A stretch of 64,000 nt of DNA from NCBI GenBank assembly GCA_900318065.1, contig ONIY01000024.1:1-64000 (forward strand). Reading direction: 5' to 3'. Origin of the DNA: an uncultured Prevotellaceae bacterium. GTDB lineage: Bacteria > Bacteroidota > Bacteroidia > Bacteroidales > Muribaculaceae. The notes below the pieces were generated by a model. It made no database searches, was not told the origin of the DNA, and saw only the letters and a program-made list of their open reading frames with translations. Positions 1-64,000 of this stretch are shown here, piece by piece. The position numbers and the translations under genes are program-made. Position 1 is the first letter of the stretch. Every line of letters starts with the position of its first letter.

Positions 1-470
1 AATATTAATATGTATAATATTTTTCTCATATTTAGCATGCAAAAATAGTCAGTTTTCTCTATATAACAAAGTTTTTCATTGAAAAAAACCACCCAAAAAA
101 ATTTAGCCCCCCCCCAATCAAATCACTAATAATCAATAGTTTATAGCTCACATTTGCAAAAAACGAGATTATCAATTATCGCTTATCAGAACAAAAAAGG
201 CGCAGCACTAGAGATTGTCAATCAGCACGTTTCCCAGTTACCCTTGTCCTTCTCAGGATATAATCACTATCAAAGTCATAACAACCCATGTACATCTATC
301 TTTTTAAAGCTCTTCGTATATTTTATTGCTTCAAAATTTATTAAATAATTCGTCAATTTTTATTGTTTATTGACGAATTATTGCTACACACGAAACTAAA
401 AAAATGATGTTTGCAGCGCATTGTATATACATTAAATATCAGTCAACATTGTCACTTTTTTAATGTAATG
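1..470. other. AT-rich left edge without a supported gene
   Basis: Very AT-rich sequence with a C-run near 107-117. The only open frame of any size (154-348, plus) starts at a non-ATG codon, has no ribosome-binding site and encodes no recognisable protein, so I do not call it. The stretch reads as spacer or decayed accessory DNA. Confidence 0.5.
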
Positions 471-502
471 TTTGCATAATTGGATATAACTCCTTACTTT
501 TG
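471..502 (+). promoter_or_regulatory. Bacteroidota-type promoter for the DUF4143 ATPase
   Basis: TTTG at 471-474, a 20-bp spacer, and TACTTTTG at 495-502 match the Bacteroidota sigma-ABfr consensus (TTTG / TAnnTTTG). The start codon follows 45 bp downstream. Confidence 0.75.
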
Positions 503-546
503 TATCGTAAAAAGTTGTCAATATTGACAGAAATTTAACAAAGGCA

Positions 547-1800
547 ATGGAAATAAAAAGAGATCGGTATCTACAGCAACTGATAGAAAGTCGTCAAAAT
601 GGCTTTATCAAGGTAATAACCGGAATACGCAGATGCGGCAAGTCGTACTTGCTGAATGTATTATTCTATCATTACTTGTTAGAGAATGGAGTGGCAGATG
701 ACCACATCATCCGTGTTGATCTTGAAGATCGCATGAACAAGGATTTGAGAGATCCAGATGCGATGCTACATTATGTTCATGATAGAATCAAGGACAAGGA
801 ACTATACTACATTATTATTGATGAGGTGCAGTTGATGGATGAGTTTGTGGATGTCTTGAATAGTTTCCTGCATATTGACAATGCCGACACTTATGTGACA
901 GGAAGTAATTCACATTTCCTATCATCCGACATACCGACGGAGTTTCGTGGCCGAGGAGAGACAATTCATGTTTACCCTTTGTCATTCTCAGAATTCTATT
1001 CGGCCATAGGTGGTAACAAGCAAGACGCATGGCGCGAATATTATACCTATGGCGGTTTACCTCTTATTCAGTCTTTTGACACCGAGCAAAAGAAGATAAA
1101 CTATCTGAAGGACTTGTTTGAGACTGTTTATTTGGCTGATATCATTGAGCGACATAACATCAAGAATGAAAATGAAATGCATGAGTTGGTGCTCATTTTA
1201 GCATCATCTATTGGGGCTCCATGTAATCCCACAAAATTGTCAAACACTTTCAAGAGTGTAAAGAAAGTTAAGATTGGCAGCCAAACTATATCTAACTATC
1301 TCTCATATTTGATTGAATCATTTTTGGTGGATAAGGCAATACGCTACGACATTAAAGGAAAGAAGTATATCAATACGCTTTCTAAGTATTATTTTACAGA
1401 CATTGGCCTGAGAAATGCCATTCTAGATATGCGTCAACAAGAGGAAACGCATATTATGGAAAACATCATTTATAATGAACTAAGAACTCGTGGTTACAGT
1501 GTTGATGTCGGAATGGTAGAGATAAGGAAACCCGACAAAGACGGGAAGTGGATTCGTACTCAGCTTGAAGTGGACTTCATTGCCAATCTTGGCAGCAAGA
1601 AGTATTATGTACAGTCTGCCTTATCCATTCCCGATAGAGAGAAAGAGATACAAGAGTCTCGCTCGCTGACAAACATTAATGATTCTTTCAAGAAAGTAAT
1701 CATAGTAAAAGACCATATCATGCCTCGTCGAAACGAAGAGGGAATACTTACGATAGGACTTTTCGATTTCCTTCTCAAAGAAGATAGCCTGGATTTGTGA
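547..1800 (+). CDS. AAA-type ATPase with C-terminal DUF4143 domain
   Basis: A 417-residue cytoplasmic ATPase. The P-loop is visible near residues 25-33 (GIRRCGKS), followed by a Walker B segment (YYIIIDEVQ) around residue 90. The C-terminal third resembles the PD-(D/E)XK-like DUF4143 domain (ELEVDFIANLGSKKYYVQ). The family is widespread in Bacteroidales, often in many copies; the substrate is generally unknown and some members sit in accessory or defence-like islands. It has its own promoter and ATG. The neighbourhood is AT-rich and near an integrase, so horizontal gain is likely. The family call is firm; the role is unknown. Confidence 0.88.
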   Translation: MEIKRDRYLQQLIESRQNGFIKVITGIRRCGKSYLLNVLFYHYLLENGVADDHIIRVDLEDRMNKDLRDPDAMLHYVHDRIKDKELYYIIIDEVQLMDEFVDVLNSFLHIDNADTYVTGSNSHFLSSDIPTEFRGRGETIHVYPLSFSEFYSAIGGNKQDAWREYYTYGGLPLIQSFDTEQKKINYLKDLFETVYLADIIERHNIKNENEMHELVLILASSIGAPCNPTKLSNTFKSVKKVKIGSQTISNYLSYLIESFLVDKAIRYDIKGKKYINTLSKYYFTDIGLRNAILDMRQQEETHIMENIIYNELRTRGYSVDVGMVEIRKPDKDGKWIRTQLEVDFIANLGSKKYYVQSALSIPDREKEIQESRSLTNINDSFKKVIIVKDHIMPRRNEEGILTIGLFDFLLKEDSLDL

Positions 1801-1926
1801 AGTAAAGAAAACTAGTGATATGACCAAAGAGACCTAATTAGGTATTTGATTAAAGAGAGATCTTTAACATCCTGCCCTAATGGCGACTTGAGTAAAGCGA
1901 TACTACGATCGAGAATAATTTTAAAA

Positions 1927-2745
1927 ATGGTAAAAATAGAACAATTCAAAGCTTCAACACTAGAAATGTTGGCAAATGCAATCGCAGATATAGATCCGGG
2001 GATTACAGGGTCTGTGATTCATAAGATGCTTCTGCAATCTCAGATTGAAGATATATCATTTAATGAGCAGTTTCTAGCCAAACGCAAAAAACTTTTCAAT
2101 GCATTTGCAGATTATCAAAATAAGAATCATTGTGCAAACAACATTATTCTGTTTATACAGAATATTTTGTCACCTCAAAGGTATATTAATAATGTGGAAA
2201 TGTTTAACAGCATTAAAGCAGAAGTTAATAAACAACTTGCATTTGAAGGTTTGTATGTTGATGATACTAACCAAATTATTTCAGTAGAAAAAGCATCTAA
2301 AATATCAGATGTTCAAATAAAGGTTGATGGGTTAAAAGCGAAACTCATAGAACAAGGTGCACATCAACTAGTATTCTCTTATTGCAATGCCGAATTGCTA
2401 GCTAATAATTACTTTCATTCTGTACTTGAATCTTCCAAAGGTTTAATAAAACGCATCCAGGATCTTGCAGGAGTTTCATACGACGGCCAAAACCTCATTG
2501 AGAAGGTATTTAAAGATGATGAGCCTATTTTGATTGTCAACAATTTCCAGAGCAAATCAGAAAAGGATGAACATAGAGGTTTTCGTAATCTTCTTATTGG
2601 TATCGTTGCGATGTTTCGTAATCCGACTTCACATGAATTGAAGGTAGAGTGGAATATGTCTGAGCAAGATGCTTTGGATATTCTTGCTATGATATCATAT
2701 TGTCATAGAAGATTGGATAATGCCCAGAAAATAAGATTGGAGTAA
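1927..2745 (+). CDS. TIGR02391 family protein (Ymh-like)
   Basis: About 272 residues from the ATG at 1927. The frame is open upstream to a TTG at 1846, but 1927 gives the more typical N-terminus. The C-terminal third (residues about 220-265) carries the family signature with FRNPTSHE and a DALDILAMISYCHRRLD segment. TIGR02391 proteins are found in prophages, islands and restriction or abortive-infection neighbourhoods; biochemical function is not established. The RNPxxH arrangement recalls a HEPN-like RNase motif, but that is inference. It lies 126 bp after the DUF4143 ATPase on the same strand and may be cotranscribed. Confidence 0.75.
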   Translation: MVKIEQFKASTLEMLANAIADIDPGITGSVIHKMLLQSQIEDISFNEQFLAKRKKLFNAFADYQNKNHCANNIILFIQNILSPQRYINNVEMFNSIKAEVNKQLAFEGLYVDDTNQIISVEKASKISDVQIKVDGLKAKLIEQGAHQLVFSYCNAELLANNYFHSVLESSKGLIKRIQDLAGVSYDGQNLIEKVFKDDEPILIVNNFQSKSEKDEHRGFRNLLIGIVAMFRNPTSHELKVEWNMSEQDALDILAMISYCHRRLDNAQKIRLE

Positions 2746-2915
2746 AATCGCATATACGTATCTAATAGAAAACATAAAACTATATATTGGCGAAAAGATA
2801 TGCCGATAATAAAATTCTTCACTAAGCCCTCTATTGCTAATGCCCAATATAGGATAAGGCATCTATAATAAGGTTATATAGTATAAGACGACTGATGCAA
2901 ATAGCTGTTGTCTGA

Positions 2916-3548
2916 TTAATTTGGCATCGATATACCAAGTTCTCTCATCTTATGCCAAAAGTCTGCCATAGTTTTGTCGTAAATAACAGATAAACAATTT
3001 CGATAAGAGATTGTTTTTCTAATCTTATCAGTATCAGATACTATTTGTAGTTTAAAGGTCTCTACATTTTTTAAATTCTTAGCTGTAATATAAGGAATTG
3101 TTAATTGCATTTGATTAATGCTGTTTGACTGATTAGGTTGATCTGAAAGTATTGAATAAAGTAAAGCAGAATGATAAAATGTAAAAGCCTCTAAAAACAT
3201 GTTTTTCGCAATATATGAATCTGCATTTGAAATACATAACCCAGCTTGGAAATTATATGACTCCTTTGTGTGAAGAATATCGTTCTCTGCCAATAAGCGT
3301 TCATTTTCAATAAGTTCATTTTGTCGTTTCTCCAATACGGATATTTTATCACGCATTTCAATGGCATTAATTATTTGCCATCCTACTAATATAGTAAAGA
3401 TTATCGCTAATAATGCCACAACAACTCCCACAAATGTGTCTAATGAGACCACTGATAATTTCATGCTGCCAAATACCCAGAGCCCAAGGAATGATAGAAC
3501 TCCAACAAAAGATATTATAGAGAGAATAAAAGCAACTTTTGACTTCAT
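2916..3548 (-). CDS. Two-helix membrane protein with coiled coil, unknown function
   Basis: A 210-residue protein with two N-terminal membrane helices (about residues 5-28 and 40-62), then a charged coiled-coil stretch (about 68-95: RDKISVLEKRQNELIENERL) and a C-terminal region compatible with TPR-like helices (FLEAFTFYHSALL). I do not recognise a named family; similar short two-TM/coiled-coil proteins occur as orphans in Bacteroides accessory regions. A TAnnTTTG box on the same strand lies at 3634-3641. No partner gene is evident. Confidence 0.7.
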   Translation of the reverse strand: MKSKVAFILSIISFVGVLSFLGLWVFGSMKLSVVSLDTFVGVVVALLAIIFTILVGWQIINAIEMRDKISVLEKRQNELIENERLLAENDILHTKESYNFQAGLCISNADSYIAKNMFLEAFTFYHSALLYSILSDQPNQSNSINQMQLTIPYITAKNLKNVETFKLQIVSDTDKIRKTISYRNCLSVIYDKTMADFWHKMRELGISMPN

Positions 3549-3641
3549 ATAACCAATTTAAACTTTAATTCATTAAGAAACAATAATGTTAGTTATTATA
3601 GTGTGATACACCAATAATAATTAATTTATCTTACAAAGATA

Positions 3642-4214
3642 TAAAATATTCCTGAAATTGTCGTAAGACTACAACCTTTTCCGCATTTTTTGTTCCAGAA
3701 TTAACTCAAATGGTAAAATGTACTTGATCCTGGTTTTACGACTGTGAATCACATTCAGGCACCGATTGTGCACACTAAAAAATTGGTAGGATTGAGCTGT
3801 TTCTTCATGTAGCTCCATTTGCCCAACAAGTAACTTAGGAAAGACATCGTGCAACAGGACTGGGCCTATACATCGCACGATAATGCAGCTTGAAAAAACG
3901 CTCAATATGTCTTATTGTGTCAAACACTATACATACACACAGAAACCGATTTACTTCTATCTGCGTATTCCGATGATACCCGTTAAGCGTTTCCAGTGAT
4001 ATCCGTTTGCTCGGTTATTCTTTTTGAGTATCTGCCATTACGATCCACAAAAAGTTGTGAACGGTTAAAATTGCATTCTAAAAATAGACAAATTCCATAG
4101 ATCATAACGTCTAAAGTAATAAAAAACGGAAGAGAAACTACACATCTGTCACTGTGAAACAGTTTTACCAAGTGCCATATCAAAATTCAGCCAAGTGCTA
4201 CATTTGTTTTAATA
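3642..4214. other. Long spacer, possibly a decayed insertion sequence
   Basis: Roughly 570 bases with no convincing gene. Two minus-strand open frames (3669-3905, 3983-4183) show no recognisable domain. Two short repeated phrases are visible: CCGATGATACCCG near 3969 and CCAGTGATATCCG near 3991, and CAAGTGCCATA near 4169 with CAAGTGCTACA near 4192. Pairs of repeats at opposite ends are reminiscent of the multiple terminal repeats of IS21-type elements. This is a weak inference. Confidence 0.25.
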
Positions 4215-4217
4215 AAA

Positions 4218-4248
4218 TTTGCTATAAAAATATTAGTTTATATCTTTG
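4218..4248 (+). promoter_or_regulatory. Bacteroidota-type promoter for the exonuclease
   Basis: TTTG at 4218-4221, a 19-bp spacer, TATCTTTG at 4241-4248, and the ATG 21 bp further on at 4270. The promoter overlaps the upstream non-ATG codons of the open frame, which supports the ATG at 4270 as the true start. Confidence 0.75.
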
Positions 4249-4269
4249 CCCAAATTAAAGAACGTTTTT

Positions 4270-5127
4270 ATGAAAGTATCAAATTTTGTCGCCATCGACT
4301 TTGAGACAATGACAGCCGAACTCACCAGTGCATGCGCCATAGGCATGGTAAAAGTGATTAATGGTTATGTGCATCAGTCTTTCTACTCACTGATAAACCC
4401 GATTCCCGATGATAGAACTAAATATAACACTGCGGTACATGGTATAACTCACGACATGGTTGCCGATGCTCCTGGTTTCTGGGAACTTTACCCTTTCATC
4501 AAGAAATTTATAAAGGATTTTCCTATTGTGTGCCATAACCGCGGCACCGATATCAATGTTCTACGCAGCTTAATGGATTTCTTCTGCATAGATGACATCA
4601 AGACAAATGACAACTACTGCACTTATGAGATGACAGGACTGTCTCTTGTCGATTGCTGCAAGCAATATGGCATCCCTATAGGCGTACACCACAACGCACT
4701 TGACGATGCAATGGCATGCGCTAAAGTCTTCCTTGCTTGCCAAGGAAATATTGTTGCCACAACGTTTAAGGGCGGCATTGCAGAAGCCATCGCATCAGCT
4801 TCTGCCAAGAAGTTTGAACGCAGTACGCTCAATCCTATTGCTGATGACCAAGTGAAGAATCAGGATACAGTGTTTTTTCCATGCCAATGTTGTCATCACC
4901 GGAACGTTCGTTGCCTATCCCAACCGAAACGAGCTTGGAAAGCAGATTCAAGCACTTGGAGCCGACATCAACACAGGCATATCAGGTAAAACGACTGTTG
5001 TAGTTATGGGTCAGGGTGCTGGACCAAGCAAAATAAAGAAAATAGAAGAGTGGCAAGCTAAAGGACATGACATCCGAATAATATATGAAGAAGAACTTAA
5101 ACAGATATTGAATTATGGAAAAGAATG
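4270..5127 (+). pseudogene. DEDDh 3'-5' exonuclease with BRCT domain, frame-shifted
   Basis: A DnaQ-like exonuclease domain occupies about residues 1-170: FVAIDFETM (DxE), HNRGTDINVLRS, and HNALDDAMACAKVF (HxxxD). The first frame then runs into a Cys/His-rich non-homologous tail and stops at 4989. From about 4876 the frame one base later encodes a clear BRCT-like domain (VVITGTFVAYPNRNELGKQI... TTVVVMGQG... KIKKIEEWQAKG) ending at 5127. The switch point is the six-T run 4873-4878. One extra T, or a +1 event, would explain it. A -1 slip would not restore the BRCT frame. The intact family is an epsilon-like exonuclease-BRCT protein of possible DNA-repair role. Confidence 0.8.
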
Positions 5128-5504
5128 AAATTATAGACCAGCTTGAAGACTACCGCTTCAAGCTCATGCGCCGTGACAACATCAAGTGGCACCTTGAAAA
5201 GGATTTGGTTGATGGATTCATGGCTATCGCTAGAGACCGTAAACGTCTGCTTGAAGAAGCACAAAACGATCTTGAGGTTGTTGAACCAAGTGCCAAAGAG
5301 ATGATTCAGATTATTAACCAACAATATGCCATGTGCCCTCGTGACAAGGCACTACGTCTTATATCATTATATATTGAAATGATTAATATGGAACCCTTAA
5401 AGCTAGAAAAACATCGACAAAAAATAAACACACTACGACAGAAAGTTCTGGGCAAAATTGATGAAATTGAGCAAATCCGTCAACAAAACTTACTTTTTGA
5501 CTAA
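5115..5504 (+). CDS. Small coiled-coil protein following the exonuclease, unknown function
   Basis: 129 residues, highly charged and helical throughout, with likely coiled coils at about residues 45-65 and 95-125. No family is recognised. The ATG overlaps the last 13 bases of the exonuclease BRCT frame. Such an overlap is typical of translational coupling, and it supports the idea that the exonuclease reading frame originally ran to 5127. Confidence 0.65.
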   Translation: MEKNEIIDQLEDYRFKLMRRDNIKWHLEKDLVDGFMAIARDRKRLLEEAQNDLEVVEPSAKEMIQIINQQYAMCPRDKALRLISLYIEMINMEPLKLEKHRQKINTLRQKVLGKIDEIEQIRQQNLLFD

Positions 5505-5647
5505 ATATACCTCACTACTTTTCTATAGGAAAAGATTCTTTCTTAATCAAGCATAAGATATTTTGACATCATTAAGAACTTGATCTATGCCATGATTCCA
5601 AATCAGGCATCAGTGCTACACTATGTTATAATTCACATGATGAAACT

Positions 5648-7002
5648 TCATACCTCTTTGTTGTCCAAAATTGACACCATTTCTCTTCTCATGTCTTCGT
5701 CAATGTCGCGGTAGCGGGCGAAGGCGGAACTATTGGGGGCGTGTCCGGTTATTGAACTTACTAAGGATTGGTCTTTATACTTTTTATATAGAATATTAGT
5801 CAATGTGCGGCGAGCAAGGTGGCTACTTGCAATCTCATTTAAAGGACGAATCTCTGGTTCTCCAGTTAATGAGTTACGGACAACAACATTTCTAGTCAAG
5901 CCTGCCAGCTTGAAAACTTCTTTAATCGCCTCATTATAGTTCTGGTCACTGATAAAGGGTAACAACTCCTTACGTTTGAGGTCGTAATGGCGCTCAATTA
6001 TTGCTTGAGCAGTCTTGTTGATTGGCACCTTTATTGTCTTTGGGTTACCATCCTTTGTTTTACGAGCAATGTAATGAATCTCGTTATTTATGACGTTAGC
6101 CAACGTGAGTTCTTTCAAATCGCTTACTCTGCAACCAATGCAACACTGGAACACGAAAATATCGCGCTGCACTGCAAGGCTTGGGCGTTCGCTCAAATCA
6201 GCCTTTTCTAACTGGCTCAAATCTTCAAGGGTTAAGCAGTACGGTGTGCCATAAATGTCTTTCGGAATCTTGAACTTGCGGAAGGGATTGTTCGTGACGT
6301 AATCTTTGTCAATCGCCCATCTCACAAAAGCCTTAAGTTTCTTGTAATGACCATTCACTGTATTCTGACCACGCGGCCCAGGTTGACGGCTCTCATTAAC
6401 CGCCGCAGTTTATACTCCTTTTTGATATAATCTCCAATTTCCTCAATTCCATTTCCATCAAGCGTGTCAAGAGACAACTTAAACTTTGGATCCAACAGCT
6501 GCTTATACATCTCATATCTTTGGAGGATTCGACGAAATACCTTGTACTGATTCTTCTTGCCTTGCGATATTTCACGTTTCTCAAGAAATATGTCAAACAG
6601 GTCGAAGAAGGACAACTGTTTCGGTTCGCTTTCATCGCTATCAACTTCATCATCGTGGGGATTGATGAAATCATCAATTTGTTGCGCCAACCAACCCTTA
6701 CCAACATTGTTCGCACCTACTTGCTGAAGATTATTGTCTATAAACTCAAGCATATCATCCAGCTGCTTCTTTACTTCATCGGTATGTTGCACTTCGTCTG
6801 TCTTTAGGCGAGATGTTTTCAAAACCAGGCGTTTGCTTTTGCGGCCTTTGCTGCTTACATAGTTTTCCCAGCGGAGATGCTGTGGATTCACAAACAGATG
6901 AGTCGATGCTTGTTGGTCAACTTTACCCAACCTTAAACGCAATGATAATTCAGCTCGTCCGGTATTGTCAATTCTCTTTGATATGGAAATTTCATAAGCC
7001 AT
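5648..7002 (-). pseudogene. Tyrosine recombinase / phage integrase, frame-shifted
   Basis: The N-terminal part (7002 down to about 6395) has the Bacteroidales integrase Arm and core-binding regions (MAYEISISKRIDN, then LSFFDLFDIFLEKR). The catalytic part (to 5648) has the conserved residues: R in CIGCRVSDLKELTL, HLARR, TGHAPNS and the final tyrosine in FARYRDID. The halves are in different frames. Between about 6390 and 6415 the first frame turns into a short tail and stops at 6355, while the alternative frame reads NESRQPGPRGQNT, the normal family linker. One base is missing or two are extra. A TAnnTTTG box (7034-7041) precedes the gene. It marks the edge of the accessory block. Confidence 0.85.
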
Positions 7003-7041
7003 AACACACAATATTTATCGTTTTATTCTATTACAAAGATA

Positions 7042-7367
7042 CAACAATATATGGAGACCACAAAGAATCGCCCCCATATAAATCCCCATATCGGTTGTTA
7101 TTTTATGTTTTTTAATATTTCTCTATGCTAACGAAATAATTGCCATATCATTAATTATATCACTGATAATAAATGTATTATAAAAATACAATCATAACAG
7201 TTTGCAACTTCAAAAAACTTAAAATATCACAATTTGCGACCCCAAGCGGATCACACAAAACAATCGGTCAATTTAGCTGCCATCCAGCAAGTTGACCGAT
7301 TGCCTTTTTCCACACCCATATAAATACCCCTCTTCAACAAGGCTTTTCTGAATCGATATTCCCCTTT
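7042..7367. other. Boundary spacer between accessory block and core genes
   Basis: The first 210 bases are AT-rich and featureless. From about 7240 the composition shifts to the GC-richer core. A hairpin lies at 7261-7302. This is where an attachment site would be expected, but I see no tRNA gene and cannot define att repeats without the other end. Confidence 0.45.
7261..7302 (-). terminator. Hairpin downstream of the phosphodiesterase gene
   Basis: Perfect 11-bp inverted repeat, CAATCGGTCAA (7261-7271) and its complement (7292-7302). It is flanked by T-rich sequence on both sides and could act in either direction; most likely it ends the minus-strand transcript of the gene stopping at 7368. 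Confidence 0.55.
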
Positions 7368-7895
7368 TCACTCTACGATATAGCCTTGGGGGTTGTTGCG
7401 GTCGTCGGCTAGTTCTATTATCTGGCAGGCTGTTATGTTGCCGCTGTCGAGTGTTAGGCGAATGAGGGTGCGCACCTTTTGCCACCCTTGCCTGCCTGCT
7501 GCCCCAGGGTTGATGGTGAGCACTCCGAGGCTGCGGTCGGGGATGACCTTGAGGATGTGGCTGTGTCCGCACACGAAGATCTTGGGCTGCACCAGTTCCA
7601 GTCGCGACTTGATGCCTGGCGCATACCGTCCCGGGTAGCCGCCAATGTGGGTCATCATCACCTTCACCCCCTCGGTAGTGAAGACCTCGGTTTCCTTGAA
7701 ACGCCGCCTGAGGTCCTGCCCGTCGGCATTGCCCCACACGGCTCTCACCTGTGGTCCTATCGCCTCAATCTTGTCGATGAGAGCCATGTTGCCTATGTCG
7801 CCGGCATGCCAAATCTCGTCGCATCCATCGAAATGCTGTGCATAGCGGTCGTCCCAGTAGCAGTGAGTGTCGCTTATGATGCCTATGGTCTTCAT
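7368..7895 (-). CDS. YfcE/MJ0936-family metallophosphoesterase
   Basis: A 175-residue calcineurin-like phosphoesterase. Metal-binding motifs are all present in order: GIISDTHCY (residues 4-12), HAGDIGN (about 30-36), WGNADG (about 54-59), HIGGYPG (about 82-88) and CGHSH (about 109-113). The length fits the family, which hydrolyses phosphodiesters with two divalent metals in the cytosol; the natural substrate is usually unknown. A terminator-like hairpin follows at 7261-7302. It reads in the same direction as riboflavin synthase 97 bp upstream. Confidence 0.9.
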   Translation of the reverse strand: MKTIGIISDTHCYWDDRYAQHFDGCDEIWHAGDIGNMALIDKIEAIGPQVRAVWGNADGQDLRRRFKETEVFTTEGVKVMMTHIGGYPGRYAPGIKSRLELVQPKIFVCGHSHILKVIPDRSLGVLTINPGAAGRQGWQKVRTLIRLTLDSGNITACQIIELADDRNNPQGYIVE

Positions 7896-7992
7896 CTAGT
7901 GCCTTGCAGTTTAGTGTTTACGGTTGAAGAGAATTGTGATTATGCATTAAAAAGGCGCAGCCCAAATTGTGCATTGCGCATTGTGCATTGCA

Positions 7993-8598
7993 TTATTTAA
8001 ACTCCATGAGTCGTGCCAGGTATTTGCCAATGATGTCAAACTCCAGGTTCACCACTGTGCCCTCAACGATGTTGTGGAAGTTGGTGAGGTCGTGGGTGTA
8101 GGGGATGATTGCCACCTCAAAGCTGTTGCGCTCACTGTTGCACACGGTGAGGCTGGTGCCGTTGACGGTGATGCTGCCCTTCTCCACTGTGACATATCCC
8201 TTGCGCGCCATGGCTGGGTCCAGGTCGTAGTGGAAGGTGTAATACCAGCTGCCGTCGGCCTCGCGCACGCCAGTGCATGTGGCGGTTTGGTCAACGTGTC
8301 CCTGCACGATGTGCCCGTCGAGGCGTCCGTTCATGAGCATGCTTCGCTCCACATTCACCTCGTCGCCCACCTTGAGCAGTCCCAGGTTGCTGCGGTCGAG
8401 TGTCTCCTGGATGGCTGTGACGGTGTAGGTGCCGTCGCCTGGCAGTTTCACCACAGTGAGGCACACACCGTTGTGCGACACGCTCTGGTCAATTTTCAAC
8501 TCATCGACAAAACTGCAACTGAGCGTAATGTGCAGGTTTCCTTCTTCTCTCTCGAGTGCCACCACGCGGGCAGCTTCTTCAACGATTCCTGAAAACAT
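7993..8598 (-). CDS. ribE: Riboflavin synthase, alpha subunit
   Basis: 201 residues beginning MFSGIVEEAA, the hallmark N-terminus of riboflavin synthase, with the internal duplication of two lumazine-binding barrels (SCSFVDELKIDQSVSHNGVCLTV and the second-half equivalent KGSITVNGTSLTV). It dismutates two 6,7-dimethyl-8-ribityllumazine molecules to riboflavin. The length is normal. No FMN riboswitch is seen upstream; the spacer to 8687 holds only AT-rich short repeats. No other riboflavin genes are in the window. Confidence 0.95.
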   Translation of the reverse strand: MFSGIVEEAARVVALEREEGNLHITLSCSFVDELKIDQSVSHNGVCLTVVKLPGDGTYTVTAIQETLDRSNLGLLKVGDEVNVERSMLMNGRLDGHIVQGHVDQTATCTGVREADGSWYYTFHYDLDPAMARKGYVTVEKGSITVNGTSLTVCNSERNSFEVAIIPYTHDLTNFHNIVEGTVVNLEFDIIGKYLARLMEFK

Positions 8599-8605
8599 GG
8601 GGATA

Positions 8606-8668
8606 AAATAGTGAAATAGTTATTGTTGAACAGTAAAATAGTTTAATAGTAGAATAGTGAAATAGTTG
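8606..8668. repeat. Degenerate ~8-bp tandem array (AATAGTGA-like)
   Basis: Between ribE and the OmpA-family gene the spacer is built of imperfect copies of an AATAGT-containing octamer. It is one of many such arrays in the window and has no coding potential. Confidence 0.6.
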
Positions 8669-8686
8669 AGCGGTGCCAATTGCCTA

Positions 8687-11080
8687 TTAATGCTTTCTTG
8701 TGGCGCCTTGGCCAGCTGCGGGTCGCTTGGTGGCATTGCCTGAACCTGAGCCGGTTCCCGAGCCTGAACCACTTGCTTTGCCTGAGCCTGTGCCTGTGCC
8801 AGAACCGCTGCCGCTTTCCTTGCCAAAGGCTCCAGAGCCCTCGAGCATGGGCTTATTCTCCTTGCCTCCGCTATACTTGCCTTCGGGGTCGGGATCCTTG
8901 CCCTCGGCAGCGGCTTTCTCGCGCGCCTTCTGCTCTTCCATCTTCTGCATTACAGCCGCCTCTTCCTTCATGCGGGCAACTTCCTCGGGCGTCTTGCCTG
9001 TGGTGTCAATCTCGCCTCGTTTTTCCTGAGAACCTGCGCCTGCCATCTGTGTCGAGTCGGCAGCCTCACCCTGTCCAGGCTGAATGAGCGAACTGTCGAA
9101 GGTGCGGTAGTAGTTGGTGGTGAGCACCTGGAACTCGGTGCGACGGTTAATCTGGTCGGCAGCGGCACGGTCCTCCTTAGAGAGAGCCATCACAAACGCC
9201 TCGTGCAGGGTGTCGCCCTCGTTGAACTGCGGATACAGTCGCGCGATGCGCTTGGTGACGATCTTAGGCACGGTCTTGCCGTAGCCGTGAAACTGCAGCC
9301 TGGCGCTGTCCACACCATTCTCGATGAGATAGTTCACCACGCTCTTGGCGCGAGCCTCGCTAAGCTTGTTGTTGTAGTCGTCGCTACCCACGCGGTCGGT
9401 GTGCGAACCCATCTCAATGGTGACGTAGGGGTTATCGTTGAGCACCTGCACCATCGAGTCGAGAGCAGCCTTCGACTCGGGACGCAGCGTGGCCTTGTTG
9501 TAGTCGTAGAAAATGTTCTCAATGACCTGCGGCTTGGTCATTGCCGCGAGGATGAAGTCGACGCCATACTCGGCATCGGCCTCCTCGATGTCGCTGGTGA
9601 ACTGCTGCTTGCCATTGAGGTAGCCGTTGGCACCGGCGAGCATCACATAGCTCACGCCGCGCTGCAGGTCGAAGCGGAACGAGCCGTCGGGCTTGGCAAC
9701 CGCCTTCTGGTTGCTGCCGTCGTTACCCACGATGCGAATCAACGCATTGGGCACCGGTTCCTCGTCCTTGTCGAGCACATAGCCCGAAATCCATATCTTG
9801 AGGTCGGGTTTCTCAAAACTGAAGATGTGATCGTAGCCACGAGCGTCCTTGCGGTTGCTCGAGAAGAAGCCTTTCTCGCCCTCACTCTCAAAGGTGATGC
9901 CAAAGTCGTCGGCGCTGGAGTTCATGGGCGAACCCATGTTCTCGACAAACCAGCGTCCTGAGGGCTGCAACCGGGCGCGGAACAGGTCCAGGCCGCCAAA
10001 GCCCGCATGTCCGTTGCTCGAGAAGTAGAGCGTGCTGTCGTCGCGCACGTAGGGGAATCGCTCGTCGCCAGGCGTGTTGATTTGTTCGCCCAGGTTCTCA
10101 AGGGTTCCGTGTCCGTCGCTAATCATCACTCGCCACAAGTCCTTGCCGCCCTGTCCTCCTGGCATGTCGCTCGAGAAGTATAGCCACTTGCCGTCGCGGC
10201 TCACCGCTGGGTCGTCGTAGGCCGAGAGGGTGTCGGCGGTAATCTCAAACTTCGCAGCGCCGCTCCACTGCGCCTCGCTACGGCTAGCCTTGTAAATCTC
10301 GACGCTGGTGCCCGAGTCGGTCTTGCGAAGTGCCTTGGCAAAGAACATGGTAGACCCATCGGGGGTGAAGGCGGTGATGCCCTCGTCAAACTCGGTGTTC
10401 AGGTCGCCCTCTACTGGTTCGGGATTGCTCCACTTGCCCTTGTCGTCCTTCTTTGAGAAGAACACGTCGCAGTTCTTGGCGCCGGTAATCTCGCTCTTGG
10501 CGGTGCCGGTGGCCTTGTCGCGCGACGAGGTGAAATATAGCACATCGTTCTTGCTGTCGAGGAACATGGGGCAGAAGTCGGCACGGCGGGAGTTGAAGAT
10601 GCGTGCATTCTTCACGATGTAGCGCGTGTCGCGCTCGCGCCACTTGGGCGCCATCTGGCACCCACGCACGCCTTCACGCGCCTGCCAGTTGGCTGGTGCG
10701 GTGTCGAGGTATTTGCGATAGTTCTTCTCGGCAAGGTTATACTGTCCCTCCATCTGCTGCGCCTGAGCCAGATAGAACGGTATGAGACTGTCTTCCCATT
10801 CATAGCGCAAGGAGTTCTGGTAAGACGCTGCAGCGCGTGCACTCTGGTTCAGGTGGCGGTAGCACTCACCCAGCATGAAAGCCACTTCACCACGCTGGTA
10901 GCGGTCTTCCTTGCGTCGCAGCTTGTTGTAGATTTTGCGATAAGTCTCGGCGGCGGCAAAGTATTCACCGCGCTCATATTTCTCGTCGGCATCCTTCATC
11001 TTGGCGGTCTTGCACGATGTGAGTTGCACCGATGTCGCCAGCATAATAGCCGATAATATGATATAAACGATCTTCTTCAT
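8687..11080 (-). CDS. PorE-like OmpA-family lipoprotein with TPR and beta-propeller domains
   Basis: A 797-residue lipoprotein (lipobox LTSCK, Cys about residue 23). Domain order: TPR-like helices (about 30-140), a PD40/WD40-type propeller (about 155-420, repeats such as GKWLYFSSDMPGGQGGKDLW), a carboxypeptidase-regulatory-like domain (about 430-510) and an OmpA C-terminal peptidoglycan-binding domain (about 515-640, TIEMGSHTDRVGSDDYN). This order matches PorE/PG1058-type T9SS accessory proteins. The last 100 residues are low-complexity, rich in Gly, Ser and Thr and ending in a basic tail. It probably anchors an outer-membrane complex to peptidoglycan. The window contains several T9SS cargoes, which fits. 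Confidence 0.82.
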   Translation of the reverse strand: MKKIVYIILSAIMLATSVQLTSCKTAKMKDADEKYERGEYFAAAETYRKIYNKLRRKEDRYQRGEVAFMLGECYRHLNQSARAAASYQNSLRYEWEDSLIPFYLAQAQQMEGQYNLAEKNYRKYLDTAPANWQAREGVRGCQMAPKWRERDTRYIVKNARIFNSRRADFCPMFLDSKNDVLYFTSSRDKATGTAKSEITGAKNCDVFFSKKDDKGKWSNPEPVEGDLNTEFDEGITAFTPDGSTMFFAKALRKTDSGTSVEIYKASRSEAQWSGAAKFEITADTLSAYDDPAVSRDGKWLYFSSDMPGGQGGKDLWRVMISDGHGTLENLGEQINTPGDERFPYVRDDSTLYFSSNGHAGFGGLDLFRARLQPSGRWFVENMGSPMNSSADDFGITFESEGEKGFFSSNRKDARGYDHIFSFEKPDLKIWISGYVLDKDEEPVPNALIRIVGNDGSNQKAVAKPDGSFRFDLQRGVSYVMLAGANGYLNGKQQFTSDIEEADAEYGVDFILAAMTKPQVIENIFYDYNKATLRPESKAALDSMVQVLNDNPYVTIEMGSHTDRVGSDDYNNKLSEARAKSVVNYLIENGVDSARLQFHGYGKTVPKIVTKRIARLYPQFNEGDTLHEAFVMALSKEDRAAADQINRRTEFQVLTTNYYRTFDSSLIQPGQGEAADSTQMAGAGSQEKRGEIDTTGKTPEEVARMKEEAAVMQKMEEQKAREKAAAEGKDPDPEGKYSGGKENKPMLEGSGAFGKESGSGSGTGTGSGKASGSGSGTGSGSGNATKRPAAGQGATRKH

Positions 11081-11308
11081 GACAATATAAAACTACAAAT
11101 AAAACGCATTTCCTACCTTCTTTATTGCACGCGCGTGAAAGATTTATTGAGAGGAAAGATGGATGTCTCTCTATGCTGCAACATTGTTGCAGCACAGGAA
11201 ACACAGCACTATCAACAATCACCCCTGGCAAATCGTAGCCTCAATGAAGAAATATTTCTAAAATGATGTGTTTTTGCATAGTTTTGGAAAAACATTATTA
11301 CATAAACA

Positions 11309-11336
11309 CTAAAAGCGCCCGAATGGGCGCTTTTAG
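11309..11336 (-). terminator. Rho-independent terminator after the CotH gene
   Basis: Perfect 12-bp stem, CTAAAAGCGCCC with its complement around a GAAT loop, ending in a T-rich arm on the minus strand. It lies 22 bp past the stop codon of the CotH gene. Confidence 0.8.
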
Positions 11337-11357
11337 ATTATGAATTCTGCTTGGGGA

Positions 11358-12962
11358 TTAGTTCCCCAGCAAGATATTGTAAATGACGGTGATGTCGGTG
11401 CTGGTTACTTGTCCGTCTCCGTTCACGTCGCTGGTGTCGTAATAGGTCATGTCGCTATGCAGCAGGTAGTTGTAGATGCAGGTGATGTCGACGCTGGTAA
11501 CCTCTCCGTCGCCATTCACATCGCCAACAACCACAGCGTTAGGATCAAATCCCAGCTTCTGGTCCATCCATGCCAGTCGCTGTGAGATCCATTGCTTCAA
11601 GTGGCTCACCTCATCGTTGAAGTTCTGAGCAACGTAATAGTTGGGCCACACATACTGTCCCCACCTGGGCCATGCCTGGCTGTTACGCGTCATAGCGCCT
11701 CCCGAGGTGAGCTGTGTCGCCATCGAGTCGATCTTCTCCATGATGCGGTCTTCGCGCATGTTGGAGCGACGGCACTGTGCCCAGCGGTTCTTGAGCAGGT
11801 TCTGATAATAGGGGTCCTTGTTGAGTTTATACCACCAGAATGGCACAAGTTGGGTGTCACCATTGCTGTTGAGCACATCGTTGTTCTCATAAATCCAGGT
11901 GTTGGTGTACCAGCCCTGGTAGTAGTCGCTGTTGCCATAGGCGATATTGAAGTCCCAGAGCACCATCTTGAAGCGTGGGTCAACACTGTCGCGGCGCTTG
12001 TAAATCTTAGAGCTCAGGCGATAGCCGTCAACGTTGTGCGACAACTCCTGCGCAATCTGGAAGTCGACAAACGACATCACGTCCATATACTTGCGATAGC
12101 CCACCTCGGGGTCGGTATAGTTGGACGAGTTGAGGGCATTTTCCATCACGTCGACCTGGCCGGTGATATAGTTATACTGCGTCTCGGTCAAGTCCTCATA
12201 TTCGGGCTCCTTGAACTGGTAGTTGATATATCGGTTGTTGAGCCACTGGCCGTTCTTTGTCATGGGGTGATACTTAGAGGTGTAGGTCACCTCGTCGGTG
12301 CGGTCCACCTCGAGCAGATAGCCACCGGTGAGCTCATCGCCCTCCTCGCCTGGGTCGTCGAGATTCAGTCGCTGCTTGCCCTTGGTGGGCAGCTCGCACA
12401 TGATGTAGATGCCGTAGTAGGTGCCATCGAGGAATAGCTCGCAGTACTTGCCTTGCGGGCAGAACTCCATCCATGGCCGCGAGAGCTCAAAGGCGAGCAG
12501 GTCGCGCATCATGCTCTTGTCGCTGTAAGGCGCAAGGATTGCCCAGTTGTTGTCCTTTCCCATTCCCAGGATTTTCACCTTTTCCTTGGTGCCTCCGTCC
12601 TCGAGCGGTGCGTTGAGCGGACGGAACGAGTAGGGCTTCTTGTCGCTGGAAGTGAACGAAGAGTTGCCGCGATACTTTAGCGCCACATATCCCTCATAGT
12701 CAACGGTTTGACCAGGATGAGCCACGGTGTCGGCATAGTTTATCTCGCCATCTCCGTTGTGAATGATTTTCAGTCGGGCAGTGATGCGCTCTTCACGGTC
12801 AATAGTCTGGCCGTCTACTTCGAGCCATGCGATGGGAAGATTGGTTTGAGTGAGTTGCACATTCTCATTGTCGGGTGGATAGTTAGGGTTCCACCACCAC
12901 TTTGCCTGAACAGTAGATGTTGCCACGAGCAGGAACAGGGCAAATAGTAGTTGTTTCTTCAT
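11358..12962 (-). CDS. Secreted CotH-kinase-family protein with C-terminal dockerin-like repeats
   Basis: 534 residues with a Sec signal peptide (residues 1-20). The central part is a CotH-type protein kinase domain, with the conserved VLWDFNIAYGNSDYY segment near residue 330. The C-terminus has two calcium-binding dockerin-type loops (GDVNGDGEVTSVDITCIYNY and SDVNGDGQVTSTDITVIYN). Secreted CotH-dockerin proteins are common in gut Bacteroidales; cohesin partners are mostly unknown and no cohesin is in the window. It has its own promoter, divergent from the lysine exporter genes, and a terminator. Confidence 0.88.
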   Translation of the reverse strand: MKKQLLFALFLLVATSTVQAKWWWNPNYPPDNENVQLTQTNLPIAWLEVDGQTIDREERITARLKIIHNGDGEINYADTVAHPGQTVDYEGYVALKYRGNSSFTSSDKKPYSFRPLNAPLEDGGTKEKVKILGMGKDNNWAILAPYSDKSMMRDLLAFELSRPWMEFCPQGKYCELFLDGTYYGIYIMCELPTKGKQRLNLDDPGEEGDELTGGYLLEVDRTDEVTYTSKYHPMTKNGQWLNNRYINYQFKEPEYEDLTETQYNYITGQVDVMENALNSSNYTDPEVGYRKYMDVMSFVDFQIAQELSHNVDGYRLSSKIYKRRDSVDPRFKMVLWDFNIAYGNSDYYQGWYTNTWIYENNDVLNSNGDTQLVPFWWYKLNKDPYYQNLLKNRWAQCRRSNMREDRIMEKIDSMATQLTSGGAMTRNSQAWPRWGQYVWPNYYVAQNFNDEVSHLKQWISQRLAWMDQKLGFDPNAVVVGDVNGDGEVTSVDITCIYNYLLHSDMTYYDTSDVNGDGQVTSTDITVIYNILLGN

Positions 12963-13001
12963 TATAGAGTTGTTTTTGAATTATAATTCTTTTTTGTGGC
13001 A

Positions 13002-13032
13002 CAAAATTAATATTAATTCCCACATTTTTCAA
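13002..13032 (-). promoter_or_regulatory. Promoter for the CotH gene
   Basis: On the minus strand TAATTTTG (13009-13002) is preceded by TTG (13032-13030) with a 20-bp spacer. It is back to back with the lysine exporter promoter at 13049-13080. Confidence 0.6.
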
Positions 13033-13048
13033 TAAAATACACCGATTT

Positions 13049-13080
13049 TTTGTAAATATTTATGCGATAAACTATCTTTG
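13049..13080 (+). promoter_or_regulatory. Promoter for the split lysine exporter
   Basis: TTTG (13049-13052), a 20-bp spacer, TATCTTTG (13073-13080). The ATG begins only 8 bases after the last base of the box, leaving little or no 5' leader. Confidence 0.75.
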
Positions 13081-13087
13081 CGACCTT

Positions 13088-13366
13088 ATGATAGAAATTA
13101 TATCCATAATGGTAGCCGGCATTGCCGTGGGATGGCTGCTGCGCAAGCACTCCTTCAAGATTGTGGGGGTGGTGCTCATTGTGCTCGTGTGGGCCCTGCT
13201 GTTCTTCCTGGGCATCGAAGTGGGTGAGAACGAGAAGATTATAGGCAGCCTGCAGAATCTGGGGCTGGAAGCTCTGTTGCTGTCGGTGGCTGCCACGGCG
13301 GGCAGCATCGCGTGTGCCTGGGCACTGTGGCGCTACATCCAGCGAAAGGAAGGATGCAACCAATGA
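13088..13366 (+). CDS. LysO-type lysine exporter, N-terminal half
   Basis: 92 residues with three predicted membrane helices, matching the N-terminal part of the DUF340/LysO (YbjE) family. In E. coli LysO is one polypeptide of about 300 residues; here the protein is divided between two genes. The stop overlaps the next ATG (ATGA at 13363-13366), so the halves are translationally coupled and probably assemble together in the inner membrane. Separate halves are, as I recall, usual in Bacteroidota, so this is not a broken gene. Confidence 0.75.
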   Translation: MIEIISIMVAGIAVGWLLRKHSFKIVGVVLIVLVWALLFFLGIEVGENEKIIGSLQNLGLEALLLSVAATAGSIACAWALWRYIQRKEGCNQ

Positions 13367-13965
13367 GAGGCAGCCTGATAATAGTGGCGTTCTTCGTAGC
13401 GGGCATCATCGTGGGGCTCACCCATGTGCTGCCACCGCTCAGGAGCATGGGCAACGTGAGTTACATCACGCTGTGCGCCTTGATTTTCATGGTGGGGTTC
13501 ACGATAGGCAACGACACCGAGATTTTCAAGAAATTCAAGCGCCTGAACCGCCTGTACATGCTGTTGCCGCTCATGACCATCGTGGGCACACTGGCAGGCT
13601 GCGCCATCACCACCTTGCTGCTGCCCCATCGCTCGCTTAGCGACTGCCTTGCCGTGGGGTCGGGGATGGGATATTACTCGCTCTCGAGTGTATTGATCAC
13701 GCAATACCGCGGTGCCGACCTGGGTACCGTGGCGCTGCTTGCCAACATAGTGCGCGAACTCTTCACCCTGCTTGGCGCGCCGCTCATGGTACAGTGGTTT
13801 GGAAAGTTGGCACCCATCTCGGTGGGCGGTGCCACCACTATGGACACCACACTGCCCATCCTCACCCGCGCCTGTGGCAACGACATGGTGATAGTGTCGA
13901 TATTCCACGGCTTCATCGTCGACTTCAGCGTGCCATTCCTCGTCACCTTCTTCAGCGGAGGATAA
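13363..13965 (+). CDS. lysO: LysO-type lysine exporter, C-terminal half
   Basis: About 200 residues from the ATG at 13363 (MRGSLIIVAFFVAGIIVGL), with five or six membrane helices and the conserved LysO segment around GSGMGYYSLSSVLI and GADLGTVALLANIVRELF. It exports L-lysine (and toxic analogues) in characterised relatives. It overlaps the preceding gene by 4 bases. An earlier in-frame GTG or CTG start is possible but would overlap the first gene further, so 13363 is preferred. Confidence 0.82.
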   Translation: MRGSLIIVAFFVAGIIVGLTHVLPPLRSMGNVSYITLCALIFMVGFTIGNDTEIFKKFKRLNRLYMLLPLMTIVGTLAGCAITTLLLPHRSLSDCLAVGSGMGYYSLSSVLITQYRGADLGTVALLANIVRELFTLLGAPLMVQWFGKLAPISVGGATTMDTTLPILTRACGNDMVIVSIFHGFIVDFSVPFLVTFFSGG

Positions 13966-14035
13966 GCTTTAAGTAAGTGTTAAGAGTAAAGAGTTAAGTA
14001 GGAAAGAACCAGGAAGAAGTTTATAATGTTCAGTC

Positions 14036-14160
14036 TTCGTACTTTGTACTTTATACTTTGTCCTTCGTCCTTTGTACCTTGTACTTCGTCCTTTGTACTT
14101 TGTACTTTGTACTTTGTCCTTCGTACTTTGTACTTTGTCCTTCGCCCCTTGTCCCTCGTT
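14036..14160. repeat. Heptamer tandem array, TACTTTG/TCCTTCG type
   Basis: About 17 imperfect 7-bp units of the form (G/C)TAC or TCC, TT, T/C, GT in direct tandem order. A shorter TTAAGTG-like run precedes it at 13970-14006. It lies between convergent genes. Confidence 0.8.
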
Positions 14161-14163
14161 CTC

Positions 14164-14769
14164 TCACTGCATTTTCATCTCAAATCCCACCATCACGTTG
14201 CGGTAGTTCTTGCTCAGGAACGAGAGTGCCTTGAGGGTCTCGCTGTGGCTCATGCCGCTAATCAGGTGAAGGACAACGAGCAGGCGGTCGGTGTCGAAGG
14301 CGATGTACAGTTTCTTGCCGTCGCGGTGAGTGTGCGACTTCAGTGGGATGCCAGTCCAGCGCAGGGTGAGCTGCTCCTGGGTGGGGTCGTAGTCATACTT
14401 ACCCTTCAACGGCACTCCAGCGATGCGCATCACCCATTGCCCGTCGGGCGTGAGCGAGAGCGAGTCCCAGCGCTTGTTGATTTTCAGTTTCTTAAACGCC
14501 TTGTCAAGACCTTTCTTGAGCTTACTCTTGGCGATGGGTTTGCCCAGTTTGCCTATGAAACTCGAGCCATCGGCATGGACATAGGGCTTGCTGTACTGCC
14601 ACTCGCCCGCCACCATCTCACAGGCGGCAAGGCGTTGGAGCTCGGCGCTGTCCACCTCTTCAACCATCACTTGGGCAGGGTCGAAATAGGCTATCGTGTC
14701 AACATCCTGAGCCCCAGCATGGAGCGCAAAAGCCAGGACAAATATAACAAATGAATATACCTTTATCAT
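14164..14769 (-). CDS. DUF4923 family exported protein
   Basis: About 201 residues from ATG 14769 (MIKVYSFVIFVLAF), giving a good signal peptide cleaved near HAGAQ. The remainder is a beta-rich, lipocalin-like DUF4923 domain (AACEMVAGEWQY, WVMRIAGVPLKGKYDYD, LYIAFDTDRLLVVLHLI). The family is periplasmic or surface-associated in Bacteroidales; no function is established. An upstream TTG at 14793 is open in frame but gives a worse signal sequence. Confidence 0.78.
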   Translation of the reverse strand: MIKVYSFVIFVLAFALHAGAQDVDTIAYFDPAQVMVEEVDSAELQRLAACEMVAGEWQYSKPYVHADGSSFIGKLGKPIAKSKLKKGLDKAFKKLKINKRWDSLSLTPDGQWVMRIAGVPLKGKYDYDPTQEQLTLRWTGIPLKSHTHRDGKKLYIAFDTDRLLVVLHLISGMSHSETLKALSFLSKNYRNVMVGFEMKMQ

Positions 14770-14789
14770 TTTATCAAATAACAATTTAT

Positions 14790-15533
14790 TCAAATCAACA
14801 AAGAGTAATAATAATCAAGCACCTCTATTGCAGGCCTATTAAATTTTATTATTGGGTCGATAAAAAACAATTGTTTCCCATTGCTCAACACATTGTCACC
14901 TTGGGCCGAGACATCAGTTATTGAAACATAATCATTGCCATAAAAATAATTATTCTCTCGCACTAGATTTAATTCACAAACCAAATAATGATCAATCTCT
15001 TTCTGTGATGGAACTAAAAAACTCTTTGACAAATAGTTTTGACTCAATACAATTCTCACACCATCAATATCCTGAGAGATTCCTTCAAACTTATATTTTG
15101 TTGATGGAAAAAATATATTATGCACCAAATGCTCATAGATCACATCCTGTGCATGAAGCTGCTTTATAGCTGATTTAGCAAATGGGTTTCTAATCTTTGT
15201 AATTCTAGTACCTGTATTATCCAAATAAACAATGCTCTCACCCGAAGGAAGTCGTTTTCTGTCTCCGAATGATTCCCATTGTTGTTTATCAATAAACAGT
15301 CCTGCCTCCTTTGCTATTGCAATCAGCCGTTCCCCTTCAGCCTGTTGCGCTGAATTTCTCGTGCCATGCTCGTAATCTCCATATCGTTGAGAGGATACCC
15401 CAACCTCAAACACTCTAATATCGCTTCGGTCGCTATTGGCCTCATCGCGGGATTCAAGCTTTGAACGTACATCATTGCATTTTGTCCGTCTCTTAAAAAG
15501 ACAATTGATAATTTTTCTTCCATTTCGCCACAT
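14790..15533 (-). CDS. Polyvalent-protein-type kinase domain protein (start uncertain)
   Basis: The frame runs from ATG 15533, but the convincing domain starts around 15330 (GERLIAIAKEAGLFI) and continues to the stop: RLPSGESIVYLD, RITKIRNPF, YEHLVHNIFFP, GVRIVLSQNYL. This fits the serine/threonine/tyrosine-kinase-like domain of phage and conjugative polyvalent proteins. The first 65 codons lie over another ORF (15323-15523) and look like its shadow: basic, low-complexity, no family. The true start may be a non-ATG codon near 15330, or the product may arise by a -1 frame change from the small ORF. The insert is more AT-rich than its neighbours, suggesting transfer. Confidence 0.55.
   Translation of the reverse strand: MWRNGRKIINCLFKRRTKCNDVRSKLESRDEANSDRSDIRVFEVGVSSQRYGDYEHGTRNSAQQAEGERLIAIAKEAGLFIDKQQWESFGDRKRLPSGESIVYLDNTGTRITKIRNPFAKSAIKQLHAQDVIYEHLVHNIFFPSTKYKFEGISQDIDGVRIVLSQNYLSKSFLVPSQKEIDHYLVCELNLVRENNYFYGNDYVSITDVSAQGDNVLSNGKQLFFIDPIIKFNRPAIEVLDYYYSLLI
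15323..15523 (-). CDS. Small ORF overlapping the polyvalent-type kinase
   Basis: 66 codons from ATG 15523 with protein-like composition (MEEKLSIVFLRDGQNAMMYV... GYPLNDMEITSMAREI). No family is assigned. It ends exactly where the recognisable kinase domain begins in the next frame. It could be a separate upstream gene or the natural N-terminus of the kinase protein displaced by one base. Confidence 0.5.
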   Translation of the reverse strand: MEEKLSIVFLRDGQNAMMYVQSLNPAMRPIATEAILECLRLGYPLNDMEITSMAREIQRNRLKGNG

Positions 15534-15635
15534 GATATATTAAAACTTTCATAATGTGCAAAGTTATCACTTTTTTCAAAAACTTAGACTAATTTCTTGG
15601 TAAAAAGTTTTATCTTTGCCCCAAACAATAAAATC

Positions 15636-15938
15636 ATGAAAAAGATAAAGATTACCGTGAAGCGCATGGCATGCTACCGCGACTTGATGGAGCAGTATGA
15701 GAACCCCATCGAGCACGCGTGCGACATGACGCTGGGACGCACGTTTATCGTTGAGAATGCCCAGAAACCCGATGGCATGTGCGACAGCGCCTGGGAGACG
15801 CTGCAGCCCTGGGTAAAGGAACTCGCCATGGGAGGCGGTGGCTTCTTCGACGGATGGATGAAAAATCCCCACAGCGCTATGCTATCGTGCAACGACGGCT
15901 TCCGCCCAGTGAGTTTCCTGGTGGAGGTTGTGGAGTAG
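15636..15938 (+). CDS. TIGR04076 family protein
   Basis: 100 residues from ATG 15636 (MKKIKITVKRMACYRDL), with the family's conserved cysteines (HACDM, GMCDSAW, LSCNDG) and the WMKNP motif. TIGR04076 proteins are short cytosolic proteins, often annotated as uncharacterised; the cysteines suggest a metal or redox role, which is inference. TATCTTTG at 15611-15618 lies 17 bp before the start. The upstream in-frame codons from 15597 overlap this promoter box and are not used. Confidence 0.8.
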   Translation: MKKIKITVKRMACYRDLMEQYENPIEHACDMTLGRTFIVENAQKPDGMCDSAWETLQPWVKELAMGGGGFFDGWMKNPHSAMLSCNDGFRPVSFLVEVVE

Positions 15939-16067
15939 AGAAACAACGATTGATGAAACAGCGAAATGGGCGAATTGAGCAAAAATCCATTTCGCCGACA
16001 TTCAATTGTTTGTAATTGTGATTAATTGTTTGATTCCCCCCAAAATTTTTTTTTCAAGTCCACGCCA

Positions 16068-17219
16068 TTATTTATCGATCGAGAAATAAGACTGTGGCAG
16101 GTTGCGCATGTTGTAGCGGCTTGCCATCGACTCGCCATAGGCACCTGCCGTGAGGAGGGCAACGAGGTCGCCACGCTTGGTGAGCGGCAACTGCTCGTCG
16201 TGACCGAAGACGTCGCTCGACTCGCAGATGGGTCCCACCACGTCATAGGTCTCAATCGCACTCGCCTGCGAGGTGAGGTTAACAATCTTGTGGTGAGCGC
16301 TGTAGAGAGCGGGGCGAATGAGGTCGGTCATGCCAGCGTCAAGAATTACAAACTTCTTCGCCGAATTCTCCTTGACATAGAGTACCCTGGCAACTAGAGC
16401 GCCACTCTGGGCAATGATGGAGCGGCCCAGCTCGAAGTGCACCTTCAGCCCTGGGCGCACATGCAAGTGCTGCTTGAACACATCAAAAAACTCCTTGAAA
16501 CGGGCTATTGAATTCTTCTCAGGATTCTGATAATCAACCCCTAAGCCACCACCCATGTCAACCATCTCGAATGTGATGCCACGGCTCCCGAAATGGTCGA
16601 GCAGCTCATTGGTCTTCTCGCAGAGCAGCCTATAGGGCTCCATCTCGGTAATTTGAGAGCCAATGTGGAAATGCAATCCGCGCAGGTGAATATTGGGCAG
16701 GCTCAACGCCTTGTCAATCACCTCGTCAAGGACAGGAATGTCGATGCCAAACTTGTTCTCGGTGGTTCCGGTGGTGATGTAGCGGTGAGTGTGAGCGTCT
16801 ACGTTGGGATTCACGCGAATGGCAATACCTGCCGTTTTCCCACGCTTGGCGGCAATCTCGTTGATGACCTCCATCTCGGGCACGCTCTCCACGTTGAAGC
16901 AATAGATGTCGTTGTCAATACCTGTCTCTATCTCCCAGTCGGTTTTTCCCACGCCGGCATAGGCCATCTTGCATGGCTGGAATCCTGCCTCAAGCGCTGC
17001 CTTCACCTCATTGCCACTCACCAAGTCGGCACCCAGTCCCGCCTGCACTATTTCTCTAAGAATCACAGGGTTGGCATTGGCCTTGAGCGCATAGTGCACT
17101 ATAAATGGGGTGCCATTTATCTCGTTGTTTACAGCCTTGAGAGTTGCGCGCAACAACTCTAAATCATAGTAATAGAATGGAGTGTTATATCCTTGCAATG
17201 TGGTTACAGGTAGTTGCAT
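16068..17219 (-). CDS. lysA: Diaminopimelate decarboxylase
   Basis: 383 residues, a fold-type III PLP enzyme. The PLP lysine lies in VHYALKANANP (about residue 48), the glycine-rich phosphate loop in DMGGGLGVDY (about 230) and the active-site cysteine in GPICESSDVFG (about 330). It converts meso-diaminopimelate to L-lysine, the last step of lysine synthesis. The length is typical of the short Bacteroidota form. No dapA/dapF neighbour is present. A TAACTTTG box at 17260-17267 on the minus strand may be its promoter. A lysine exporter lies 2 kb away but is not in the same operon. Confidence 0.95.
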   Translation of the reverse strand: MQLPVTTLQGYNTPFYYYDLELLRATLKAVNNEINGTPFIVHYALKANANPVILREIVQAGLGADLVSGNEVKAALEAGFQPCKMAYAGVGKTDWEIETGIDNDIYCFNVESVPEMEVINEIAAKRGKTAGIAIRVNPNVDAHTHRYITTGTTENKFGIDIPVLDEVIDKALSLPNIHLRGLHFHIGSQITEMEPYRLLCEKTNELLDHFGSRGITFEMVDMGGGLGVDYQNPEKNSIARFKEFFDVFKQHLHVRPGLKVHFELGRSIIAQSGALVARVLYVKENSAKKFVILDAGMTDLIRPALYSAHHKIVNLTSQASAIETYDVVGPICESSDVFGHDEQLPLTKRGDLVALLTAGAYGESMASRYNMRNLPQSYFSIDK

Positions 17220-17357
17220 TTTATGGTGTTTTCTATTTGAGTTTCTTGTGATATTTTTGCAAAGTTAAACATAATTCTTCAAAAAACTATTTTTATACAA
17301 ACTTTTTGTCATTATTATCATTTTTTTTACTACTTTCGTAGACTAAATTTCAACGAA

Positions 17358-18200
17358 ATGACAACACGAGAAGCCATAAATCGCCTTCGCGAGAATCTTG
17401 CTGGCGTCTACGATCCACGCGAGATTGAGAGCATGACACGAGTGATATTTGAAGACGTGCTGCTGTGGAAACCTGTCGACATTGTGATGCGCGACCAGGA
17501 ACCACTGCCCAGTTTCTTCGACACAAAGCTCTACGGCATCATCGACCGCTTGCTGCGCCATGAGCCGCTGCAGTACATCCTGGGCAAGGCACGCTTTCAC
17601 GGGCATTCCTTCGCCGTCACGCCTGCCACACTCATTCCGCGCCCCGAGACCGAGCAGCTCGTCGACATGATTGTGGACCAGAACCCAGGCAGCGACCTGC
17701 GGGTGCTCGACATAGGCACCGGCAGCGGATGCATCGCCATCTCGCTGGCAAGGGCGCTGAAGTTTGCCCACGTCACCGCTACCGACATCAGCCCCCAGGC
17801 GCTCGCAGTGGCACAGCAAAATGCTGCCGCTCTCAAGACAAGGGTGAGCTTCGTGCAACAAGACATCCTCACCACTCAGGCGCCACGCGAGGCGTGGGAC
17901 ATAATCGTGAGCAACCCGCCCTACATCACCATGAGTGAGCGGTCGGCAATGGAGCGCAACGTCCTTGACTATGAGCCTGGCAGCGCCCTCTTTGTCCCCG
18001 ACGACAACCCCATGCTCTACTATCGCCCCATTGCCGCCTATGCCAGTCTCGCCCTTGCCAGCGCAGGCCGCCTATACCTGGAGATAAACCGTGCCATGGG
18101 CAGCCAAGTAGTGCAAACTCTGCAACAGGCAGGACTGAAGAATATTCAGCTCCACAACGACTTCAACGGCAACCCACGCTTCGCCACAGCGACAAAATAG
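17358..18200 (+). CDS. prmC: Peptide chain release factor N5-glutamine methyltransferase
   Basis: 280 residues. N-terminal helical bundle (1-90), then a Rossmann methyltransferase with the SAM loop LDIGTGSGCIAISLA (about 115-129) and the catalytic SNPPYIT (about 186-192). It methylates the GGQ glutamine of release factors RF1 and RF2. PrmC is essential or near-essential for normal termination in studied bacteria. A promoter-like TACTTTCG lies at 17331-17338. The heptamer array starting at 18199 immediately follows the stop. Confidence 0.95.
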   Translation: MTTREAINRLRENLAGVYDPREIESMTRVIFEDVLLWKPVDIVMRDQEPLPSFFDTKLYGIIDRLLRHEPLQYILGKARFHGHSFAVTPATLIPRPETEQLVDMIVDQNPGSDLRVLDIGTGSGCIAISLARALKFAHVTATDISPQALAVAQQNAAALKTRVSFVQQDILTTQAPREAWDIIVSNPPYITMSERSAMERNVLDYEPGSALFVPDDNPMLYYRPIAAYASLALASAGRLYLEINRAMGSQVVQTLQQAGLKNIQLHNDFNGNPRFATATK

Positions 18201-18355
18201 GACAACGGACGAAGGACGAAGGACGAAGGACAAGGTACAAAGGACGAAGGACAAAGGACAAAGGACAAAGGACGAAGCGGAGAAACTATACTATTATTCC
18301 CTTCTACTTATTACTTACCACTTATTGCTTATTACTTACTACTTACTACTTATCA
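18199..18355. repeat. Two adjacent heptamer arrays (GGACGAA type, then ACTTATT type)
   Basis: 18199-18275 consists of about 11 imperfect copies of AGGACGA/AGGACAA, the reverse complement of the motif family at 14036-14160. 18297-18355 consists of ACTTATT/ACTTACT units. Together they fill nearly all the spacer between prmC and the next lipoprotein. Confidence 0.8.
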
Positions 18356-18371
18356 TCTAAAAAACTTAACA

Positions 18372-18845
18372 ATGAAACATCTATCTTTTATAGCAGTTGC
18401 GTTTATCGCGATTTTCATGGCTGGTTGTTCGGGCAACGGTACCACCAGCGCAAGCAAGGCATCGACCGACAGCACTGGCTTGGGCTACACCACTTCTCTT
18501 GACAGCGCAAACCAAATGCCCAGCCAAGAAGTTGTTGACGAACTCTCCAAAGCCGTGACCGAGGAGCATGCCGACGCCAGCGCACAATACAAATATGACC
18601 CTAAGACCAACACCGTGACGATGGTCAAGGAAGTAGAAGTGCCTGCCAACCAAGCCGAGGAAGACTATGCCGAAGCTATTGTCGAGCACGAAGTGCCTGA
18701 GTTCATCAGCCAGTTCAAGAAGAGCACCAAGCCCAGCGACGTGACCATCAAGAGCAAGGGCGCCACCATCACTGTGACCTATGTGAACAAAGCCAGCGGC
18801 GAGGTGATCACGCAGTTCGACATCACCCCCGATGACTTGAAATAA
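18372..18845 (+). CDS. Small lipoprotein, unknown function
   Basis: 157 residues with a type II signal sequence and lipobox (IFMAGCSGN, Cys about 19). The mature part is acidic, has no recognised domain and is predicted to form a compact alpha/beta domain near the C-terminus (DVTIKSKGATITVTYVNKASG). It is likely anchored in the outer or inner membrane facing the periplasm. Another lipoprotein follows 180 bp downstream on the same strand. Confidence 0.7.
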   Translation: MKHLSFIAVAFIAIFMAGCSGNGTTSASKASTDSTGLGYTTSLDSANQMPSQEVVDELSKAVTEEHADASAQYKYDPKTNTVTMVKEVEVPANQAEEDYAEAIVEHEVPEFISQFKKSTKPSDVTIKSKGATITVTYVNKASGEVITQFDITPDDLK

Positions 18846-18918
18846 TCCCAACATTATTTTATACACAAGTTTCTCAAGTGATTATGTGCATCAAAACGTC
18901 TCAATATCAGGCGACAAG

Positions 18919-18941
18919 CTCCCCCTCTATCTTAGAGGGGG
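18919..18941. repeat. CCCCCTCT-type palindrome
   Basis: CTCCCCCTCTA, TCT, then TAGAGGGGGA: a short palindrome in the spacer. Related half or full copies occur at 25281, 27100 and 29732, so it is a dispersed repeat family. Confidence 0.65.
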
Positions 18942-19025
18942 AATTGACACACAACTGTTTAACTATTCTCATCGTTACAATAGAAACTTAAGTTTAATAG
19001 AACACCAATAACCCGAAGAATTATT

Positions 19026-19751
19026 ATGAAACGATTTTATTATGCAATAGCGCTGCCAGCATTGATGCTGTTGCTGTGGTCGTGCAACTCCAGCGGGGAG
19101 TATGTGGAACGCAACGGCACCATCTGCTACAGTTACTGGACATTTAGTTTTGGAACTCAATACCATGAGTTACAGGGCGTTAACCCAGCATCGTTCAAGA
19201 GCATCGAAAACTGGCTGGGCCACGACAACAAGAACGTCTATTTCAAGGAGAAACTCGTGAAAGGCGTTGACATCCCCAGCATCAAGGTGAAGAAATACCC
19301 ACTCTTTGGCGACAAGAACGACATGTACTACATGGGCGCTGCGATGCATGTGGCCAACGTCAAGGGCTTTGAGGTGATAAAATGGAATGAGGACGACATG
19401 TGGGCAATTGACGGACGGTGCGCCTACTACGACTCTATCAGAATCGACAACGTGGACATCGCCACCTTCAAACTCCAGGCCTACAACTGCGCCACCGACC
19501 GCAACCACGTGTACCGCTTCGGCAAAATCGTGCCTGAAGCCGACCCTGCCACCTACATCGAGGAATGGAACGGCCTCTACAGCCGCGACAAGAACCACAT
19601 CTGGTATCTGGGTGATCTTATTGAAGACATTGACGTTGCCACGTTTGTCATCGACAAGGACGGTGCCCACGACAAGAACGGCCACTTCTACCGCGGCAAG
19701 CGGGTGACTGACGAGGAGTGGCAAAGAATTCGCAAGGAAAACGACCTGTGA
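19026..19751 (+). CDS. DKNYY-repeat lipoprotein
   Basis: 241 residues with a lipobox (LLWSCNSS, Cys about 19). The mature part is a run of DKNYY-type repeats: HDNKNVYFKEKLV, DKNDMYYMGAAM, DRNHVYRFGKIV, DKNHIWYLGDLI, DKNGHFYRGKRV. Each unit pairs a DKN turn with an aromatic strand, forming a repetitive beta structure. DKNYY proteins are exported proteins of Bacteroidota and Proteobacteria of unknown function. Confidence 0.85.
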   Translation: MKRFYYAIALPALMLLLWSCNSSGEYVERNGTICYSYWTFSFGTQYHELQGVNPASFKSIENWLGHDNKNVYFKEKLVKGVDIPSIKVKKYPLFGDKNDMYYMGAAMHVANVKGFEVIKWNEDDMWAIDGRCAYYDSIRIDNVDIATFKLQAYNCATDRNHVYRFGKIVPEADPATYIEEWNGLYSRDKNHIWYLGDLIEDIDVATFVIDKDGAHDKNGHFYRGKRVTDEEWQRIRKENDL

Positions 19752-19772
19752 CAATCAAGGGGACACTACCCT

Positions 19773-19964
19773 CTACCCCATCACCACATCGAGGACCATC
19801 ATCAGCACGAAGCCCATCGCAAAACCGATGGTGCTCAGGTTGCTGTGCTTGCCCGTGGACGCATCGGGGATGAGTTCCTCGACCACCACATAGAACATGG
19901 CACCGGCGGCAAAGGCGAGCATATAGGGCAAAACGGGAGTGAGCACCGAAGCCAGTGGACTCAA
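19773..19964 (-). pseudogene. C-terminal remnant of a ZIP-family metal transporter
   Basis: About 60 codons matching only the last two membrane helices of ZIP transporters: LPYMLAFAAGAMFYVVVEELIPDA, then GFAMGFVLMMVLDVVMG. The conserved EELIP motif of the metal site is present. The preceding two hundred or so residues of the family are absent; upstream in the same frame lies the unrelated 3' end of a small HTH gene. The likely explanation is a deletion. Confidence 0.8.
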
Positions 19965-19968
19965 TTTG

Positions 19969-20145
19969 CTACTTCTGGGCGGGTTCCCACTTGCAGCGCA
20001 CGGGCGAGACGATAGCGCCTTCCTTTTTCAGGGCTGCAAATGCCTTGTCAACCTCTTTGCGGTCGGCACCCAGTGCCTTGGTCACGTCGCCTGCCGAAAC
20101 AGGCTTGCCAGCTTCACGCATGGCTTGTAAAACTTGCTCTTTCAT
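19969..20145 (-). CDS. Small winged-helix-like DNA-binding protein
   Basis: 58 residues from ATG 20145. The sequence reads MKEQVLQAMREAGKPVSAG, then DVTKALGADRKEVDKAFAAL and KKEGAIVSPVRCKWEPAQK, a compact winged-helix (MarR/ArsR-like minimal) fold: helix 1, helix 2, recognition helix, wing. Similar tiny proteins occur in gut Bacteroidales. A possible remnant frame lies just upstream (LGYENFLTAMM ending at about 20162). It sits directly before the ZIP remnant. Target unknown. Confidence 0.72.
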   Translation of the reverse strand: MKEQVLQAMREAGKPVSAGDVTKALGADRKEVDKAFAALKKEGAIVSPVRCKWEPAQK

Positions 20146-20252
20146 AACTGTTACTTATTACATCATAGCTGTGAGGAAGTTCTCATAACCCAGTTTGTCG
20201 ATATAGTTGAGATACTGTGCCTCCCAAGCCATGTGATCCTTGGAATTAAGCC

Positions 20253-23200
20253 TTATCGGCGGCAGAAGTCGGCAAACTTGCAAGAGCGGCAATAGGCTGG
20301 GTCGTCTTTGGCTTTAGGGGCCTGGGTGAAGGGCTGACTGGTGTCGAACAAGTTGTCGAGCAAATGCTCCATGCGCTCGATGAACTCGTCATTGATTTCA
20401 AGATAATTGTCTAACGGTTGTTTATCCTTGCCAGAAACCCTCACAATATCCACATTACTCTTATTGCGCATGTCGCGCAAGGCATAAATCATGGGCTTTA
20501 TTTCACCGTCATAACCTTTTTCCTGCGCATAGGCATTGCAATAGAGCATTAACTGCAAGATGGCCTTGCGCCGCTCCTTAGAGAGCACAAAGAGGTCGTC
20601 GAGGCTGGCAAACTGAGTTTTATCGCTTCCTGTCTTGTAGTCAACCATGCGCAAGGGACCCTTGCCGTCGATGCCATCGATGCGGTCGATGCGGTCGGCA
20701 GTATAATTGAAATAAACCGTGTGATTGCCCAGGACCAACTTCACGTCGTTGTGCCTGCGCTCGCACTCCAGCACAGTGAAGTAACCGTTATCACCCAAGA
20801 GGTTAATGTCATAGTCCAGTGCTGCTATTACAAATTTCCTGATGGCGGCACTCACAATCGAGGCTTCGCCGGTGAGTGGCTCGTTGAGATTCTTCTTGCG
20901 GGTGTAGCTCTTGTTCACCATCCTGCATAGCACAGCGTCGAGATGAGCCTGGCGCTTGAATTCCTTTATCATGTCGCAAGTGACCTTGTACTCTCCCTCG
21001 CGCGGCGTGCCGTCGGGGTTGTCGGGGTAGTAAAGCTGCTGCAGGGTGTCGTGGACTATGGTTCCAAACTCGCGGCGGTCCATGAAGTCCTCTTCTTCAT
21101 CGCCAGCCTTCAGGCCCTCGATGGAGCCCATGAAGAATGCCAGCGGGCAATTGATATAGTCGTTGATGGTGCTTGCCGAGAGGCGTTTGCGCCCATTCTC
21201 CTGCTTGAACTCGTCAAGCACATCGCTCACGTGTCCCTGCTTGGGGACACTGATTTTCACATCGCTCGTGACTGGCTGGGTGAAGTCAAGGTTTACCTCC
21301 TTGACACTGCAGCCATACACCATCTTGAGCTGATTGACAAACCGTGACACCTCGCTCGAACCCATCGACTGGGTGCTCGTGTCGTAGAACATATAGAGAT
21401 TGCTGGCGCGGCCAATGAGGCGGTAGAAGTGATAGGACCACATCGATTCCTGATCGTCGATGGTGGGCATGCCCCTGTCGTGCCTGAGGAAGTCGGTGAT
21501 GAACGAGCTGCTGCGGTACTTGCGAGGCAGCACGCGCTCGTTGGCCGAGAGTATTATCACATTGTCGAAGTCGAGACATCGGGTCTCAAGCATTCCCATC
21601 ACCTGCAGGCCCATGAGTGGCTCGCCCTTGAAAGGCACCGAGAACACTCCCGCCAGGCGGTCGACAAGGAAGAAGATCGTGGCCTCGCACTGTGGCACCT
21701 GGAAGCGGCCAAGGGCATCGATGAGCTGGTCGAGCACCTCGATATATTGTGCCACAAAGGCTTCCTGGAGGGTGACGAGGCGCGCAGTCGTGTTCTCATC
21801 GTCGCCAGTGTCGCTGGTGGCATCCTCCTCAGGGATTGCCAGCAGACTGAGCACTTTCTCGCAGAACGCCTTGAGCTGCTGCAGGAACTCTATCACACTG
21901 GCGCTATCGCTTTGGTTCTCAACGGTCTTGAACAATGTGGCAAAAGGCAGGTTCTCAAACATCGACTGCGGAACGGCAAAGAGGTTTTCGGCATCAATCT
22001 GCTGAATGACTTTCAGCGACTCAATGCCAAAGCACGACTTGATGATGGGGTGAGAAAGCAGCACTTTCACATCGTTGCGATAGTAGTACCACTCGCGGCC
22101 GGCTTCACGGCGAGCCTGGCGATGCATCTTTGCCACCACTCGCATGAGCGACGCCATGTCGCTGCTGCGCAGCGGATATCCCATTGTAACATTGACATTG
22201 GGCACATTGGGGTTCATTGAGTTGAGCAGTGGCACAAAGAGTCCCTCGTCGGGCAAGACGATGGCGGTGTTGATGGCATCGAGGGTATTGGTGATCTTTT
22301 TCTCCTCTATCAGGCGGTCGATTAACGACGACACACACTTCACCTGACCCACATTAGACGGCACTCCCACCACCTCCACGGCTGGGAAGCCGCTAATGGG
22401 CTCACTGTAGAAGTCGACAGGCTCGGGAAACTCGCGCTTGAAGAAATTCACATATTTTCCTCCCACATTGGCAGCATTGTCCTGGGCAAGGGCTGGCGAC
22501 GCTGTGTCCCAGAAGAAGAGCGCCTTCTGGCGGTTGGCAAGGCGCTTGAAAATCGCCATCTCACAATTAGTGAGCATATTAAAGCCCACGAAGACATAGC
22601 ACTTGTGACCCAAGTCCTTACCGTCTTTCACCACATCCACAGCGTGGCGATACATCTGTCCCAGCGACGACAGGCCCTGCGCCTTGAGTTCGGCATTATA
22701 ACTCTCGTAGAGCGGCAGCAGGCTTTGCCACAGCTTCAGGTAGCGCATTCTCACGTCATCACCGTCGCCGCCGCTCGTCTCGTAGTTAAGCCAGAACCTC
22801 TCTTCGTCCTCCGGACTGAAGGGCGAAGGGTTAAGCTTGAAGTAGTGCGACAGGAGTTCGCGCAAGTCGGGTCCCATGACGTTTGCCATCAACTCATGGT
22901 CGGCACGCACATTGTTGAACAAGTCCTTGGCATCAACATAGTTCATGTCCACATCGTTGAAGTCGTTGAGCACCACATTGCCCCAGAAGACAAACTTGTC
23001 GAAGGCATAATCCTGCTCGCCTGTCAAGCTGGTGTAGCACTTATAGAGGGTGAAGAGCGCGTCAACGGGATTGACCACGATGTCGCGTGTGAGCTGTCCC
23101 ATGAAGTCGCTGATTGTCATAATCTCGGGCATCAGGAACACCCCGCTGCTGGTGTTGTCGAGCTCACGCTCCAGGAACGTGCAGCTGCGATGGTTAGGCA

Positions 23201-23276
23201 GCACAAAGCAATAGTCATGAACATCGCCTTTATCTTGAAAATACTGAGCTATCTGCCGTAGAAATGGTGTATACAT
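20253..23276 (-). CDS. AddB-like PD-(D/E)XK nuclease / helicase-exonuclease subunit
   Basis: 1007 residues. The N-terminal two thirds resemble the inactivated helicase-like part of AddB (LPNHRSCTFLERELD at the start, YVFVGFNMLTNCE mid-protein, ETRCLDFDNVIILSANERVLP). The C-terminus is the RecB-type nuclease: LRMVDYKTGSDKTQF (catalytic DYK) and a terminal cysteine cluster (YCRSCKFADFC), which together with an upstream Cys would ligate an iron-sulphur cluster. It works with an AddA helicase in double-strand break repair; addA is not in this window. holB is encoded upstream on the same strand. Confidence 0.85.
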   Translation of the reverse strand: MYTPFLRQIAQYFQDKGDVHDYCFVLPNHRSCTFLERELDNTSSGVFLMPEIMTISDFMGQLTRDIVVNPVDALFTLYKCYTSLTGEQDYAFDKFVFWGNVVLNDFNDVDMNYVDAKDLFNNVRADHELMANVMGPDLRELLSHYFKLNPSPFSPEDEERFWLNYETSGGDGDDVRMRYLKLWQSLLPLYESYNAELKAQGLSSLGQMYRHAVDVVKDGKDLGHKCYVFVGFNMLTNCEMAIFKRLANRQKALFFWDTASPALAQDNAANVGGKYVNFFKREFPEPVDFYSEPISGFPAVEVVGVPSNVGQVKCVSSLIDRLIEEKKITNTLDAINTAIVLPDEGLFVPLLNSMNPNVPNVNVTMGYPLRSSDMASLMRVVAKMHRQARREAGREWYYYRNDVKVLLSHPIIKSCFGIESLKVIQQIDAENLFAVPQSMFENLPFATLFKTVENQSDSASVIEFLQQLKAFCEKVLSLLAIPEEDATSDTGDDENTTARLVTLQEAFVAQYIEVLDQLIDALGRFQVPQCEATIFFLVDRLAGVFSVPFKGEPLMGLQVMGMLETRCLDFDNVIILSANERVLPRKYRSSSFITDFLRHDRGMPTIDDQESMWSYHFYRLIGRASNLYMFYDTSTQSMGSSEVSRFVNQLKMVYGCSVKEVNLDFTQPVTSDVKISVPKQGHVSDVLDEFKQENGRKRLSASTINDYINCPLAFFMGSIEGLKAGDEEEDFMDRREFGTIVHDTLQQLYYPDNPDGTPREGEYKVTCDMIKEFKRQAHLDAVLCRMVNKSYTRKKNLNEPLTGEASIVSAAIRKFVIAALDYDINLLGDNGYFTVLECERRHNDVKLVLGNHTVYFNYTADRIDRIDGIDGKGPLRMVDYKTGSDKTQFASLDDLFVLSKERRKAILQLMLYCNAYAQEKGYDGEIKPMIYALRDMRNKSNVDIVRVSGKDKQPLDNYLEINDEFIERMEHLLDNLFDTSQPFTQAPKAKDDPAYCRSCKFADFCRR

Positions 23277-23291
23277 ATTTTTAGTTTTATT

Positions 23292-23412
23292 AGGGGGATC
23301 GAGGGTCGGGGATGGGGGATGGGGGATCGGGGATCGGGGATCGGAAATCGAGCAGTCGAACAGTCGAGCAATCGAGCAGTCGAGGATGAGAACTTTGTAC
23401 TTCGTCCTTTGT
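23292..23412. repeat. Degenerate short tandem arrays (GGGGATC and AGCAGTCG types)
   Basis: Successive runs of GGGGATCG/GGGGGAT units (23298-23345), an octamer run of the AGTCGAGC type (23350-23385) and a few GTACTTCGTCC-like heptamers (23395-23410). They fill the spacer between holB and the AddB-like gene. Confidence 0.7.
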
Positions 23413-23417
23413 CCCTT

Positions 23418-24539
23418 TCACTTCTTTATAAGTATCGTCACCTTTATTGCCACGTCAAAAAGGACGATTTTAGCGTTGGCGTTGCCGCGTATGTCGCGGG
23501 CGGCGTCGTTGAAGAGCTTGAGCATGCGCTCCACGTTGCCCTCGTTGATAAACCGCGCGAAGTTCTTGCTGAACTGTGCCTCCTCCACGGTCTCGTAGTT
23601 GAGCTGTGGCATGTGCAGGTTGTAGATATAGTTCTCGCGCACCATGCGGGCGGCATAGGCCAGGAAGCGTTGCGACTTCTCGCGCTTATAGTCGGCAATA
23701 TCTTCGCTCCACACCTTCAGGCCCGCGATGTCGCGCATGTAGGCCAGGCGCATGAGTTTGACGAAATCGTTGTGGAAATCGTGGGTCTCGCTGCCGTGGT
23801 CAAGGTTGCGCAACGCCTGCACCACATTGCCGTCGGCAGGCGCCACGAGGGCAATCGCCTCGGTCATGTCCATGCCTTGAGTGCGGGCAAGGTGCTCGGC
23901 GATTTGCTGCGTAGAGGGCTTGCGCAGCTCTATGCGCTGCGTGCGAGAGTATATGGTGGGCAAGATGTCCTTCACGTTGTCGGTCGTGAGCAGGAAGATG
24001 CTGTCGTGGTCGGGTTCCTCGATGAGCTTGAGCAGCTTGTTGGCGCAAGCAGGGTGCATCTTGTCGGCCTGCCACATCACCAGCACCTTGTATTTCGAGG
24101 TGTAGGCGCTCAGGCTCATCTTTCGCACAATGTTGTCGCTCTCGCTGGCATAAATCAATGGCTGGGCGTTAGAGTTGCCTATTATCGATAGCCACCGCTC
24201 ATAGTCCTCGGCTATCACATCCTGAGCAAGAAACTTCTTCCACTCAGCGTCGAAGTCCTCGCTCACGGGTTTCTCGCCCTTCTTGGTGATGGGATAGGAA
24301 TAGAACGTGTCGGCATGGTTAAGGGACTGGTGCTGGAGGCACGACGGGCACATGCCGCAAGAGTCGCCGCCAGTGCGGTTGGTGCAGTGGATATATTGTG
24401 CTGTGGCAAGCGCCAGGGCGAGTTTGGGCACTCCTGGCTCGCCGTGAAGCAGCAGCGCGTGAGGGATGTTGCAGCTGTCGACCATGCGTCTTATCTGCTC
24501 TATCGCGCGCTCATTGCCTATTACGTCACTGAATTTCAT
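23418..24539 (-). CDS. holB: DNA polymerase III subunit delta' (clamp loader)
   Basis: About 373 residues from ATG 24539 (MKFSDVIGNERAIEQI). The frame is open upstream, but this ATG gives the standard N-terminus of the family. AAA+ features: a degenerate P-loop (LLHGEPGVPKLALA), a zinc-binding cysteine set (HCTNRTGGDSCGMCPSC) and a sensor region (DADKMHP-like WQADKMHPACANKLLKLIEEP). It is part of the clamp loader that places the sliding clamp on DNA. The C-terminal collar domain is complete. Confidence 0.92.
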   Translation of the reverse strand: MKFSDVIGNERAIEQIRRMVDSCNIPHALLLHGEPGVPKLALALATAQYIHCTNRTGGDSCGMCPSCLQHQSLNHADTFYSYPITKKGEKPVSEDFDAEWKKFLAQDVIAEDYERWLSIIGNSNAQPLIYASESDNIVRKMSLSAYTSKYKVLVMWQADKMHPACANKLLKLIEEPDHDSIFLLTTDNVKDILPTIYSRTQRIELRKPSTQQIAEHLARTQGMDMTEAIALVAPADGNVVQALRNLDHGSETHDFHNDFVKLMRLAYMRDIAGLKVWSEDIADYKREKSQRFLAYAARMVRENYIYNLHMPQLNYETVEEAQFSKNFARFINEGNVERMLKLFNDAARDIRGNANAKIVLFDVAIKVTILIKK

Positions 24540-24664
24540 AGTTTCAACGTCATTTTCTCTCTTTGAATTGCAAAGGTAATGAAAAATGAGTGAAAAACCA
24601 AGCGTGTCGTTTTTTTTCAAAAAAGCGACATCAAAATAAAGGTTCCATCCCCACTTTAAAACAG

Positions 24665-24687
24665 GAATGCGCCCAGATGGGCGTTCT
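24665..24687 (-). terminator. Hairpin after the plug-domain lipoprotein
   Basis: GAATGCGCCC, AGAT, GGGCGTTC: 8-9 bp stem. On the minus strand it is followed by TGTTTTAAAG, about 90 bp after the lipoprotein stop. Confidence 0.5.
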
Positions 24688-24778
24688 TAGTTTTTTGCAC
24701 GTATGGTTACAAAAAACTGAATTACGCAGCACTTGCATCTTCTTTTTTCGTAATGATGCAGTTCAGCCTGGTCCTGGC

Positions 24779-25174
24779 TCACCTCTTCTTGGGGCCGCCT
24801 TTCTTGGTGGTTATCACCACTACCCCATTGCCGCCCCTGATGCCGTAGATCGACGTCTCCGACGGGTTCTTGAGCACTTTCACCGACTCAATGTCGCTGG
24901 GGTTAATCATGTTGAGAGGGCCATTGTAGGTCATGCCATCGAGGATAATCAAGGGGTCGGTGCTCGCGTTGAGCGAACTGATGCCACGAATCAGAATCGC
25001 AGGCGACTCGCCTGGCATGCCCGTCGAGTTGATGAGCACGCCAGTCTCCTTGCCCTCGATGGTCTGGGCAAAGTTGGTGACAGGCAATTTGTCGTCACTG
25101 CCCTCGGCAGCCCATTTCGCACCACCGCAGCCCACCAGGCACATCATTGCCAGCAACAGTAATATATTTTTCAT
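24779..25174 (-). CDS. Stand-alone TonB-receptor plug-domain lipoprotein
   Basis: 131 residues from ATG 25174 (MKNILLLLAMMCLVGCGG), a lipoprotein with Cys near 16. The mature protein is a plug domain without a barrel: TGVLINSTGMPGESPAILIRG, SSLNASTDPLIILDGM, INPSDIESVKVLKNPSETSIYG, GGNGVVVITTKKG, the segments that open SusC-type receptors. Free plug lipoproteins are known in Bacteroidales genomes but their role is unclear; they might occlude or regulate a receptor barrel, or act in assembly. No SusC/SusD gene is adjacent. Confidence 0.85.
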   Translation of the reverse strand: MKNILLLLAMMCLVGCGGAKWAAEGSDDKLPVTNFAQTIEGKETGVLINSTGMPGESPAILIRGISSLNASTDPLIILDGMTYNGPLNMINPSDIESVKVLKNPSETSIYGIRGGNGVVVITTKKGGPKKR

Positions 25175-25278
25175 AATATCATTATTTTTCATTTTTCTAG
25201 AGTATAATAATTGTCTAAACAATTAGCAAGAAGCATCGAAGATGCTGGGCGGGTGTTGCAAAACTCTGTTTCTTAGCC

Positions 25279-25352
25279 AACTCCCCCTCTAAGATAGACC
25301 AATGGTGCAAGCCGAAGCCAGCGGCAAAACTTGTTTTGGCATTGGTGAGGCT
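25279..25352. repeat. 74-bp dispersed element, copy 1
   Basis: Starts with the CCCCCTCT half-palindrome and contains an internal inverted pair CCAATG ... CATTGG. As far as I can read, it is identical over 74 bases to 27098-27171. This copy is intergenic. Confidence 0.85.
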
Positions 25353-25514
25353 GAAAATAGAGTGTTTTAACCACAATAGATTTTTTTAGCGCTACAAATA
25401 TAATGATTCTTATCATTAAAACCAAATTTTTTCATTAACCATTGTCGCCAGCCTTGCTGTGAGGCTTAATTCAGTAAACCAAAGAGAATTAATCGCTCGC
25501 CAATGTGAGAAAAA

Positions 25515-25546
25515 TTTGCGTGATTGGAAAAAATGTTGTACCTTTG
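25515..25546 (+). promoter_or_regulatory. Promoter for rplY
   Basis: TTTG (25515-25518), a 20-bp spacer, TACCTTTG (25539-25546). The 5' leader is about 65 bases and contains AGCTTAAT/ATTAAGCT-type complementary stretches around 25555-25583, which might fold. Confidence 0.75.
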
Positions 25547-25619
25547 CCCCGCTTTAAGCTCCCGTGTGATGGGAAATTAAGCTAAACAACTTAATTTTTA
25601 GTAACACAACTATTTAAAA

Positions 25620-26309
25620 ATGAAGACATTTCAATTAAATGCAGAGCCAAGAACTGACCTTGGCAAGAAGGCTGCTAAGGCGCTCCGCGCCAGCCAAAAG
25701 ATTCCTTGCGTGCTCAACGGTGGCAAGGTAGTAGAGTTGAAGGACGGAAAGTATGACGGCACTCTCGCACAGGGCGAGAAGGTTGTTGAGATTGGTCGCG
25801 ACGGCAAGGCCGTGATCACTACCGACTTCACAGTAAACTTCAGCGACGTGCGCAAGCTCATCTACACCCCCGACGTGTATGTTGTAGCTCTGAACCTCAA
25901 CGGTGTTGAGAAGATGGCTGTCCTCAAGGACATCCAGTGGCACCCAGTAAACGACAGCATCCTGCACCTCGACTTCCTTGAGGTGACTAACGAGAAGCCT
26001 GTTGTTGTTCCCGTGCCCGTGAAGATCGAAGGTCACGCTGCTGGTGTTAAGGCTGGTGGTAAGCTCTTCTTGAGCATGAAGAAGGTGAAGGTTAAAGGTA
26101 TCTACACCGACATCCCCGAGCGCATCGTTGTTAACGTCGACAACATCGCTATTGGTCACGCCATCAAGGTGGGTGACTTGAAGTTCGACAAGTTTGAACT
26201 TGCCAACGCTAAGGATCTCGTGATCACTGGTGTTCGTGCCACACGTGCCGCTGCAGCTGCTACTGCCGAGACCGAGGAGGGTGAAGAGAATGCTGCAGCT
26301 GCTGAGTAA
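25620..26309 (+). CDS. rplY: 50S ribosomal protein L25 / general stress protein Ctc
   Basis: 229 residues. L25 domain (about 1-95: [28 protein letters not shown]) followed by the TL5/Ctc C-terminal beta domain (about 98-190) and an acidic Ala/Glu tail. It binds 5S rRNA in the large subunit. The length is typical of the two-domain Ctc form. pth follows at 26377, and the pairing rplY-pth is common across bacteria, so the two are probably cotranscribed. Confidence 0.95.
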
Positions 26310-26376
26310 TTTTCTCAAGCGCATTTTCTCAAGTAACTCTAGTAGCGACCAACCACAAGACGACAATTCTGCGACG

Positions 26377-26940
26377 ATGAAGTTCTTGATTGTTGGACTG
26401 GGTAACATTGGTGCTGAGTATCAAGACACCCGTCACAACATAGGTTTTACAATATTGGATGCCTTTGCCGAGGCGTCCAATGTTGTTTTTGCCTCGCAAC
26501 GTTATGGGGCTGTGGCACAGATGCGCCTCAAGAACCAGCAACTGGTGCTCTTGAAGCCGTCGACCTACATGAACCGTAGCGGCGAGGCAGTGCGCTACTG
26601 GATGCAGAAAGAGAAAATCGACCTCGACCACCTGCTGGTGATCGTCGACGACCTGGCGCTGCCCTTTGGCACCATCAGGATGCGCGGCAAGGGTGCCGAC
26701 GGAGGCCACAACGGACTGAAGAACATCAACTCCATGGTGGGCTCGCAAAACTATGCGCGCCTGCGATTTGGCATAGGCCACGACTTCCCCGAGGGAGCAC
26801 AAGTGGACTATGTGCTTGGACCCCTCACCCCCGAGGAGCGCCAACTGCTCCCCGAGCGCACCGGCAAAGCCGTCGACGCCATCAAGGCCTTCTGCCTGAG
26901 CGGCCTGAGCTTCGCCATGACACACTATAATAATAAGTGA
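26377..26940 (+). CDS. pth: Peptidyl-tRNA hydrolase
   Basis: 187 residues from ATG 26377 ([24 protein letters not shown]). An in-frame ATG at 26290 overlapping rplY would add 29 polar residues not typical of the family. Catalytic features: the TRHNIGF histidine, [10 protein letters not shown], and [24 protein letters not shown]. It releases tRNA from stalled peptidyl-tRNAs. Cotranscribed with rplY by position. Confidence 0.93.
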
Positions 26941-27095
26941 TAAGCAATAAGGGTTAAGGGTTAAGGGTTAAGAGTTAAGAGTTAAGGGTTAAGGGTTAAG
27001 GGGTAAGAGTTAAGTGTTAAGTGTTAAGTGACAAATGTCAAGTGTTAAGTGACAAATGTCAAATGTTAAGTGACAAATGTCAAGTGTTAAGTGAC
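26938..27095. repeat. Heptamer tandem array, GGGTTAA then AAGTGTT types
   Basis: About 150 bases of direct heptamers: GGGTTAA/GAGTTAA units to about 27010, then a longer 22-bp-like unit (AAGTGACAAATGTCAAGTGTT) repeated three times to 27095. It begins at the pth stop codon and runs into the 74-bp element. Confidence 0.85.
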
Positions 27096-27097
27096 CA

Positions 27098-27171
27098 CAA
27101 CTCCCCCTCTAAGATAGACCAATGGTGCAAGCCGAAGCCAGCGGCAAAACTTGTTTTGGCATTGGTGAGGC
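27098..27171. repeat. 74-bp dispersed element, copy 2, fused to the S4 gene
   Basis: Same 74 bases as 25279-25352. Its internal ATG at 27122 now opens the frame of the S4-domain gene. Confidence 0.85.
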
Positions 27172-27613
27172 GCAGCCCATTGATGCTGAAAGAGCTTTCA
27201 AGACCCGCTCGCTGGCTACCGACCAGTGCAAGCTGGGACGCGTGACCATCAAGGGCATGAACGTTAAGCCGTCGCACAACATCAAGGTGGGCGACGTGAT
27301 ACAGGTGCGCAAGCCGCCCATCACGTTCACCTTTGAGGTCGTGGGGTTGCTAAACAACCGCGTGGGTGCCAAACTCGTGCCCAACTACCTGAAAAACATC
27401 ACCCCCGACGACCAGTACCGCCTGCTGGAGATGGCACGCATCGGAGGCTTCGTCCGCCGCCAAAAGGGAATGGGACGACCCACCAAGAAAGAAGGCCGAG
27501 AGATGAAAGAGTTTGCCGACGAGGCATTCTTCGGCTTCGACGACTGGGACGACGAGAACCCCCTCTGGACCGAAGAAGACGAAGAAGCACTACAGAAAAA
27601 GGACAAAGAATAA
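27122..27613 (+). CDS. S4-domain RNA-binding protein (Hsp15/HslR-like) with replaced N-terminus
   Basis: 163 codons. From residue about 24 the sequence is a normal Hsp15-like S4 domain: AFKTRSLATDQCKLGRVTIKG, VKPSHNIKVGDVIQVRKPP, followed by a C-terminal extension (GRPTKKEGREMKEFADEAFFG) common in Bacteroidota and an acidic tail. The expected first dozen residues (RxDKWLWxxR, the first S4 helix) are absent. Instead residues 1-17 are encoded by the 74-bp repeat. Hsp15 binds ribosomal 50S-peptidyl-tRNA complexes; a missing first helix should weaken RNA binding. The gene may be impaired, or the repeat may supply a new start. Confidence 0.75.
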   Translation: MVQAEASGKTCFGIGEAQPIDAERAFKTRSLATDQCKLGRVTIKGMNVKPSHNIKVGDVIQVRKPPITFTFEVVGLLNNRVGAKLVPNYLKNITPDDQYRLLEMARIGGFVRRQKGMGRPTKKEGREMKEFADEAFFGFDDWDDENPLWTEEDEEALQKKDKE

Positions 27614-27654
27614 AGTACAAAGGACGAAGGACTAAGGACTTTGTACTTTTAAAA

Positions 27655-29511
27655 TCACATATAGAGTTTATTATTCTCAAAGTCGACTTCACCTTCTAGC
27701 TGTGTCACGAAGTCGTCGAGCACGTCGCGTTCCACGTCGCCCAGGTCAAATTCCTTCTCGGCATCCTTGCGGATGAGCGAGATCCACTCGCGTCGCGCTG
27801 CCACATAGTCGGCATGGATGCGCTCCACCGTCTCGGCGTCGAGGTTGTCGATGTGGTAATAGTCGAGAATCATGCGATAGGTCCACGACCAGCGATACTC
27901 GTTGTAGTTGTTGTGGATTGTGACAAAACGCTCGAGCACGCTCTCTATCGACGACAGTTTGCCGTCGATGATATCGGCAATCAGGCGTTGCTCCTCGCTC
28001 TCGGGGAGCAGCATCCCCGACAGGTCCACCCAGTTGCCCTCGCCAGTGCTTGACGATGGCACCACAGGACGGTGGCGCTTGAGCACAGCACCCATGTAGA
28101 TGCGCAGCGCCAGGTCGTAGAAACGAATGCCCTTGCGCAGCAGCGGCGCCTTGATCACATACTCATGGTAGTTGTAGGTGCTCACATTGTCGCCACTTGC
28201 CTCACGCAGGTTCTCCAGGATTTTCTTGCCCCTGAGTACCTCGCTAATCGAGAACGGGCTGAGCCAGTCGAAGTTGACAATGCTCTTGCGGTCGGCAACG
28301 CGGCGCTTGTCGCGCTTGGGCCACTTGCGGATGTCGCGATACAGTCCCACCGTGGCAAAGTTGCGCCCGGGCACCAGATACATCGTGTCGCTGTAGGCAA
28401 TGAGATAGGAGAACGGCAGGTCGCGCGTGTCGGGGTGATACATCAGCTTGCCAAAGAGCACGCTGAAGGTGCCTATGTTGGCAGGCATCAGCAGGTAGGC
28501 GCCACTGGCAGTCTTGGTGCCACGCTCCAGGATGCCATAGTGCATAGGACCCATCTTGTAGGCATGGTTGCTGAAGTTGGTCGCCGAGCCGGCGTTGTAG
28601 AACGAGAACTGGCCGCCAATGAGCAGCGAACTCTTGTGGTGACTCACCGTGAACGGACCACAGAAGGCGGCGCACGCCTCGCCGTTCGACATGTAGCTGT
28701 TGGCAAAGAACACGCTGCTTGCCGCCGTGAAACCGTTGCTCAGCTCGCACGCCTCGCCCACCATGCAGTCTACTATCTTCACGCTGTTGATAATCTTAGA
28801 GCCACCGCTAATTATCGAGTTCTCGCAAATCACGCCAGTGCCTATCGTTATGGGATTCTCGACAGTGCTGCTGATGGTGCAGTTACTCAGTCGCGAAGCA
28901 CCACTCATGTGGCAGCCGTCGCCTATCACGGCATTGGTAATCTCGTTGGTGTTGATGATTTTCACGTTGTTGCCTATGGTGCTGCACTCGGGGCGCGACT
29001 CGGCGATGGACTTCTCCACAAGAGCCCTCAACGCCTCATTAAACGCCTTGTTGCCAAACTGCTTCACCATGAGAGCGGCAAGCTGGCTGTTGAGCCCGTC
29101 AAAGATGAGCAGGTTGCCCTTGCCCACCTCGTTGAGCACCGAGATCAGGATGCCCTGGCCATAGTTGGCGTCGGGGCGAGTCTCGATGGTGCACACGTTA
29201 GAGATGTGGCACTGGTCGCCCACTATCACATTATTCATGTAATTGCCAATGTTCTCTATCAGGCAGTTGTCGCCAACCGTCACGTTGCGCAGTGTGGCGT
29301 TGTTGATGCCACAGCGCTTCACAAAACCCTCGCTCACCTCGATGCTGCCGCAGCAGCCGCCCAGCCGAGCCGTGCCATAGAAAGTGACACGATGCAGGCA
29401 ATTAGGGTCGAAGCCACGGGCAACCATCACATCCTGCCAGTCCTGAGCTTGGCAGCCATTCATCTCCAGGATTGATATCTCTTCCTTGTTTAAGTTACGA
29501 TATTTCTTCAT
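27655..29511 (-). CDS. DUF4954 family protein (left-handed beta-helix)
   Basis: 618 residues. After a short N-terminal segment the first 330 residues are hexapeptide-type repeats (GDNCLIENIGNYMNNVIVGD, GDGCHMSGASRLSNCTIS) forming a left-handed parallel beta-helix, like UDP-sugar acetyl/pyrophosphorylase enzymes. The C-terminal half is helical. The family is nearly restricted to Bacteroidota and is sometimes annotated as a nucleotidyltransferase-like protein; the reaction is unknown. TATTTTTG at 29563-29570 on the minus strand is a plausible promoter box. Confidence 0.88.
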   Translation of the reverse strand: MKKYRNLNKEEISILEMNGCQAQDWQDVMVARGFDPNCLHRVTFYGTARLGGCCGSIEVSEGFVKRCGINNATLRNVTVGDNCLIENIGNYMNNVIVGDQCHISNVCTIETRPDANYGQGILISVLNEVGKGNLLIFDGLNSQLAALMVKQFGNKAFNEALRALVEKSIAESRPECSTIGNNVKIINTNEITNAVIGDGCHMSGASRLSNCTISSTVENPITIGTGVICENSIISGGSKIINSVKIVDCMVGEACELSNGFTAASSVFFANSYMSNGEACAAFCGPFTVSHHKSSLLIGGQFSFYNAGSATNFSNHAYKMGPMHYGILERGTKTASGAYLLMPANIGTFSVLFGKLMYHPDTRDLPFSYLIAYSDTMYLVPGRNFATVGLYRDIRKWPKRDKRRVADRKSIVNFDWLSPFSISEVLRGKKILENLREASGDNVSTYNYHEYVIKAPLLRKGIRFYDLALRIYMGAVLKRHRPVVPSSSTGEGNWVDLSGMLLPESEEQRLIADIIDGKLSSIESVLERFVTIHNNYNEYRWSWTYRMILDYYHIDNLDAETVERIHADYVAARREWISLIRKDAEKEFDLGDVERDVLDDFVTQLEGEVDFENNKLYM

Positions 29512-29692
29512 TTATTGTCTATTATTGTCTTCTTTTAAACAGGCTTAGTATTGTTTGCAGCGCAAAAATACACATTTTAAACCAACCCATCACAATACTT
29601 GCATCTCTTTAACCTCCATTTCGAATCATAACCATTTTTTGAGTTTTATAACCCAATTAGGTCATAAAACAAAACCTAAACAACCCCTAAAT

Positions 29693-29725
29693 TTCGGACA
29701 AAAAGAACCGTCCCTTTTGTCCGAA
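29693..29725. repeat. CGGACAAAAG hairpin, copy 1
   Basis: Palindrome TTCGGACAAAAAG ... CTTTTGTCCGAA with loop AACCGTCC. It is nearly identical to 29781-29815. Confidence 0.8.
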
Positions 29726-29731
29726 GGAAAA

Positions 29732-29756
29732 CTCCCCCTCTAAGATAGAGGGGGGT
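29732..29756. repeat. CCCCCTCT palindrome between twin hairpins
   Basis: CTCCCCCTCTAAGATAGAGGG and further G residues: the same family as at 18919, lying midway between the two hairpin copies. Confidence 0.7.
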
Positions 29757-29780
29757 GGGGGGAGTATGACTGCCTCAAAA

Positions 29781-29815
29781 AATCGGACAAAAAGAACCGT
29801 CCCTTTTGTCCGATT
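29781..29815 (+). terminator. CGGACAAAAG hairpin, copy 2, with T-tract
   Basis: AATCGGACAAAAAG ... CTTTTGTCCGATT, followed by T residues to 29820 on the plus strand. It looks like an intrinsic terminator, but no plus-strand gene precedes it. Confidence 0.6.
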
Positions 29816-29938
29816 TTTTTTGATTGGAATTTAAGATTTGCTCATTTTTCAGTCTTGACATGGTGGCACAAAGAAACTGGTTGCGGACTTCACAGTCCAC
29901 AACCAGCCGAACTAAAATTTATTCTGAGAAAATATTAC

Positions 29939-30322
29939 TTAATTCTTCACCTGCTTGGTGGTGATTATGGTTCCGTCGGTATAGCGAGTGACCACAATGT
30001 TCAAGCCCTTGAACGGACGACTGCTAACGCGGCCCATCACGTCGATGTACTCAACACTCTCCACCTGAACCGACTGCATAACGCCGTTGATGCCAGTGGG
30101 GATGTCGTTAATCGCGGGGTGATACTTAAACTCGCTCACGTAATAAACTTTAGCCTGGTCATCTTGAGCGCGAGGAGTAACACTCAGAGTGTTTACATCA
30201 CCACTTGTAGGCTCTTCGAGCGATTTCACACGACCATAGTAGTGAACGATATAGTTGGGCTGATAAGCAGTATTACGCTGCAAAATTACAAAAAATAATG
30301 GTAATTTAGTAAACAAATTCAC
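29939..30322 (-). pseudogene. C-terminal remnant of a T9SS-secreted protein
   Basis: The last 110 codons of a secreted protein: an interior segment (QPNYIVHYYGRVKSLEEP) then a type A T9SS sorting domain (YIDVMGRVSSRPFKGLNIVV, TRYTDGTIITTKQVKN). There is no signal peptide; the first dozen codons are AT-rich spacer translated from a GTG. The sorting domain closely resembles the end of the giant DUF4465 protein at 46567. Confidence 0.7.
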
Positions 30323-30472
30323 TAAAAAATTATGTTTTTAGCATATTTTAACTTTTATGGCTTTCTGATTGTTACTCGCATAGCAACACATCAAGAAAGA
30401 CGAAAAGGTGGGTACATTAATAATAAAGGTGAGTCAACTAATGATTTTGTTGCATTATTGGTTGCTTTGTTG

Positions 30473-30480
30473 TAACTTTG
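30473..30480 (+). promoter_or_regulatory. TAnnTTTG box for the PH-domain gene
   Basis: TAACTTTG, 41 bp before ATG 30522. A convincing upstream TTTG at the usual 19-21 bp spacing is not seen. Confidence 0.5.
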
Positions 30481-30521
30481 CGACAAGAAAGCGAAAAAAC
30501 ACCAACTTAAACTATTTCGTT

Positions 30522-30977
30522 ATGGGATATATTCAGAAGCATTTGATGGCTGGCGAGAAAGTCGCCTACGAGGCAAAGCAGCATTGGATCATCTACACCT
30601 GGCCCATTATTCTGGGCATAGTGTCGCTTGCCGCGTTCCTGCTGCCTCTTGAGGCATGGATTAATGCCTGCATCTGCTGCGCGCTGCTGTTGATTGCCTT
30701 TTGCTGGGGCGTGTCGATTTATGGCGGCAGGCAGTATGTTGTCACTACCGACCGCCTCATCTTCAAGCGCGGCATCATCAACCGCAACTCTCACGAGCTG
30801 CTGCTCAAGAAATGCGAGGGTGTGCAGGTCGACCAGTCGATCATGGGGCGCATCTTTGACTACGGCACTGTGGTGGTGACCACCGGCGAGGTGACCAACC
30901 GCTACAAGTACATCAGCACTCCGCTCAAGTTCACCACCAAGATCCACGAGCAGATTTCAAAGATTAAAGACGCCTGA
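30522..30977 (+). CDS. Bacterial PH-domain membrane protein (YdbS/YdbT-like)
   Basis: 151 residues from ATG 30522 (MGYIQKHLMAGEKVAYEAKQ); codons open upstream to 30408 overlap the promoter and are not used. Two membrane helices (about 27-44 and 50-68) are followed by a bPH_2 domain (YVVTTDRLIFKRGIINRNSHELLLKKCEGVQVD... GTVVVTTGEVTNRYKYIS). Small proteins of this type sit in the inner membrane with the PH-like domain in the cytosol; function unknown. Confidence 0.85.
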   Translation: MGYIQKHLMAGEKVAYEAKQHWIIYTWPIILGIVSLAAFLLPLEAWINACICCALLLIAFCWGVSIYGGRQYVVTTDRLIFKRGIINRNSHELLLKKCEGVQVDQSIMGRIFDYGTVVVTTGEVTNRYKYISTPLKFTTKIHEQISKIKDA

Positions 30978-31075
30978 CCAAAGGCTGACCATAGCCTGGG
31001 CCCCAGGCACAGCACAGAATGAGCGGATGTTGTTGACCCTCTACCGAGGCTCGGAATAAGGGAAAAACTCACGAT

Positions 31076-31116
31076 ACCCCACGCCACGCACCCCTTCGGG
31101 GTACGCGCCGTGGGGT
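31076..31116. repeat. GC-rich nested palindrome
   Basis: Outer arms ACCCCACG / CGTGGGGT and an inner ACCCCTTCGGGGT hairpin, in the spacer before valS. A further CCCCCTCGGGG follows near 31130. It looks like a dispersed structured repeat. Confidence 0.65.
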
Positions 31117-31238
31117 TGCACCATTTCGCCCCCCTCGGGGACGCTTTGGCCTCGGCCAACTCGCAAAAGCCATAGTTGTGCCGTTTTCATTTTTTTATCG
31201 CCCGAAACACAGAAAATCTCAAAAACTTCGCCATTGAT

Positions 31239-31269
31239 TTTGCATTTCACTCGGCTTTGAGTATCTTTG
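31239..31269 (+). promoter_or_regulatory. Promoter for valS
   Basis: TTTG (31239-31242), a 19-bp spacer, TATCTTTG (31262-31269), ATG at 31312. Confidence 0.75.
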
Positions 31270-31311
31270 CAGTTTGAAATAAAATCTTAATCTACATTAT
31301 TAATATATAAT

Positions 31312-34008
31312 ATGAACACTTTGGCAACTAAGTACGACCCTAAAGCGGTCGAGGAAAAATGGTATAAGTACTGGATTGACAACGACTTGTTTAAGTCGGT
31401 GCCCGATGAGCGTGAACCCTACACAATCGTGATACCACCACCCAACGTCACCGGTGTGCTTCACATGGGCCACATGCTCAACAACACCATCCAGGACATC
31501 CTCATGCGCCGCGCGCGCCAGGAGGGCAAGAACGCCCTGTGGGTGCCCGGCACCGACCACGCGAGCATCGCTACCGAGGCCAAAGTGGTGAAACGCCTCG
31601 CCGAGCAAGGCATCAAGAAGACCGACCTGAGCCGCGAGGAGTTTCTCAAGCACGCCTGGGAGTGGACCCACGAGCACGGCGGCATCATCTTGCAGCAGCT
31701 GCGCAAGCTGGGCGCCTCGTGCGACTGGAGCCGCACCGCCTTCACCATGGACGAGACACGCAGCGAGAGCGTGCTCCGCGTCTTCGTCGACCTCTACGAC
31801 AAGGGCCTTATCTACCGTGGCCTGCGCATGGTGAACTGGGACCCCAAGGCTCAGACTGCTCTCAGCAACGAGGAGGTTATCTACCGCGAGGAGAAGAGCA
31901 AACTCTACTACCTCAAGTATTATGTTGCCGACGATGACATGAGCGGCGAGACAGGCGCCGAGGGCGAAGTGGTTCACCGCGACGCTCAGGGCCGCCGCTA
32001 CGCAGTGGTTGCCACCACCCGCCCCGAGACCATCATGGGCGACACCGCCATGTGCATCAACCCCAAGGACCCCAAGAACCAGTGGCTGCGCGGCAAGAAG
32101 GTGATAGTTCCACTGGTAAACCGCGTGATACCCGTTATCGAGGACCGCTATGTCGACATCGAGTTTGGTACCGGTTGCCTCAAGGTGACCCCCGCCCACG
32201 ACGTTAACGACTACATGCTGGGCAAGACCCATAACCTTGAGACCATCGACATCTTCAACGCCGACGCCACCATCAGCGAGCAGTCGCCACTCTACGTGGG
32301 CATGACTCGTGAGGAGGTGCGCAAGGTAATCGTTGTCGACCTCAAGAACGCCGACTTGATGGAGAAGGTAGAGGACTATGACAACAAGGTGGGCTACAGC
32401 GAGCGCAACAGCGACACCGCCGTAGAGCCACGCCTGTGCATGCAGTGGTTCATCAACATGAAGCACTTTGCCGACCTGGCTCTGCCACCCGTGATGAACG
32501 ACGACATCAAGTTCTTCCCTCCCAAGTACAAGAACACCTATCGCAGCTGGCTCGAGAACATCCAGGACTGGTGCATCAGCCGCCAGTTGTGGTGGGGACA
32601 CCGCATCCCTGCCTACTTCCTGCCCACCAGCGGAGAGGAAGAGAAGTTTGTGGTTGCCCTCACCAGGGAAGAGGCGCTCGAGAAAGCCCACAAGATGCCT
32701 GGCTACGAGAACATCACCATCGACGACCTGCGCCAGGACGAGGACGCCCTCGACACCTGGTTCAGCTCATGGCTGTGGCCCATCTCGCTCTTCGACGGCA
32801 TTCGCAACCCCGGCAACGAGGAGATCAAGTACTACTACCCCACCAGCGACCTTGTGACAGCCCCCGACATCATCTTCTTCTGGGTGACACGCATGATCAT
32901 GGCAGGCTATGAGTACACCGGCGACATGCCATTCCGCAACGTTTACTTCACCGGTATCGTGCGCGACAAGCTGGGCCGCAAGATGTCGAAGTCGCTGGGC
33001 AACAGCCCCGACCCCATCGAGCTCATGGACAAGTTTGGTGCCGACGGCGTGCGCATGGGCATGATGCTCAGCGCCCCTGCCGGCAACGACATCCTCTTCG
33101 ACGAAGCCCTGTGCGAGCAAGGCCGCAACTTCAACAACAAGATTTGGAACGCGTTCCGTCTCGTCAAGGGATGGGAGGCAGCCAGCATAGAGCAGCCCGA
33201 GCACAGCCGCCTCGCCATCGAGTGGTTCCAGGCACAGCTCAACAGCACCCTCGCCGAGGTAAAGGACCTGTACACCAAGTTCCGCATCAGCGACGCCCTG
33301 ATGGCTGTGTACCGCCTGTTCTGGGAAGACTTCTCGGCACTCTACCTTGAGATTGTCAAGCCCGCCTACCAGCAGCCCATCGACACAGCAACACTCGATG
33401 CCACCCTCCACTTCTTCGACATCCTGCTGCGCCTCATCCACCCGTTCATGCCATTCATCAGCGAGGAGCTGTGGCAGCACATCAGCGAGCGCAAGCCCGG
33501 CGAGAGCATCATGTATGCCCTCATTCCCGAGCCACAGCCAGTGGACGAGGCAGTAATCAAGGCTATGGCCGAGGCTCACGAGATTGTCACCGCCGTGCGC
33601 AACGTGCGCGCCAGCAAGAATATCCCCAACAAGAACATGCTCCAGCTGCAAGTGGCCAGCAAGGAGTGGAACAACGCCCTCCAGTCCATCATCCTCAAGC
33701 TCGCCGGCCTCGACGCCATCGAGGTGGTAGAGAGCAAGGATCCCACAGCAGCATCGTTCCTGGTGGGAACAACCGAGTTTGCCGTGCCACTGCACGACAA
33801 CATCAACGTTGCCGAAGAGATTGAAAAGCTTGAGAAGGAGCTGCAATACACGCAGGGCTTCCTGGCAAGCGTGGAGAAGAAGCTAAGCAACGAGCGCTTC
33901 GTGGCCAACGCCCCCGAGGCCGTGGTAGCCGCCGAGCGCAAGAAGCAAGCCGACGCCCAGAGCAAGATCGCCACACTGCAAGAAACCCTCGCAGCACTCA
34001 AGGGATAA
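31312..34008 (+). CDS. valS: Valyl-tRNA synthetase
   Basis: 898 residues, full length. Class I signatures: HIGH-type [11 protein letters not shown] (about residue 47) and KMSKSLGN (about 560). The editing CP1 domain lies between ([22 protein letters not shown]). The anticodon-binding domain and the C-terminal coiled coil ([14 protein letters not shown]) are complete. It charges tRNA-Val and edits threonyl-tRNA-Val. Codon use is strongly biased, as expected of a highly expressed gene; this also creates a long antisense open frame. Confidence 0.97.
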
Positions 34009-34095
34009 TGCTCAATGCATAATGCTTAATGCACAATGCATAATTCTCGAGAGCTCGATCGCTCGACTGCTCGATTGCTCGATTGCTCGAGAACT
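34006..34095. repeat. Short tandem arrays (AATGCAT type, CTCGATTG type)
   Basis: Directly after valS: units of AATGCATA/AATGCTTA (34008-34042), then CTCGATTG/CTCGACTG octamers (34045-34092). Confidence 0.7.
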
Positions 34096-34144
34096 GCATG
34101 CCACCTCATTTCATGTTTAACCCACTCAATTAGCACTCCACACA

Positions 34145-36064
34145 ATGAGCAGCATCAACAAATGGCGTCTTGATGACAGCGCCGAACTTTACAACATCAA
34201 CGGTTGGGGACTGAAGTACTTCTCAATCAACGACAAGGGACACATGACAGTGACCCCCAAGCAAACCTACACCGGCGTAGACCTGGTGGAAGTGATGGAC
34301 GAGTTGCGACAGCGCAATATCACAGCACCTGTGCTGCTGCGCTTTCCCGACATCCTCGACAACCGCATCGAGAAAATATCGAGCTGCTTCAAGAAGGCTG
34401 CCAAGGAATATGACTACCAGGCCAAGAACTTCATCATCTACCCCATCAAGGTGAACCAGATGCAGCCCGTGGTGGAAGAGATTGTGAGCCACGGCAAGAA
34501 GTTCAACATTGGGCTGGAAGCTGGCTCCAAACCTGAGCTACACGCCGTGCTGGCAATGAACATGGGCAAGATCAATGAGAACTCGCTCATAATTTGCAAC
34601 GGCTACAAGGACGAGAACTACATCGAGCTCGCACTGCTGGCGCAGAAGATGGGACGCCGCATCTTCCTCGTGGTGGAGAAACTCAACGAGCTCAAGCTCA
34701 TCACCTGCGTCGCCAAGAGGCTGAACGTGCGCCCCAACCTGGGCATTCGCATCAAGCTATCGAGCAGCGGCAGCGGCAAGTGGGAGGAGAGCGGCGGCGA
34801 CCGCAGCAAGTTTGGTCTCAACACCAGCGAGCTGCAAACCGCCATGGACTTCCTCACCAGCCACAAGATGGCCGACTGCCTCAAGCTCATCCATTTCCAC
34901 ATAGGCAGCCAGGTGACCAAGATTCGCCGCATCAAGAACGCGCTGCGCGAGGCTTGCCAGTTCTATGTGCAACTCACCAAGCTGGGCTTCGACATCGACT
35001 TCATCGACATTGGCGGCGGCCTGGGAGTGGACTACGACGGCACCCGCAACAGCGCCAGCGAGAACAGCATGAACTACTCCATCCAGGAGTATGTCAACGA
35101 CTCGGTCTATCAACTGGTGGACGCTTGCAACAAGAACGGCATCAAGCACCCCAACATCATCACTGAGAGCGGCCGCAGCCTCACTGCCCACCACTCGGTG
35201 CTTGTGCTCGAGGTGCTGGAGACAGCTTGCCTGCCACAGTGGGACGACGACAAGGACCACCTGCGCGAAGACGAGAACGAGCTGGTGAAGGACCTGTATG
35301 AAATCTACGACAAGATCAACATGGCGCGACTGCTCGAGGACTGGCACGACGCGCTGCAGATAAGGGAAGAGGCGCTCGACCTCTTCAGCCTGGGACTACT
35401 CGACCTGCGCACCCGCGCTATGGTGGAGAAACTCTTCTGGAGCGTGGCGCGCGAGGTGAACATGCTCGTGAGCGACATGAAGCACGCCCCTCAGGAACTG
35501 CGCTCGGTGGCAAAGATGCTGCCCGAGAAATACTTCTGCAACTTCTCGCTGTTCCAGTCGCTGCCCGACTCGTGGGCAATCGACCAGGTGTTCCCCGTGG
35601 TGCCGCTGGGACGACTCAACGAGCGCCCCGACCGCTTTGCCACCATCCAGGACATCACCTGCGACAGCGACGGCAAGATAGGCAACTTCATCTCCAACCA
35701 GGGATTCTCGCACTACCTGCCAGTGCATGCCCTCAAGGACGGAGAGCACTACTACCTGGGAGTGTTCCTCGTGGGAGCCTATCAGGAGATCCTGGGCGAC
35801 CTGCACAACCTCTTTGGCGACACTAATGCCGTGCACATCGACGTCTACAAAGACCACTACGAGATTGACCAAGTGATTGACGGCGAGACCGTTGCCGAGG
35901 TGCTCGACTACGCACAGTTCAGCCCCAAGGAGCTGGTGCGCAACGTGGAGTCGTGGGTGGCAGAGTCGATCCGCACCAAGAAGATCACCGCCGAGGAAGG
36001 CAACGAGTTCGTGCGCAACTACCGCTCAGGACTCTATGGATACACCTATCTCGAGAAAGAATAG
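34145..36064 (+). CDS. speA: Biosynthetic arginine decarboxylase
   Basis: 639 residues, the long SpeA type. The PLP lysine is in FIIYPIKVNQMQ (about residue 100); the PLP phosphate loop is in DIGGGLGVDYDG (about 290); the insertion domain and C-terminal helical domain are present (YLGVFLVGAYQEILGDLHN). It makes agmatine from arginine, the first step of the agmatine route to polyamines. Downstream polyamine genes are not adjacent. The preceding valS is separated by repeats, so it is probably a separate unit. Confidence 0.96.
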   Translation: MSSINKWRLDDSAELYNINGWGLKYFSINDKGHMTVTPKQTYTGVDLVEVMDELRQRNITAPVLLRFPDILDNRIEKISSCFKKAAKEYDYQAKNFIIYPIKVNQMQPVVEEIVSHGKKFNIGLEAGSKPELHAVLAMNMGKINENSLIICNGYKDENYIELALLAQKMGRRIFLVVEKLNELKLITCVAKRLNVRPNLGIRIKLSSSGSGKWEESGGDRSKFGLNTSELQTAMDFLTSHKMADCLKLIHFHIGSQVTKIRRIKNALREACQFYVQLTKLGFDIDFIDIGGGLGVDYDGTRNSASENSMNYSIQEYVNDSVYQLVDACNKNGIKHPNIITESGRSLTAHHSVLVLEVLETACLPQWDDDKDHLREDENELVKDLYEIYDKINMARLLEDWHDALQIREEALDLFSLGLLDLRTRAMVEKLFWSVAREVNMLVSDMKHAPQELRSVAKMLPEKYFCNFSLFQSLPDSWAIDQVFPVVPLGRLNERPDRFATIQDITCDSDGKIGNFISNQGFSHYLPVHALKDGEHYYLGVFLVGAYQEILGDLHNLFGDTNAVHIDVYKDHYEIDQVIDGETVAEVLDYAQFSPKELVRNVESWVAESIRTKKITAEEGNEFVRNYRSGLYGYTYLEKE

Positions 36065-36073
36065 GAACCTCTT

Positions 36074-36240
36074 TTAAGGGTTAAGTGTTAAGTTTTAAGG
36101 GTTAAGTGTTAAGTTTTAAGGGTTAAGAGTAAAGATTTAAGTGTAAAATGTTAAGTGTTAAGTGTTAAGTGCTCAACTTCTTAACTATTCCACTACTCTA
36201 CTACTCCACTATTCAACTAGTCCACTATTCCACTAATTTT
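36074..36240. repeat. Heptamer tandem arrays (GGGTTAAGTGTTAAG and ACTATTCC types)
   Basis: 36074-36175 consists of GGGTTAA/GTGTTAA/GTTTTAA units like those at 26938; 36183-36238 consists of CTACTCC/CTATTCC units. They fill the whole spacer after speA. Confidence 0.8.
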
Positions 36241-36248
36241 TATCTATT

Positions 36249-36644
36249 ATGAAAAAATCGTTATTTCTAATCATTATTGCATTGCTGGTGGCTAGTGTGC
36301 CAGCGAGTGTCGACGCTAAGTCAAAGAAGAAGAAAGGTCGCCGCCGTGCTGCTACCGAGCAGGTGTGGACTCACATCTCGGGTACCTACAATTTCTCCAA
36401 TGGCGACATCTACATGATGGTCAACAACATGCCCGACGAGCGGTCAACAGTCACAGTGGGCAAGGCCGACTACAGCGAGTCGAACGAATACCAGGGCACC
36501 GTCGACGAGAAGACCGGCCTCATCACCGCCTATGACGAAGAGGGCAAGGTCGTTTTCATCGGCAAGATGTACCGCGGAGGCAACCAGCTGCGCGGAACTC
36601 TCAACGGCAAGAAAGTGGTGCTTGAAGGCTTGTGCGGACTTTAA
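36249..36644 (+). CDS. Small exported protein with basic linker, unknown function
   Basis: 131 residues: signal peptide (MKKSLFLIIIALLVASVPASVDA), a Lys/Arg-rich segment (SKKKKGRRR, about 25-34) and a small beta domain (GTYNFSNGDIYMMV ... VFIGKMYRGGNQLRGTLNGKK). No named family. A bidirectional terminator follows. The basic stretch after signal cleavage might bind nucleic acid or acidic polysaccharide, but that is speculation. Confidence 0.65.
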   Translation: MKKSLFLIIIALLVASVPASVDAKSKKKKGRRRAATEQVWTHISGTYNFSNGDIYMMVNNMPDERSTVTVGKADYSESNEYQGTVDEKTGLITAYDEEGKVVFIGKMYRGGNQLRGTLNGKKVVLEGLCGL

Positions 36645-36655
36645 CCCATGCCATT

Positions 36656-36699
36656 ACAAAGCGGGCTACACATTATATATATTGTGCAGCCCGCTTTGT
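36656..36699. terminator. Bidirectional intrinsic terminator between convergent genes
   Basis: Perfect 12-bp stem ACAAAGCGGGCT / AGCCCGCTTTGT with a 20-nt AT-rich loop, serving both the plus-strand gene ending at 36644 and the minus-strand gene ending at 36714. Confidence 0.85.
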
Positions 36700-36713
36700 T
36701 TGTATTGTAACAA

Positions 36714-37445
36714 CTATTCGCCTATCACGCCGAGCACTGGCGCATAGGGGTCTTGCGAGAGGCGCTCCACGTAGTCCCAGAAGAACTGGTTAATCATGTA
36801 AAACTCGTTCTGGTCCTGCATCATCTCGTAACGGTGCTTCATGTCGGGATACCGCTCGAGCAGGAACATCAGGTAGTTGCGGTCGACGAGGAACACTTCC
36901 TTGTTGTCGAGGTCGAGGACAAAATGAGGGACATCAACATAACCATAGTCACCCACATTAAACATTGACCCGCGTCCCACGCCAGCCGTCAAGCCCTCGA
37001 AGGTGTCAATCTCGTAAGGCAGATAGCTTATCTCGGTGACGAGGAACTGCACAAAGGCAATCTTCTCGTTGAAGTAAAGCGGCACATATTCCTCAAAGAT
37101 TTTGTTATAGGGGCCGTTGAGCGAGTCGCGCAGATAACGGCTGTTGATAAACCATACCGAGTCGCCCAGCGAGAGCGCGAGGCTCTGCTTTTGGATCATG
37201 TTTTTGAGCTGCTTGTTGCTTTTCTCGGTGGGCTTGAACTTGAACTTGAAGGGAGAGAAAATCTCCACATTGGGGTTGACGGCAACGGTGTCGGGGCCAT
37301 CAAAGAATATCGACTGCCAGGAGTTGTACACCCTCAGGGTGTCGGTGCCCTGGTCGTGATCGCGGTCGCTATAGAACTGCGCGCTCGAGGTGCCAGCAGT
37401 AACAGCCAGCAGCACCACGGCAAATATCTTCAACAATTTATACAT
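36714..37445 (-). CDS. Exported protein, unknown function (DUF6563-like?)
   Basis: 243 residues from ATG 37445 (MYKLLKIFAVVLLAVTAGTSSAQF), a clear signal peptide. The open frame upstream runs through the tRNA gene and is not coding. The mature protein is a mixed alpha/beta domain with many aromatics (SVWFINSRYLRDSLNGPYNK, FVLDLDNKEVFLVDRNYLMF). It may belong to a Bacteroidales-specific DUF, but I cannot assign it firmly. It is immediately downstream of tRNA-Arg. Confidence 0.65.
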   Translation of the reverse strand: MYKLLKIFAVVLLAVTAGTSSAQFYSDRDHDQGTDTLRVYNSWQSIFFDGPDTVAVNPNVEIFSPFKFKFKPTEKSNKQLKNMIQKQSLALSLGDSVWFINSRYLRDSLNGPYNKIFEEYVPLYFNEKIAFVQFLVTEISYLPYEIDTFEGLTAGVGRGSMFNVGDYGYVDVPHFVLDLDNKEVFLVDRNYLMFLLERYPDMKHRYEMMQDQNEFYMINQFFWDYVERLSQDPYAPVLGVIGE

Positions 37446-37552
37446 AAACTCTAATGTTTTTGGGGTTGTTTTGCAACTCGACAACGCGAATGGAAGGCAC
37501 AGCGTAAAAAAAAGAGAACCAACTGCCTGTGTGGCACTTGGCTCTCCTGTTG

Positions 37553-37626
37553 TGACTCCTGCAGGATTCAAACCTGCAACCTTCTGATCCGTAGTCAGAT
37601 GCTCTATTCAATTGAGCTAAGGAGCC
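37553..37626 (-). tRNA. tRNA-Arg (anticodon ACG)
   Basis: 74 nt on the minus strand. Acceptor GGCTCCT pairs with AGGAGTC (one G-U), discriminator A. The D-arm region contains AGCTCAATTGAATAGAGC, the anticodon stem TCTGA/TCAGA with loop CTACGGA (anticodon ACG), and the T-arm is TGCAG-GTTTGAATC-CTGCA. CCA is not encoded. ACG is the inosine-modified arginine anticodon and requires a TadA deaminase, which is encoded elsewhere. Confidence 0.95.
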
Positions 37627-37755
37627 ATCATTTTTTGTTTTGCGGTTGCAAAGTTAAGCACTTTTTTTGAATTGGCAATGCTTTTTGTGCACTTTTTTTA
37701 AAAAAAATTTCATCAAAATTGCGCAGCACTTCGCATTCCGCTATCTCTCTGCAAG

Positions 37756-37959
37756 TTAGATTAGCCAAGTGGCGATTGCCCAAACCGCAAAAATTGCCAG
37801 TGCAATCAATGTGGGGATGACAAGAGTCTTATAGTTTACTATATAATAGGTGGGCTTGGGAGCGTCGATCTTCTCGGGCTTTGCCTCGGCTACAGCAAGC
37901 TTGTGCTCGTCGATGGGCTCAACCTGCTCCTCTACTTCGTTAAACAAATTTGCTTTCAT
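37756..37959 (-). CDS. Small single-pass membrane protein
   Basis: 67 residues: a polar N-terminal part (EVEEQVEPIDEHKLAVAEAK) and one C-terminal membrane helix (LVIPTLIALAIFAVWAIATWLI). No family. TAATTTTG at 37991-37998 on the minus strand is a good promoter box, supporting real expression. It is divergent from cstA. Confidence 0.65.
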   Translation of the reverse strand: MKANLFNEVEEQVEPIDEHKLAVAEAKPEKIDAPKPTYYIVNYKTLVIPTLIALAIFAVWAIATWLI

Positions 37960-38084
37960 ATCTTTTCTTGGTTGTTTTACATTTGTGGCGCAAAATTAAA
38001 CAGAATTTTTCTATTTTCACAGCTTCACAGCAATTATTTTTCATTTTTACATAAATATAAATAGCGGGACAAAAAGTTTTTTAC

Positions 38085-38092
38085 TACTTTTG
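38085..38092 (+). promoter_or_regulatory. TAnnTTTG box for cstA
   Basis: TACTTTTG, 25 bp before the cstA ATG. The -33 region is less clear. Confidence 0.55.
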
Positions 38093-38117
38093 CACAGCAA
38101 ATAAAAACTATTACCTT

Positions 38118-39563
38118 ATGATATCATTCTTACTTAGCATCGCAGCCCTTGTTCTGGGCTACCTGATATATGGTCGCGTGATTGAGCGCATCTTTGGCCC
38201 CGACGGCCGCCAGACTCCAGCCATCGCCCACCCCGACGGTGTGGACTACATTGCCATGCCCACATGGAAGGTGTTTATGATTCAGTTCCTGAACATTGCC
38301 GGCACGGGACCCATCTTTGGCGCCATCATGGGCGCGTGGTTTGGCCCGGCGAGTTACCTGTGGATAGTGCTGGGATGCATCTTTGCCGGCTCGGTGCACG
38401 ACTACCTGAGCGGCATGATGTCGCTGCGGCACGACGGCGCGGGCCTGCCCGAGCTGGTGGGTAAGTACATGGGTGGCACCATGCGCATCATCATGCTGGT
38501 GTTCTCAATGATGTTGCTCTTAATGGTGGGAGCGGTGTTTGTCTATAGTCCAGCCTCTATTTTGGCTGGAATAGGTGGCAGCGAGATAATGTGGTTTATC
38601 GTGATTTTCATCTATTACATTATCGCCACCCTGATGCCCATCGACAAGATTATTGGCAAGATATATCCACTCTTTGCCATTGCCCTGATATTCATGGCAC
38701 TGGGACTGCTGGTGTGCCTGCTCATCAAGATGCCATCGATTCCTGAGATATGGAACATTGGCAACATGGACTCATGGATGAGTGCTCAAAGCCACAACGG
38801 CACCGACCTGTTGGGATTGAAGGAGTACCTCACCAAGAACACCCTCTTCCCTGCCATGTTCATCACCATTGCCTGCGGAGCCATCAGCGGCTTCCACGCC
38901 ACGCAGAGCCCACTCATGGCACGCTGCCTCAAGAGCGAGAAGCTGGGCAGGCCAGTGTTCTACGGCTCGATGATTACCGAGGGACTGGTAGCGCTGGTGT
39001 GGGCTGCCGTATCGTCGTGGTTCTTCTACAGCGGCGGCTGGCGCGAGGTGCTTCCTCAGGATGCCGTTAACGAGTTCCTCGCCCAGGTGGGCAACACCGA
39101 CGGCAAGTCGCTAATCCAGTACTTCAACGCGCCCGCTGTTGTCAAGCTAGTGTGCAGCAGTTGGCTGGGTGTGGCAGGTGGCATCCTCGCCATGCTGGGA
39201 GTGGTGGCAGCGCCCATCACCAGTGGCGACACTGCCTTGCGCAGCGCCAGGCTCATTATTGCCGACTTCCTGAAATTTGACCAAAAGCCCATTGCCAAGC
39301 GCCTGATGATTGCCGTCCCAATGTTTGCCGCCGTGCTGCTGCTCCTCATCTGGCAACTCACCAACCCCGACGGCTTCAACGTGCTGTGGCAATACTTTGG
39401 ATGGTCTAACCAGACGCTCTCGGTGTTCACCCTGTGGACCATCACCATCTACCTCTACAAGCGCAAGAAATGCTACTGGGTGACCCTCATCCCAGCCATC
39501 TTCATGACAGCAGTGAGCCTCACATTCATCGTGCAGCAAGTCATCTCACAAGCCATGAATTGA
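38118..39563 (+). CDS. cstA: Carbon starvation CstA-family transporter
   Basis: 481 residues with about 13 membrane helices. Conserved CstA segments include the N-terminal GRVIERIFGPD, a GTGPIFGAIMGAWFGP loop, GSVHDYLSGMMSLRHDGAG and FHATQSPLMARC. CstA/BtsT proteins take up peptides or pyruvate. The length matches the short Bacteroidota form (E. coli CstA is about 700 residues). No two-component partner (BtsSR-like) is adjacent. Confidence 0.9.
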   Translation: MISFLLSIAALVLGYLIYGRVIERIFGPDGRQTPAIAHPDGVDYIAMPTWKVFMIQFLNIAGTGPIFGAIMGAWFGPASYLWIVLGCIFAGSVHDYLSGMMSLRHDGAGLPELVGKYMGGTMRIIMLVFSMMLLLMVGAVFVYSPASILAGIGGSEIMWFIVIFIYYIIATLMPIDKIIGKIYPLFAIALIFMALGLLVCLLIKMPSIPEIWNIGNMDSWMSAQSHNGTDLLGLKEYLTKNTLFPAMFITIACGAISGFHATQSPLMARCLKSEKLGRPVFYGSMITEGLVALVWAAVSSWFFYSGGWREVLPQDAVNEFLAQVGNTDGKSLIQYFNAPAVVKLVCSSWLGVAGGILAMLGVVAAPITSGDTALRSARLIIADFLKFDQKPIAKRLMIAVPMFAAVLLLLIWQLTNPDGFNVLWQYFGWSNQTLSVFTLWTITIYLYKRKKCYWVTLIPAIFMTAVSLTFIVQQVISQAMN

Positions 39564-39643
39564 TAGATTTCACGCTGCCCGTCGAGCATTGCACCGCATC
39601 AGCGGTGTTCAGCGGTGCGGTAAAAAATTATTATGCCCTAATA

Positions 39644-39675
39644 TTTGGTGCTGCCACAAAAAATCACTACCTTTG
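39644..39675 (+). promoter_or_regulatory. Promoter of the cobalamin-riboswitch leader
   Basis: TTTG (39644-39647), a 20-bp spacer, TACCTTTG (39668-39675). Transcription would begin a few bases on, just at the 5' edge of the riboswitch. Confidence 0.75.
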
Positions 39676-39683
39676 CACCGTGA

Positions 39684-39890
39684 TAATGTGGTGGCCAGCA
39701 TGAGCACCCGCTCCACTGCTGGCTGAAAAGGGAACACAGGTGAGAATCCTGGGCAGAACCCGCTGCTGTATTTTCCCTCACTATTGTCGCTTGCCGATTT
39801 TTCCTGAAATTTCGGTCACTGCAAGCCCAGTCTTGCGGGAAGGCCTCAAGGCAAGCGATGGGAATGAGCCAGAAGACCTGCCTCGTTATC
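39684..39890 (+). promoter_or_regulatory. Cobalamin (adenosyl/methylcobalamin) riboswitch
   Basis: Conserved elements in order: AAAAGGGAACACAGGTGAGA (about 39727-39746), ATCCTGGGCAG.ACCCGCTGCTGT (39747-39770) and the B12 box GAGCCAGAAGACCTGCC (39866-39882), with P1/P2-type pairings outside. Spacing and order match the class. A downstream GGCAGG (39922-39927) could pair with the CCTGCC of the box. A terminator-like hairpin follows at 40035-40068. By rule, cobalamin binding should reduce expression of the gene at 40095. Confidence 0.93.
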
Positions 39891-40034
39891 GTTAAAAAAA
39901 TTCATGCTCTCGTGGAATTAGGGCAGGAACACATCGCAGGTTTTCGTGCTATTGCATCAACTTGGCAGCTATAGCTATTGTTGCATACCATTGTAATGGT
40001 AGCACACATTATTATTTTAGGCTTCATTGTGTTT

Positions 40035-40075
40035 CGTTGTTTCACCCCGGGAGTTGAGTGAAATAACGATTTTTA
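40035..40075 (+). terminator. Terminator hairpin, likely riboswitch expression platform
   Basis: CGTTGTTTCAC (40035-40045) pairs with GTGAAATAACG (40058-40068), 11 bp with one G-U, followed by ATTTTTATT. It lies after the riboswitch and 20-27 bases before the ATG, the right place for ligand-controlled termination or for masking the ribosome-binding region. Confidence 0.65.
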
Positions 40076-40094
40076 TTAACATAATTTATTAACA

Positions 40095-43000
40095 ATGAAG
40101 CAACTAAGTTTACTTACCAAGACCTTTGTGCTGATGATTGCCATTGCGGCAATGGCACTGCCCGCACGTGCCGACCGCACAGTCAATCAGCTGCAATTTG
40201 GCAAGCAGACCATCGAGGTTGCTGCCGATGAGGTGATAACCTTCTACGACATGAATGGTTATCAAGGCATCTCATCGTCGAGCAGCAACAACTCGCAGTC
40301 GCTCACCGTGTTCAAGCCCGCCGAGGGAAAAGCTATACAGCTCATTCGCCTATGCCAGCAGCACAAGTGATGTCACAGCTTCTTCCACCTTGCCCAGCGG
40401 CAATGTGCTTGAGAAGCTTGACGGAACCTACGAAAATCTAACCTACACCGCAACCGATGCCTCGGGCATCATCGCGGTGGGTTACCTCTACCGCTATGCC
40501 AAGGCCATCGAAGGCTGGAAGGCTACAGTGAAGTGTATCACCCTCGAAGACATGACCGTGACAGGCGCTTCGAGCAACTACGATGACGTGGTAGCCTCTA
40601 CCACTGCAACCGAGGCTATCAATTTCGCCACTGCTGTGGTCACCGCTTGTGAATGGCATTACCTTCAAGGCAACCACCAATGAGGATGCCATCGACCCAT
40701 TGCAAATGCGTCTATATGCAGGTTCGCAACCATCGTTCAAGGGCGCTACACCCCTGGATGCCACCGTTGCCGCCAACGGCGACGGCTACACCTTCACCCT
40801 GAACCAGCCACTGAGCGAGGGCACCAACGAGTTCTCGATTGCTGGCGAGTTCCTGAGCGAAGTCGCTCCAGGCGCCAAGGCCGCTATTGCCATCACCCAG
40901 ATTGCCACCGCTGGCATGCCCAGTGGCGTGACCCCATTCACCGCCGGCACTCCCGTGGAGGTGGCAAAACCTGCTATCGTGAATATCTCCACCACTCCAC
41001 AAATGATCACCGTGGGCGACGTGCCCTACAACTTCTATGACGACGGTGGCAAGGATGGCAACATCACCCAGGGCTTTGAGGGACAAATCACCTTTGTCCC
41101 CGCCACCGAGGGCAACGCCATCAAGATCGACTTCTCGAAACTCGACCTGTTCAACACCTCGACCGTTGGCCACAACGACGTGTTCAAGTTCTACAACGGC
41201 CGCGAGGTAAATGAGGACAACCTCATCACTACCCTGCTTGATGAGCCTGAGATAGTGAAATCGACTGCCGACGATGGCTCGATGACCGTCTACCTCAAGA
41301 GCACTGCCGGATATCCCAAGAGCGGATGGGAGGCACTGGTGAGCCAGTTCCTGCCAGGCGACATGACCCTTAGCGGCGTTGCTGGCGAGGCAGCGTCGAC
41401 CACCACCGCCTCGGCTGGCGACACCGACGTGCAGATGCTCGTCATCGACGTTCAGACCGACAACACCGCCAACCCCTTGAGTCTCAAGGGCATTAACCTC
41501 ACAACTGCCGATGCCAAGAACATCGCCAAGGCCCGTGCCTACTATCTTGGCAAGAAGAACACCTTCGCCACCACCAATCCATTTGGCGAAGTGGAGGTCT
41601 CCGGCACAAGCATCGCCATCACCGGCGAGAAGGAACTTATTGAGGGGCACAACTATGTGGCTGTAGTTCTCGACATCAACAACGAGGCACAGAACGACGA
41701 GCAGGTCAACCTCTCGCTCGACAATGTGCTCGTGGGCGAGGCCACCCAGGCACCTGCAGCAGCAGTGAGCAACACTATTACTATTAATAATGTGTGCCAC
41801 GCCACTCAGGGCTCTCACAGCCACATCATCAGCGGTCCCTGGACCTTCACCGACACCAAGGGCTACAATGGCAAGTATGAGACTGCCGACGCCGACTACA
41901 TCGTCACCTTCACTCCTGCCGAGGCAGGCACCAAGGCACAAATTAACTTCTCGGCATTCGACGTTTACTACTCCAACTCAAGCTATGGCACCAAGGCTGT
42001 GTTTGAGATTTACAGCGGCACCGAGGTAAACAGCGCCAACCTGCTGTGGAGCCTGCAGGATGCCAGCCAGAGTTCTACCGGTCCTGGACAAATTCTGCGT
42101 TCGCAGAGCGCCGACGGCTCACTCACCATTCGCTTCAACCCCAAGACCACTAGCAGCTACTATGCTGGCACCGGTTGGACCGCTACAGTGCAGCCATTCC
42201 AGAACCACGACATGACGGTTAAGAATGTAACCGTTAACCAAACCAGCACTGCCGAACTCGCTCCCGGTGCAACTGGCGCTCAGCTCATCGACTTCAACGT
42301 CGAGACCGAAGGCACCCTCACCACCAAGAGCATCAGCAAGATAAACCTTGACCTCAAGGGCAGCGAGAATGCCTTGACCAAGGTGAGCGTGCTCTACAAC
42401 AGCGAGAACGACTTTGCCAGCGCAGTAGCATTTGGCAGCGTGGAGAATCCCACACAAAGCGCGATTGAGATTACTGGCGAACAGGCTCTCGCCGAGGCAG
42501 CCAACTACTTCTGGGTAACCGTCGACGTGAAGACCGACGCCGAGGCCGAGGCTCAAGTCGACGCCAAGCTCATCTCTATCACCGATGCCGCTGGCGAGGT
42601 TACCACCGTTGAAAACGGTGACCCCGAGGGCGAGCGCGTGGTGAAGTACATCTACCTGCTTGAACCTGGCGACAACGTGGTTGTTGTCACCAATCCTCTC
42701 ATGTTCTACGACGACGGCGGTGCCGACGGCAAGGTCTCTAAGGGCCTCAAGGGCAACGTGGTCTTCGTGCCTGGACGTGAGAACTGCTCTATCGAAATCG
42801 ACACTAAGGACACCTTCTCGATTGGCTCGGGCAAGATGATGGTCTACAGTGGCAGCGAAGCTCTCCAAGAGAACATCTTGGGCAAGACCACTGGCTACAG
42901 CACAACTACCGGTCCTGCCAATCTCGTGAGCAAAGCCGAAGACGGCAAGATGCTCATCACCTACGAGGGCAACAGCACAGCTACCACCCTCGACGGATGG

Positions 43001-46000
43001 GCTATCGAGGTGAAACTTCACGAGAAGACTCCATATGCCATCGAGACTGTGGAGGCAACTCCCGAGAACGACAACGTGAACCGCAGCATGACCGACGCGC
43101 TAATGCAGCAACTCAAGGTCAACGTGAGCGGCGACAAGGAGCCCATCACCATCAACAGCGTGAAGTTCACCACTGCTGGCACTACCAACATGGGCGACAT
43201 CGCAGCTGCCAGCCTATATTTCACAAGCCACACCGCCAACTTCGACAACACCAATAAAGTGGCATCACTCACCACCGTTGCCGAGGGCGAGAACGTGATA
43301 ACACTTGACACACCTCTCGAGATTGCCGACAATGGCGACTACTACCTGTGGCTCACCTATGACGTGACTGCCGACGCTGCCACTGGCAACAAGCTTGCAG
43401 CACAGGCACTCACCCTCACTCAGGGCGAGAACACCATCCAGGTTACCGGCGACGCTGCCGAGCGTGAGGTGGTAGCTGGTATCAAGGGCACCTATATCAT
43501 TGGCTCAAGCGATGAGGCCGACTTCCCAACCTTTGCCGCCGCTACCGCTGCCATGGCAAATGGCGTGGAAGGCGCTGTGCGCTTTGAGGTGGAAGACGGC
43601 ACCTATGCCGAGTGTGTAAACATCAGCAAGGTGCGCGGCACCAGCGAGCAGAACACCGTTACCTTCGTGAGCAAGAGTGGCGACCGCAGCAAGGTGATTA
43701 TCACTGGCGGCACCTACAGCACTCCCCCCTATGGCGAGATGAAGAAGGGCATGGTATTCGTTGAGACAACACCATGGGTAACCTTCGAGAGCATGAGCTT
43801 CGTGCCTCAGAGCCAGTCTTACCCCTATGCCGTGCACATCTACAACCAGAGCCGCCACTTCACCCTCAAGGACTCTTACCTCAAGGCCGAGCTCGTGACC
43901 AGCGGCTACAGCGGCATGAACTTGTTCAAGAGCGAGAACGTGGGCACTCTGGAAGACACTGGTGGCATGAACAATGACTACCTCACCATCGACGGCAACG
44001 AATTCTATGGTGGCTACATCGCAATAGGTGCTACTGGCCCTGGTCCAGTGGCTGTGCCCGACGCGCTCAACTATGTGATCACCGGCAACACCATTTCGGA
44101 GGCCCGCAGCAAGGGTATCTATATCACCGACGTGGAGAACGCTCTCATTGAGAACAACACCATCAAGCAGAGCACCTCTACTACCAGTAACTACAACTCG
44201 ATTGACATCTACCGCAACACCGGCAACCTGGTGGTGCGCAACAACGTGATAACCCACACTCACGACTATTACTCGCAAGGCATCTACATGCGTCAGGGCA
44301 ATGAGGGCCGCAGCGAGAATGAGCCAATGCTCGTTTACAACAACAGCATCGTTATCGCCAACGCAGCGAGCGGTAGTGTGGCAGGCATCCAAGTGACTGC
44401 CGACTCTAAGAACATCGCGTTCTACAACAACACCGTGCGCGTGAGCGGTAGCAACGCCTACGTTTACTACACCGCTGGTAGTGGCAACCGCTACACTGGT
44501 ATCAAGATGCAGAACAACCTGCTGCAGAACTTCACCACAAGCGGCAAACTTGCCTACATCAACAGTGCCGACGATGCCAAGGCGTTGATCATGAACAACA
44601 ACGCCCTGTATGCTGCCTCGGGCACTCTCTTTGAGAACCATGCAGCAACTATCGACGACCTCAACGCACTCGACAACAAGCAAGACAACTTTGTTGAGCA
44701 GGCCGAGTTCTTGAGCGACATCGACAACCACCTGCTCAGCGCTGGCAACCTCAACGCTGGTGTTCCCGTCGACTTCATCACCACCGATGCCGAGGGCAAC
44801 GAGCGCAATGCACAGGCTCCTACCATTGGCGCCTATGAGTTTGCCGAGGTGGTAGTCGAGAAGCCCGAGATTGCCGAGGGCTACCCCACTGTTACCGACA
44901 TCACCGAGACCACTGCTACCGTTAAGAGCAAGTGGACCGTGGGTGGCAAGCTATATTGCAAGGTTGAGGAAGTTACCGAGCCCGAGGGCAAAGCACCTAA
45001 GGCCGTAACTGCCAGCGACCTGCTCGAGACCGAGGGCGTCGACATCACTGCCGACACCGAGGTGAACACAGCACTCACCGACCTCACTCCCGCCACTACC
45101 TATAAGGCCTACCTCATGGTAGTGAGCCCACTCGACGAGCAGAGCGACGTGGTCGAGACCCAGGAGTTCACCACCCTGCGCCACATCGAGCCTCTCACCG
45201 CTACCATCGACAAGGTTGCCGCCACTATCAATGCCGGCGAGACTGCTACCATCACACCTGTTGTGGCTGGTGGCGACGAGCCTTACACCTACACTTGGAC
45301 CGACCAGATGAACGAGGTAGTGGGCAACGAGGCAACTCTGAGCGCATCACCTGAGTATTCTTGGGGTTATCGCCTCACCGTGACAAGTGCCGACGGCCAG
45401 ACCGTCACTGCCAAGACTGGCGTGCGCGTGCTGGGCGATGCCGTCACTGCATCGATGGACGACAACTACCTTGACGACGAGAGCCACTGGGCTTATGACC
45501 CAACTACCGCAACCTCGGTTGAAGACGGCTTCTACAGCGGCTCTTACTACTTCAACAGCGGCGCTTATCCAAGCTGGAACTACTGGTATGGCTACTCGCT
45601 CAGCAACGAGACTGCCACCAGCTATGCTACCCTCAACGACCAGTGGCACAGCGCCGTGGGCGAGGGTCACAACGGCTCAAGCAACTACTGCATCTCATTC
45701 CCCGAGGGACAGTTCATCGAGATCACCAACAGTGCCGATGGCGACGTGCTCAAGGGTGCCTACGTGAGCAACGCAGCCTATGCCTACAATGGCATGGCAC
45801 ATGGCGACGGCTTTGCCACCGCATTCTCGCAGGGTTCTTGGTTCAAGCTCACAGCAGTGGGATTTGACGCCGAGGGCGAGGAGACTGCTCGCACCGACTT
45901 CTATCTCGCCGACTACCGCAGCGAGAAAGCACTCGACCACTACATCCTCGACACATGGCAGTGGATGGACCTGCGTCCTCTGGGCAAGGTTGCCAAGGTA

Positions 46001-46567
46001 CGCTTCCTCATCGACGGCAGCGACAAGGGGCAGTATGGCCTCAACACCGCAGCCTATTTTGCTCTCGACGACTTCAACTGCGAGCGCGACATCATTGCCG
46101 AGGAGATTCGCATCTTCAAGATTGGCAATTGGGCACTCAACCTGAAGGAAATCTTCACCGACCTCGAGGAGGACGGCTCTACAATCACCTATTCGCTCGA
46201 AGACCTGGGTGAGGCAGCTCCTATTGCTGGTGCTCCCGTCATGCACGACATTGAGAGCGAGGGCATCGACATCAATATCGACGCCGACGGCATGCTCAAC
46301 GTTAACGGAAAGGTTGACGACAGCAGCCGAGCAGTGATTGTGGGCGCTACACAAAGGGGCAAGACTCAGTATGCCAAGCTGTTGATTTACATCGACAACG
46401 CCACTGGCATCGAAGGCATTATCGTGGAGAACGGTAAGCAGGTAGAGTCGCGCCAGTATGTGAACGTTGCAGGACAGGTGAGCGACCGTCCTTTCAAGGG
46501 CGTGAACATCATCATGACCCGCTACACCGACGGCACTACAACCTCGGTGAAGACCATCATCAAGTGA
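40095..46567 (+). pseudogene. Giant riboswitch-controlled T9SS cargo with DUF4465 domain, two frame changes near the 5' end
   Basis: About 2,150 codons. Signal peptide MKQLSLLTKTFVLMIAIAAM (cleaved near PARA). Then three or four CUB-like jelly-roll domains (YNFYDDGGKDGNITQGFEG; LMFYDDGGADGKVSKG) alternating with beta-sandwich modules to about 43480; a right-handed beta-helix (43490-44850; NNTIKQSTSTTSNYN, NNVITHTHDYYSQG); Fn3-like (44880-45180) and PKD-like (45190-45440) domains; DUF4465 (45450-46100; SWNYWYGYSLSN, DFNCERD); and a type A T9SS sorting domain (RPFKGVNIIMTRYTDGT). Frame moves +1 at about 40335-40345 and +1 again at about 40645-40650; the rest is one open frame of 1,972 codons. 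With both changes corrected it is a full-length protein. The B12 riboswitch and DUF4465 suggest cobalamin capture. Confidence 0.82.
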
Positions 46568-46664
46568 TGAGACACTACCGGATGTGGGCACCAGCCTAAA
46601 GTGTCCACATCCACAATTAATTCTGAACAATTCAGATTGCAATTATTTATATAGTAACACAAGA

Positions 46665-46693
46665 AGCCACCTCGACGCGATGCCGAGGTGGCT
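46665..46693 (+). terminator. Intrinsic terminator after the DUF4465 giant
   Basis: Perfect 10-bp stem AGCCACCTCG / CGAGGTGGCT, then TTTGCTTTCTTTTTC. Confidence 0.85.
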
Positions 46694-46740
46694 TTGCTTT
46701 CTTTTTCGCCACTGGTGGTGCTACCCTGCTATTGAAGGTG

Positions 46741-47694
46741 TTACTCTTGTGGCAAGCGGCGGAATCCTTGTCCCAGGATCTCGGAGCTCTCCATGATGTT
46801 GACAAACGCCTTGGGGTCGATGCGGTAGAGCACCGAGCGAAGCTTGATCATGTCGGCACGGTCGAGGGTAACATACACCATCTTGCGCTCATTGCCCTTG
46901 TAGAGGCCGCTACCGGTGATGCAGGTGCCACCACGCTTGAGGTCGTTGATGATGAAGTCGCGCACGGGCTCGGGGTTGTCGGTGATGATGAACATGGTCT
47001 TGTAGCTCTTCATGCCGTCAACCACGAGGTCGATAACCTTGCCCTCGATGAAGATGATGATCACCGAGTAGATGGGCAGGCGAATGTCGCCAAAGGCGAT
47101 GAGCGTGCTCAGCGTGATAATGCCGTCAACAATCATCACCAGGGTGCCAAGCGATATCTTGGTGTACTTGTGCAGGATCATCGAGATGATGTCGCTGCCG
47201 CCACTGGTGGCTCCCGAGCGGAAGATAAGACCAATGGCAACACCATAGATCAAACCAGCGAGCACGGTGTTGAGGAAATAGTCGGGACTGAACCAACCGC
47301 CGTCGTGAGGGATTGGGACCATCGACGAACTGGCTGCCTCCTTCACAATGTCGCCATCATGAATCACGGGGTTATAGCCCCACGTGCTTTCCAGGATGAA
47401 GGTGAACAGGAAAATCAGCGCCGTGGAGATGATGGTCTTGATGCCAAACTTGGGGCCAAGGATCCAAGTGCCAATGATGAGCAGCGGCACGTCCATGCAG
47501 ATGGCATAGAGAGAAATCTTCCAGGGCCACAAGGTGTTGAACACGTTACTCAAGCCATAGGTACCGCCAGGTGCCATGAGGTAAGGATTGACAAACATCA
47601 CGTCGCCAATGGCAAACAATGCGCTACCCACGATGAGAAGTAAATAGGCAATAATCTCACGCTTGAGTTTTTTCTTACTGTCGAGAGCAAACAT
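46741..47694 (-). CDS. YitT family membrane protein
   Basis: 317 residues. Five or six N-terminal membrane helices (residues about 10-210; NPYLMAPGGTYGLSNVF, GATSGGSDIISMILHK) followed by a cytosolic DUF2179 domain (MFIITDNPEPVRDFIINDLKRGGT, GLYKGNERKMVYVTLDRADM). The family is widespread; transport substrate is unknown. TACCTTTG on the minus strand at 47753-47760 is a plausible promoter box. Confidence 0.9.
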   Translation of the reverse strand: MFALDSKKKLKREIIAYLLLIVGSALFAIGDVMFVNPYLMAPGGTYGLSNVFNTLWPWKISLYAICMDVPLLIIGTWILGPKFGIKTIISTALIFLFTFILESTWGYNPVIHDGDIVKEAASSSMVPIPHDGGWFSPDYFLNTVLAGLIYGVAIGLIFRSGATSGGSDIISMILHKYTKISLGTLVMIVDGIITLSTLIAFGDIRLPIYSVIIIFIEGKVIDLVVDGMKSYKTMFIITDNPEPVRDFIINDLKRGGTCITGSGLYKGNERKMVYVTLDRADMIKLRSVLYRIDPKAFVNIMESSEILGQGFRRLPQE

Positions 47695-47762
47695 AAAATT
47701 GTTAACTTGTTTATTTGTAATTGAATTATTATGAGTTTTCTAAAATCGGGCGCAAAGGTAGT

Positions 47763-47872
47763 AAAAAGTTTTCAGTTATCAGTTATCAGCTATCAGTTAT
47801 TTTAGTGGAGAGTGCAGAAGAACGTGAAACGTGGAAGGAGGAAGGTGGAAGGACGAGGGACGGAGAGCGGAG
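47763..47872. repeat. Heptamer arrays (CAGTTAT type; AACGTGG/AAGGTGG type)
   Basis: 47770-47800 has four direct CAGTTAT/CAGCTAT units; 47820-47870 has AACGTGA, AACGTGG, AAGGAGG, AAGGTGG, AAGGACG and similar units. Located between divergent YitT and glyA genes. Confidence 0.75.
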
Positions 47873-47901
47873 ACACTAGTTTTCGGAAAAACTCAAATAA
47901 A

Positions 47902-47933
47902 TTTGGTTTTTCGCTCGACTTGCACTAATTTTG
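47902..47933 (+). promoter_or_regulatory. Promoter for glyA
   Basis: TTTG (47902-47905), a 20-bp spacer, TAATTTTG (47926-47933); ATG at 47998. Confidence 0.75.
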
Positions 47934-47997
47934 CACCCAGAATAAGAAACCACTTAGATTAATCTATACAACAACATTAACATTATTCTTTTAAAAG

Positions 47998-49278
47998 ATG
48001 AAAAGAGACGATTTATTGTTCAGCATCATCGAGCGTGAACACCTGCGTCAACAACGTGGCATTGAGCTCATTGCCAGTGAGAACTTCGTAAGTGACCAAG
48101 TTATGCAAGCTATGGGTAGCTGCCTGACAAACAAGTATGCCGAGGGTTATCCTGGACACCGCTACTATGGCGGTTGCCAAGTGGTGGACGAGGCCGAGAC
48201 TCTGGCACAAGAGCGCATCAAGCAGCTCTTTGGAGCCGAGTATGCCAACGTACAGCCCCACAGTGGTGCACAGGCCAACATGGCAGTGTTCATGGCATGC
48301 CTCAAGCCAGGCGACAAGTTCATGGGTCTTAATTTGGCTCATGGTGGTCACCTCTCACACGGAAGCCCAGTGAACTTCTCGGGCCTCGTGTTCCACCAGT
48401 GCGAGTACAACGTTACCCCCGACACCAACATCGTTGACTACGACATGATGGAAGAGGTGGCTATGCGCGAGCAACCCAAGCTCATCGTGGGTGGCGCCAG
48501 CGCCTACAGCCGCGAGTGGGACTACGAGCGCATGCGCAAGATTGCCGACAAGGTGGGTGCCATCCTCATGATCGACATGGCTCACCCTGCTGGTCTTATC
48601 GCTGCCGGCTTGCTCAACAACCCATTGAAGTGGGCTCACATCGTTACCAGTACAACCCACAAGACCCTGCGTGGTCCACGCGGTGGTATCATCTTGATGG
48701 GCAAGGACTTCGACAACCCATGGGGCAAGACTACCAAGAAGGGCGTAGTGCGCAAGATGTCGTCGCTGCTCGACTCGGCAGTGTTCCCAGGTGTTCAGGG
48801 TGGTCCTCTCGAGCACGTGATTGCCGCTAAGGCTGTTGCCTTTGGCGAGGCTCTCCAGCCCGAGTTCAAGGCCTACCAGCAGCAAGTTAAGGCCAACGCT
48901 CAGGCCATGGCCAAGGCTCTGCTCGACAAGGGTTACAAGATTGCCAGTGGCGGCACCGACAACCACTGTATCCTGCTTGACCTGCGTCCCAAGTATCCCG
49001 AGTTGACTGGTAAGGTTGCCGAGAACGCTCTCGTTGCTGCCGACATCACCGTTAACAAGAACATGGTTCCCTTCGACGACCGCAGCGCCTTCCAGACCTC
49101 TGGTATCCGCCTGGGCACTCCTGCCATCACCACACGTGGTGCCAAGGAAGACATGATGGGCGAGATCGTTGAGCTCATCGACACCGTGCTCCAGAAACCC
49201 GAGGACGAGGCAACCATCACCATGGTTCGCGAGAAAGTCAACAACATGATGAAGGACTTCCCAATGTTTGCCTGGTAA
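47998..49278 (+). CDS. glyA: Serine hydroxymethyltransferase
   Basis: 426 residues, full length. Markers: [10 protein letters not shown] near residue 22, [26 protein letters not shown], the PLP lysine in [15 protein letters not shown] (about residue 228), and the C-terminal [13 protein letters not shown]. It interconverts serine and glycine with tetrahydrofolate, feeding one-carbon metabolism. It has its own promoter and terminator. Confidence 0.97.
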
Positions 49279-49313
49279 TCGTCTACGACACATCTTTCTA
49301 CAAAAGGAGGACG

Positions 49314-49338
49314 CCACACGGCGCCCTCCTTGTTTTTT
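49314..49338 (+). terminator. Intrinsic terminator after glyA
   Basis: AAGGAGG ... CCTCCTT with a GC-rich inner stem (CGCC/GGCG), followed by GTTTTTTG. Confidence 0.85.
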
Positions 49339-49535
49339 GTGTTAGCAACTCATTTTTTTGAGGGGGGCACACCCAGAGGGTGTTGCACAGCAAACCCGCA
49401 GAGAGACACTATAAAATCGCATTTTATTGCGATTTTGTTTTCCAAAGACTAACCATCAGGAGAAAAATGGAATTTTCAAGAAAGGCAATGGCATAGTTTT
49501 TCTTGCACATCTTTTATTGTTTCAAGAATTATCAC

Positions 49536-49543
49536 TACTTTTG
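49536..49543 (+). promoter_or_regulatory. TAnnTTTG box for fabG
   Basis: TACTTTTG, 51 bp before the fabG ATG; the -33 element is not well matched. Confidence 0.5.
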
Positions 49544-49594
49544 CAGTCGCAAAACAAAGAAATAACATATAACGACAAATAAAACAGAAGAATA

Positions 49595-50341
49595 ATGAAG
49601 TTACTCGAAGGAAAAGTGGCACTTATCACTGGTGCCGCACGTGGAATTGGCAAGGCTATTGCCTTGAAGTATGCCAGCGAAGGCGCTGATATCGCATTCA
49701 CCGACCTCGTCATCGACGAGAACGGCAAGCAAACCGAGCAGGAAATCGCTGCCCTGGGCGTGAAGGCCAAGGGATATGCCAGCAACGCTGCCGACTTTGC
49801 GCAGACCGAAGAAGTGGTCAAGCAAATCAAGGAGGAGTTTGGCAAAATCGATATCCTGGTCAACAACGCCGGTATCACTAAGGACGGACTCATGCTGCGC
49901 ATGACCGAGCAGCAGTGGGACGCCGTCATCGCCGTTAACCTCAAGAGCGCGTTCAACTTTATCCATGCCCTGGTACCCATCATGATGCGCCAGCGCAGCG
50001 GCTCAATCATCAACATGGCAAGCGTGGTGGGCGTGCACGGCAACGCCGGCCAGAGCAACTATGCAGCCAGCAAGGCAGGCCTCATCGCCCTCGCCAAGAG
50101 CATCGCTCAGGAGATGGGCAGCCGCGGCATCCGTGCCAACGCCATCGCCCCAGGCTTCATCGAGACCGCTATGACCGCTGCCCTGCCCGAAGAGGTGCGC
50201 AAAGACTGGGAGCAGAAGATTCCCCTGCGCCGCGGCGGCTCGGTCGACGACATTGCCAACGTTGCCACCTTCCTCGCCAGCGACATGTCGAGCTACGTCA
50301 CCGGACAGGTTATCCAGGTGGATGGCGGCATGAACATGTAA
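49595..50341 (+). CDS. fabG: 3-oxoacyl-[acyl-carrier-protein] reductase
   Basis: 248 residues, short-chain dehydrogenase fold. NAD(P) loop TGAARGIGKAIALK (residues about 12-25), NNAGITKD (about 88-95), catalytic Ser in NMASVVG, and Tyr-Lys in NYAASKAG (about 155-162); C-terminal YVTGQVIQVDGGMNM. It reduces 3-oxoacyl-ACP in fatty-acid elongation. The threonine aldolase starts 14 bp after its stop, so the two are probably cotranscribed. Confidence 0.93.
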   Translation: MKLLEGKVALITGAARGIGKAIALKYASEGADIAFTDLVIDENGKQTEQEIAALGVKAKGYASNAADFAQTEEVVKQIKEEFGKIDILVNNAGITKDGLMLRMTEQQWDAVIAVNLKSAFNFIHALVPIMMRQRSGSIINMASVVGVHGNAGQSNYAASKAGLIALAKSIAQEMGSRGIRANAIAPGFIETAMTAALPEEVRKDWEQKIPLRRGGSVDDIANVATFLASDMSSYVTGQVIQVDGGMNM

Positions 50342-50354
50342 TAGACACTCTCTT

Positions 50355-51380
50355 ATGATTTCGTTTACTTGTGACTACATTGAGGGCTGCTGCCCTGAGA
50401 TATTGAAGCGGCTTGTTGAGACCAACATGACGCAGGTGGAAGGCTATGGCGAGGATGAGTTTTGCGACTCGGCGCGCGCCAAGATCAGGGAGGCTACAGG
50501 CTGCCCTGGTGCCGACGTTTTCTTCCTGGTGGGCGGCACCCAGACCAACTCTACCGTGATTGATGCCATGCTTCGCCGCTACGAGGGAGTGGTGGCTGTC
50601 GACACGGGTCACATCGCCGTGCATGAGAGCGGTGCGGTGGAGTTCAGCGGTCACAAGGTGATTACCCTTCCTGGTCATCTGGGCAAGATGGATGCTGGCG
50701 AACTGCGTGAGTACTTGGCCCACTTCCATGGCGACCCCACTTGGCCCCACATGGTGTATCCCGGCATGGTCTACATCTCGTTCCCAACGGAGTATGGCAC
50801 CATCTACAGTCTCGACGAGCTGAGAGCCATCAAGGCGGTATGCGAGGAATACAAAATTCCGCTGTTCATCGACGGCGCGCGACTGGGCTACGGCCTTGCC
50901 AGCCCCGCTGCCACCGTCGACCTGAAGACGCTCGCCAGCCTGTGCGACGTGTTCTACATAGGCGGCACCAAGGTGGGTGCCCTGTGCGGCGAGGCTGTGG
51001 TATTCCCCCAGGGCAATGCACCACGCCAGTTCTTCACCATCGTCAAGCAGCATGGCGCCTTGCTCGCCAAGGGTCGCGTGCTGGGCATCCAGTTCGACAC
51101 CTTGTTTACCAATGGCCTCTACTTCACCATTGCTCGCCACGCCATCGACATGGCAATGGAGATGAAGAGCATGTTTGCCAGCAAGGGCTTTGACTTCTAT
51201 ATCGACTCACCCACCAACCAGCAGTTCCCCATCCTCACTCAGGAGCAGATGGACGCTCTGGAGGGCAAAGTGGCATTTGAGGTGTGGGACAAGCTGCCCG
51301 ACGGCCGCTTCATCACCCGCTTCGCCACCAGCTGGGCAACCCCACAAGAGCACATCAAGCAGCTGGAACAACTGCTGTAG
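50355..51380 (+). CDS. ltaE: Low-specificity L-threonine aldolase family protein
   Basis: 341 residues, PLP fold type I (beta-eliminating lyase family). Features: YGEDEFCDSARAKI near the N-terminus, FLVGGTQTNSTV, HESGAVEFSG, LFIDGARLGYGL and the PLP lysine in FYIGGTKVGALCGEA (about residue 205). It cleaves threonine or allo-threonine to glycine and acetaldehyde. It closely follows fabG; glyA, also glycine-producing, lies upstream but has its own terminator. A large structured palindrome follows. Confidence 0.88.
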   Translation: MISFTCDYIEGCCPEILKRLVETNMTQVEGYGEDEFCDSARAKIREATGCPGADVFFLVGGTQTNSTVIDAMLRRYEGVVAVDTGHIAVHESGAVEFSGHKVITLPGHLGKMDAGELREYLAHFHGDPTWPHMVYPGMVYISFPTEYGTIYSLDELRAIKAVCEEYKIPLFIDGARLGYGLASPAATVDLKTLASLCDVFYIGGTKVGALCGEAVVFPQGNAPRQFFTIVKQHGALLAKGRVLGIQFDTLFTNGLYFTIARHAIDMAMEMKSMFASKGFDFYIDSPTNQQFPILTQEQMDALEGKVAFEVWDKLPDGRFITRFATSWATPQEHIKQLEQLL

Positions 51381-51386
51381 CCATAA

Positions 51387-51609
51387 AAGTCCGTTAGGAC
51401 TGGCAAGGGCTTAGGCAGGGGTGGAGTGCGAAGCACGGAACCCCTGTGTAAGATGCCACCCCCAAAAGTAGCCCCACCGGGGCGACAGACTGATTATCAA
51501 CTTGTTATCTGTCGCCCCGATGGGGCTATTGACATGGATTTGAATTAATACAGGGGTTCCGCCTACGGCTTCACCCCTGCCTAAGCCCAATATCAGCCCT
51601 AACGGGCTT
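51387..51609. repeat. 223-bp four-arm nested palindrome
   Basis: Four pairs of complementary arms, nested in order: 51387-51399 with 51597-51609 (11 of 13); 51407-51423 with 51572-51588 (17 of 17); 51437-51447 with 51550-51560 (11 of 11); 51469-51489 with 51508-51528 (20 of 21). The sequence could extrude as one long interrupted hairpin in DNA or RNA. It lies between the convergent genes ltaE and the phosphatase-VanX fusion and has no coding potential. Confidence 0.92.
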
Positions 51610-51716
51610 CAATCAGTTTTCAGTAAAATAGTTTAGTAGTTGAATAGTTAGAGTAGTTGAGAGCTCTCACCTCTCACCTAATCTCACCACTGTCTTCCAT
51701 AAACCAAAAACCAAAA

Positions 51717-53138
51717 TCACCTTACGATTTTCTTGACTGGGAAGGTGAAGTAGGTTTTTGGATATGGCTCGTCCTTGAGGGTGAAGTGCCACCACTCGGT
51801 GTCGAGAGGCTTGAAGCCGTGGCGCATCATTGCCTGACGCAATATCATGCGGTTCTTGAACTGCGTGGCAGTGATTGAGCGGCCTGCCTTCGACTTGCCG
51901 CCAGTGTACTTGCCAGTGGCAGGGTTACCGCAGAAGTCGGGATGACTCTCCACGCCAAACCAGTCGAAAGTGCAACCCATGTCCACCTCTTTCTCGGTGC
52001 GCATGTCAAAGATTGTGAGGTCGACCGTCGAGCCTCGCGTGTGACCGCTCTTGCGGGCGATATAGTCGGGAATAAGCACTTCCTTGCCCAGCTCGGGATA
52101 GAAATACTGCTTCATCTGGATGTCGTTAATGTCTTGAGCCCAACGCATGAAGTGGTCTACAGCGCACTGTGGACGATAAGCGTCATAAATCTTGAGGCGG
52201 TAGCCCTTAGCCTTGAGCTCGTCGCTCACGGCCTTCAATGCCTGAGCGGCACGGCGAGTGAGCAGTGCGGTGGGTTCCTCATATCCGTCGATGCGCGCGC
52301 CCACGAAGTTGTAGGTGCCATGATAGCGAATCTCGAGGATAGCATCGGGCACCACGTCGGTGATGTTGACAAAGTCGCTATTGTCGTCGGTGCGCACATT
52401 GGCATACCTCGACTTGGCGGCAAACTCAGCCTTGGCGCGTGCCATCTGTTCGCGGAAGGCAGGACTGTTGTGCAGCTGCGAGTAGCCAATGCTTGCCACC
52501 ACGCGCGAGGCGTCGACATCGCTCTGCCAGTGAGCACCCACTATCACACGGCTCTCGCCATACATCCAACCGCGGGCAAAGATAGTGTCGGCCCTGGCAG
52601 GATTAATCTCGGCGAGCAACAGTGCGGCAGCCCAGCCACGTGCGGTGTGTCCCGAGGGGTAAGAGCCCTCACGTCCCAGTTCTTCCTCATCCTCCTCGGC
52701 CTGATAGGTGAGCAAGTGCTCGTTGTAGTAGAGGAAAGGACGCTGGCGCATGTAGTACTTCTTGGGAGCCACGCGAATCTGGTCGGTAGTGGCGAGACTG
52801 GTGGTCATGAGTTTCCAAATCTCAGGGGTCTCGGTCTCGTTGATGTCCATGCCAAAGGCACCGCTCAGCTGCCTGAGCAACGCCTCATAGCCCCAAATTG
52901 CATCGCCACGGGCTATGGCTGCTCTAACAGAATCCTTGCGCTGCTCCTTTCCCCACTGGTAGCGTGCCTGGTCGTAGGCAAACTGTGGGCTGTCGAAACT
53001 GGGAGGTGCTGGCAGGCACTTGATGATATTGGGCATCTCATCGACGGTGAAATACGTTTCATTCTTCTGCGCTTGAGAAGCGGTGACACATCCAAGCAGC
53101 AACAGGGATGTCAAAATCCATTTATAAGAGTGTTTCAT
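51717..53138 (-). CDS. Fusion of class A acid phosphatase (PAP2) and VanX-type D-Ala-D-Ala dipeptidase
   Basis: 473 residues from ATG 53138 (MKHSYKWILTSLLLLGCVTA), an exported protein with a possible lipobox. N-terminal half: PAP2 phosphatase signature KKYYMRQRP, SYPSGHTARGW, SRVIVGAHWQSDVDAS (KX6RP, PSGH, SRX5HX3D), as in PhoN-type phosphatases. C-terminal half: M15D dipeptidase with SGHTRGSTVDLTIFD and EWWHFTL zinc/catalytic motifs, as in VanX and DdpX. Both activities act in the periplasm on cell-wall or lipid-phosphate substrates. As a single polypeptide it might process D-Ala-D-Ala and a phosphorylated carrier together; that is inference. Confidence 0.87.
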   Translation of the reverse strand: MKHSYKWILTSLLLLGCVTASQAQKNETYFTVDEMPNIIKCLPAPPSFDSPQFAYDQARYQWGKEQRKDSVRAAIARGDAIWGYEALLRQLSGAFGMDINETETPEIWKLMTTSLATTDQIRVAPKKYYMRQRPFLYYNEHLLTYQAEEDEEELGREGSYPSGHTARGWAAALLLAEINPARADTIFARGWMYGESRVIVGAHWQSDVDASRVVASIGYSQLHNSPAFREQMARAKAEFAAKSRYANVRTDDNSDFVNITDVVPDAILEIRYHGTYNFVGARIDGYEEPTALLTRRAAQALKAVSDELKAKGYRLKIYDAYRPQCAVDHFMRWAQDINDIQMKQYFYPELGKEVLIPDYIARKSGHTRGSTVDLTIFDMRTEKEVDMGCTFDWFGVESHPDFCGNPATGKYTGGKSKAGRSITATQFKNRMILRQAMMRHGFKPLDTEWWHFTLKDEPYPKTYFTFPVKKIVR

Positions 53139-53151
53139 AAGGATTTGTATT

Positions 53152-53184
53152 AAAAAAGGCTGCAAGGCCCGATGCTTTGCAGCC
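53152..53184 (-). terminator. Intrinsic terminator after mdh
   Basis: Stem GGCTGCAA / TTGCAGCC (53158-53165, 53177-53184) followed on the minus strand by six Ts. Confidence 0.85.
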
Positions 53185-53208
53185 GATTATTATTTTAGAA
53201 AAACGTGA

Positions 53209-54201
53209 TTACAGATTGGGGTTAATCTTGTTCCACTCGCTGATGGGAGGAACGATGTCGAGAGTAACGAGTTCGTCGCGCATGTGACACAGGTGCTCAT
53301 AGCTGGCGTCGAGCTTGGCGTTCTCCTCGGGAGTGCCCTCGGGCACCTTGAAGGTGCAGCCATTCTCGTCGAGAGTAGTGTCCATTGCCATCATGATGTT
53401 GTTGTACTTGCCGTTCTTGACATAGGTGCCAGCGGGCCAAGCAAAAGGCTCACCGCCCATGACCGAGCGAATCATCTCTACCGAGAGATAGGCAGGGCTC
53501 TGGAACGAGCTGCGGCCGCGAAGCTCAATAATCTTGGCGCCACCCTTGGTGACGTCGAGCTTCATCTGCTCCCACTCCTCGGCGGGGAACTCGGGAGTGC
53601 CAATGATGTCGGTCAATGGCTTGCCATCGATGCGCACGTGCGAACCAAAAACAGCCATCTGCTCACCGTGACCACCATAGGTAGCGCAGCCAGTCACCTC
53701 GCTCTGCATCACGTTGAACTTCTTGGCCAGAGCGCTCTGAAGGCGAGTGCTGTCGAGTCCGGCGAGTGTAGTCACCTGGCTGGGTTTCAAGCCGCTGTAA
53801 AGCAGAGTAACAAGGCCAGTGAGGTCGGCAGGGTTGAAGATGATAACCACGTGCTTGCAGTCGGGGCAATACTCCTTGATGTTCTCGCCCAGGCCGCGTG
53901 CAATCTCGCAGTTGCCCTTGAGCAGGTCCTCGCGTGTCATACCAGCCTTGCGAGGAGCACCACCACTCGAGATGATGTATTTAGCGTTGGTGAAAGCTTC
54001 TTTAGCATCGGTAGTTGCAGTGATTTTCACATCACCGAAACCACTTTGACGCATTTCCTCGGCCACGCCTTCGGGTGAGAACACGTCGTAGAGGCAGATG
54101 TCGTTAGTCAAGCCCATCATGAGGGCAGTTTGTACCATGTTAGAACCAATCATACCGGCAGCGCCGACGATTGTCAATTTGTCGTTAGTTAAAAATGCCA
54201 T
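53209..54201 (-). CDS. mdh: Malate dehydrogenase
   Basis: 330 residues. Rossmann motif VGAAGMIGSNMVQTALMMG (residues about 12-30), substrate-binding region GGAPRKAGMTREDLLKGN, and catalytic His in YGGHGEQM (about 180). It oxidises malate to oxaloacetate with NAD; in anaerobic Bacteroidales it runs toward malate for the fumarate/succinate pathway. TAATTTTG (54262-54269, minus) with an upstream TTG about 19 bp away is a plausible promoter. Confidence 0.95.
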   Translation of the reverse strand: MAFLTNDKLTIVGAAGMIGSNMVQTALMMGLTNDICLYDVFSPEGVAEEMRQSGFGDVKITATTDAKEAFTNAKYIISSGGAPRKAGMTREDLLKGNCEIARGLGENIKEYCPDCKHVVIIFNPADLTGLVTLLYSGLKPSQVTTLAGLDSTRLQSALAKKFNVMQSEVTGCATYGGHGEQMAVFGSHVRIDGKPLTDIIGTPEFPAEEWEQMKLDVTKGGAKIIELRGRSSFQSPAYLSVEMIRSVMGGEPFAWPAGTYVKNGKYNNIMMAMDTTLDENGCTFKVPEGTPEENAKLDASYEHLCHMRDELVTLDIVPPISEWNKINPNL

Positions 54202-54510
54202 AACTAATTATATTTATTGTGATTAAAAAGTTTTGTTCACACTCTCAAAACATTTGAACCACAAAATTACAAAATAAAACCCATCTAGCAAGCGAAAAAT
54301 AAGAATATAATAATTAAATAAGTTTAAAAGGGCGTTACCCAGTCAAGTGCCGTCGTTGCCACGGAACAACGACTCAAAAAGAGCATTATCGCCCAGAACA
54401 CAAAAAACTAATGATTATTGTGTAGTGAAAAGGTGGAAACATCACCAATATTTGTGATTGCCCACAACCAATAGAGCAAGTAATTTTGCATGCGCAAAAA
54501 AATCATTTAA
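54202..54510. other. AT-rich spacer between divergent mdh and SUMF1 remnant
   Basis: About 310 bases. It holds the mdh promoter box at 54262-54269; otherwise I see nothing coding or clearly structured. Confidence 0.5.
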
Positions 54511-55005
54511 ATGATAATAAAAAGAACAAGCCTAGTGCTGCTACTGCTCATTGTGACAATTGCAGTGCACGCACGCATCACAATTACTGGCACCGTCAAA
54601 GACAAAGCTCAATGGGAATGGGCAGCGCGCGGTGGCGTGAAGAGCCAGGGATACACCTATGCCGGCAGCAACAACATCGACGAGGTGGCATGGTACTCGG
54701 TCAACAGCGGCTACGTGGTTCACGATGTCAAGCAAAAGAGTCCCAACGAACTGGGCATCTATGACATGAGTGGAAACGCCTTTGAGGCAACCACCGACAA
54801 TTTCTCGACCGACTACTCATGGGCTACCGACGGCGAGGTCGACCCCACTGGCTCTCCCACGGCAAGCGCCTATGGCCTCACCCGTCGCGGCGGCAGCTGC
54901 ACCCAGGGTGCCACACGCTGCACAGTGACAAAGCGCGACTTCAACGACGTGGAGATGAACGGCGGCGCTTCGGAAGACATGTCGTTCCGAATCATCTTGA
55001 AATAA
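54511..55005 (+). CDS. Shortened formylglycine-generating-enzyme (SUMF1)-like exported protein
   Basis: 164 residues: signal peptide (MIIKRTSLVLLLLIVTIAVHA) then the middle and end of a SUMF1/FGE-sulfatase domain (QWEWAARGGVKSQGYTYAGS, NELGIYDMSGNAFEATTDN, RRGGSCTQGATRC, DMSFRIIL). Typical members have about 250 residues; the first hundred of the domain are missing and the signal peptide joins it directly at ITGTVKDKAQ. The usual GNVWEW core has become GNAFEAT. It is either a truncated derivative or a decaying gene. A terminator hairpin follows. Confidence 0.72.
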   Translation: MIIKRTSLVLLLLIVTIAVHARITITGTVKDKAQWEWAARGGVKSQGYTYAGSNNIDEVAWYSVNSGYVVHDVKQKSPNELGIYDMSGNAFEATTDNFSTDYSWATDGEVDPTGSPTASAYGLTRRGGSCTQGATRCTVTKRDFNDVEMNGGASEDMSFRIILK

Positions 55006-55027
55006 GAGATTCAGAAGCCTGAAAATA

Positions 55028-55060
55028 TTAGAGTGCCAAGGTATTCCCTTGACACTCTAA
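55028..55060 (+). terminator. Intrinsic terminator after the SUMF1-like gene
   Basis: TTAGAGTGCCAAGG ... CCTTGACACTCTAA with one internal mismatch, followed by TTTTGT. Confidence 0.75.
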
Positions 55061-55114
55061 TTTTGTCTTGTGGTTAGTCCAGGGGGAGTTGAAATAGTAG
55101 GATATTTCGTCACA

Positions 55115-55205
55115 GTAGGGACAACGCGTGCGTTGTCCGAAAACAGTGGAACCTTTGATTGCCAAATGGTTGCCTCTGGTGGACAAGGCACGCCTTGTCC
55201 CTACA
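55115..55205. repeat. MITE-like palindrome-ended element, copy A
   Basis: 91 bp. Left end GTAGGGACAACGCGTGCGTT, right end AAGGCACGCCTTGTCCCTAC; each end is itself a palindrome. The reverse complement aligns with 61011-61102 through the middle (CCAGAGGCAA, CATTT, TTTTCGGACAACGC). Confidence 0.85.
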
Positions 55206-55221
55206 AAAAGAGAATTGAGTC

Positions 55222-55318
55222 TCGTTCCACGTTCTTCGTTCCTCGTTCCTCGTTCTTCGTTCCTCATTCCACGTTCCACCTTCCACGTTCCACGTCTCAC
55301 GTTCCTCGTTCCACCCAC
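55222..55318. repeat. Heptamer tandem array, CGTTCCT/CGTTCCA type
   Basis: About 13 direct heptamers: CGTTCCT, CGTTCTT, CATTCCA, CGTTCCA, CCTTCCA and similar, ending just before the stop of the YiiX-like gene on the opposite strand. Confidence 0.85.
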
Positions 55319-55956
55319 TAGAAACTGAACACTGTGGTGAGGGAGTCGTTGCTCGCGATGTCGGTGGGGAACACGATGTCGCCGGTGAACAATGGCAAGT
55401 CGACATGGCTCACGTGGCCCGAGGCGAGGTCAAAGCCCACGCTCTCATAGGCTGCCTGCACAAGTTCGGTGCAGTAGAGGCGGCTGTGGTCATACCACTC
55501 GTAGCGGTCGTCAAACTCCACCCCACACTGTGCCCTAGCCCATTGTGCCGCTTTGCGCGCGGCGACGGCATCACACTGGGATAGCCTCATCGCTGCCCCT
55601 TTCACCGCCCTTGTGGTCAAGAAGAAAGTGTCGACTGGCTCTATCTTCACCCGGTCGATGCCATCGCTGCTCTCGCCAGGCACGGCATGCACCACCATCC
55701 AGGTGCCACCTTCCTTTATTGCCATTCCCACATGAGAATATACAGTTCCCTTGTTCTTGTCAAGGCTCACCACCGCCTGGCTCTCGGCGCTGGTGCCACA
55801 GCGAAACAGCAGGTCGCCGTCGCGCAACTCATTGAGCTGCAGGTCGTGTCGCACCTTGCCGCCAGCGTCCTTGTCGCGCAGGCACGAGGGCATAATAATC
55901 CACAACAACGCCATTGACATCAATGCCATTGCTGTGGTGAAACGGGATTTTCTCAT
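55318..55956 (-). CDS. YiiX/YebB-like NlpC/P60-superfamily cysteine hydrolase
   Basis: 212 residues with a lipoprotein-like signal (LLWIIMPSCLRDKD). The domain begins ELRDGDLLFRCG; the catalytic His appears in YSHVGMAIK (about residue 75) and the Cys in RLYCTELVQAAYE (about 165), the circularly permuted papain-like order of the YiiX group. It is expected to cleave amide bonds, in peptidoglycan or lipids, outside the cytoplasm. A tail-to-tail repeat array lies against its stop codon. Confidence 0.85.
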   Translation of the reverse strand: MRKSRFTTAMALMSMALLWIIMPSCLRDKDAGGKVRHDLQLNELRDGDLLFRCGTSAESQAVVSLDKNKGTVYSHVGMAIKEGGTWMVVHAVPGESSDGIDRVKIEPVDTFFLTTRAVKGAAMRLSQCDAVAARKAAQWARAQCGVEFDDRYEWYDHSRLYCTELVQAAYESVGFDLASGHVSHVDLPLFTGDIVFPTDIASNDSLTTVFSF

Positions 55957-56043
55957 GTGTAAAGTTGTAATTATTTGTTGCTAAGCCACCAGCCACATAG
56001 TTGCAAGGCTGGGAAAAAACTGTGGTACAGCAAGGTGCGTCGC

Positions 56044-56433
56044 CTATTTATCGGCATCCTCCACCTTGTTGCGCTCCACCAGTGCCTTGGGAATTTGGTC
56101 GCCATCAATTATCATGACCTTGTTGAGGATTCCCAGAGTCACATTCTTCTCGTTAATCTTTCCCACCGACCACAGGCCGTAGTCCTGAACGCGGAACATG
56201 GGCTTCACCACCTTGTCCATGAGGTTGGCATTGGCACCGCTGCTCATGTAGGCAGTGTACTGTGCCTGCTCCTCCTCGTTGAGGTCGATTTGCGACATGT
56301 CGTAGTTGCTCAGGTAGTCGGCAATCACGTTGAGGTGGTCGTTGCTCGATGGATTTGTCACCGACAGAGCCACTCCGGCAACAAGCAGCAACGCTGCCAG
56401 GATGAGTATCGCTCTCTTGATTTTCTTCTTCAT
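56044..56433 (-). CDS. Small exported protein (DUF4359-like)
   Basis: 129 residues from ATG 56433 (MKKKIKRAILILAALLLVAGVALS), N-terminal signal or anchor helix, then TNPSSNDHLNVIADYL, which resembles the DUF4359 motif, and a beta segment at the C-terminus (FRVQDYGLWSVGKINEKNVTLGILNKV). Function unknown. Same direction as the YiiX-like gene 88 bp downstream; possibly cotranscribed. Confidence 0.7.
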   Translation of the reverse strand: MKKKIKRAILILAALLLVAGVALSVTNPSSNDHLNVIADYLSNYDMSQIDLNEEEQAQYTAYMSSGANANLMDKVVKPMFRVQDYGLWSVGKINEKNVTLGILNKVMIIDGDQIPKALVERNKVEDADK

Positions 56434-56603
56434 TATAGTTAAGTGTTTTGTTGGTCCCAAATTATTTCAGTTTACAAAATTATATATTTTTCTCCAAATG
56501 TGCAAACAATCACCACATTTCGCAAAAAAGAGGCTAGTGTTTTATTGTTACTACTGCACTTCTTTATTTTCTGGAATCATTAGGTTAATTAGAATTTTTT
56601 CTT

Positions 56604-56611
56604 TATCTTTG
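56604..56611 (+). promoter_or_regulatory. TAnnTTTG box for the 56655 lipoprotein
   Basis: TATCTTTG, 43 bp upstream of the start codon. Confidence 0.55.
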
Positions 56612-56654
56612 TAGTCCAAACTATATTCATTAACCATTTAAAACAAAAAGCGAC

Positions 56655-57128
56655 ATGAAAAAATTATTTGCATTGTTTACATTAGTGGCTGCTGTTTTGG
56701 CCATGACTTCGTGTTCGGGCGGCCCCAAGGTTCAAGGCACACCCATCAACAAAGCTCACTTCACCATCATCCAGCCCGAGGGATGGGAAGTAGTGGCCAA
56801 TGAAGACGCCCGTGTAGAAATCATGCACCAAGGTGAGAAATTCTCACACCACATCAACATCAAGGAAGACACCGAGGCCTACGACAAGGCAATGGAATAC
56901 TACCTGAGTCCCGATGGCGGATACAAGCAGGTGGAGGAAATCAATGTTGAAGGTGGCAAACTGAATGTCCTGCGCAAGGATGACCGCAACTCCTACTTTA
57001 TTATCGCACCACAGGGCCAGAAGACCGATGCCACTGTGAAAATAACAGCGAGCACCAACGAAATCAATGGCGACCCATTCGCCAACGAAGAGGTGAAAGC
57101 AATCATCGAGAGCATCGTCCTCAAGTAA
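56655..57128 (+). CDS. Small lipoprotein, unknown function
   Basis: 157 residues; lipobox VLAMTSCSGG (Cys about 22). The mature domain (AHFTIIQPEGWEVVANEDARVEI-type strands, YYLSPDGGYKQVEEINVEGG) resembles small PsbP/Mog1-like alpha/beta folds, but that is only a guess from pattern. It has its own promoter box and terminator, so it is a single-gene unit. Confidence 0.7.
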   Translation: MKKLFALFTLVAAVLAMTSCSGGPKVQGTPINKAHFTIIQPEGWEVVANEDARVEIMHQGEKFSHHINIKEDTEAYDKAMEYYLSPDGGYKQVEEINVEGGKLNVLRKDDRNSYFIIAPQGQKTDATVKITASTNEINGDPFANEEVKAIIESIVLK

Positions 57129-57203
57129 CAACCGCCCCACTCTCTTTTGCAAAAAGGCTTGCATGTAGGGCCCGACCCTGCATCTTGAGTCACCTTAAAA
57201 AAC

Positions 57204-57234
57204 ATCCCCGCAGCAAGAGCCTTGCCGCGGGGAT
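57204..57234 (+). terminator. Intrinsic terminator after the lipoprotein
   Basis: ATCCCCGC ... GCGGGGAT with inner GCAAG/CTTGC pairing, followed by TTCTTGTG. Confidence 0.75.
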
Positions 57235-57282
57235 TTCTTGTGTGTGCTTAAGGGACACCTAAACCTTGTGCTTTATCGCTTT

Positions 57283-57376
57283 GTACTTAGTATCTCGTCC
57301 TTTGTACTCTGTACTCTGTACTCTATACTCTATACTCTATACTCTGTACTCTGTACTCTATACCCTATACTCTGAA
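57283..57376. repeat. Heptamer tandem array, GTACTCT/ATACTCT type
   Basis: About 12 direct heptamers (GTACTTA, GTACTCT, ATACTCT) between the terminator and the Hsp20 stop codon. Confidence 0.85.
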
Positions 57377-57381
57377 CAAGA

Positions 57382-57837
57382 TTACTGAATCTCGATCATA
57401 GTGCGCTCCTTCTTCATCTCCTGAGGCTGGAGCTTGGGCAGGACAACCTTGAGCACGCCGTTCTCAACGGTGGCGCTGATGGTGTCGCGGTTCACGTCGT
57501 CGGGCAACAGCAAAGTCTGGTGGAACTTGGTGTAAGAGAACTCACGGCGCAGGTAGTGACCAGTCTCATTGTTCTCCTTGTCCTCCTTGTTCTCCTCGGT
57601 CTTCTCATCCTTCTTGTCGAGCTCTACCACCAGGTTGTGGTCCTCGTCAAGGCTAACCTTGAAGTCTTCCTTGGTCATTCCTGGAGCAGCAAGCTCAACG
57701 TCATACTCGTCCTTCTTCTCAATAACATTAATAGCTGGTGCTGTGGTGTTGCTGTTCACCTTTGGCAAAAAATCGGTGTCGAAGAAGTCATTGAAAACAT
57801 CGGGTAACCAGTTTGAATTTCTACGTGCAAGTAACAT
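57382..57837 (-). CDS. Hsp20/alpha-crystallin small heat-shock protein
   Basis: 151 residues. The alpha-crystallin domain spans about 38-140 (PAINVIEKKDEYDVELAAPGMTKEDF; ENGVLKVVLPK), preceded by the N-terminal LPDVFNDFFD and followed by a short charged tail. An acidic/basic insert (KKDEKTEENKEDKENNE) lies in the dimerisation loop. It binds unfolding proteins as oligomers. A ribosome-binding AGGAG lies 10 bp upstream. The 355-bp upstream spacer has repeated ATTATGGC half-sites but no CIRCE element. Confidence 0.93.
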   Translation of the reverse strand: MLLARRNSNWLPDVFNDFFDTDFLPKVNSNTTAPAINVIEKKDEYDVELAAPGMTKEDFKVSLDEDHNLVVELDKKDEKTEENKEDKENNETGHYLRREFSYTKFHQTLLLPDDVNRDTISATVENGVLKVVLPKLQPQEMKKERTMIEIQ

Positions 57838-57995
57838 AATTGTAATCTCCTATAATTTTAAGTTGTTAGTATTTTAGTTTCTACACCTGCCGCTTGTGGT
57901 GACCACTCTCACTGTAGTGGCTGCCCACACCCGCAGGCTCACTTCATTATTATGCAATCACAGTGCCAACCGTGAAAACAACCCAATCACCTGTC

Positions 57996-58057
57996 ATTAT
58001 GGCGCATTAAATGCCATAATTACAGATTAACACATCATAATTATGTCATTATGGCAT
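57996..58057. promoter_or_regulatory. Possible operator upstream of hsp20
   Basis: Half-sites ATTATGGC at 57996-58003, GCCATAAT at 58013-58020 and ATTATGGC again at 58048-58055, the first two forming an inverted repeat. They lie in the 355-bp spacer between hsp20 and a divergent cargo gene's terminator. No transcription factor can be named. Otherwise the spacer holds nothing I recognise. Confidence 0.4.
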
Positions 58058-58130
58058 ATCATTATCAATTGCACAAACTGCAAGGCTGCATTGATGCCCG
58101 CAAGGCTGATGCTAGACACCAACAGAAAAA

Positions 58131-58163
58131 AAAGGGAAGCGCTCGGGGTCGAGCGCTTCCCTT
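58131..58163 (-). terminator. Intrinsic terminator after the modular T9SS cargo
   Basis: Perfect stem AAAGGGAAGCGCTC / GAGCGCTTCCCTTT, followed on the minus strand by a run of Ts. Confidence 0.88.
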
Positions 58164-58192
58164 TGCTAGTGTGTAGTAGGGATTATTCCTGA

Positions 58193-60574
58193 TCACTTAA
58201 CCATAACCTTGCGGCCGGTGTTGGTGATGTAGATGCCGCGTGTGAGCTTGCTGGCGTCAACTCGGCGTCCCATGAGGTCGTAGTACTCGGTGGGTTGCTC
58301 GTCGCTGGCAGTGATGGTATTGATGCCAGTGGTGAGGTCGTACCAAGTGATGGGGCTCTCGTGGGTCTCGCCGCCACCGGTGTAGATGCTCTTCACGCCA
58401 ATGGCATCCCAGTCCTCAATGCCAGGAGCATGCACATAGACCGACTCACCGCCTTGCATTACCTCCCAGTAGTCGGTGTAGAGGTAAGGAATGATGGTCA
58501 TGTCCTCGGTGGCATACTCATAATACTGAGCCTCGAGCGTTACAGGGCTCTCCACGCCACCAACCTTCTTGTAAATCTCATAGCTGAGCTGGCTTGCAAA
58601 GATGGGGTTGCCATCCACATCCTCGAGTGGGATGTTGAGCTCGAGCAGGTAGCCGTAGCTTCCGTTGAGCGAGAAGTTGAGGATCTGTGGTGCGGCAGGT
58701 GTGGCAGGCACATCGTTGGCACGAGTGATTACCACGTCTCTAAACACGTCGGCATCCTCGCTGTAGGTCTCGCCCTCCAGCTCGTAGGTGCTGGTCGAGG
58801 TGAATCCCTCGGGCGAGGTGAAGGTGTCGGTCTCGGGGTTGTAGGCAAAGGTAGCGCCATTGAACACGATTTCCATGTCGATGCCCCATGCATTGAAGTT
58901 GCCCAGGAAGTGCTGTGGGAATTCTACCATGTTGTCTCTGGTGACAGTGCCCTTGATCCATGCCTCGGGAATCCACTTGCTGATGCCCTGGATGTAGACA
59001 TCGCTGCCATAGAATCCCACCTTAACCTCGGCAGTGTAGTCCTCGGGGGAATCCTCGCCAAACTGCAGGTCTTGTGCTGTCATAGAGTAGGTTTCTGTCT
59101 CCAGGTCTTCGGGAGGAGTAACGGGAGCGTTGCCTTCCACGTCATACCAGCCAATCTGTGAGAAGTTCTCTTCTCCACCACCGGCATAGACGCTGCGCAC
59201 GCCAATGCGGCGCAAGCCGTCGTTCACATTATACACTACCACGAGTTGGCCATTGGCAAGGAAGTTGATGTCGTCGCCAAAGGTGTAGGGGATAGTGGTC
59301 ATGTCCTCGTCAAAGCCGTAGAGCTCGGCGCTGAAGATATAGGGCTCGGCATCGCCGCCATAGTCGCAGAAGAGCTGATAGCCCAACTTGCTCGTGAGCA
59401 GTGGGTTACCATCGGCATCGGTGGTGGGGACATCGAGCATCACATAGCCAAAGCCATCGTCGGCCGAGTACTCATAGTAGAGCACCTGAGGATCGGCAGG
59501 TGTAGCAGGCTCGTCGGCAATGAGAGTCAACTTGGCGTTGCCCAGCAGGTCATACCATTCTACTTCCTCGCCCGATGCCGAGATTGAATACCACTGCTGT
59601 GCCACCAGTTCGCCAGTGCTTTCATCAAGGGTCATCACCAGTGGAGTGGCCTCGAGAGTCGTCGCCTGGCAGCCCATGAAATAGAGGGGATAGGCCTCGC
59701 CCTCATAGATGAAGATGCCAAAGTACTGACCGTTGTCAAACACATAGTTGTTGCCGTCGCGGTGGCCCTTCACCCATGCCAGGGGCAGATAGGTGCACAG
59801 ACCCTGAACATAGATGTCGTCGCCGTCAAAGCCCACCTTGGCAGTGCCCACCAGTGGGTCGCCCTCATACCATTCGTTGTCGCCGGTCAGACCCATATAG
59901 CAGCCTGTGAGAGCATACTCCTGAGTCTCAAGGCCTTCGGGAGCCTCAACGGTGTCGCCGTCGGGGACGATAGAGAGCGAGCTGTCATACTGGTATACAA
60001 TCTGCAAACCCTCATTGCCCACATTCTCGAGGATGTAGCACACTTGGTCTTGCGAGAGCACCAGCGTGCCAGCCTCGGCATTGTAGTTGAACACAGCGTC
60101 GATCACTTGGGCCGAGCCACCATCTACAGGATAGAAATAGAGGTCATAGCCCGAGTAATTGCCGTAATACTGCATGGGGAACGTCACTGTGGCGCCGTCG
60201 CTGCTTATCGTGCCCTTGATCCATGCCTCGGGCAGATAAACACAGAATCCCTGCAGATAGACATCATTACCGTCGATTCCCAACTTGAGAGGACGGCTCA
60301 CCTGCTCCCATCCGCTACCGTTGTAGATGTAGCCCAAGAGGCGATAGCTCATGACCTGGAGGTCGCTGGGAGGAGTCACCACTTCGCCGGTTGCCTTGAC
60401 AGCTGCCTTAGTGGCATTGTGGATTTTAGGAACAATGAAAGTGTGCTGCTTGGGCGACAACACCTCTTTCTCGGTGGGTCGGGGCAGGGGGGCAAGTTTC
60501 TTACCCTGCACCTGCTGTGCGCTCATCGTCATCGTCATGATGACTGCCATGAGCAATAGAGTAATCTTTTTCAT
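58193..60574 (-). CDS. Large modular T9SS-secreted protein, unknown function
   Basis: 793 residues: signal peptide (MKKITLLLMAVIMTMTMSAQ), then three repeats of a module that reads SYRLLGY... VYLQGFCVYLPEAWIKGT, DIYVQGLCTYLPLAWVKG, DVYIQGISKWIPEAWIKGT, interleaved with a Fn3-like module (PATPADPQVLYYEYSADDGFG; PATPAAPQILNFSLNGSYG). It ends in a T9SS type A sorting domain (YYDLMGRRVDASKLTRGIYI). Such modular surface proteins are common in Prevotella/Muribaculaceae; ligands unknown. Promoter (60642-60673) and terminator make it a single-gene unit. Confidence 0.85.
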   Translation of the reverse strand: MKKITLLLMAVIMTMTMSAQQVQGKKLAPLPRPTEKEVLSPKQHTFIVPKIHNATKAAVKATGEVVTPPSDLQVMSYRLLGYIYNGSGWEQVSRPLKLGIDGNDVYLQGFCVYLPEAWIKGTISSDGATVTFPMQYYGNYSGYDLYFYPVDGGSAQVIDAVFNYNAEAGTLVLSQDQVCYILENVGNEGLQIVYQYDSSLSIVPDGDTVEAPEGLETQEYALTGCYMGLTGDNEWYEGDPLVGTAKVGFDGDDIYVQGLCTYLPLAWVKGHRDGNNYVFDNGQYFGIFIYEGEAYPLYFMGCQATTLEATPLVMTLDESTGELVAQQWYSISASGEEVEWYDLLGNAKLTLIADEPATPADPQVLYYEYSADDGFGYVMLDVPTTDADGNPLLTSKLGYQLFCDYGGDAEPYIFSAELYGFDEDMTTIPYTFGDDINFLANGQLVVVYNVNDGLRRIGVRSVYAGGGEENFSQIGWYDVEGNAPVTPPEDLETETYSMTAQDLQFGEDSPEDYTAEVKVGFYGSDVYIQGISKWIPEAWIKGTVTRDNMVEFPQHFLGNFNAWGIDMEIVFNGATFAYNPETDTFTSPEGFTSTSTYELEGETYSEDADVFRDVVITRANDVPATPAAPQILNFSLNGSYGYLLELNIPLEDVDGNPIFASQLSYEIYKKVGGVESPVTLEAQYYEYATEDMTIIPYLYTDYWEVMQGGESVYVHAPGIEDWDAIGVKSIYTGGGETHESPITWYDLTTGINTITASDEQPTEYYDLMGRRVDASKLTRGIYITNTGRKVMVK

Positions 60575-60641
60575 GCTGAAGAATTAATTAGTTAGTTAAG
60601 TTAGATAAATGTGTTCAATTATGTACTTATTGAATATTTCG

Positions 60642-60673
60642 CAAATGTAAATTTAAAAAATGATTTTCACAAA
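60642..60673 (-). promoter_or_regulatory. Promoter for the modular T9SS cargo
   Basis: On the minus strand: TTTG (60673-60670), a 20-bp spacer, TACATTTG (60649-60642). Confidence 0.7.
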
Positions 60674-60749
60674 CAAAATTCACACTTTTGCAACAATTCG
60701 TTGCAAAAATACCAACAAAACATAGCACCCTCCCACCCTAGCCATCACC

Positions 60750-60838
60750 AAAACTCGGGTAGAAAATGTGTGACTTTACTCAAAAACTCGGGTAGAAAAT
60801 GTGTGACTTTACTCAAAAACTCGGGTAGAAAATGTGGG
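60750..60838. repeat. 33-bp direct tandem repeat, 2.7 copies
   Basis: Unit AAAACTCGGGTAGAAAATGT plus GTGACTTTACTCA at 60750, 60783 and 60816 (last copy partial). Units one and two are identical; there are no spacers, so it is not a CRISPR array. The 33-bp length keeps an open frame (CVTLLKNSGRK repeats) but no gene is convincing. The remainder of 60675-61010 shows nothing else clear. Confidence 0.9.
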
Positions 60839-61010
60839 AGAATTTTTATAAAATACTTAAAATAAGGCGGTTATGTTTAAGCGTAAAATTGAGGGTCAAT
60901 TTCTGTCTTAGTAACTATAAGAATAGAGCTGTTTTTATAAGACATTATTATAGAAGACAAGGTTTGGGAAGTGAGTTGAAGGTGCCGCAAAACTCTCAAA
61001 ATTCTCATTG

Positions 61011-61102
61011 TGTAGGGACAAGGCGTGCCTTGTCCGCCAGAGGCAAACATTTGAAAATTGGCAATTTCTCCATTTTCGGACAACGCATGCGCTGTCCCTA
61101 CA
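61011..61102. repeat. MITE-like palindrome-ended element, copy B
   Basis: 92 bp, in opposite orientation to the copy at 55115-55205. Left end TGTAGGGACAAGGCGTGCCT, right end ACGCATGCGCTGTCCCTACA. Its right edge supplies the stop codon of the small ORF at 61098-61268. Confidence 0.85.
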
Positions 61103-61268
61103 TTGAGGCCTCTTTCAAGAGCGAATAGTCCGGTCCCATAGGGAACTCGCCATGATGGTAATACTGCATACACATAAAGTATTCAATAGCTGCACGAAGC
61201 AAGTCACCCTTTTCATCCCATTCTTTAGCAGCCTGAAAACTGCAATAATAATTTCCAAAATCAGACAT
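61098..61268 (-). CDS. Small ORF after the trypsin-like protease
   Basis: 56 residues from ATG 61268, MSDFGNYYCSFQAAKEWDEK followed by GDLLRAAIEYFMCMQYY and a short tail. The stop codon (TAG, 61098-61100) lies within the palindrome-ended repeat, so the original C-terminus was probably cut by its insertion. It looks like a TPR-type helical pair (ALEYY-like) of the sort found with proteases or helicases in defence islands, which is inference. Gap to the protease gene is 20 bp. Confidence 0.6.
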   Translation of the reverse strand: MSDFGNYYCSFQAAKEWDEKGDLLRAAIEYFMCMQYYHHGEFPMGPDYSLLKEASM

Positions 61269-61288
61269 AACTTTTTAGTTTTAAATGA

Positions 61289-61888
61289 TTAATCTTTTTT
61301 CATCAATTGCACAAGCGACTCTGACGATTGAAACACACACAGGTTGTCCTTGCCGCCATGCAGGATGCCTACGACTCGACCTTCTTCATCTATCACAGGA
61401 CTACCACTGCTGCCAGGCTTTAGCTCAACTTCCATATAACAAACAAAGAAGTTGTTATAAAGTTCGGTAACTTTGGCATTGCACACGAGCTTTTCATAAA
61501 CCTCATTGGTTGCGTCAAATGCTGAAGTTGCATTAGGGTTCTTCTTGCCGTAGTGCAAATAGCTTACACTTGTCAAGACATCACCATTGCGCGGTGAGTC
61601 TTCGGCAAGTGAAAGAGGACTTGGAGCTACGCCCTCAAGCTTGAACACAGCTATATCGCTTGTGTTAGTATCAAGAGGCATCTGCTCTGTTACGCTAAAA
61701 TACACAGCCTTACACTTTCGCAATTCATAATCTTTATGATCAATATACACATGAGCAACCATCGAATGCTCAATCACATGCCCAGCTGTGATGAAAAGGT
61801 TTCCAACCAGAACACCACATCCATCACTCTCACCATCCTTAGTGCCACAGCACACAGGAAACACATACTTTTCAATTGTCTTTGTCAT
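61289..61888 (-). CDS. Trypsin-like serine protease (S1 family)
   Basis: 199 residues, no signal peptide. Catalytic triad visible: His in FITAGHVI (about residue 36), Asp in TSDIAVFKLE (about 78), Ser in KPGSSGSPVID (about 160). It is compact, lacks PDZ domains and is probably cytosolic. Stand-alone S1 peptidases beside helicases occur in bacterial conflict systems. It reads in the same direction as the helicase 141 bp upstream; TACCTTTG (minus, 61984-61991) may be an internal promoter. Confidence 0.85.
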   Translation of the reverse strand: MTKTIEKYVFPVCCGTKDGESDGCGVLVGNLFITAGHVIEHSMVAHVYIDHKDYELRKCKAVYFSVTEQMPLDTNTSDIAVFKLEGVAPSPLSLAEDSPRNGDVLTSVSYLHYGKKNPNATSAFDATNEVYEKLVCNAKVTELYNNFFVCYMEVELKPGSSGSPVIDEEGRVVGILHGGKDNLCVFQSSESLVQLMKKD

Positions 61889-62029
61889 ACTTCTTTATCA
61901 TTTTTAAATCATCACTTGTCAAATAAATTATCACCATCATGTCATACACCATCACACAATAAGCCTCCACCTTCTTCATGCCGCAAAGGTAGAGGCTCAC
62001 AACGAATAAGTAGTTCGTAAGATTGTGAT

Positions 62030-63877
62030 TTACCAATCTTGATCTACATTATCGTATAGTTTAGTGGATAAGTCAAAAAATGACAAGAATGATTGCATGT
62101 GATATTTAAGATCATTGTTTATTCGACTCTGTTTAATATAATCTCTACAAATATTGAAGATTTTTTCATTCGCTATAACTATATTCTTAATTTTTGCTCT
62201 TGTTATAGCAACATTTAGTCTATTTGCGCTATAGAAAAACTCTAATCTGTCTTCTATTTCTGCTGGATTTGAATTCGCAAACGTATAAATAACGAAATCT
62301 TTTTCCTGGCCTTGCATTCGCTCTACAGTATCAATAAAAACCGCATCTAATTTGTCAACCTTTAGAACGTTTTGTTCAACAAGAGCTCTTTTTACTTCAC
62401 GCACTTGTGCCCTATATGGTGTAATTATTGCAATGTCTTTAATATCAACTTCGTTATAAAGTAAATCTTTCACAATGCCTGCAGTTATTTTCGCTTCATA
62501 TGGCGAACGACCAAGAGCGTCGAACTCATGATGTACAAATAATACTTCATTAGATTCATGATTAATTATTCCAGCTTGATTTTTACAATCAAAACGGACA
62601 AATGGTTTATTTGTACTACAAGCAGAAAGAACTCTCTCATTATAGAAGAGTTTGCTCGGAATCCTCACTAACTCGGGGTTTAATCTGTATGAAAGGTTTA
62701 GTAGGTTTATATGATTTGGGTAATTATCTGCCAATAATCTAAAAACACTGCTATTAAAGAGTGGATTACCTGAAGATTTTGGGATTATTGGATCAAGCTG
62801 CTTGTGGTCTCCAACAAAGATTAATTTCGTCCCGTGAATCATTGCAGCAAGGGCTAAAGGGATGCTCAGTTGTGCTGCCTCATCAAAAACTATATAATCA
62901 AAATTCCATCCTTCTAGTTTTTTACTCGCGGGGTAACATAATGCATAAGGGGTGGCACCAATAACAAAACCTCTTTGTGAAAAGGATTTATTGAATTGAT
63001 AACTGCCAAATGGCAAACGAGTTTTTCTTGAGATATTAGTATTTTGGAGGATTTCTGAAGCTTGACGTTTCTCGCCTAACTTTACCAATTGCTTAGAATC
63101 CTTCAACTCATTTGATATAGCATTAAGACAATTATTAATTGCAGTATGTGTTGGACCTGTAACAAAAATTTTTTTTTCTCTTCTAACAAGCTCACCAACA
63201 ATTTTAGCAATTGTATATGTCTTACCTGTTCCAGGGGGGCCTTGAATCAAACAAAACAATGAGCAACATAAAGCCTTAATAATAGCTTCGTTTTGAGATG
63301 TATTTGATGATAACTGTGAAGAATGAGAATACTGAAAAGAATATGTGTTGTTAGCTCTTCCTTCAAGAAGAGAAGATATCATATCTGACAATTGTTGCGA
63401 ACTTATTAATTGCTCATATGTTGAATGCAGCAATCGTGTAGTGATATCAAGTTTTACTTTATTAATCTCCCATCCAGATACAGGGTAATCTATATAATCT
63501 ATGTGATTGTTTTTTACATCAAATTCATTTGACACAAGAACAAAATCATCAATGCCATCTGTGTCTATTTCCATTTTAAACCGGTGAGAGCCATGGCTCA
63601 ACAACACCTGATCACCTTCACGGAATTTCATCACATTATTTGCACAATGAATGTTAGCTCTATAAATAAATTTTTGATTAACATCCAAACATGGACAAAA
63701 TGGATTGGGTGCTTCATCAAAGAACTCGAATTTGACTTCCAAGTTTTGAAGCGAATAACCTTTATTAACTCTCTCTGCAATTGGCAGTTCCATTATCCTT
63801 TTGAATTCTGCATCATTTTGTTTTTGCTCTATTTCTAGAGCATTTCTTAAATCATGTACTAAATCCATAGCATTCAT
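62030..63877 (-). CDS. SF1 (Upf1/DNA2-like) helicase
   Basis: 615 residues. Motif I LIQGPPGTGKTYTIAKI (about residue 222), motif Ia TGPTHTAINN, motif II FDYIVFDEAAQLS (about 335), motif III FVGDHKQLDPI, motif V TVERMQGQEKDFVIYT and motif VI NRLNVAITRAK. No fused nuclease domain is evident; the N-terminal 200 residues contain a beta-rich 1B-like region. It unwinds nucleic acid 5' to 3' by family precedent. Its ATG overlaps the stop of the upstream gene (TAATG). AT-rich, accessory. Confidence 0.88.
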   Translation of the reverse strand: MNAMDLVHDLRNALEIEQKQNDAEFKRIMELPIAERVNKGYSLQNLEVKFEFFDEAPNPFCPCLDVNQKFIYRANIHCANNVMKFREGDQVLLSHGSHRFKMEIDTDGIDDFVLVSNEFDVKNNHIDYIDYPVSGWEINKVKLDITTRLLHSTYEQLISSQQLSDMISSLLEGRANNTYSFQYSHSSQLSSNTSQNEAIIKALCCSLFCLIQGPPGTGKTYTIAKIVGELVRREKKIFVTGPTHTAINNCLNAISNELKDSKQLVKLGEKRQASEILQNTNISRKTRLPFGSYQFNKSFSQRGFVIGATPYALCYPASKKLEGWNFDYIVFDEAAQLSIPLALAAMIHGTKLIFVGDHKQLDPIIPKSSGNPLFNSSVFRLLADNYPNHINLLNLSYRLNPELVRIPSKLFYNERVLSACSTNKPFVRFDCKNQAGIINHESNEVLFVHHEFDALGRSPYEAKITAGIVKDLLYNEVDIKDIAIITPYRAQVREVKRALVEQNVLKVDKLDAVFIDTVERMQGQEKDFVIYTFANSNPAEIEDRLEFFYSANRLNVAITRAKIKNIVIANEKIFNICRDYIKQSRINNDLKYHMQSFLSFFDLSTKLYDNVDQDW

Positions 63878-64000
63878 TATTTGTTTTTAATATCGTTATA
63901 CTCGATTAATTGTAACACCTCTTTTTCCCTATATTCTGAAAGCTTTATAACATAATGATTTTGATATTCTGGATGAAGAACTACCAATAGCATTGTTGCT
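63877..64000 (-). CDS. Partial gene at the right edge
   Basis: The last 40 codons of an open frame continuing beyond the window (MLLVVLHPEYQNHYVIKLSE ending in a short charged tail). The stop overlaps the helicase ATG by one base, so the two are probably cotranslated and functionally linked. No family can be assigned from this fragment. Confidence 0.55.
   Translation of the reverse strand, partial: ATMLLVVLHPEYQNHYVIKLSEYREKEVLQLIEYNDIKNK

What the first reader, a model, noticed from the sequence alone, without database searches (positions are those of the whole stretch)
39644..46693. Cobalamin riboswitch controls a giant secreted DUF4465 protein: candidate new B12-capture protein
The sequence shows, in order, a TTTG/TAnnTTTG promoter, a complete cobalamin riboswitch with B12 box, a terminator-like hairpin, and a single large cargo with signal peptide, CUB-like domains, a beta-helix, DUF4465 and a T9SS sorting domain, closed by its own terminator. 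From memory, DUF4465 defines BtuH, a small surface lipoprotein of gut Bacteroidetes that binds cobamides and is itself riboswitch-regulated. Here the domain sits in a protein of about 2,150 residues exported by T9SS rather than as a small lipoprotein, with no BtuB next to it. I infer a long surface filament that scavenges B12 or binds mucin/host B12 carriers.
Basis: partly seen in the sequence, partly recalled or inferred. Interest (0 to 1): 0.85.

Follow-up and report, generated by a model that had tools for sequence, protein, structure and literature searches.

The report
B12-switched giant surface protein family
A vitamin B12-sensing RNA switch sits in front of a giant, probably exported surface protein that carries a known B12-binding domain; the family recurs in gut and rumen bacteria, some members keep the switch but lack that domain, and the copy in this assembly is broken near its start.

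Summary
Two corrections. As assembled the gene is interrupted: two frame breaks between 40095 and 40649. And DUF4465 is BtuJ, not BtuH; published work shows B12 binding by DUF4465 proteins. The domain models confidently as BtuJ and keeps the four hydrogen-bonding residues published as conserved between BtuJ1 and BtuJ2.

Intact relatives (about 1,800-2,360 aa) occur in Muribaculaceae, Prevotellaceae and Bacteroides salyersiae. In 148 genomes of the family, 26 genes carry the giant's beta-helix: a cobalamin riboswitch lies directly before 25 and heads the btu operon of the 26th. Some relatives read btuB-btuG-btuH-giant. Four of the 26 have no DUF4465, in gene or genome, yet keep the riboswitch; so the scaffold itself belongs to the B12 regulon. 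In the window's genome the scaffold modules were found only in this gene.

Best reading: a type IX-exported, surface-anchored BtuJ variant that captures cobamides for BtuBGH. The scaffold's ligand is unknown. DUF4465 proteins with C-terminal sorting tails are already in print; in the searches and parts of papers I saw, the giant architecture and the DUF4465-less riboswitch-headed scaffold are not.

The parts
39644..39675 (+). Bacteroidetes-type promoter pattern TTTG-N20-TAnnTTTG
   Evidence: exact match; 13 in window against 1.2 expected in shuffles; no transcript data
39672..39899 (+). Cobalamin riboswitch aptamer (RF00174)
   Evidence: 94.2 bits, 1-189/189; one of two in the genome
40034..40077 (+). 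Leader hairpin and U-run, terminator-like, 17 nt before the ATG
   Evidence: similar hairpin in close relatives, 4 of 9 consensus pairs with a change on both sides in 14 sequences; not flagged by the pattern scan
40095..40343 (+). Signal-peptide-like start and first module, frame 1 of the broken 5' part
   Evidence: matches residues 1-83 of intact relative L059 at 93%
40339..40644 (+). Second piece of the broken 5' part, in another frame
   Evidence: matches residues 112-213 of L059 at 81%
40649..46567 (+). Open remainder of the giant gene (1972 codons and stop), third frame
   Evidence: dN/dS 0.11-0.20 against 9 relatives
40994..43468 (+). Three CUB-like plus BNR_assoc_N units
   Evidence: three profile matches (422, 168, 117 bits), the only ones in the genome; Pfam BNR_assoc_N
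43475..44851 (+). Right-handed beta-helix module
   Evidence: only match in the genome, 635 bits; model pLDDT 92.6
45572..46075 (+). DUF4465 (BtuJ) domain; codons of conserved contacts at 45779 (Y), 46043 (N), 46046 (T), 46055 (Y)
46424..46558 (+). Sorting-type C-terminal tail, shared with the genome's small BtuJ-like protein
   Evidence: 51% over 45 residues; below threshold for Pfam and NCBIfam tail models
46664..46694 (.). 13-bp hairpin between the giant gene and a convergent YitT-type gene
   Evidence: listed on the - strand

Best explanation
The gene family encodes a giant, type IX-secreted, surface-anchored member of the B12-uptake regulon, a BtuJ variant. When cellular cobamide is low, the riboswitch lets transcription run past the leader hairpin. 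The protein is exported and held by its C-terminus, so that the DUF4465 domain lies near the outer membrane, binds cobamide in its conserved pocket and hands it to the BtuG/BtuH/BtuB machinery, which is encoded at another locus here and in the same operon in some relatives. The long N-terminal scaffold reaches outward and probably binds something that brings B12 near the cell. Shown here: riboswitch linkage, DUF4465 fold prediction and contact residues, operon linkage in relatives, conservation of the scaffold and its restriction to this gene in this genome, a T9SS translocon gene (sprA). Inferred: direction of regulation, B12 binding by this protein, export and anchoring, hand-over, scaffold ligand. 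The copy in this assembly is interrupted near its 5' end and would not give an exported full-length protein as assembled.
For: Riboswitch. Family: of 26 beta-helix genes in 148 genomes a riboswitch lies directly upstream on the same strand in 25 (16 of 16; 4 of 4; G000, G005, G015, G042, G060) and heads the btu operon of the 26th (G012). GTDB relatives: 40 of 52 loci with an ORF of 1800 aa or more have it within 800 nt upstream, 8 farther upstream, 4 none upstream in the DNA held; without the 12 contigs that also served to train the model: 30, 8 and 2 of 40. DUF4465; model pLDDT 93.2; all 9 Foldseek matches at E <= 0.001 are DUF4465 structures, among them B12-bound 9hmu and BtuJ1. Contacts Tyr146, Asn241, Thr242, Tyr245 of BtuJ1 all present. 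Operon: btuB-btuG-btuH-giant in 6 of 52 loci, a btuB relative in 10 of 52. sprA 2719 bits. B12-dependent enzymes: methylmalonyl-CoA mutase and an aminomutase subunit.
Against: No binding, expression or localisation data. This copy is broken. Its tail is below the thresholds of the tail models. The Asn contact is kept in only 15 of 21 (A1) and 21 of 28 (A3) aligned domains, the DE-loop Tyr in 23 of 28 of A3; a further halo tyrosine, Tyr97 of BtuJ1, is aligned to a Leu in the window, in a weakly aligned stretch. Four scaffold genes lack DUF4465 altogether, so B12 binding by DUF4465 cannot be the whole function of the family. The genome also has a conventional small BtuJ-like gene in its btu operon, so this one is not needed to fill that slot.
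Confidence: 0.75

Rival explanations
1. The scaffold, not DUF4465, is the functional core: a B12-regulated adhesin or glycan-binding (perhaps glycan-cleaving) protein that places the cell at a source of B12, with DUF4465 a usual but dispensable passenger.
For: Four of 26 scaffold genes have no DUF4465 in gene or genome but keep the riboswitch. The beta-helix keeps its length (443-468 residues in 30 of 30 relatives) but comes in two types that cut across the relationships of the rest of the gene, as expected of a ligand-facing part. Its model is nearest to GH136 lacto-N-biosidases, TM-score 0.56-0.59 over the query for LnbX, TnX and BsaX.
Against: The beta-helix matches are at 13-15% identity and shared by many beta-helix proteins; no solved sequence relative at E <= 0.05. 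22 of 26 scaffold genes do carry DUF4465.
Confidence: 0.35
2. The giant mimics the host receptor cubilin: its CUB-like units bind the host B12 carrier and DUF4465 takes the vitamin.
For: The profile of the CUB-like unit finds cubilin CUB domains (3kq4) as its best solved relative, E 0.0032 for the whole chain.
Against: The best single cubilin domain has an independent E-value of 0.61, and chance-like antibody chains follow. CUB is a common domain. Nearest relatives come from rumen and other forestomach samples (titles).
Confidence: 0.05
3. In this organism the locus is a decaying remnant without function.
For: Two frame breaks with missing residues in the 5' part.
Against: The remaining 1972 codons are open and show dN/dS 0.11-0.20 against 9 relatives, which mostly records the time before any break; an assembly error in a 97-contig genome cannot be excluded.
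Confidence: 0.4

Closest known systems
BtuJ1/BtuJ2 of Bacteroides thetaiotaomicron (DUF4465, PF14717, IPR027828)
   Same: Same domain, predicted fold and conserved contacts; cobalamin riboswitch; accessory to btuB/btuG loci
   Different: BtuJ1/2 are small lipoproteins (PMC12751083); here the domain is near the C-terminus of a giant with CUB/BNR units and a beta-helix and a sorting-type tail
DUF4465 proteins with a C-terminal sorting motif (229 of 824 with IPR026444, PMC12751083 section 8)
   Same: DUF4465 plus an extracellular sorting tail; that IPR026444 is the T9SS tail is recalled
   Different: The section names no size, scaffold or riboswitch; the giants may be among those 229, I could not check
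BtuH (BtuH2, 7BIZ)
   Same: Accessory cobamide binder of the same regulon, with N-terminal extra domains (PKD/Ig-like)
   Different: Another B12-binding domain; a separate gene in this genome and in relatives' operons
BtuG1 (BtuGH fusion) of B. thetaiotaomicron
   Same: Example of a B12-binding domain fused to another module in the same regulon
   Different: Propeller plus BtuH domain, lipoprotein; no scaffold of the present kind

Membership tests
Cobalamin riboswitch (RF00174) | Match above the gathering score over the full model | tested here: met
   94.2 against 31.5 bits, 1-189/189
Cobalamin riboswitch (RF00174) | B12-dependent change of expression | not testable with these tools
   needs transcripts
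DUF4465 / BtuJ domain family | Pfam PF14717 above gathering score, whole model | tested here: met
   178.6-185.5 against 25 bits
DUF4465 / BtuJ domain family | Augmented jelly-roll fold of BtuJ | tested here: met
   predicted model pLDDT 93.2, best matches 9hmu, 4jqr, 9qpm/9fct
DUF4465 / BtuJ domain family | Conserved B12-contact residues (DE Tyr; HI-loop Asn, Thr, Tyr) | tested here: met
   all four present in the window; BtuJ1 numbering from PMC12751083, mapped by counting along the alignment
DUF4465 / BtuJ domain family | Cobalamin binding | not testable with these tools
   shown for other members in PMC13398666 and PMC12751083
BtuJ sensu stricto (lipoprotein of a btu locus) | Lipoprotein signal | tested here: not met
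   start at 40095 shows no lipobox cysteine by eye; no predictor run
BtuJ sensu stricto (lipoprotein of a btu locus) | Next to btuB/btuG | tested here: not met
   no btuB or btuG relative in the window; met in some relatives
BtuH | BtuH C-terminal domain (7BIZ) | tested here: not met
   solved-structure search of the frame finds six DUF4465 sequences and no 7biz/8blw at E <= 0.1; the own BtuH protein finds only a dockerin elsewhere in the window
T9SS cargo | Match to a sorting-tail model | tested here: inconclusive
   window tail none; of 4 distant giants 1 above and 2 below the Pfam cut-off, 1 no match; tail shared with own small BtuJ-like protein
T9SS cargo | T9SS present in genome | tested here: met
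   SprA 2719 bits; other components not searched

The most novel reading that the evidence does not exclude
The CUB/BNR/beta-helix scaffold is a new class of B12-regulon surface protein in its own right: it binds a B12 source or carrier through an exchangeable beta-helix, and BtuJ is usually, but not always, fused to it.
Probability: 0.35. Interest if true: 0.8.

Novelty: new variant of a known kind. Interest (0 to 1): 0.62.

Why it matters
The B12-capture accessories characterised so far in gut Bacteroidetes are small surface lipoproteins. A giant, probably T9SS-exported relative shared by Muribaculaceae, Prevotellaceae and a Bacteroides, sometimes the last gene of a btuB-btuG-btuH operon, would show that the same need is met with another surface architecture. 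The scaffold-only, riboswitch-headed genes pose a directly testable question: what, other than free cobamide, is worth binding when B12 runs short? Named cultured species hold giants (Bacteroides salyersiae, Hoylesella marshii, Prevotella pallens, Xylanibacter muris), so it can be tested.

Tried and rejected
DUF4465 = BtuH: rejected.

Finding riboswitches by regular expression in the 80 loci: too strict, it missed the genome's own btu riboswitch in L005; replaced by covariance model R1. R1 was trained on 16 sequences. 12 of the 52 giant loci are contigs that also gave training rows (judged by equal contig length): 10 of the 40 with a riboswitch within 800 nt, and L109 and L111 of the 4 without, which are cut inside their btu operon and whose riboswitch is seen in L049 and L048. 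The other two without are L101 and L129. L134's upstream match is a 60-nt fragment at the locus end. L103-L105 are near-copies. In the family set, four of the 16 loci (L156, L159, L161, L162) have the contig lengths of L086, L087, L065 and L061, so the two sets overlap.

Loci with shorter or cut proteins are not in the counts above: of 20 further loci with 327-1333 aa, 8 have the riboswitch within 800 nt, 8 farther, 4 none upstream; 8 more are cut at the 5' end.

Leader terminator over many leaders: 30 of 41 hits, against 39 of 123 mononucleotide shuffles; persuasive only in close relatives, and the consensus energy is small (-2.73 kcal/mol).

Cubilin mimicry: weak. Beta-helix as an enzyme: only generic fold matches. 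Single origin of giants: the DUF4465 tree needs 12 label changes for 'giant', at least 9 forced by well-supported branches, so size was lost or gained several times; the 11 small genus BtuJ-like rows form one well-supported side (100/98). Its rows were chosen by similarity to giants, so it is biased. Three short BtuH hits in L059, L060 and L062 have the length of a dockerin and were not counted. MetH and MetE models: no match in this genome (the MetH control rang in 11 of 14 and the MetE control in 10 of 14 known genomes).
Full report
Place. The window is part of contig C20 of a genome of 2.99 Mb in 97 contigs, 93.85% complete. Titles of the nearest relatives name Muribaculaceae, Prevotellaceae, Porphyromonadaceae and Bacteroidales MAGs from rumen and other animal gut sites, Candidatus Sodaliphilus among them; the window's own taxon is not named and this is inference. 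The gene lies between a CstA-like gene and a convergent YitT-type gene.

Control region. A promoter pattern (39644-39675) overlaps the start of a full-length cobalamin riboswitch (39672-39899, 94.2 bits). A hairpin with a U-run ends 17 nt before the ATG, with a similar hairpin in close relatives. The genome has one other cobalamin riboswitch, at C3:12919-13151. It heads a btu operon: a BtuB relative (TIGR01779 109.5 bits, below its strict cut-off of 599.7), a BtuG-type propeller (PF16819), a BtuH homologue (8blw 209.6 and 7biz 163.2 bits) ending in a dockerin, and a 320-residue DUF4465 protein with a sorting-type tail. 7BIZ is BtuH2 by its paper; BtuG1 carries a fused BtuH domain, and that 8blw is that complex rests on the chain's make-up and one mention of the code in that paper. 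Two B12-dependent enzymes are in the genome: a methylmalonyl-CoA mutase (PF01642 621 bits) and an aminomutase subunit.

The gene. As assembled, the frame that begins with a signal-peptide-like sequence at 40095 stops after 91 codons; two frame breaks with missing residues follow before 40649. The remaining 1972 codons are open, with dN/dS 0.11-0.20 against 9 relatives. In 61 genomes of the genus, 57 have a DUF4465 match and 15, the window's included, have an open frame of 1990-2211 aa around it; 14 intact ORFs were read. Four more look cut at contig ends (549-1326 aa). Intact giants have 1809-2361 residues in the GTDB set.

DUF4465. 178.6-185.5 bits. The AlphaFold2 model on a 28-row alignment has mean pLDDT 93.2; its 9 Foldseek matches at E <= 0.001 are all DUF4465 structures, including B12-bound D5EK51 (9hmu) and BtuJ1. 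The residues that PMC12751083 names as conserved hydrogen-bonding contacts (passages) are all there. Across giants the HI-loop Thr and Tyr are invariant in 28 of 28 rows of A3, the DE-loop Tyr is kept in 23 and the Asn in 21. A further tyrosine named there, Tyr97, is not at the aligned place. PMC13398666 (abstract, results and discussion read) reports B12 binding by divergent DUF4465 proteins and concludes that it is a common function. BtuH is another domain (PMC8941943, passages).

Scaffold. The open frame holds three CUB-like plus BNR_assoc_N units and one beta-helix; searched as profiles, both were found only in this gene in the genome. Intact relatives have a further unit in the 5' part that is broken here (CUB-type motif positions; inference). 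The beta-helix region measures 443-468 residues in 30 of 30 relatives from Muribaculaceae, Prevotellaceae and B. salyersiae. Its model (pLDDT 92.6) is nearest to GH136 lacto-N-biosidases, then PL6 lyases, pectin methylesterases and AlgG, at 10-15% identity. Among 11 close relatives compared, the beta-helix comes in two types, 68-95% identical within and 48-53% between types, which cut across the similarity of the N-terminal and DUF4465 parts (window against L061 and L064: N-terminal 76-77%, DUF4465 88-89%, helix 49-51%). That points to exchange of this segment by recombination.

Regulon and operon. Genus: of the 15 giants, 13 have the riboswitch at their start; in G012 and G029 the order is riboswitch-btuB-btuG-btuH-giant. 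GTDB scan: 300 relatives, best 80 kept. R1 found 71 riboswitches there, all 71 on the strand of the DUF4465 gene. Of 52 loci with an ORF of at least 1800 aa and its 5' end held, 40 have one within 800 nt upstream, 8 farther, 4 none upstream (overlaps and the other 28 loci are told under Tried and rejected). BtuB relatives lie in 17 of 80 loci and 10 of the 52; btuB-btuG-btuH-giant in L109, L111, L116, L128, L129 and L134; riboswitch-btuH-giant in L083, L124 and L130. Family: in 148 genomes, 94 have DUF4465, with open frames mostly either below about 650 or above 1990 aa (two between). The beta-helix occurs in 26 of the 148: 22 in DUF4465 genes, 4 (G081, G147, G157, G187; 1716-1745 aa) in genes without it, whose genomes gave no DUF4465 match (G081 shown with none, the other three absent from the 94). 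All 4 have the riboswitch 171-225 nt upstream on the same strand; so have 16 of 16 others fetched, and G000, G005, G015, G042 and G060; G012 is the operon case. With few riboswitches per genome (1-5), chance cannot explain this (estimate, not a run test).

Reading. The giant works like BtuJ, but with another export route and a dedicated outer scaffold. The surprise is the scaffold without DUF4465 that is still under B12 control. What it binds is open: a glycan, a carrier protein, a B12-producing cell, or cobamide itself.

In print. Searches for BtuH/DUF4465, type IX secretion with vitamin B12 and riboswitch, cobalamin riboswitch/Prevotella/T9SS, BtuG/BtuJ/Sodaliphilus and DUF4465/IPR027828/PF14717 gave two papers centred on the domain. 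[quoted passage not shown] its text has no 'CUB', 'giant' or 'multi-domain'. PMC13398666 has no 'multidomain', 'type IX' or 'fusion'. PMC10404256 and PMC6143338 were seen in passages only, PMC8931616 in a listing only. The library lacks most subscription papers and preprints, and supplements were not readable.

Noticed in passing
window 43475-44851; L056-L070: The beta-helix segment of the giant exists in two types that do not follow the rest of the gene, suggesting exchange of this segment between lineages.
   Followed up: partly
L143, L144, L145, L146: Scaffold genes of about 1,720 aa without DUF4465 that still lie behind a cobalamin riboswitch.
   Followed up: partly
L005 7421-8626; window 11358-12962 (-): A BtuH homologue and a CotH-type protein of this genome both end in a dockerin type I domain; unusual for a B12-binding accessory.
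   Followed up: no
L051 2028-8000; L094; L132: Two cobalamin riboswitches in a row, one before a 463-468 aa DUF4465 protein and one before a giant or another gene.
   Followed up: no
window 29945-30235 (-): A short reading frame carries the same sorting-type tail as the giant, perhaps a remnant of another exported protein.
   Followed up: no
genome G000: No match to full-length MetH or MetE models although methylmalonyl-CoA mutase is present; how this organism makes methionine is open, or the gene lies in a gap.
   Followed up: no
window 58193-60574 (-): A 793-residue frame without any Pfam match at E <= 1e-5.
   Followed up: no
L083: Record titled Clostridium sp. carries a typical Bacteroidetes riboswitch-btuH-giant locus; probably a mislabelled MAG.
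   Followed up: no
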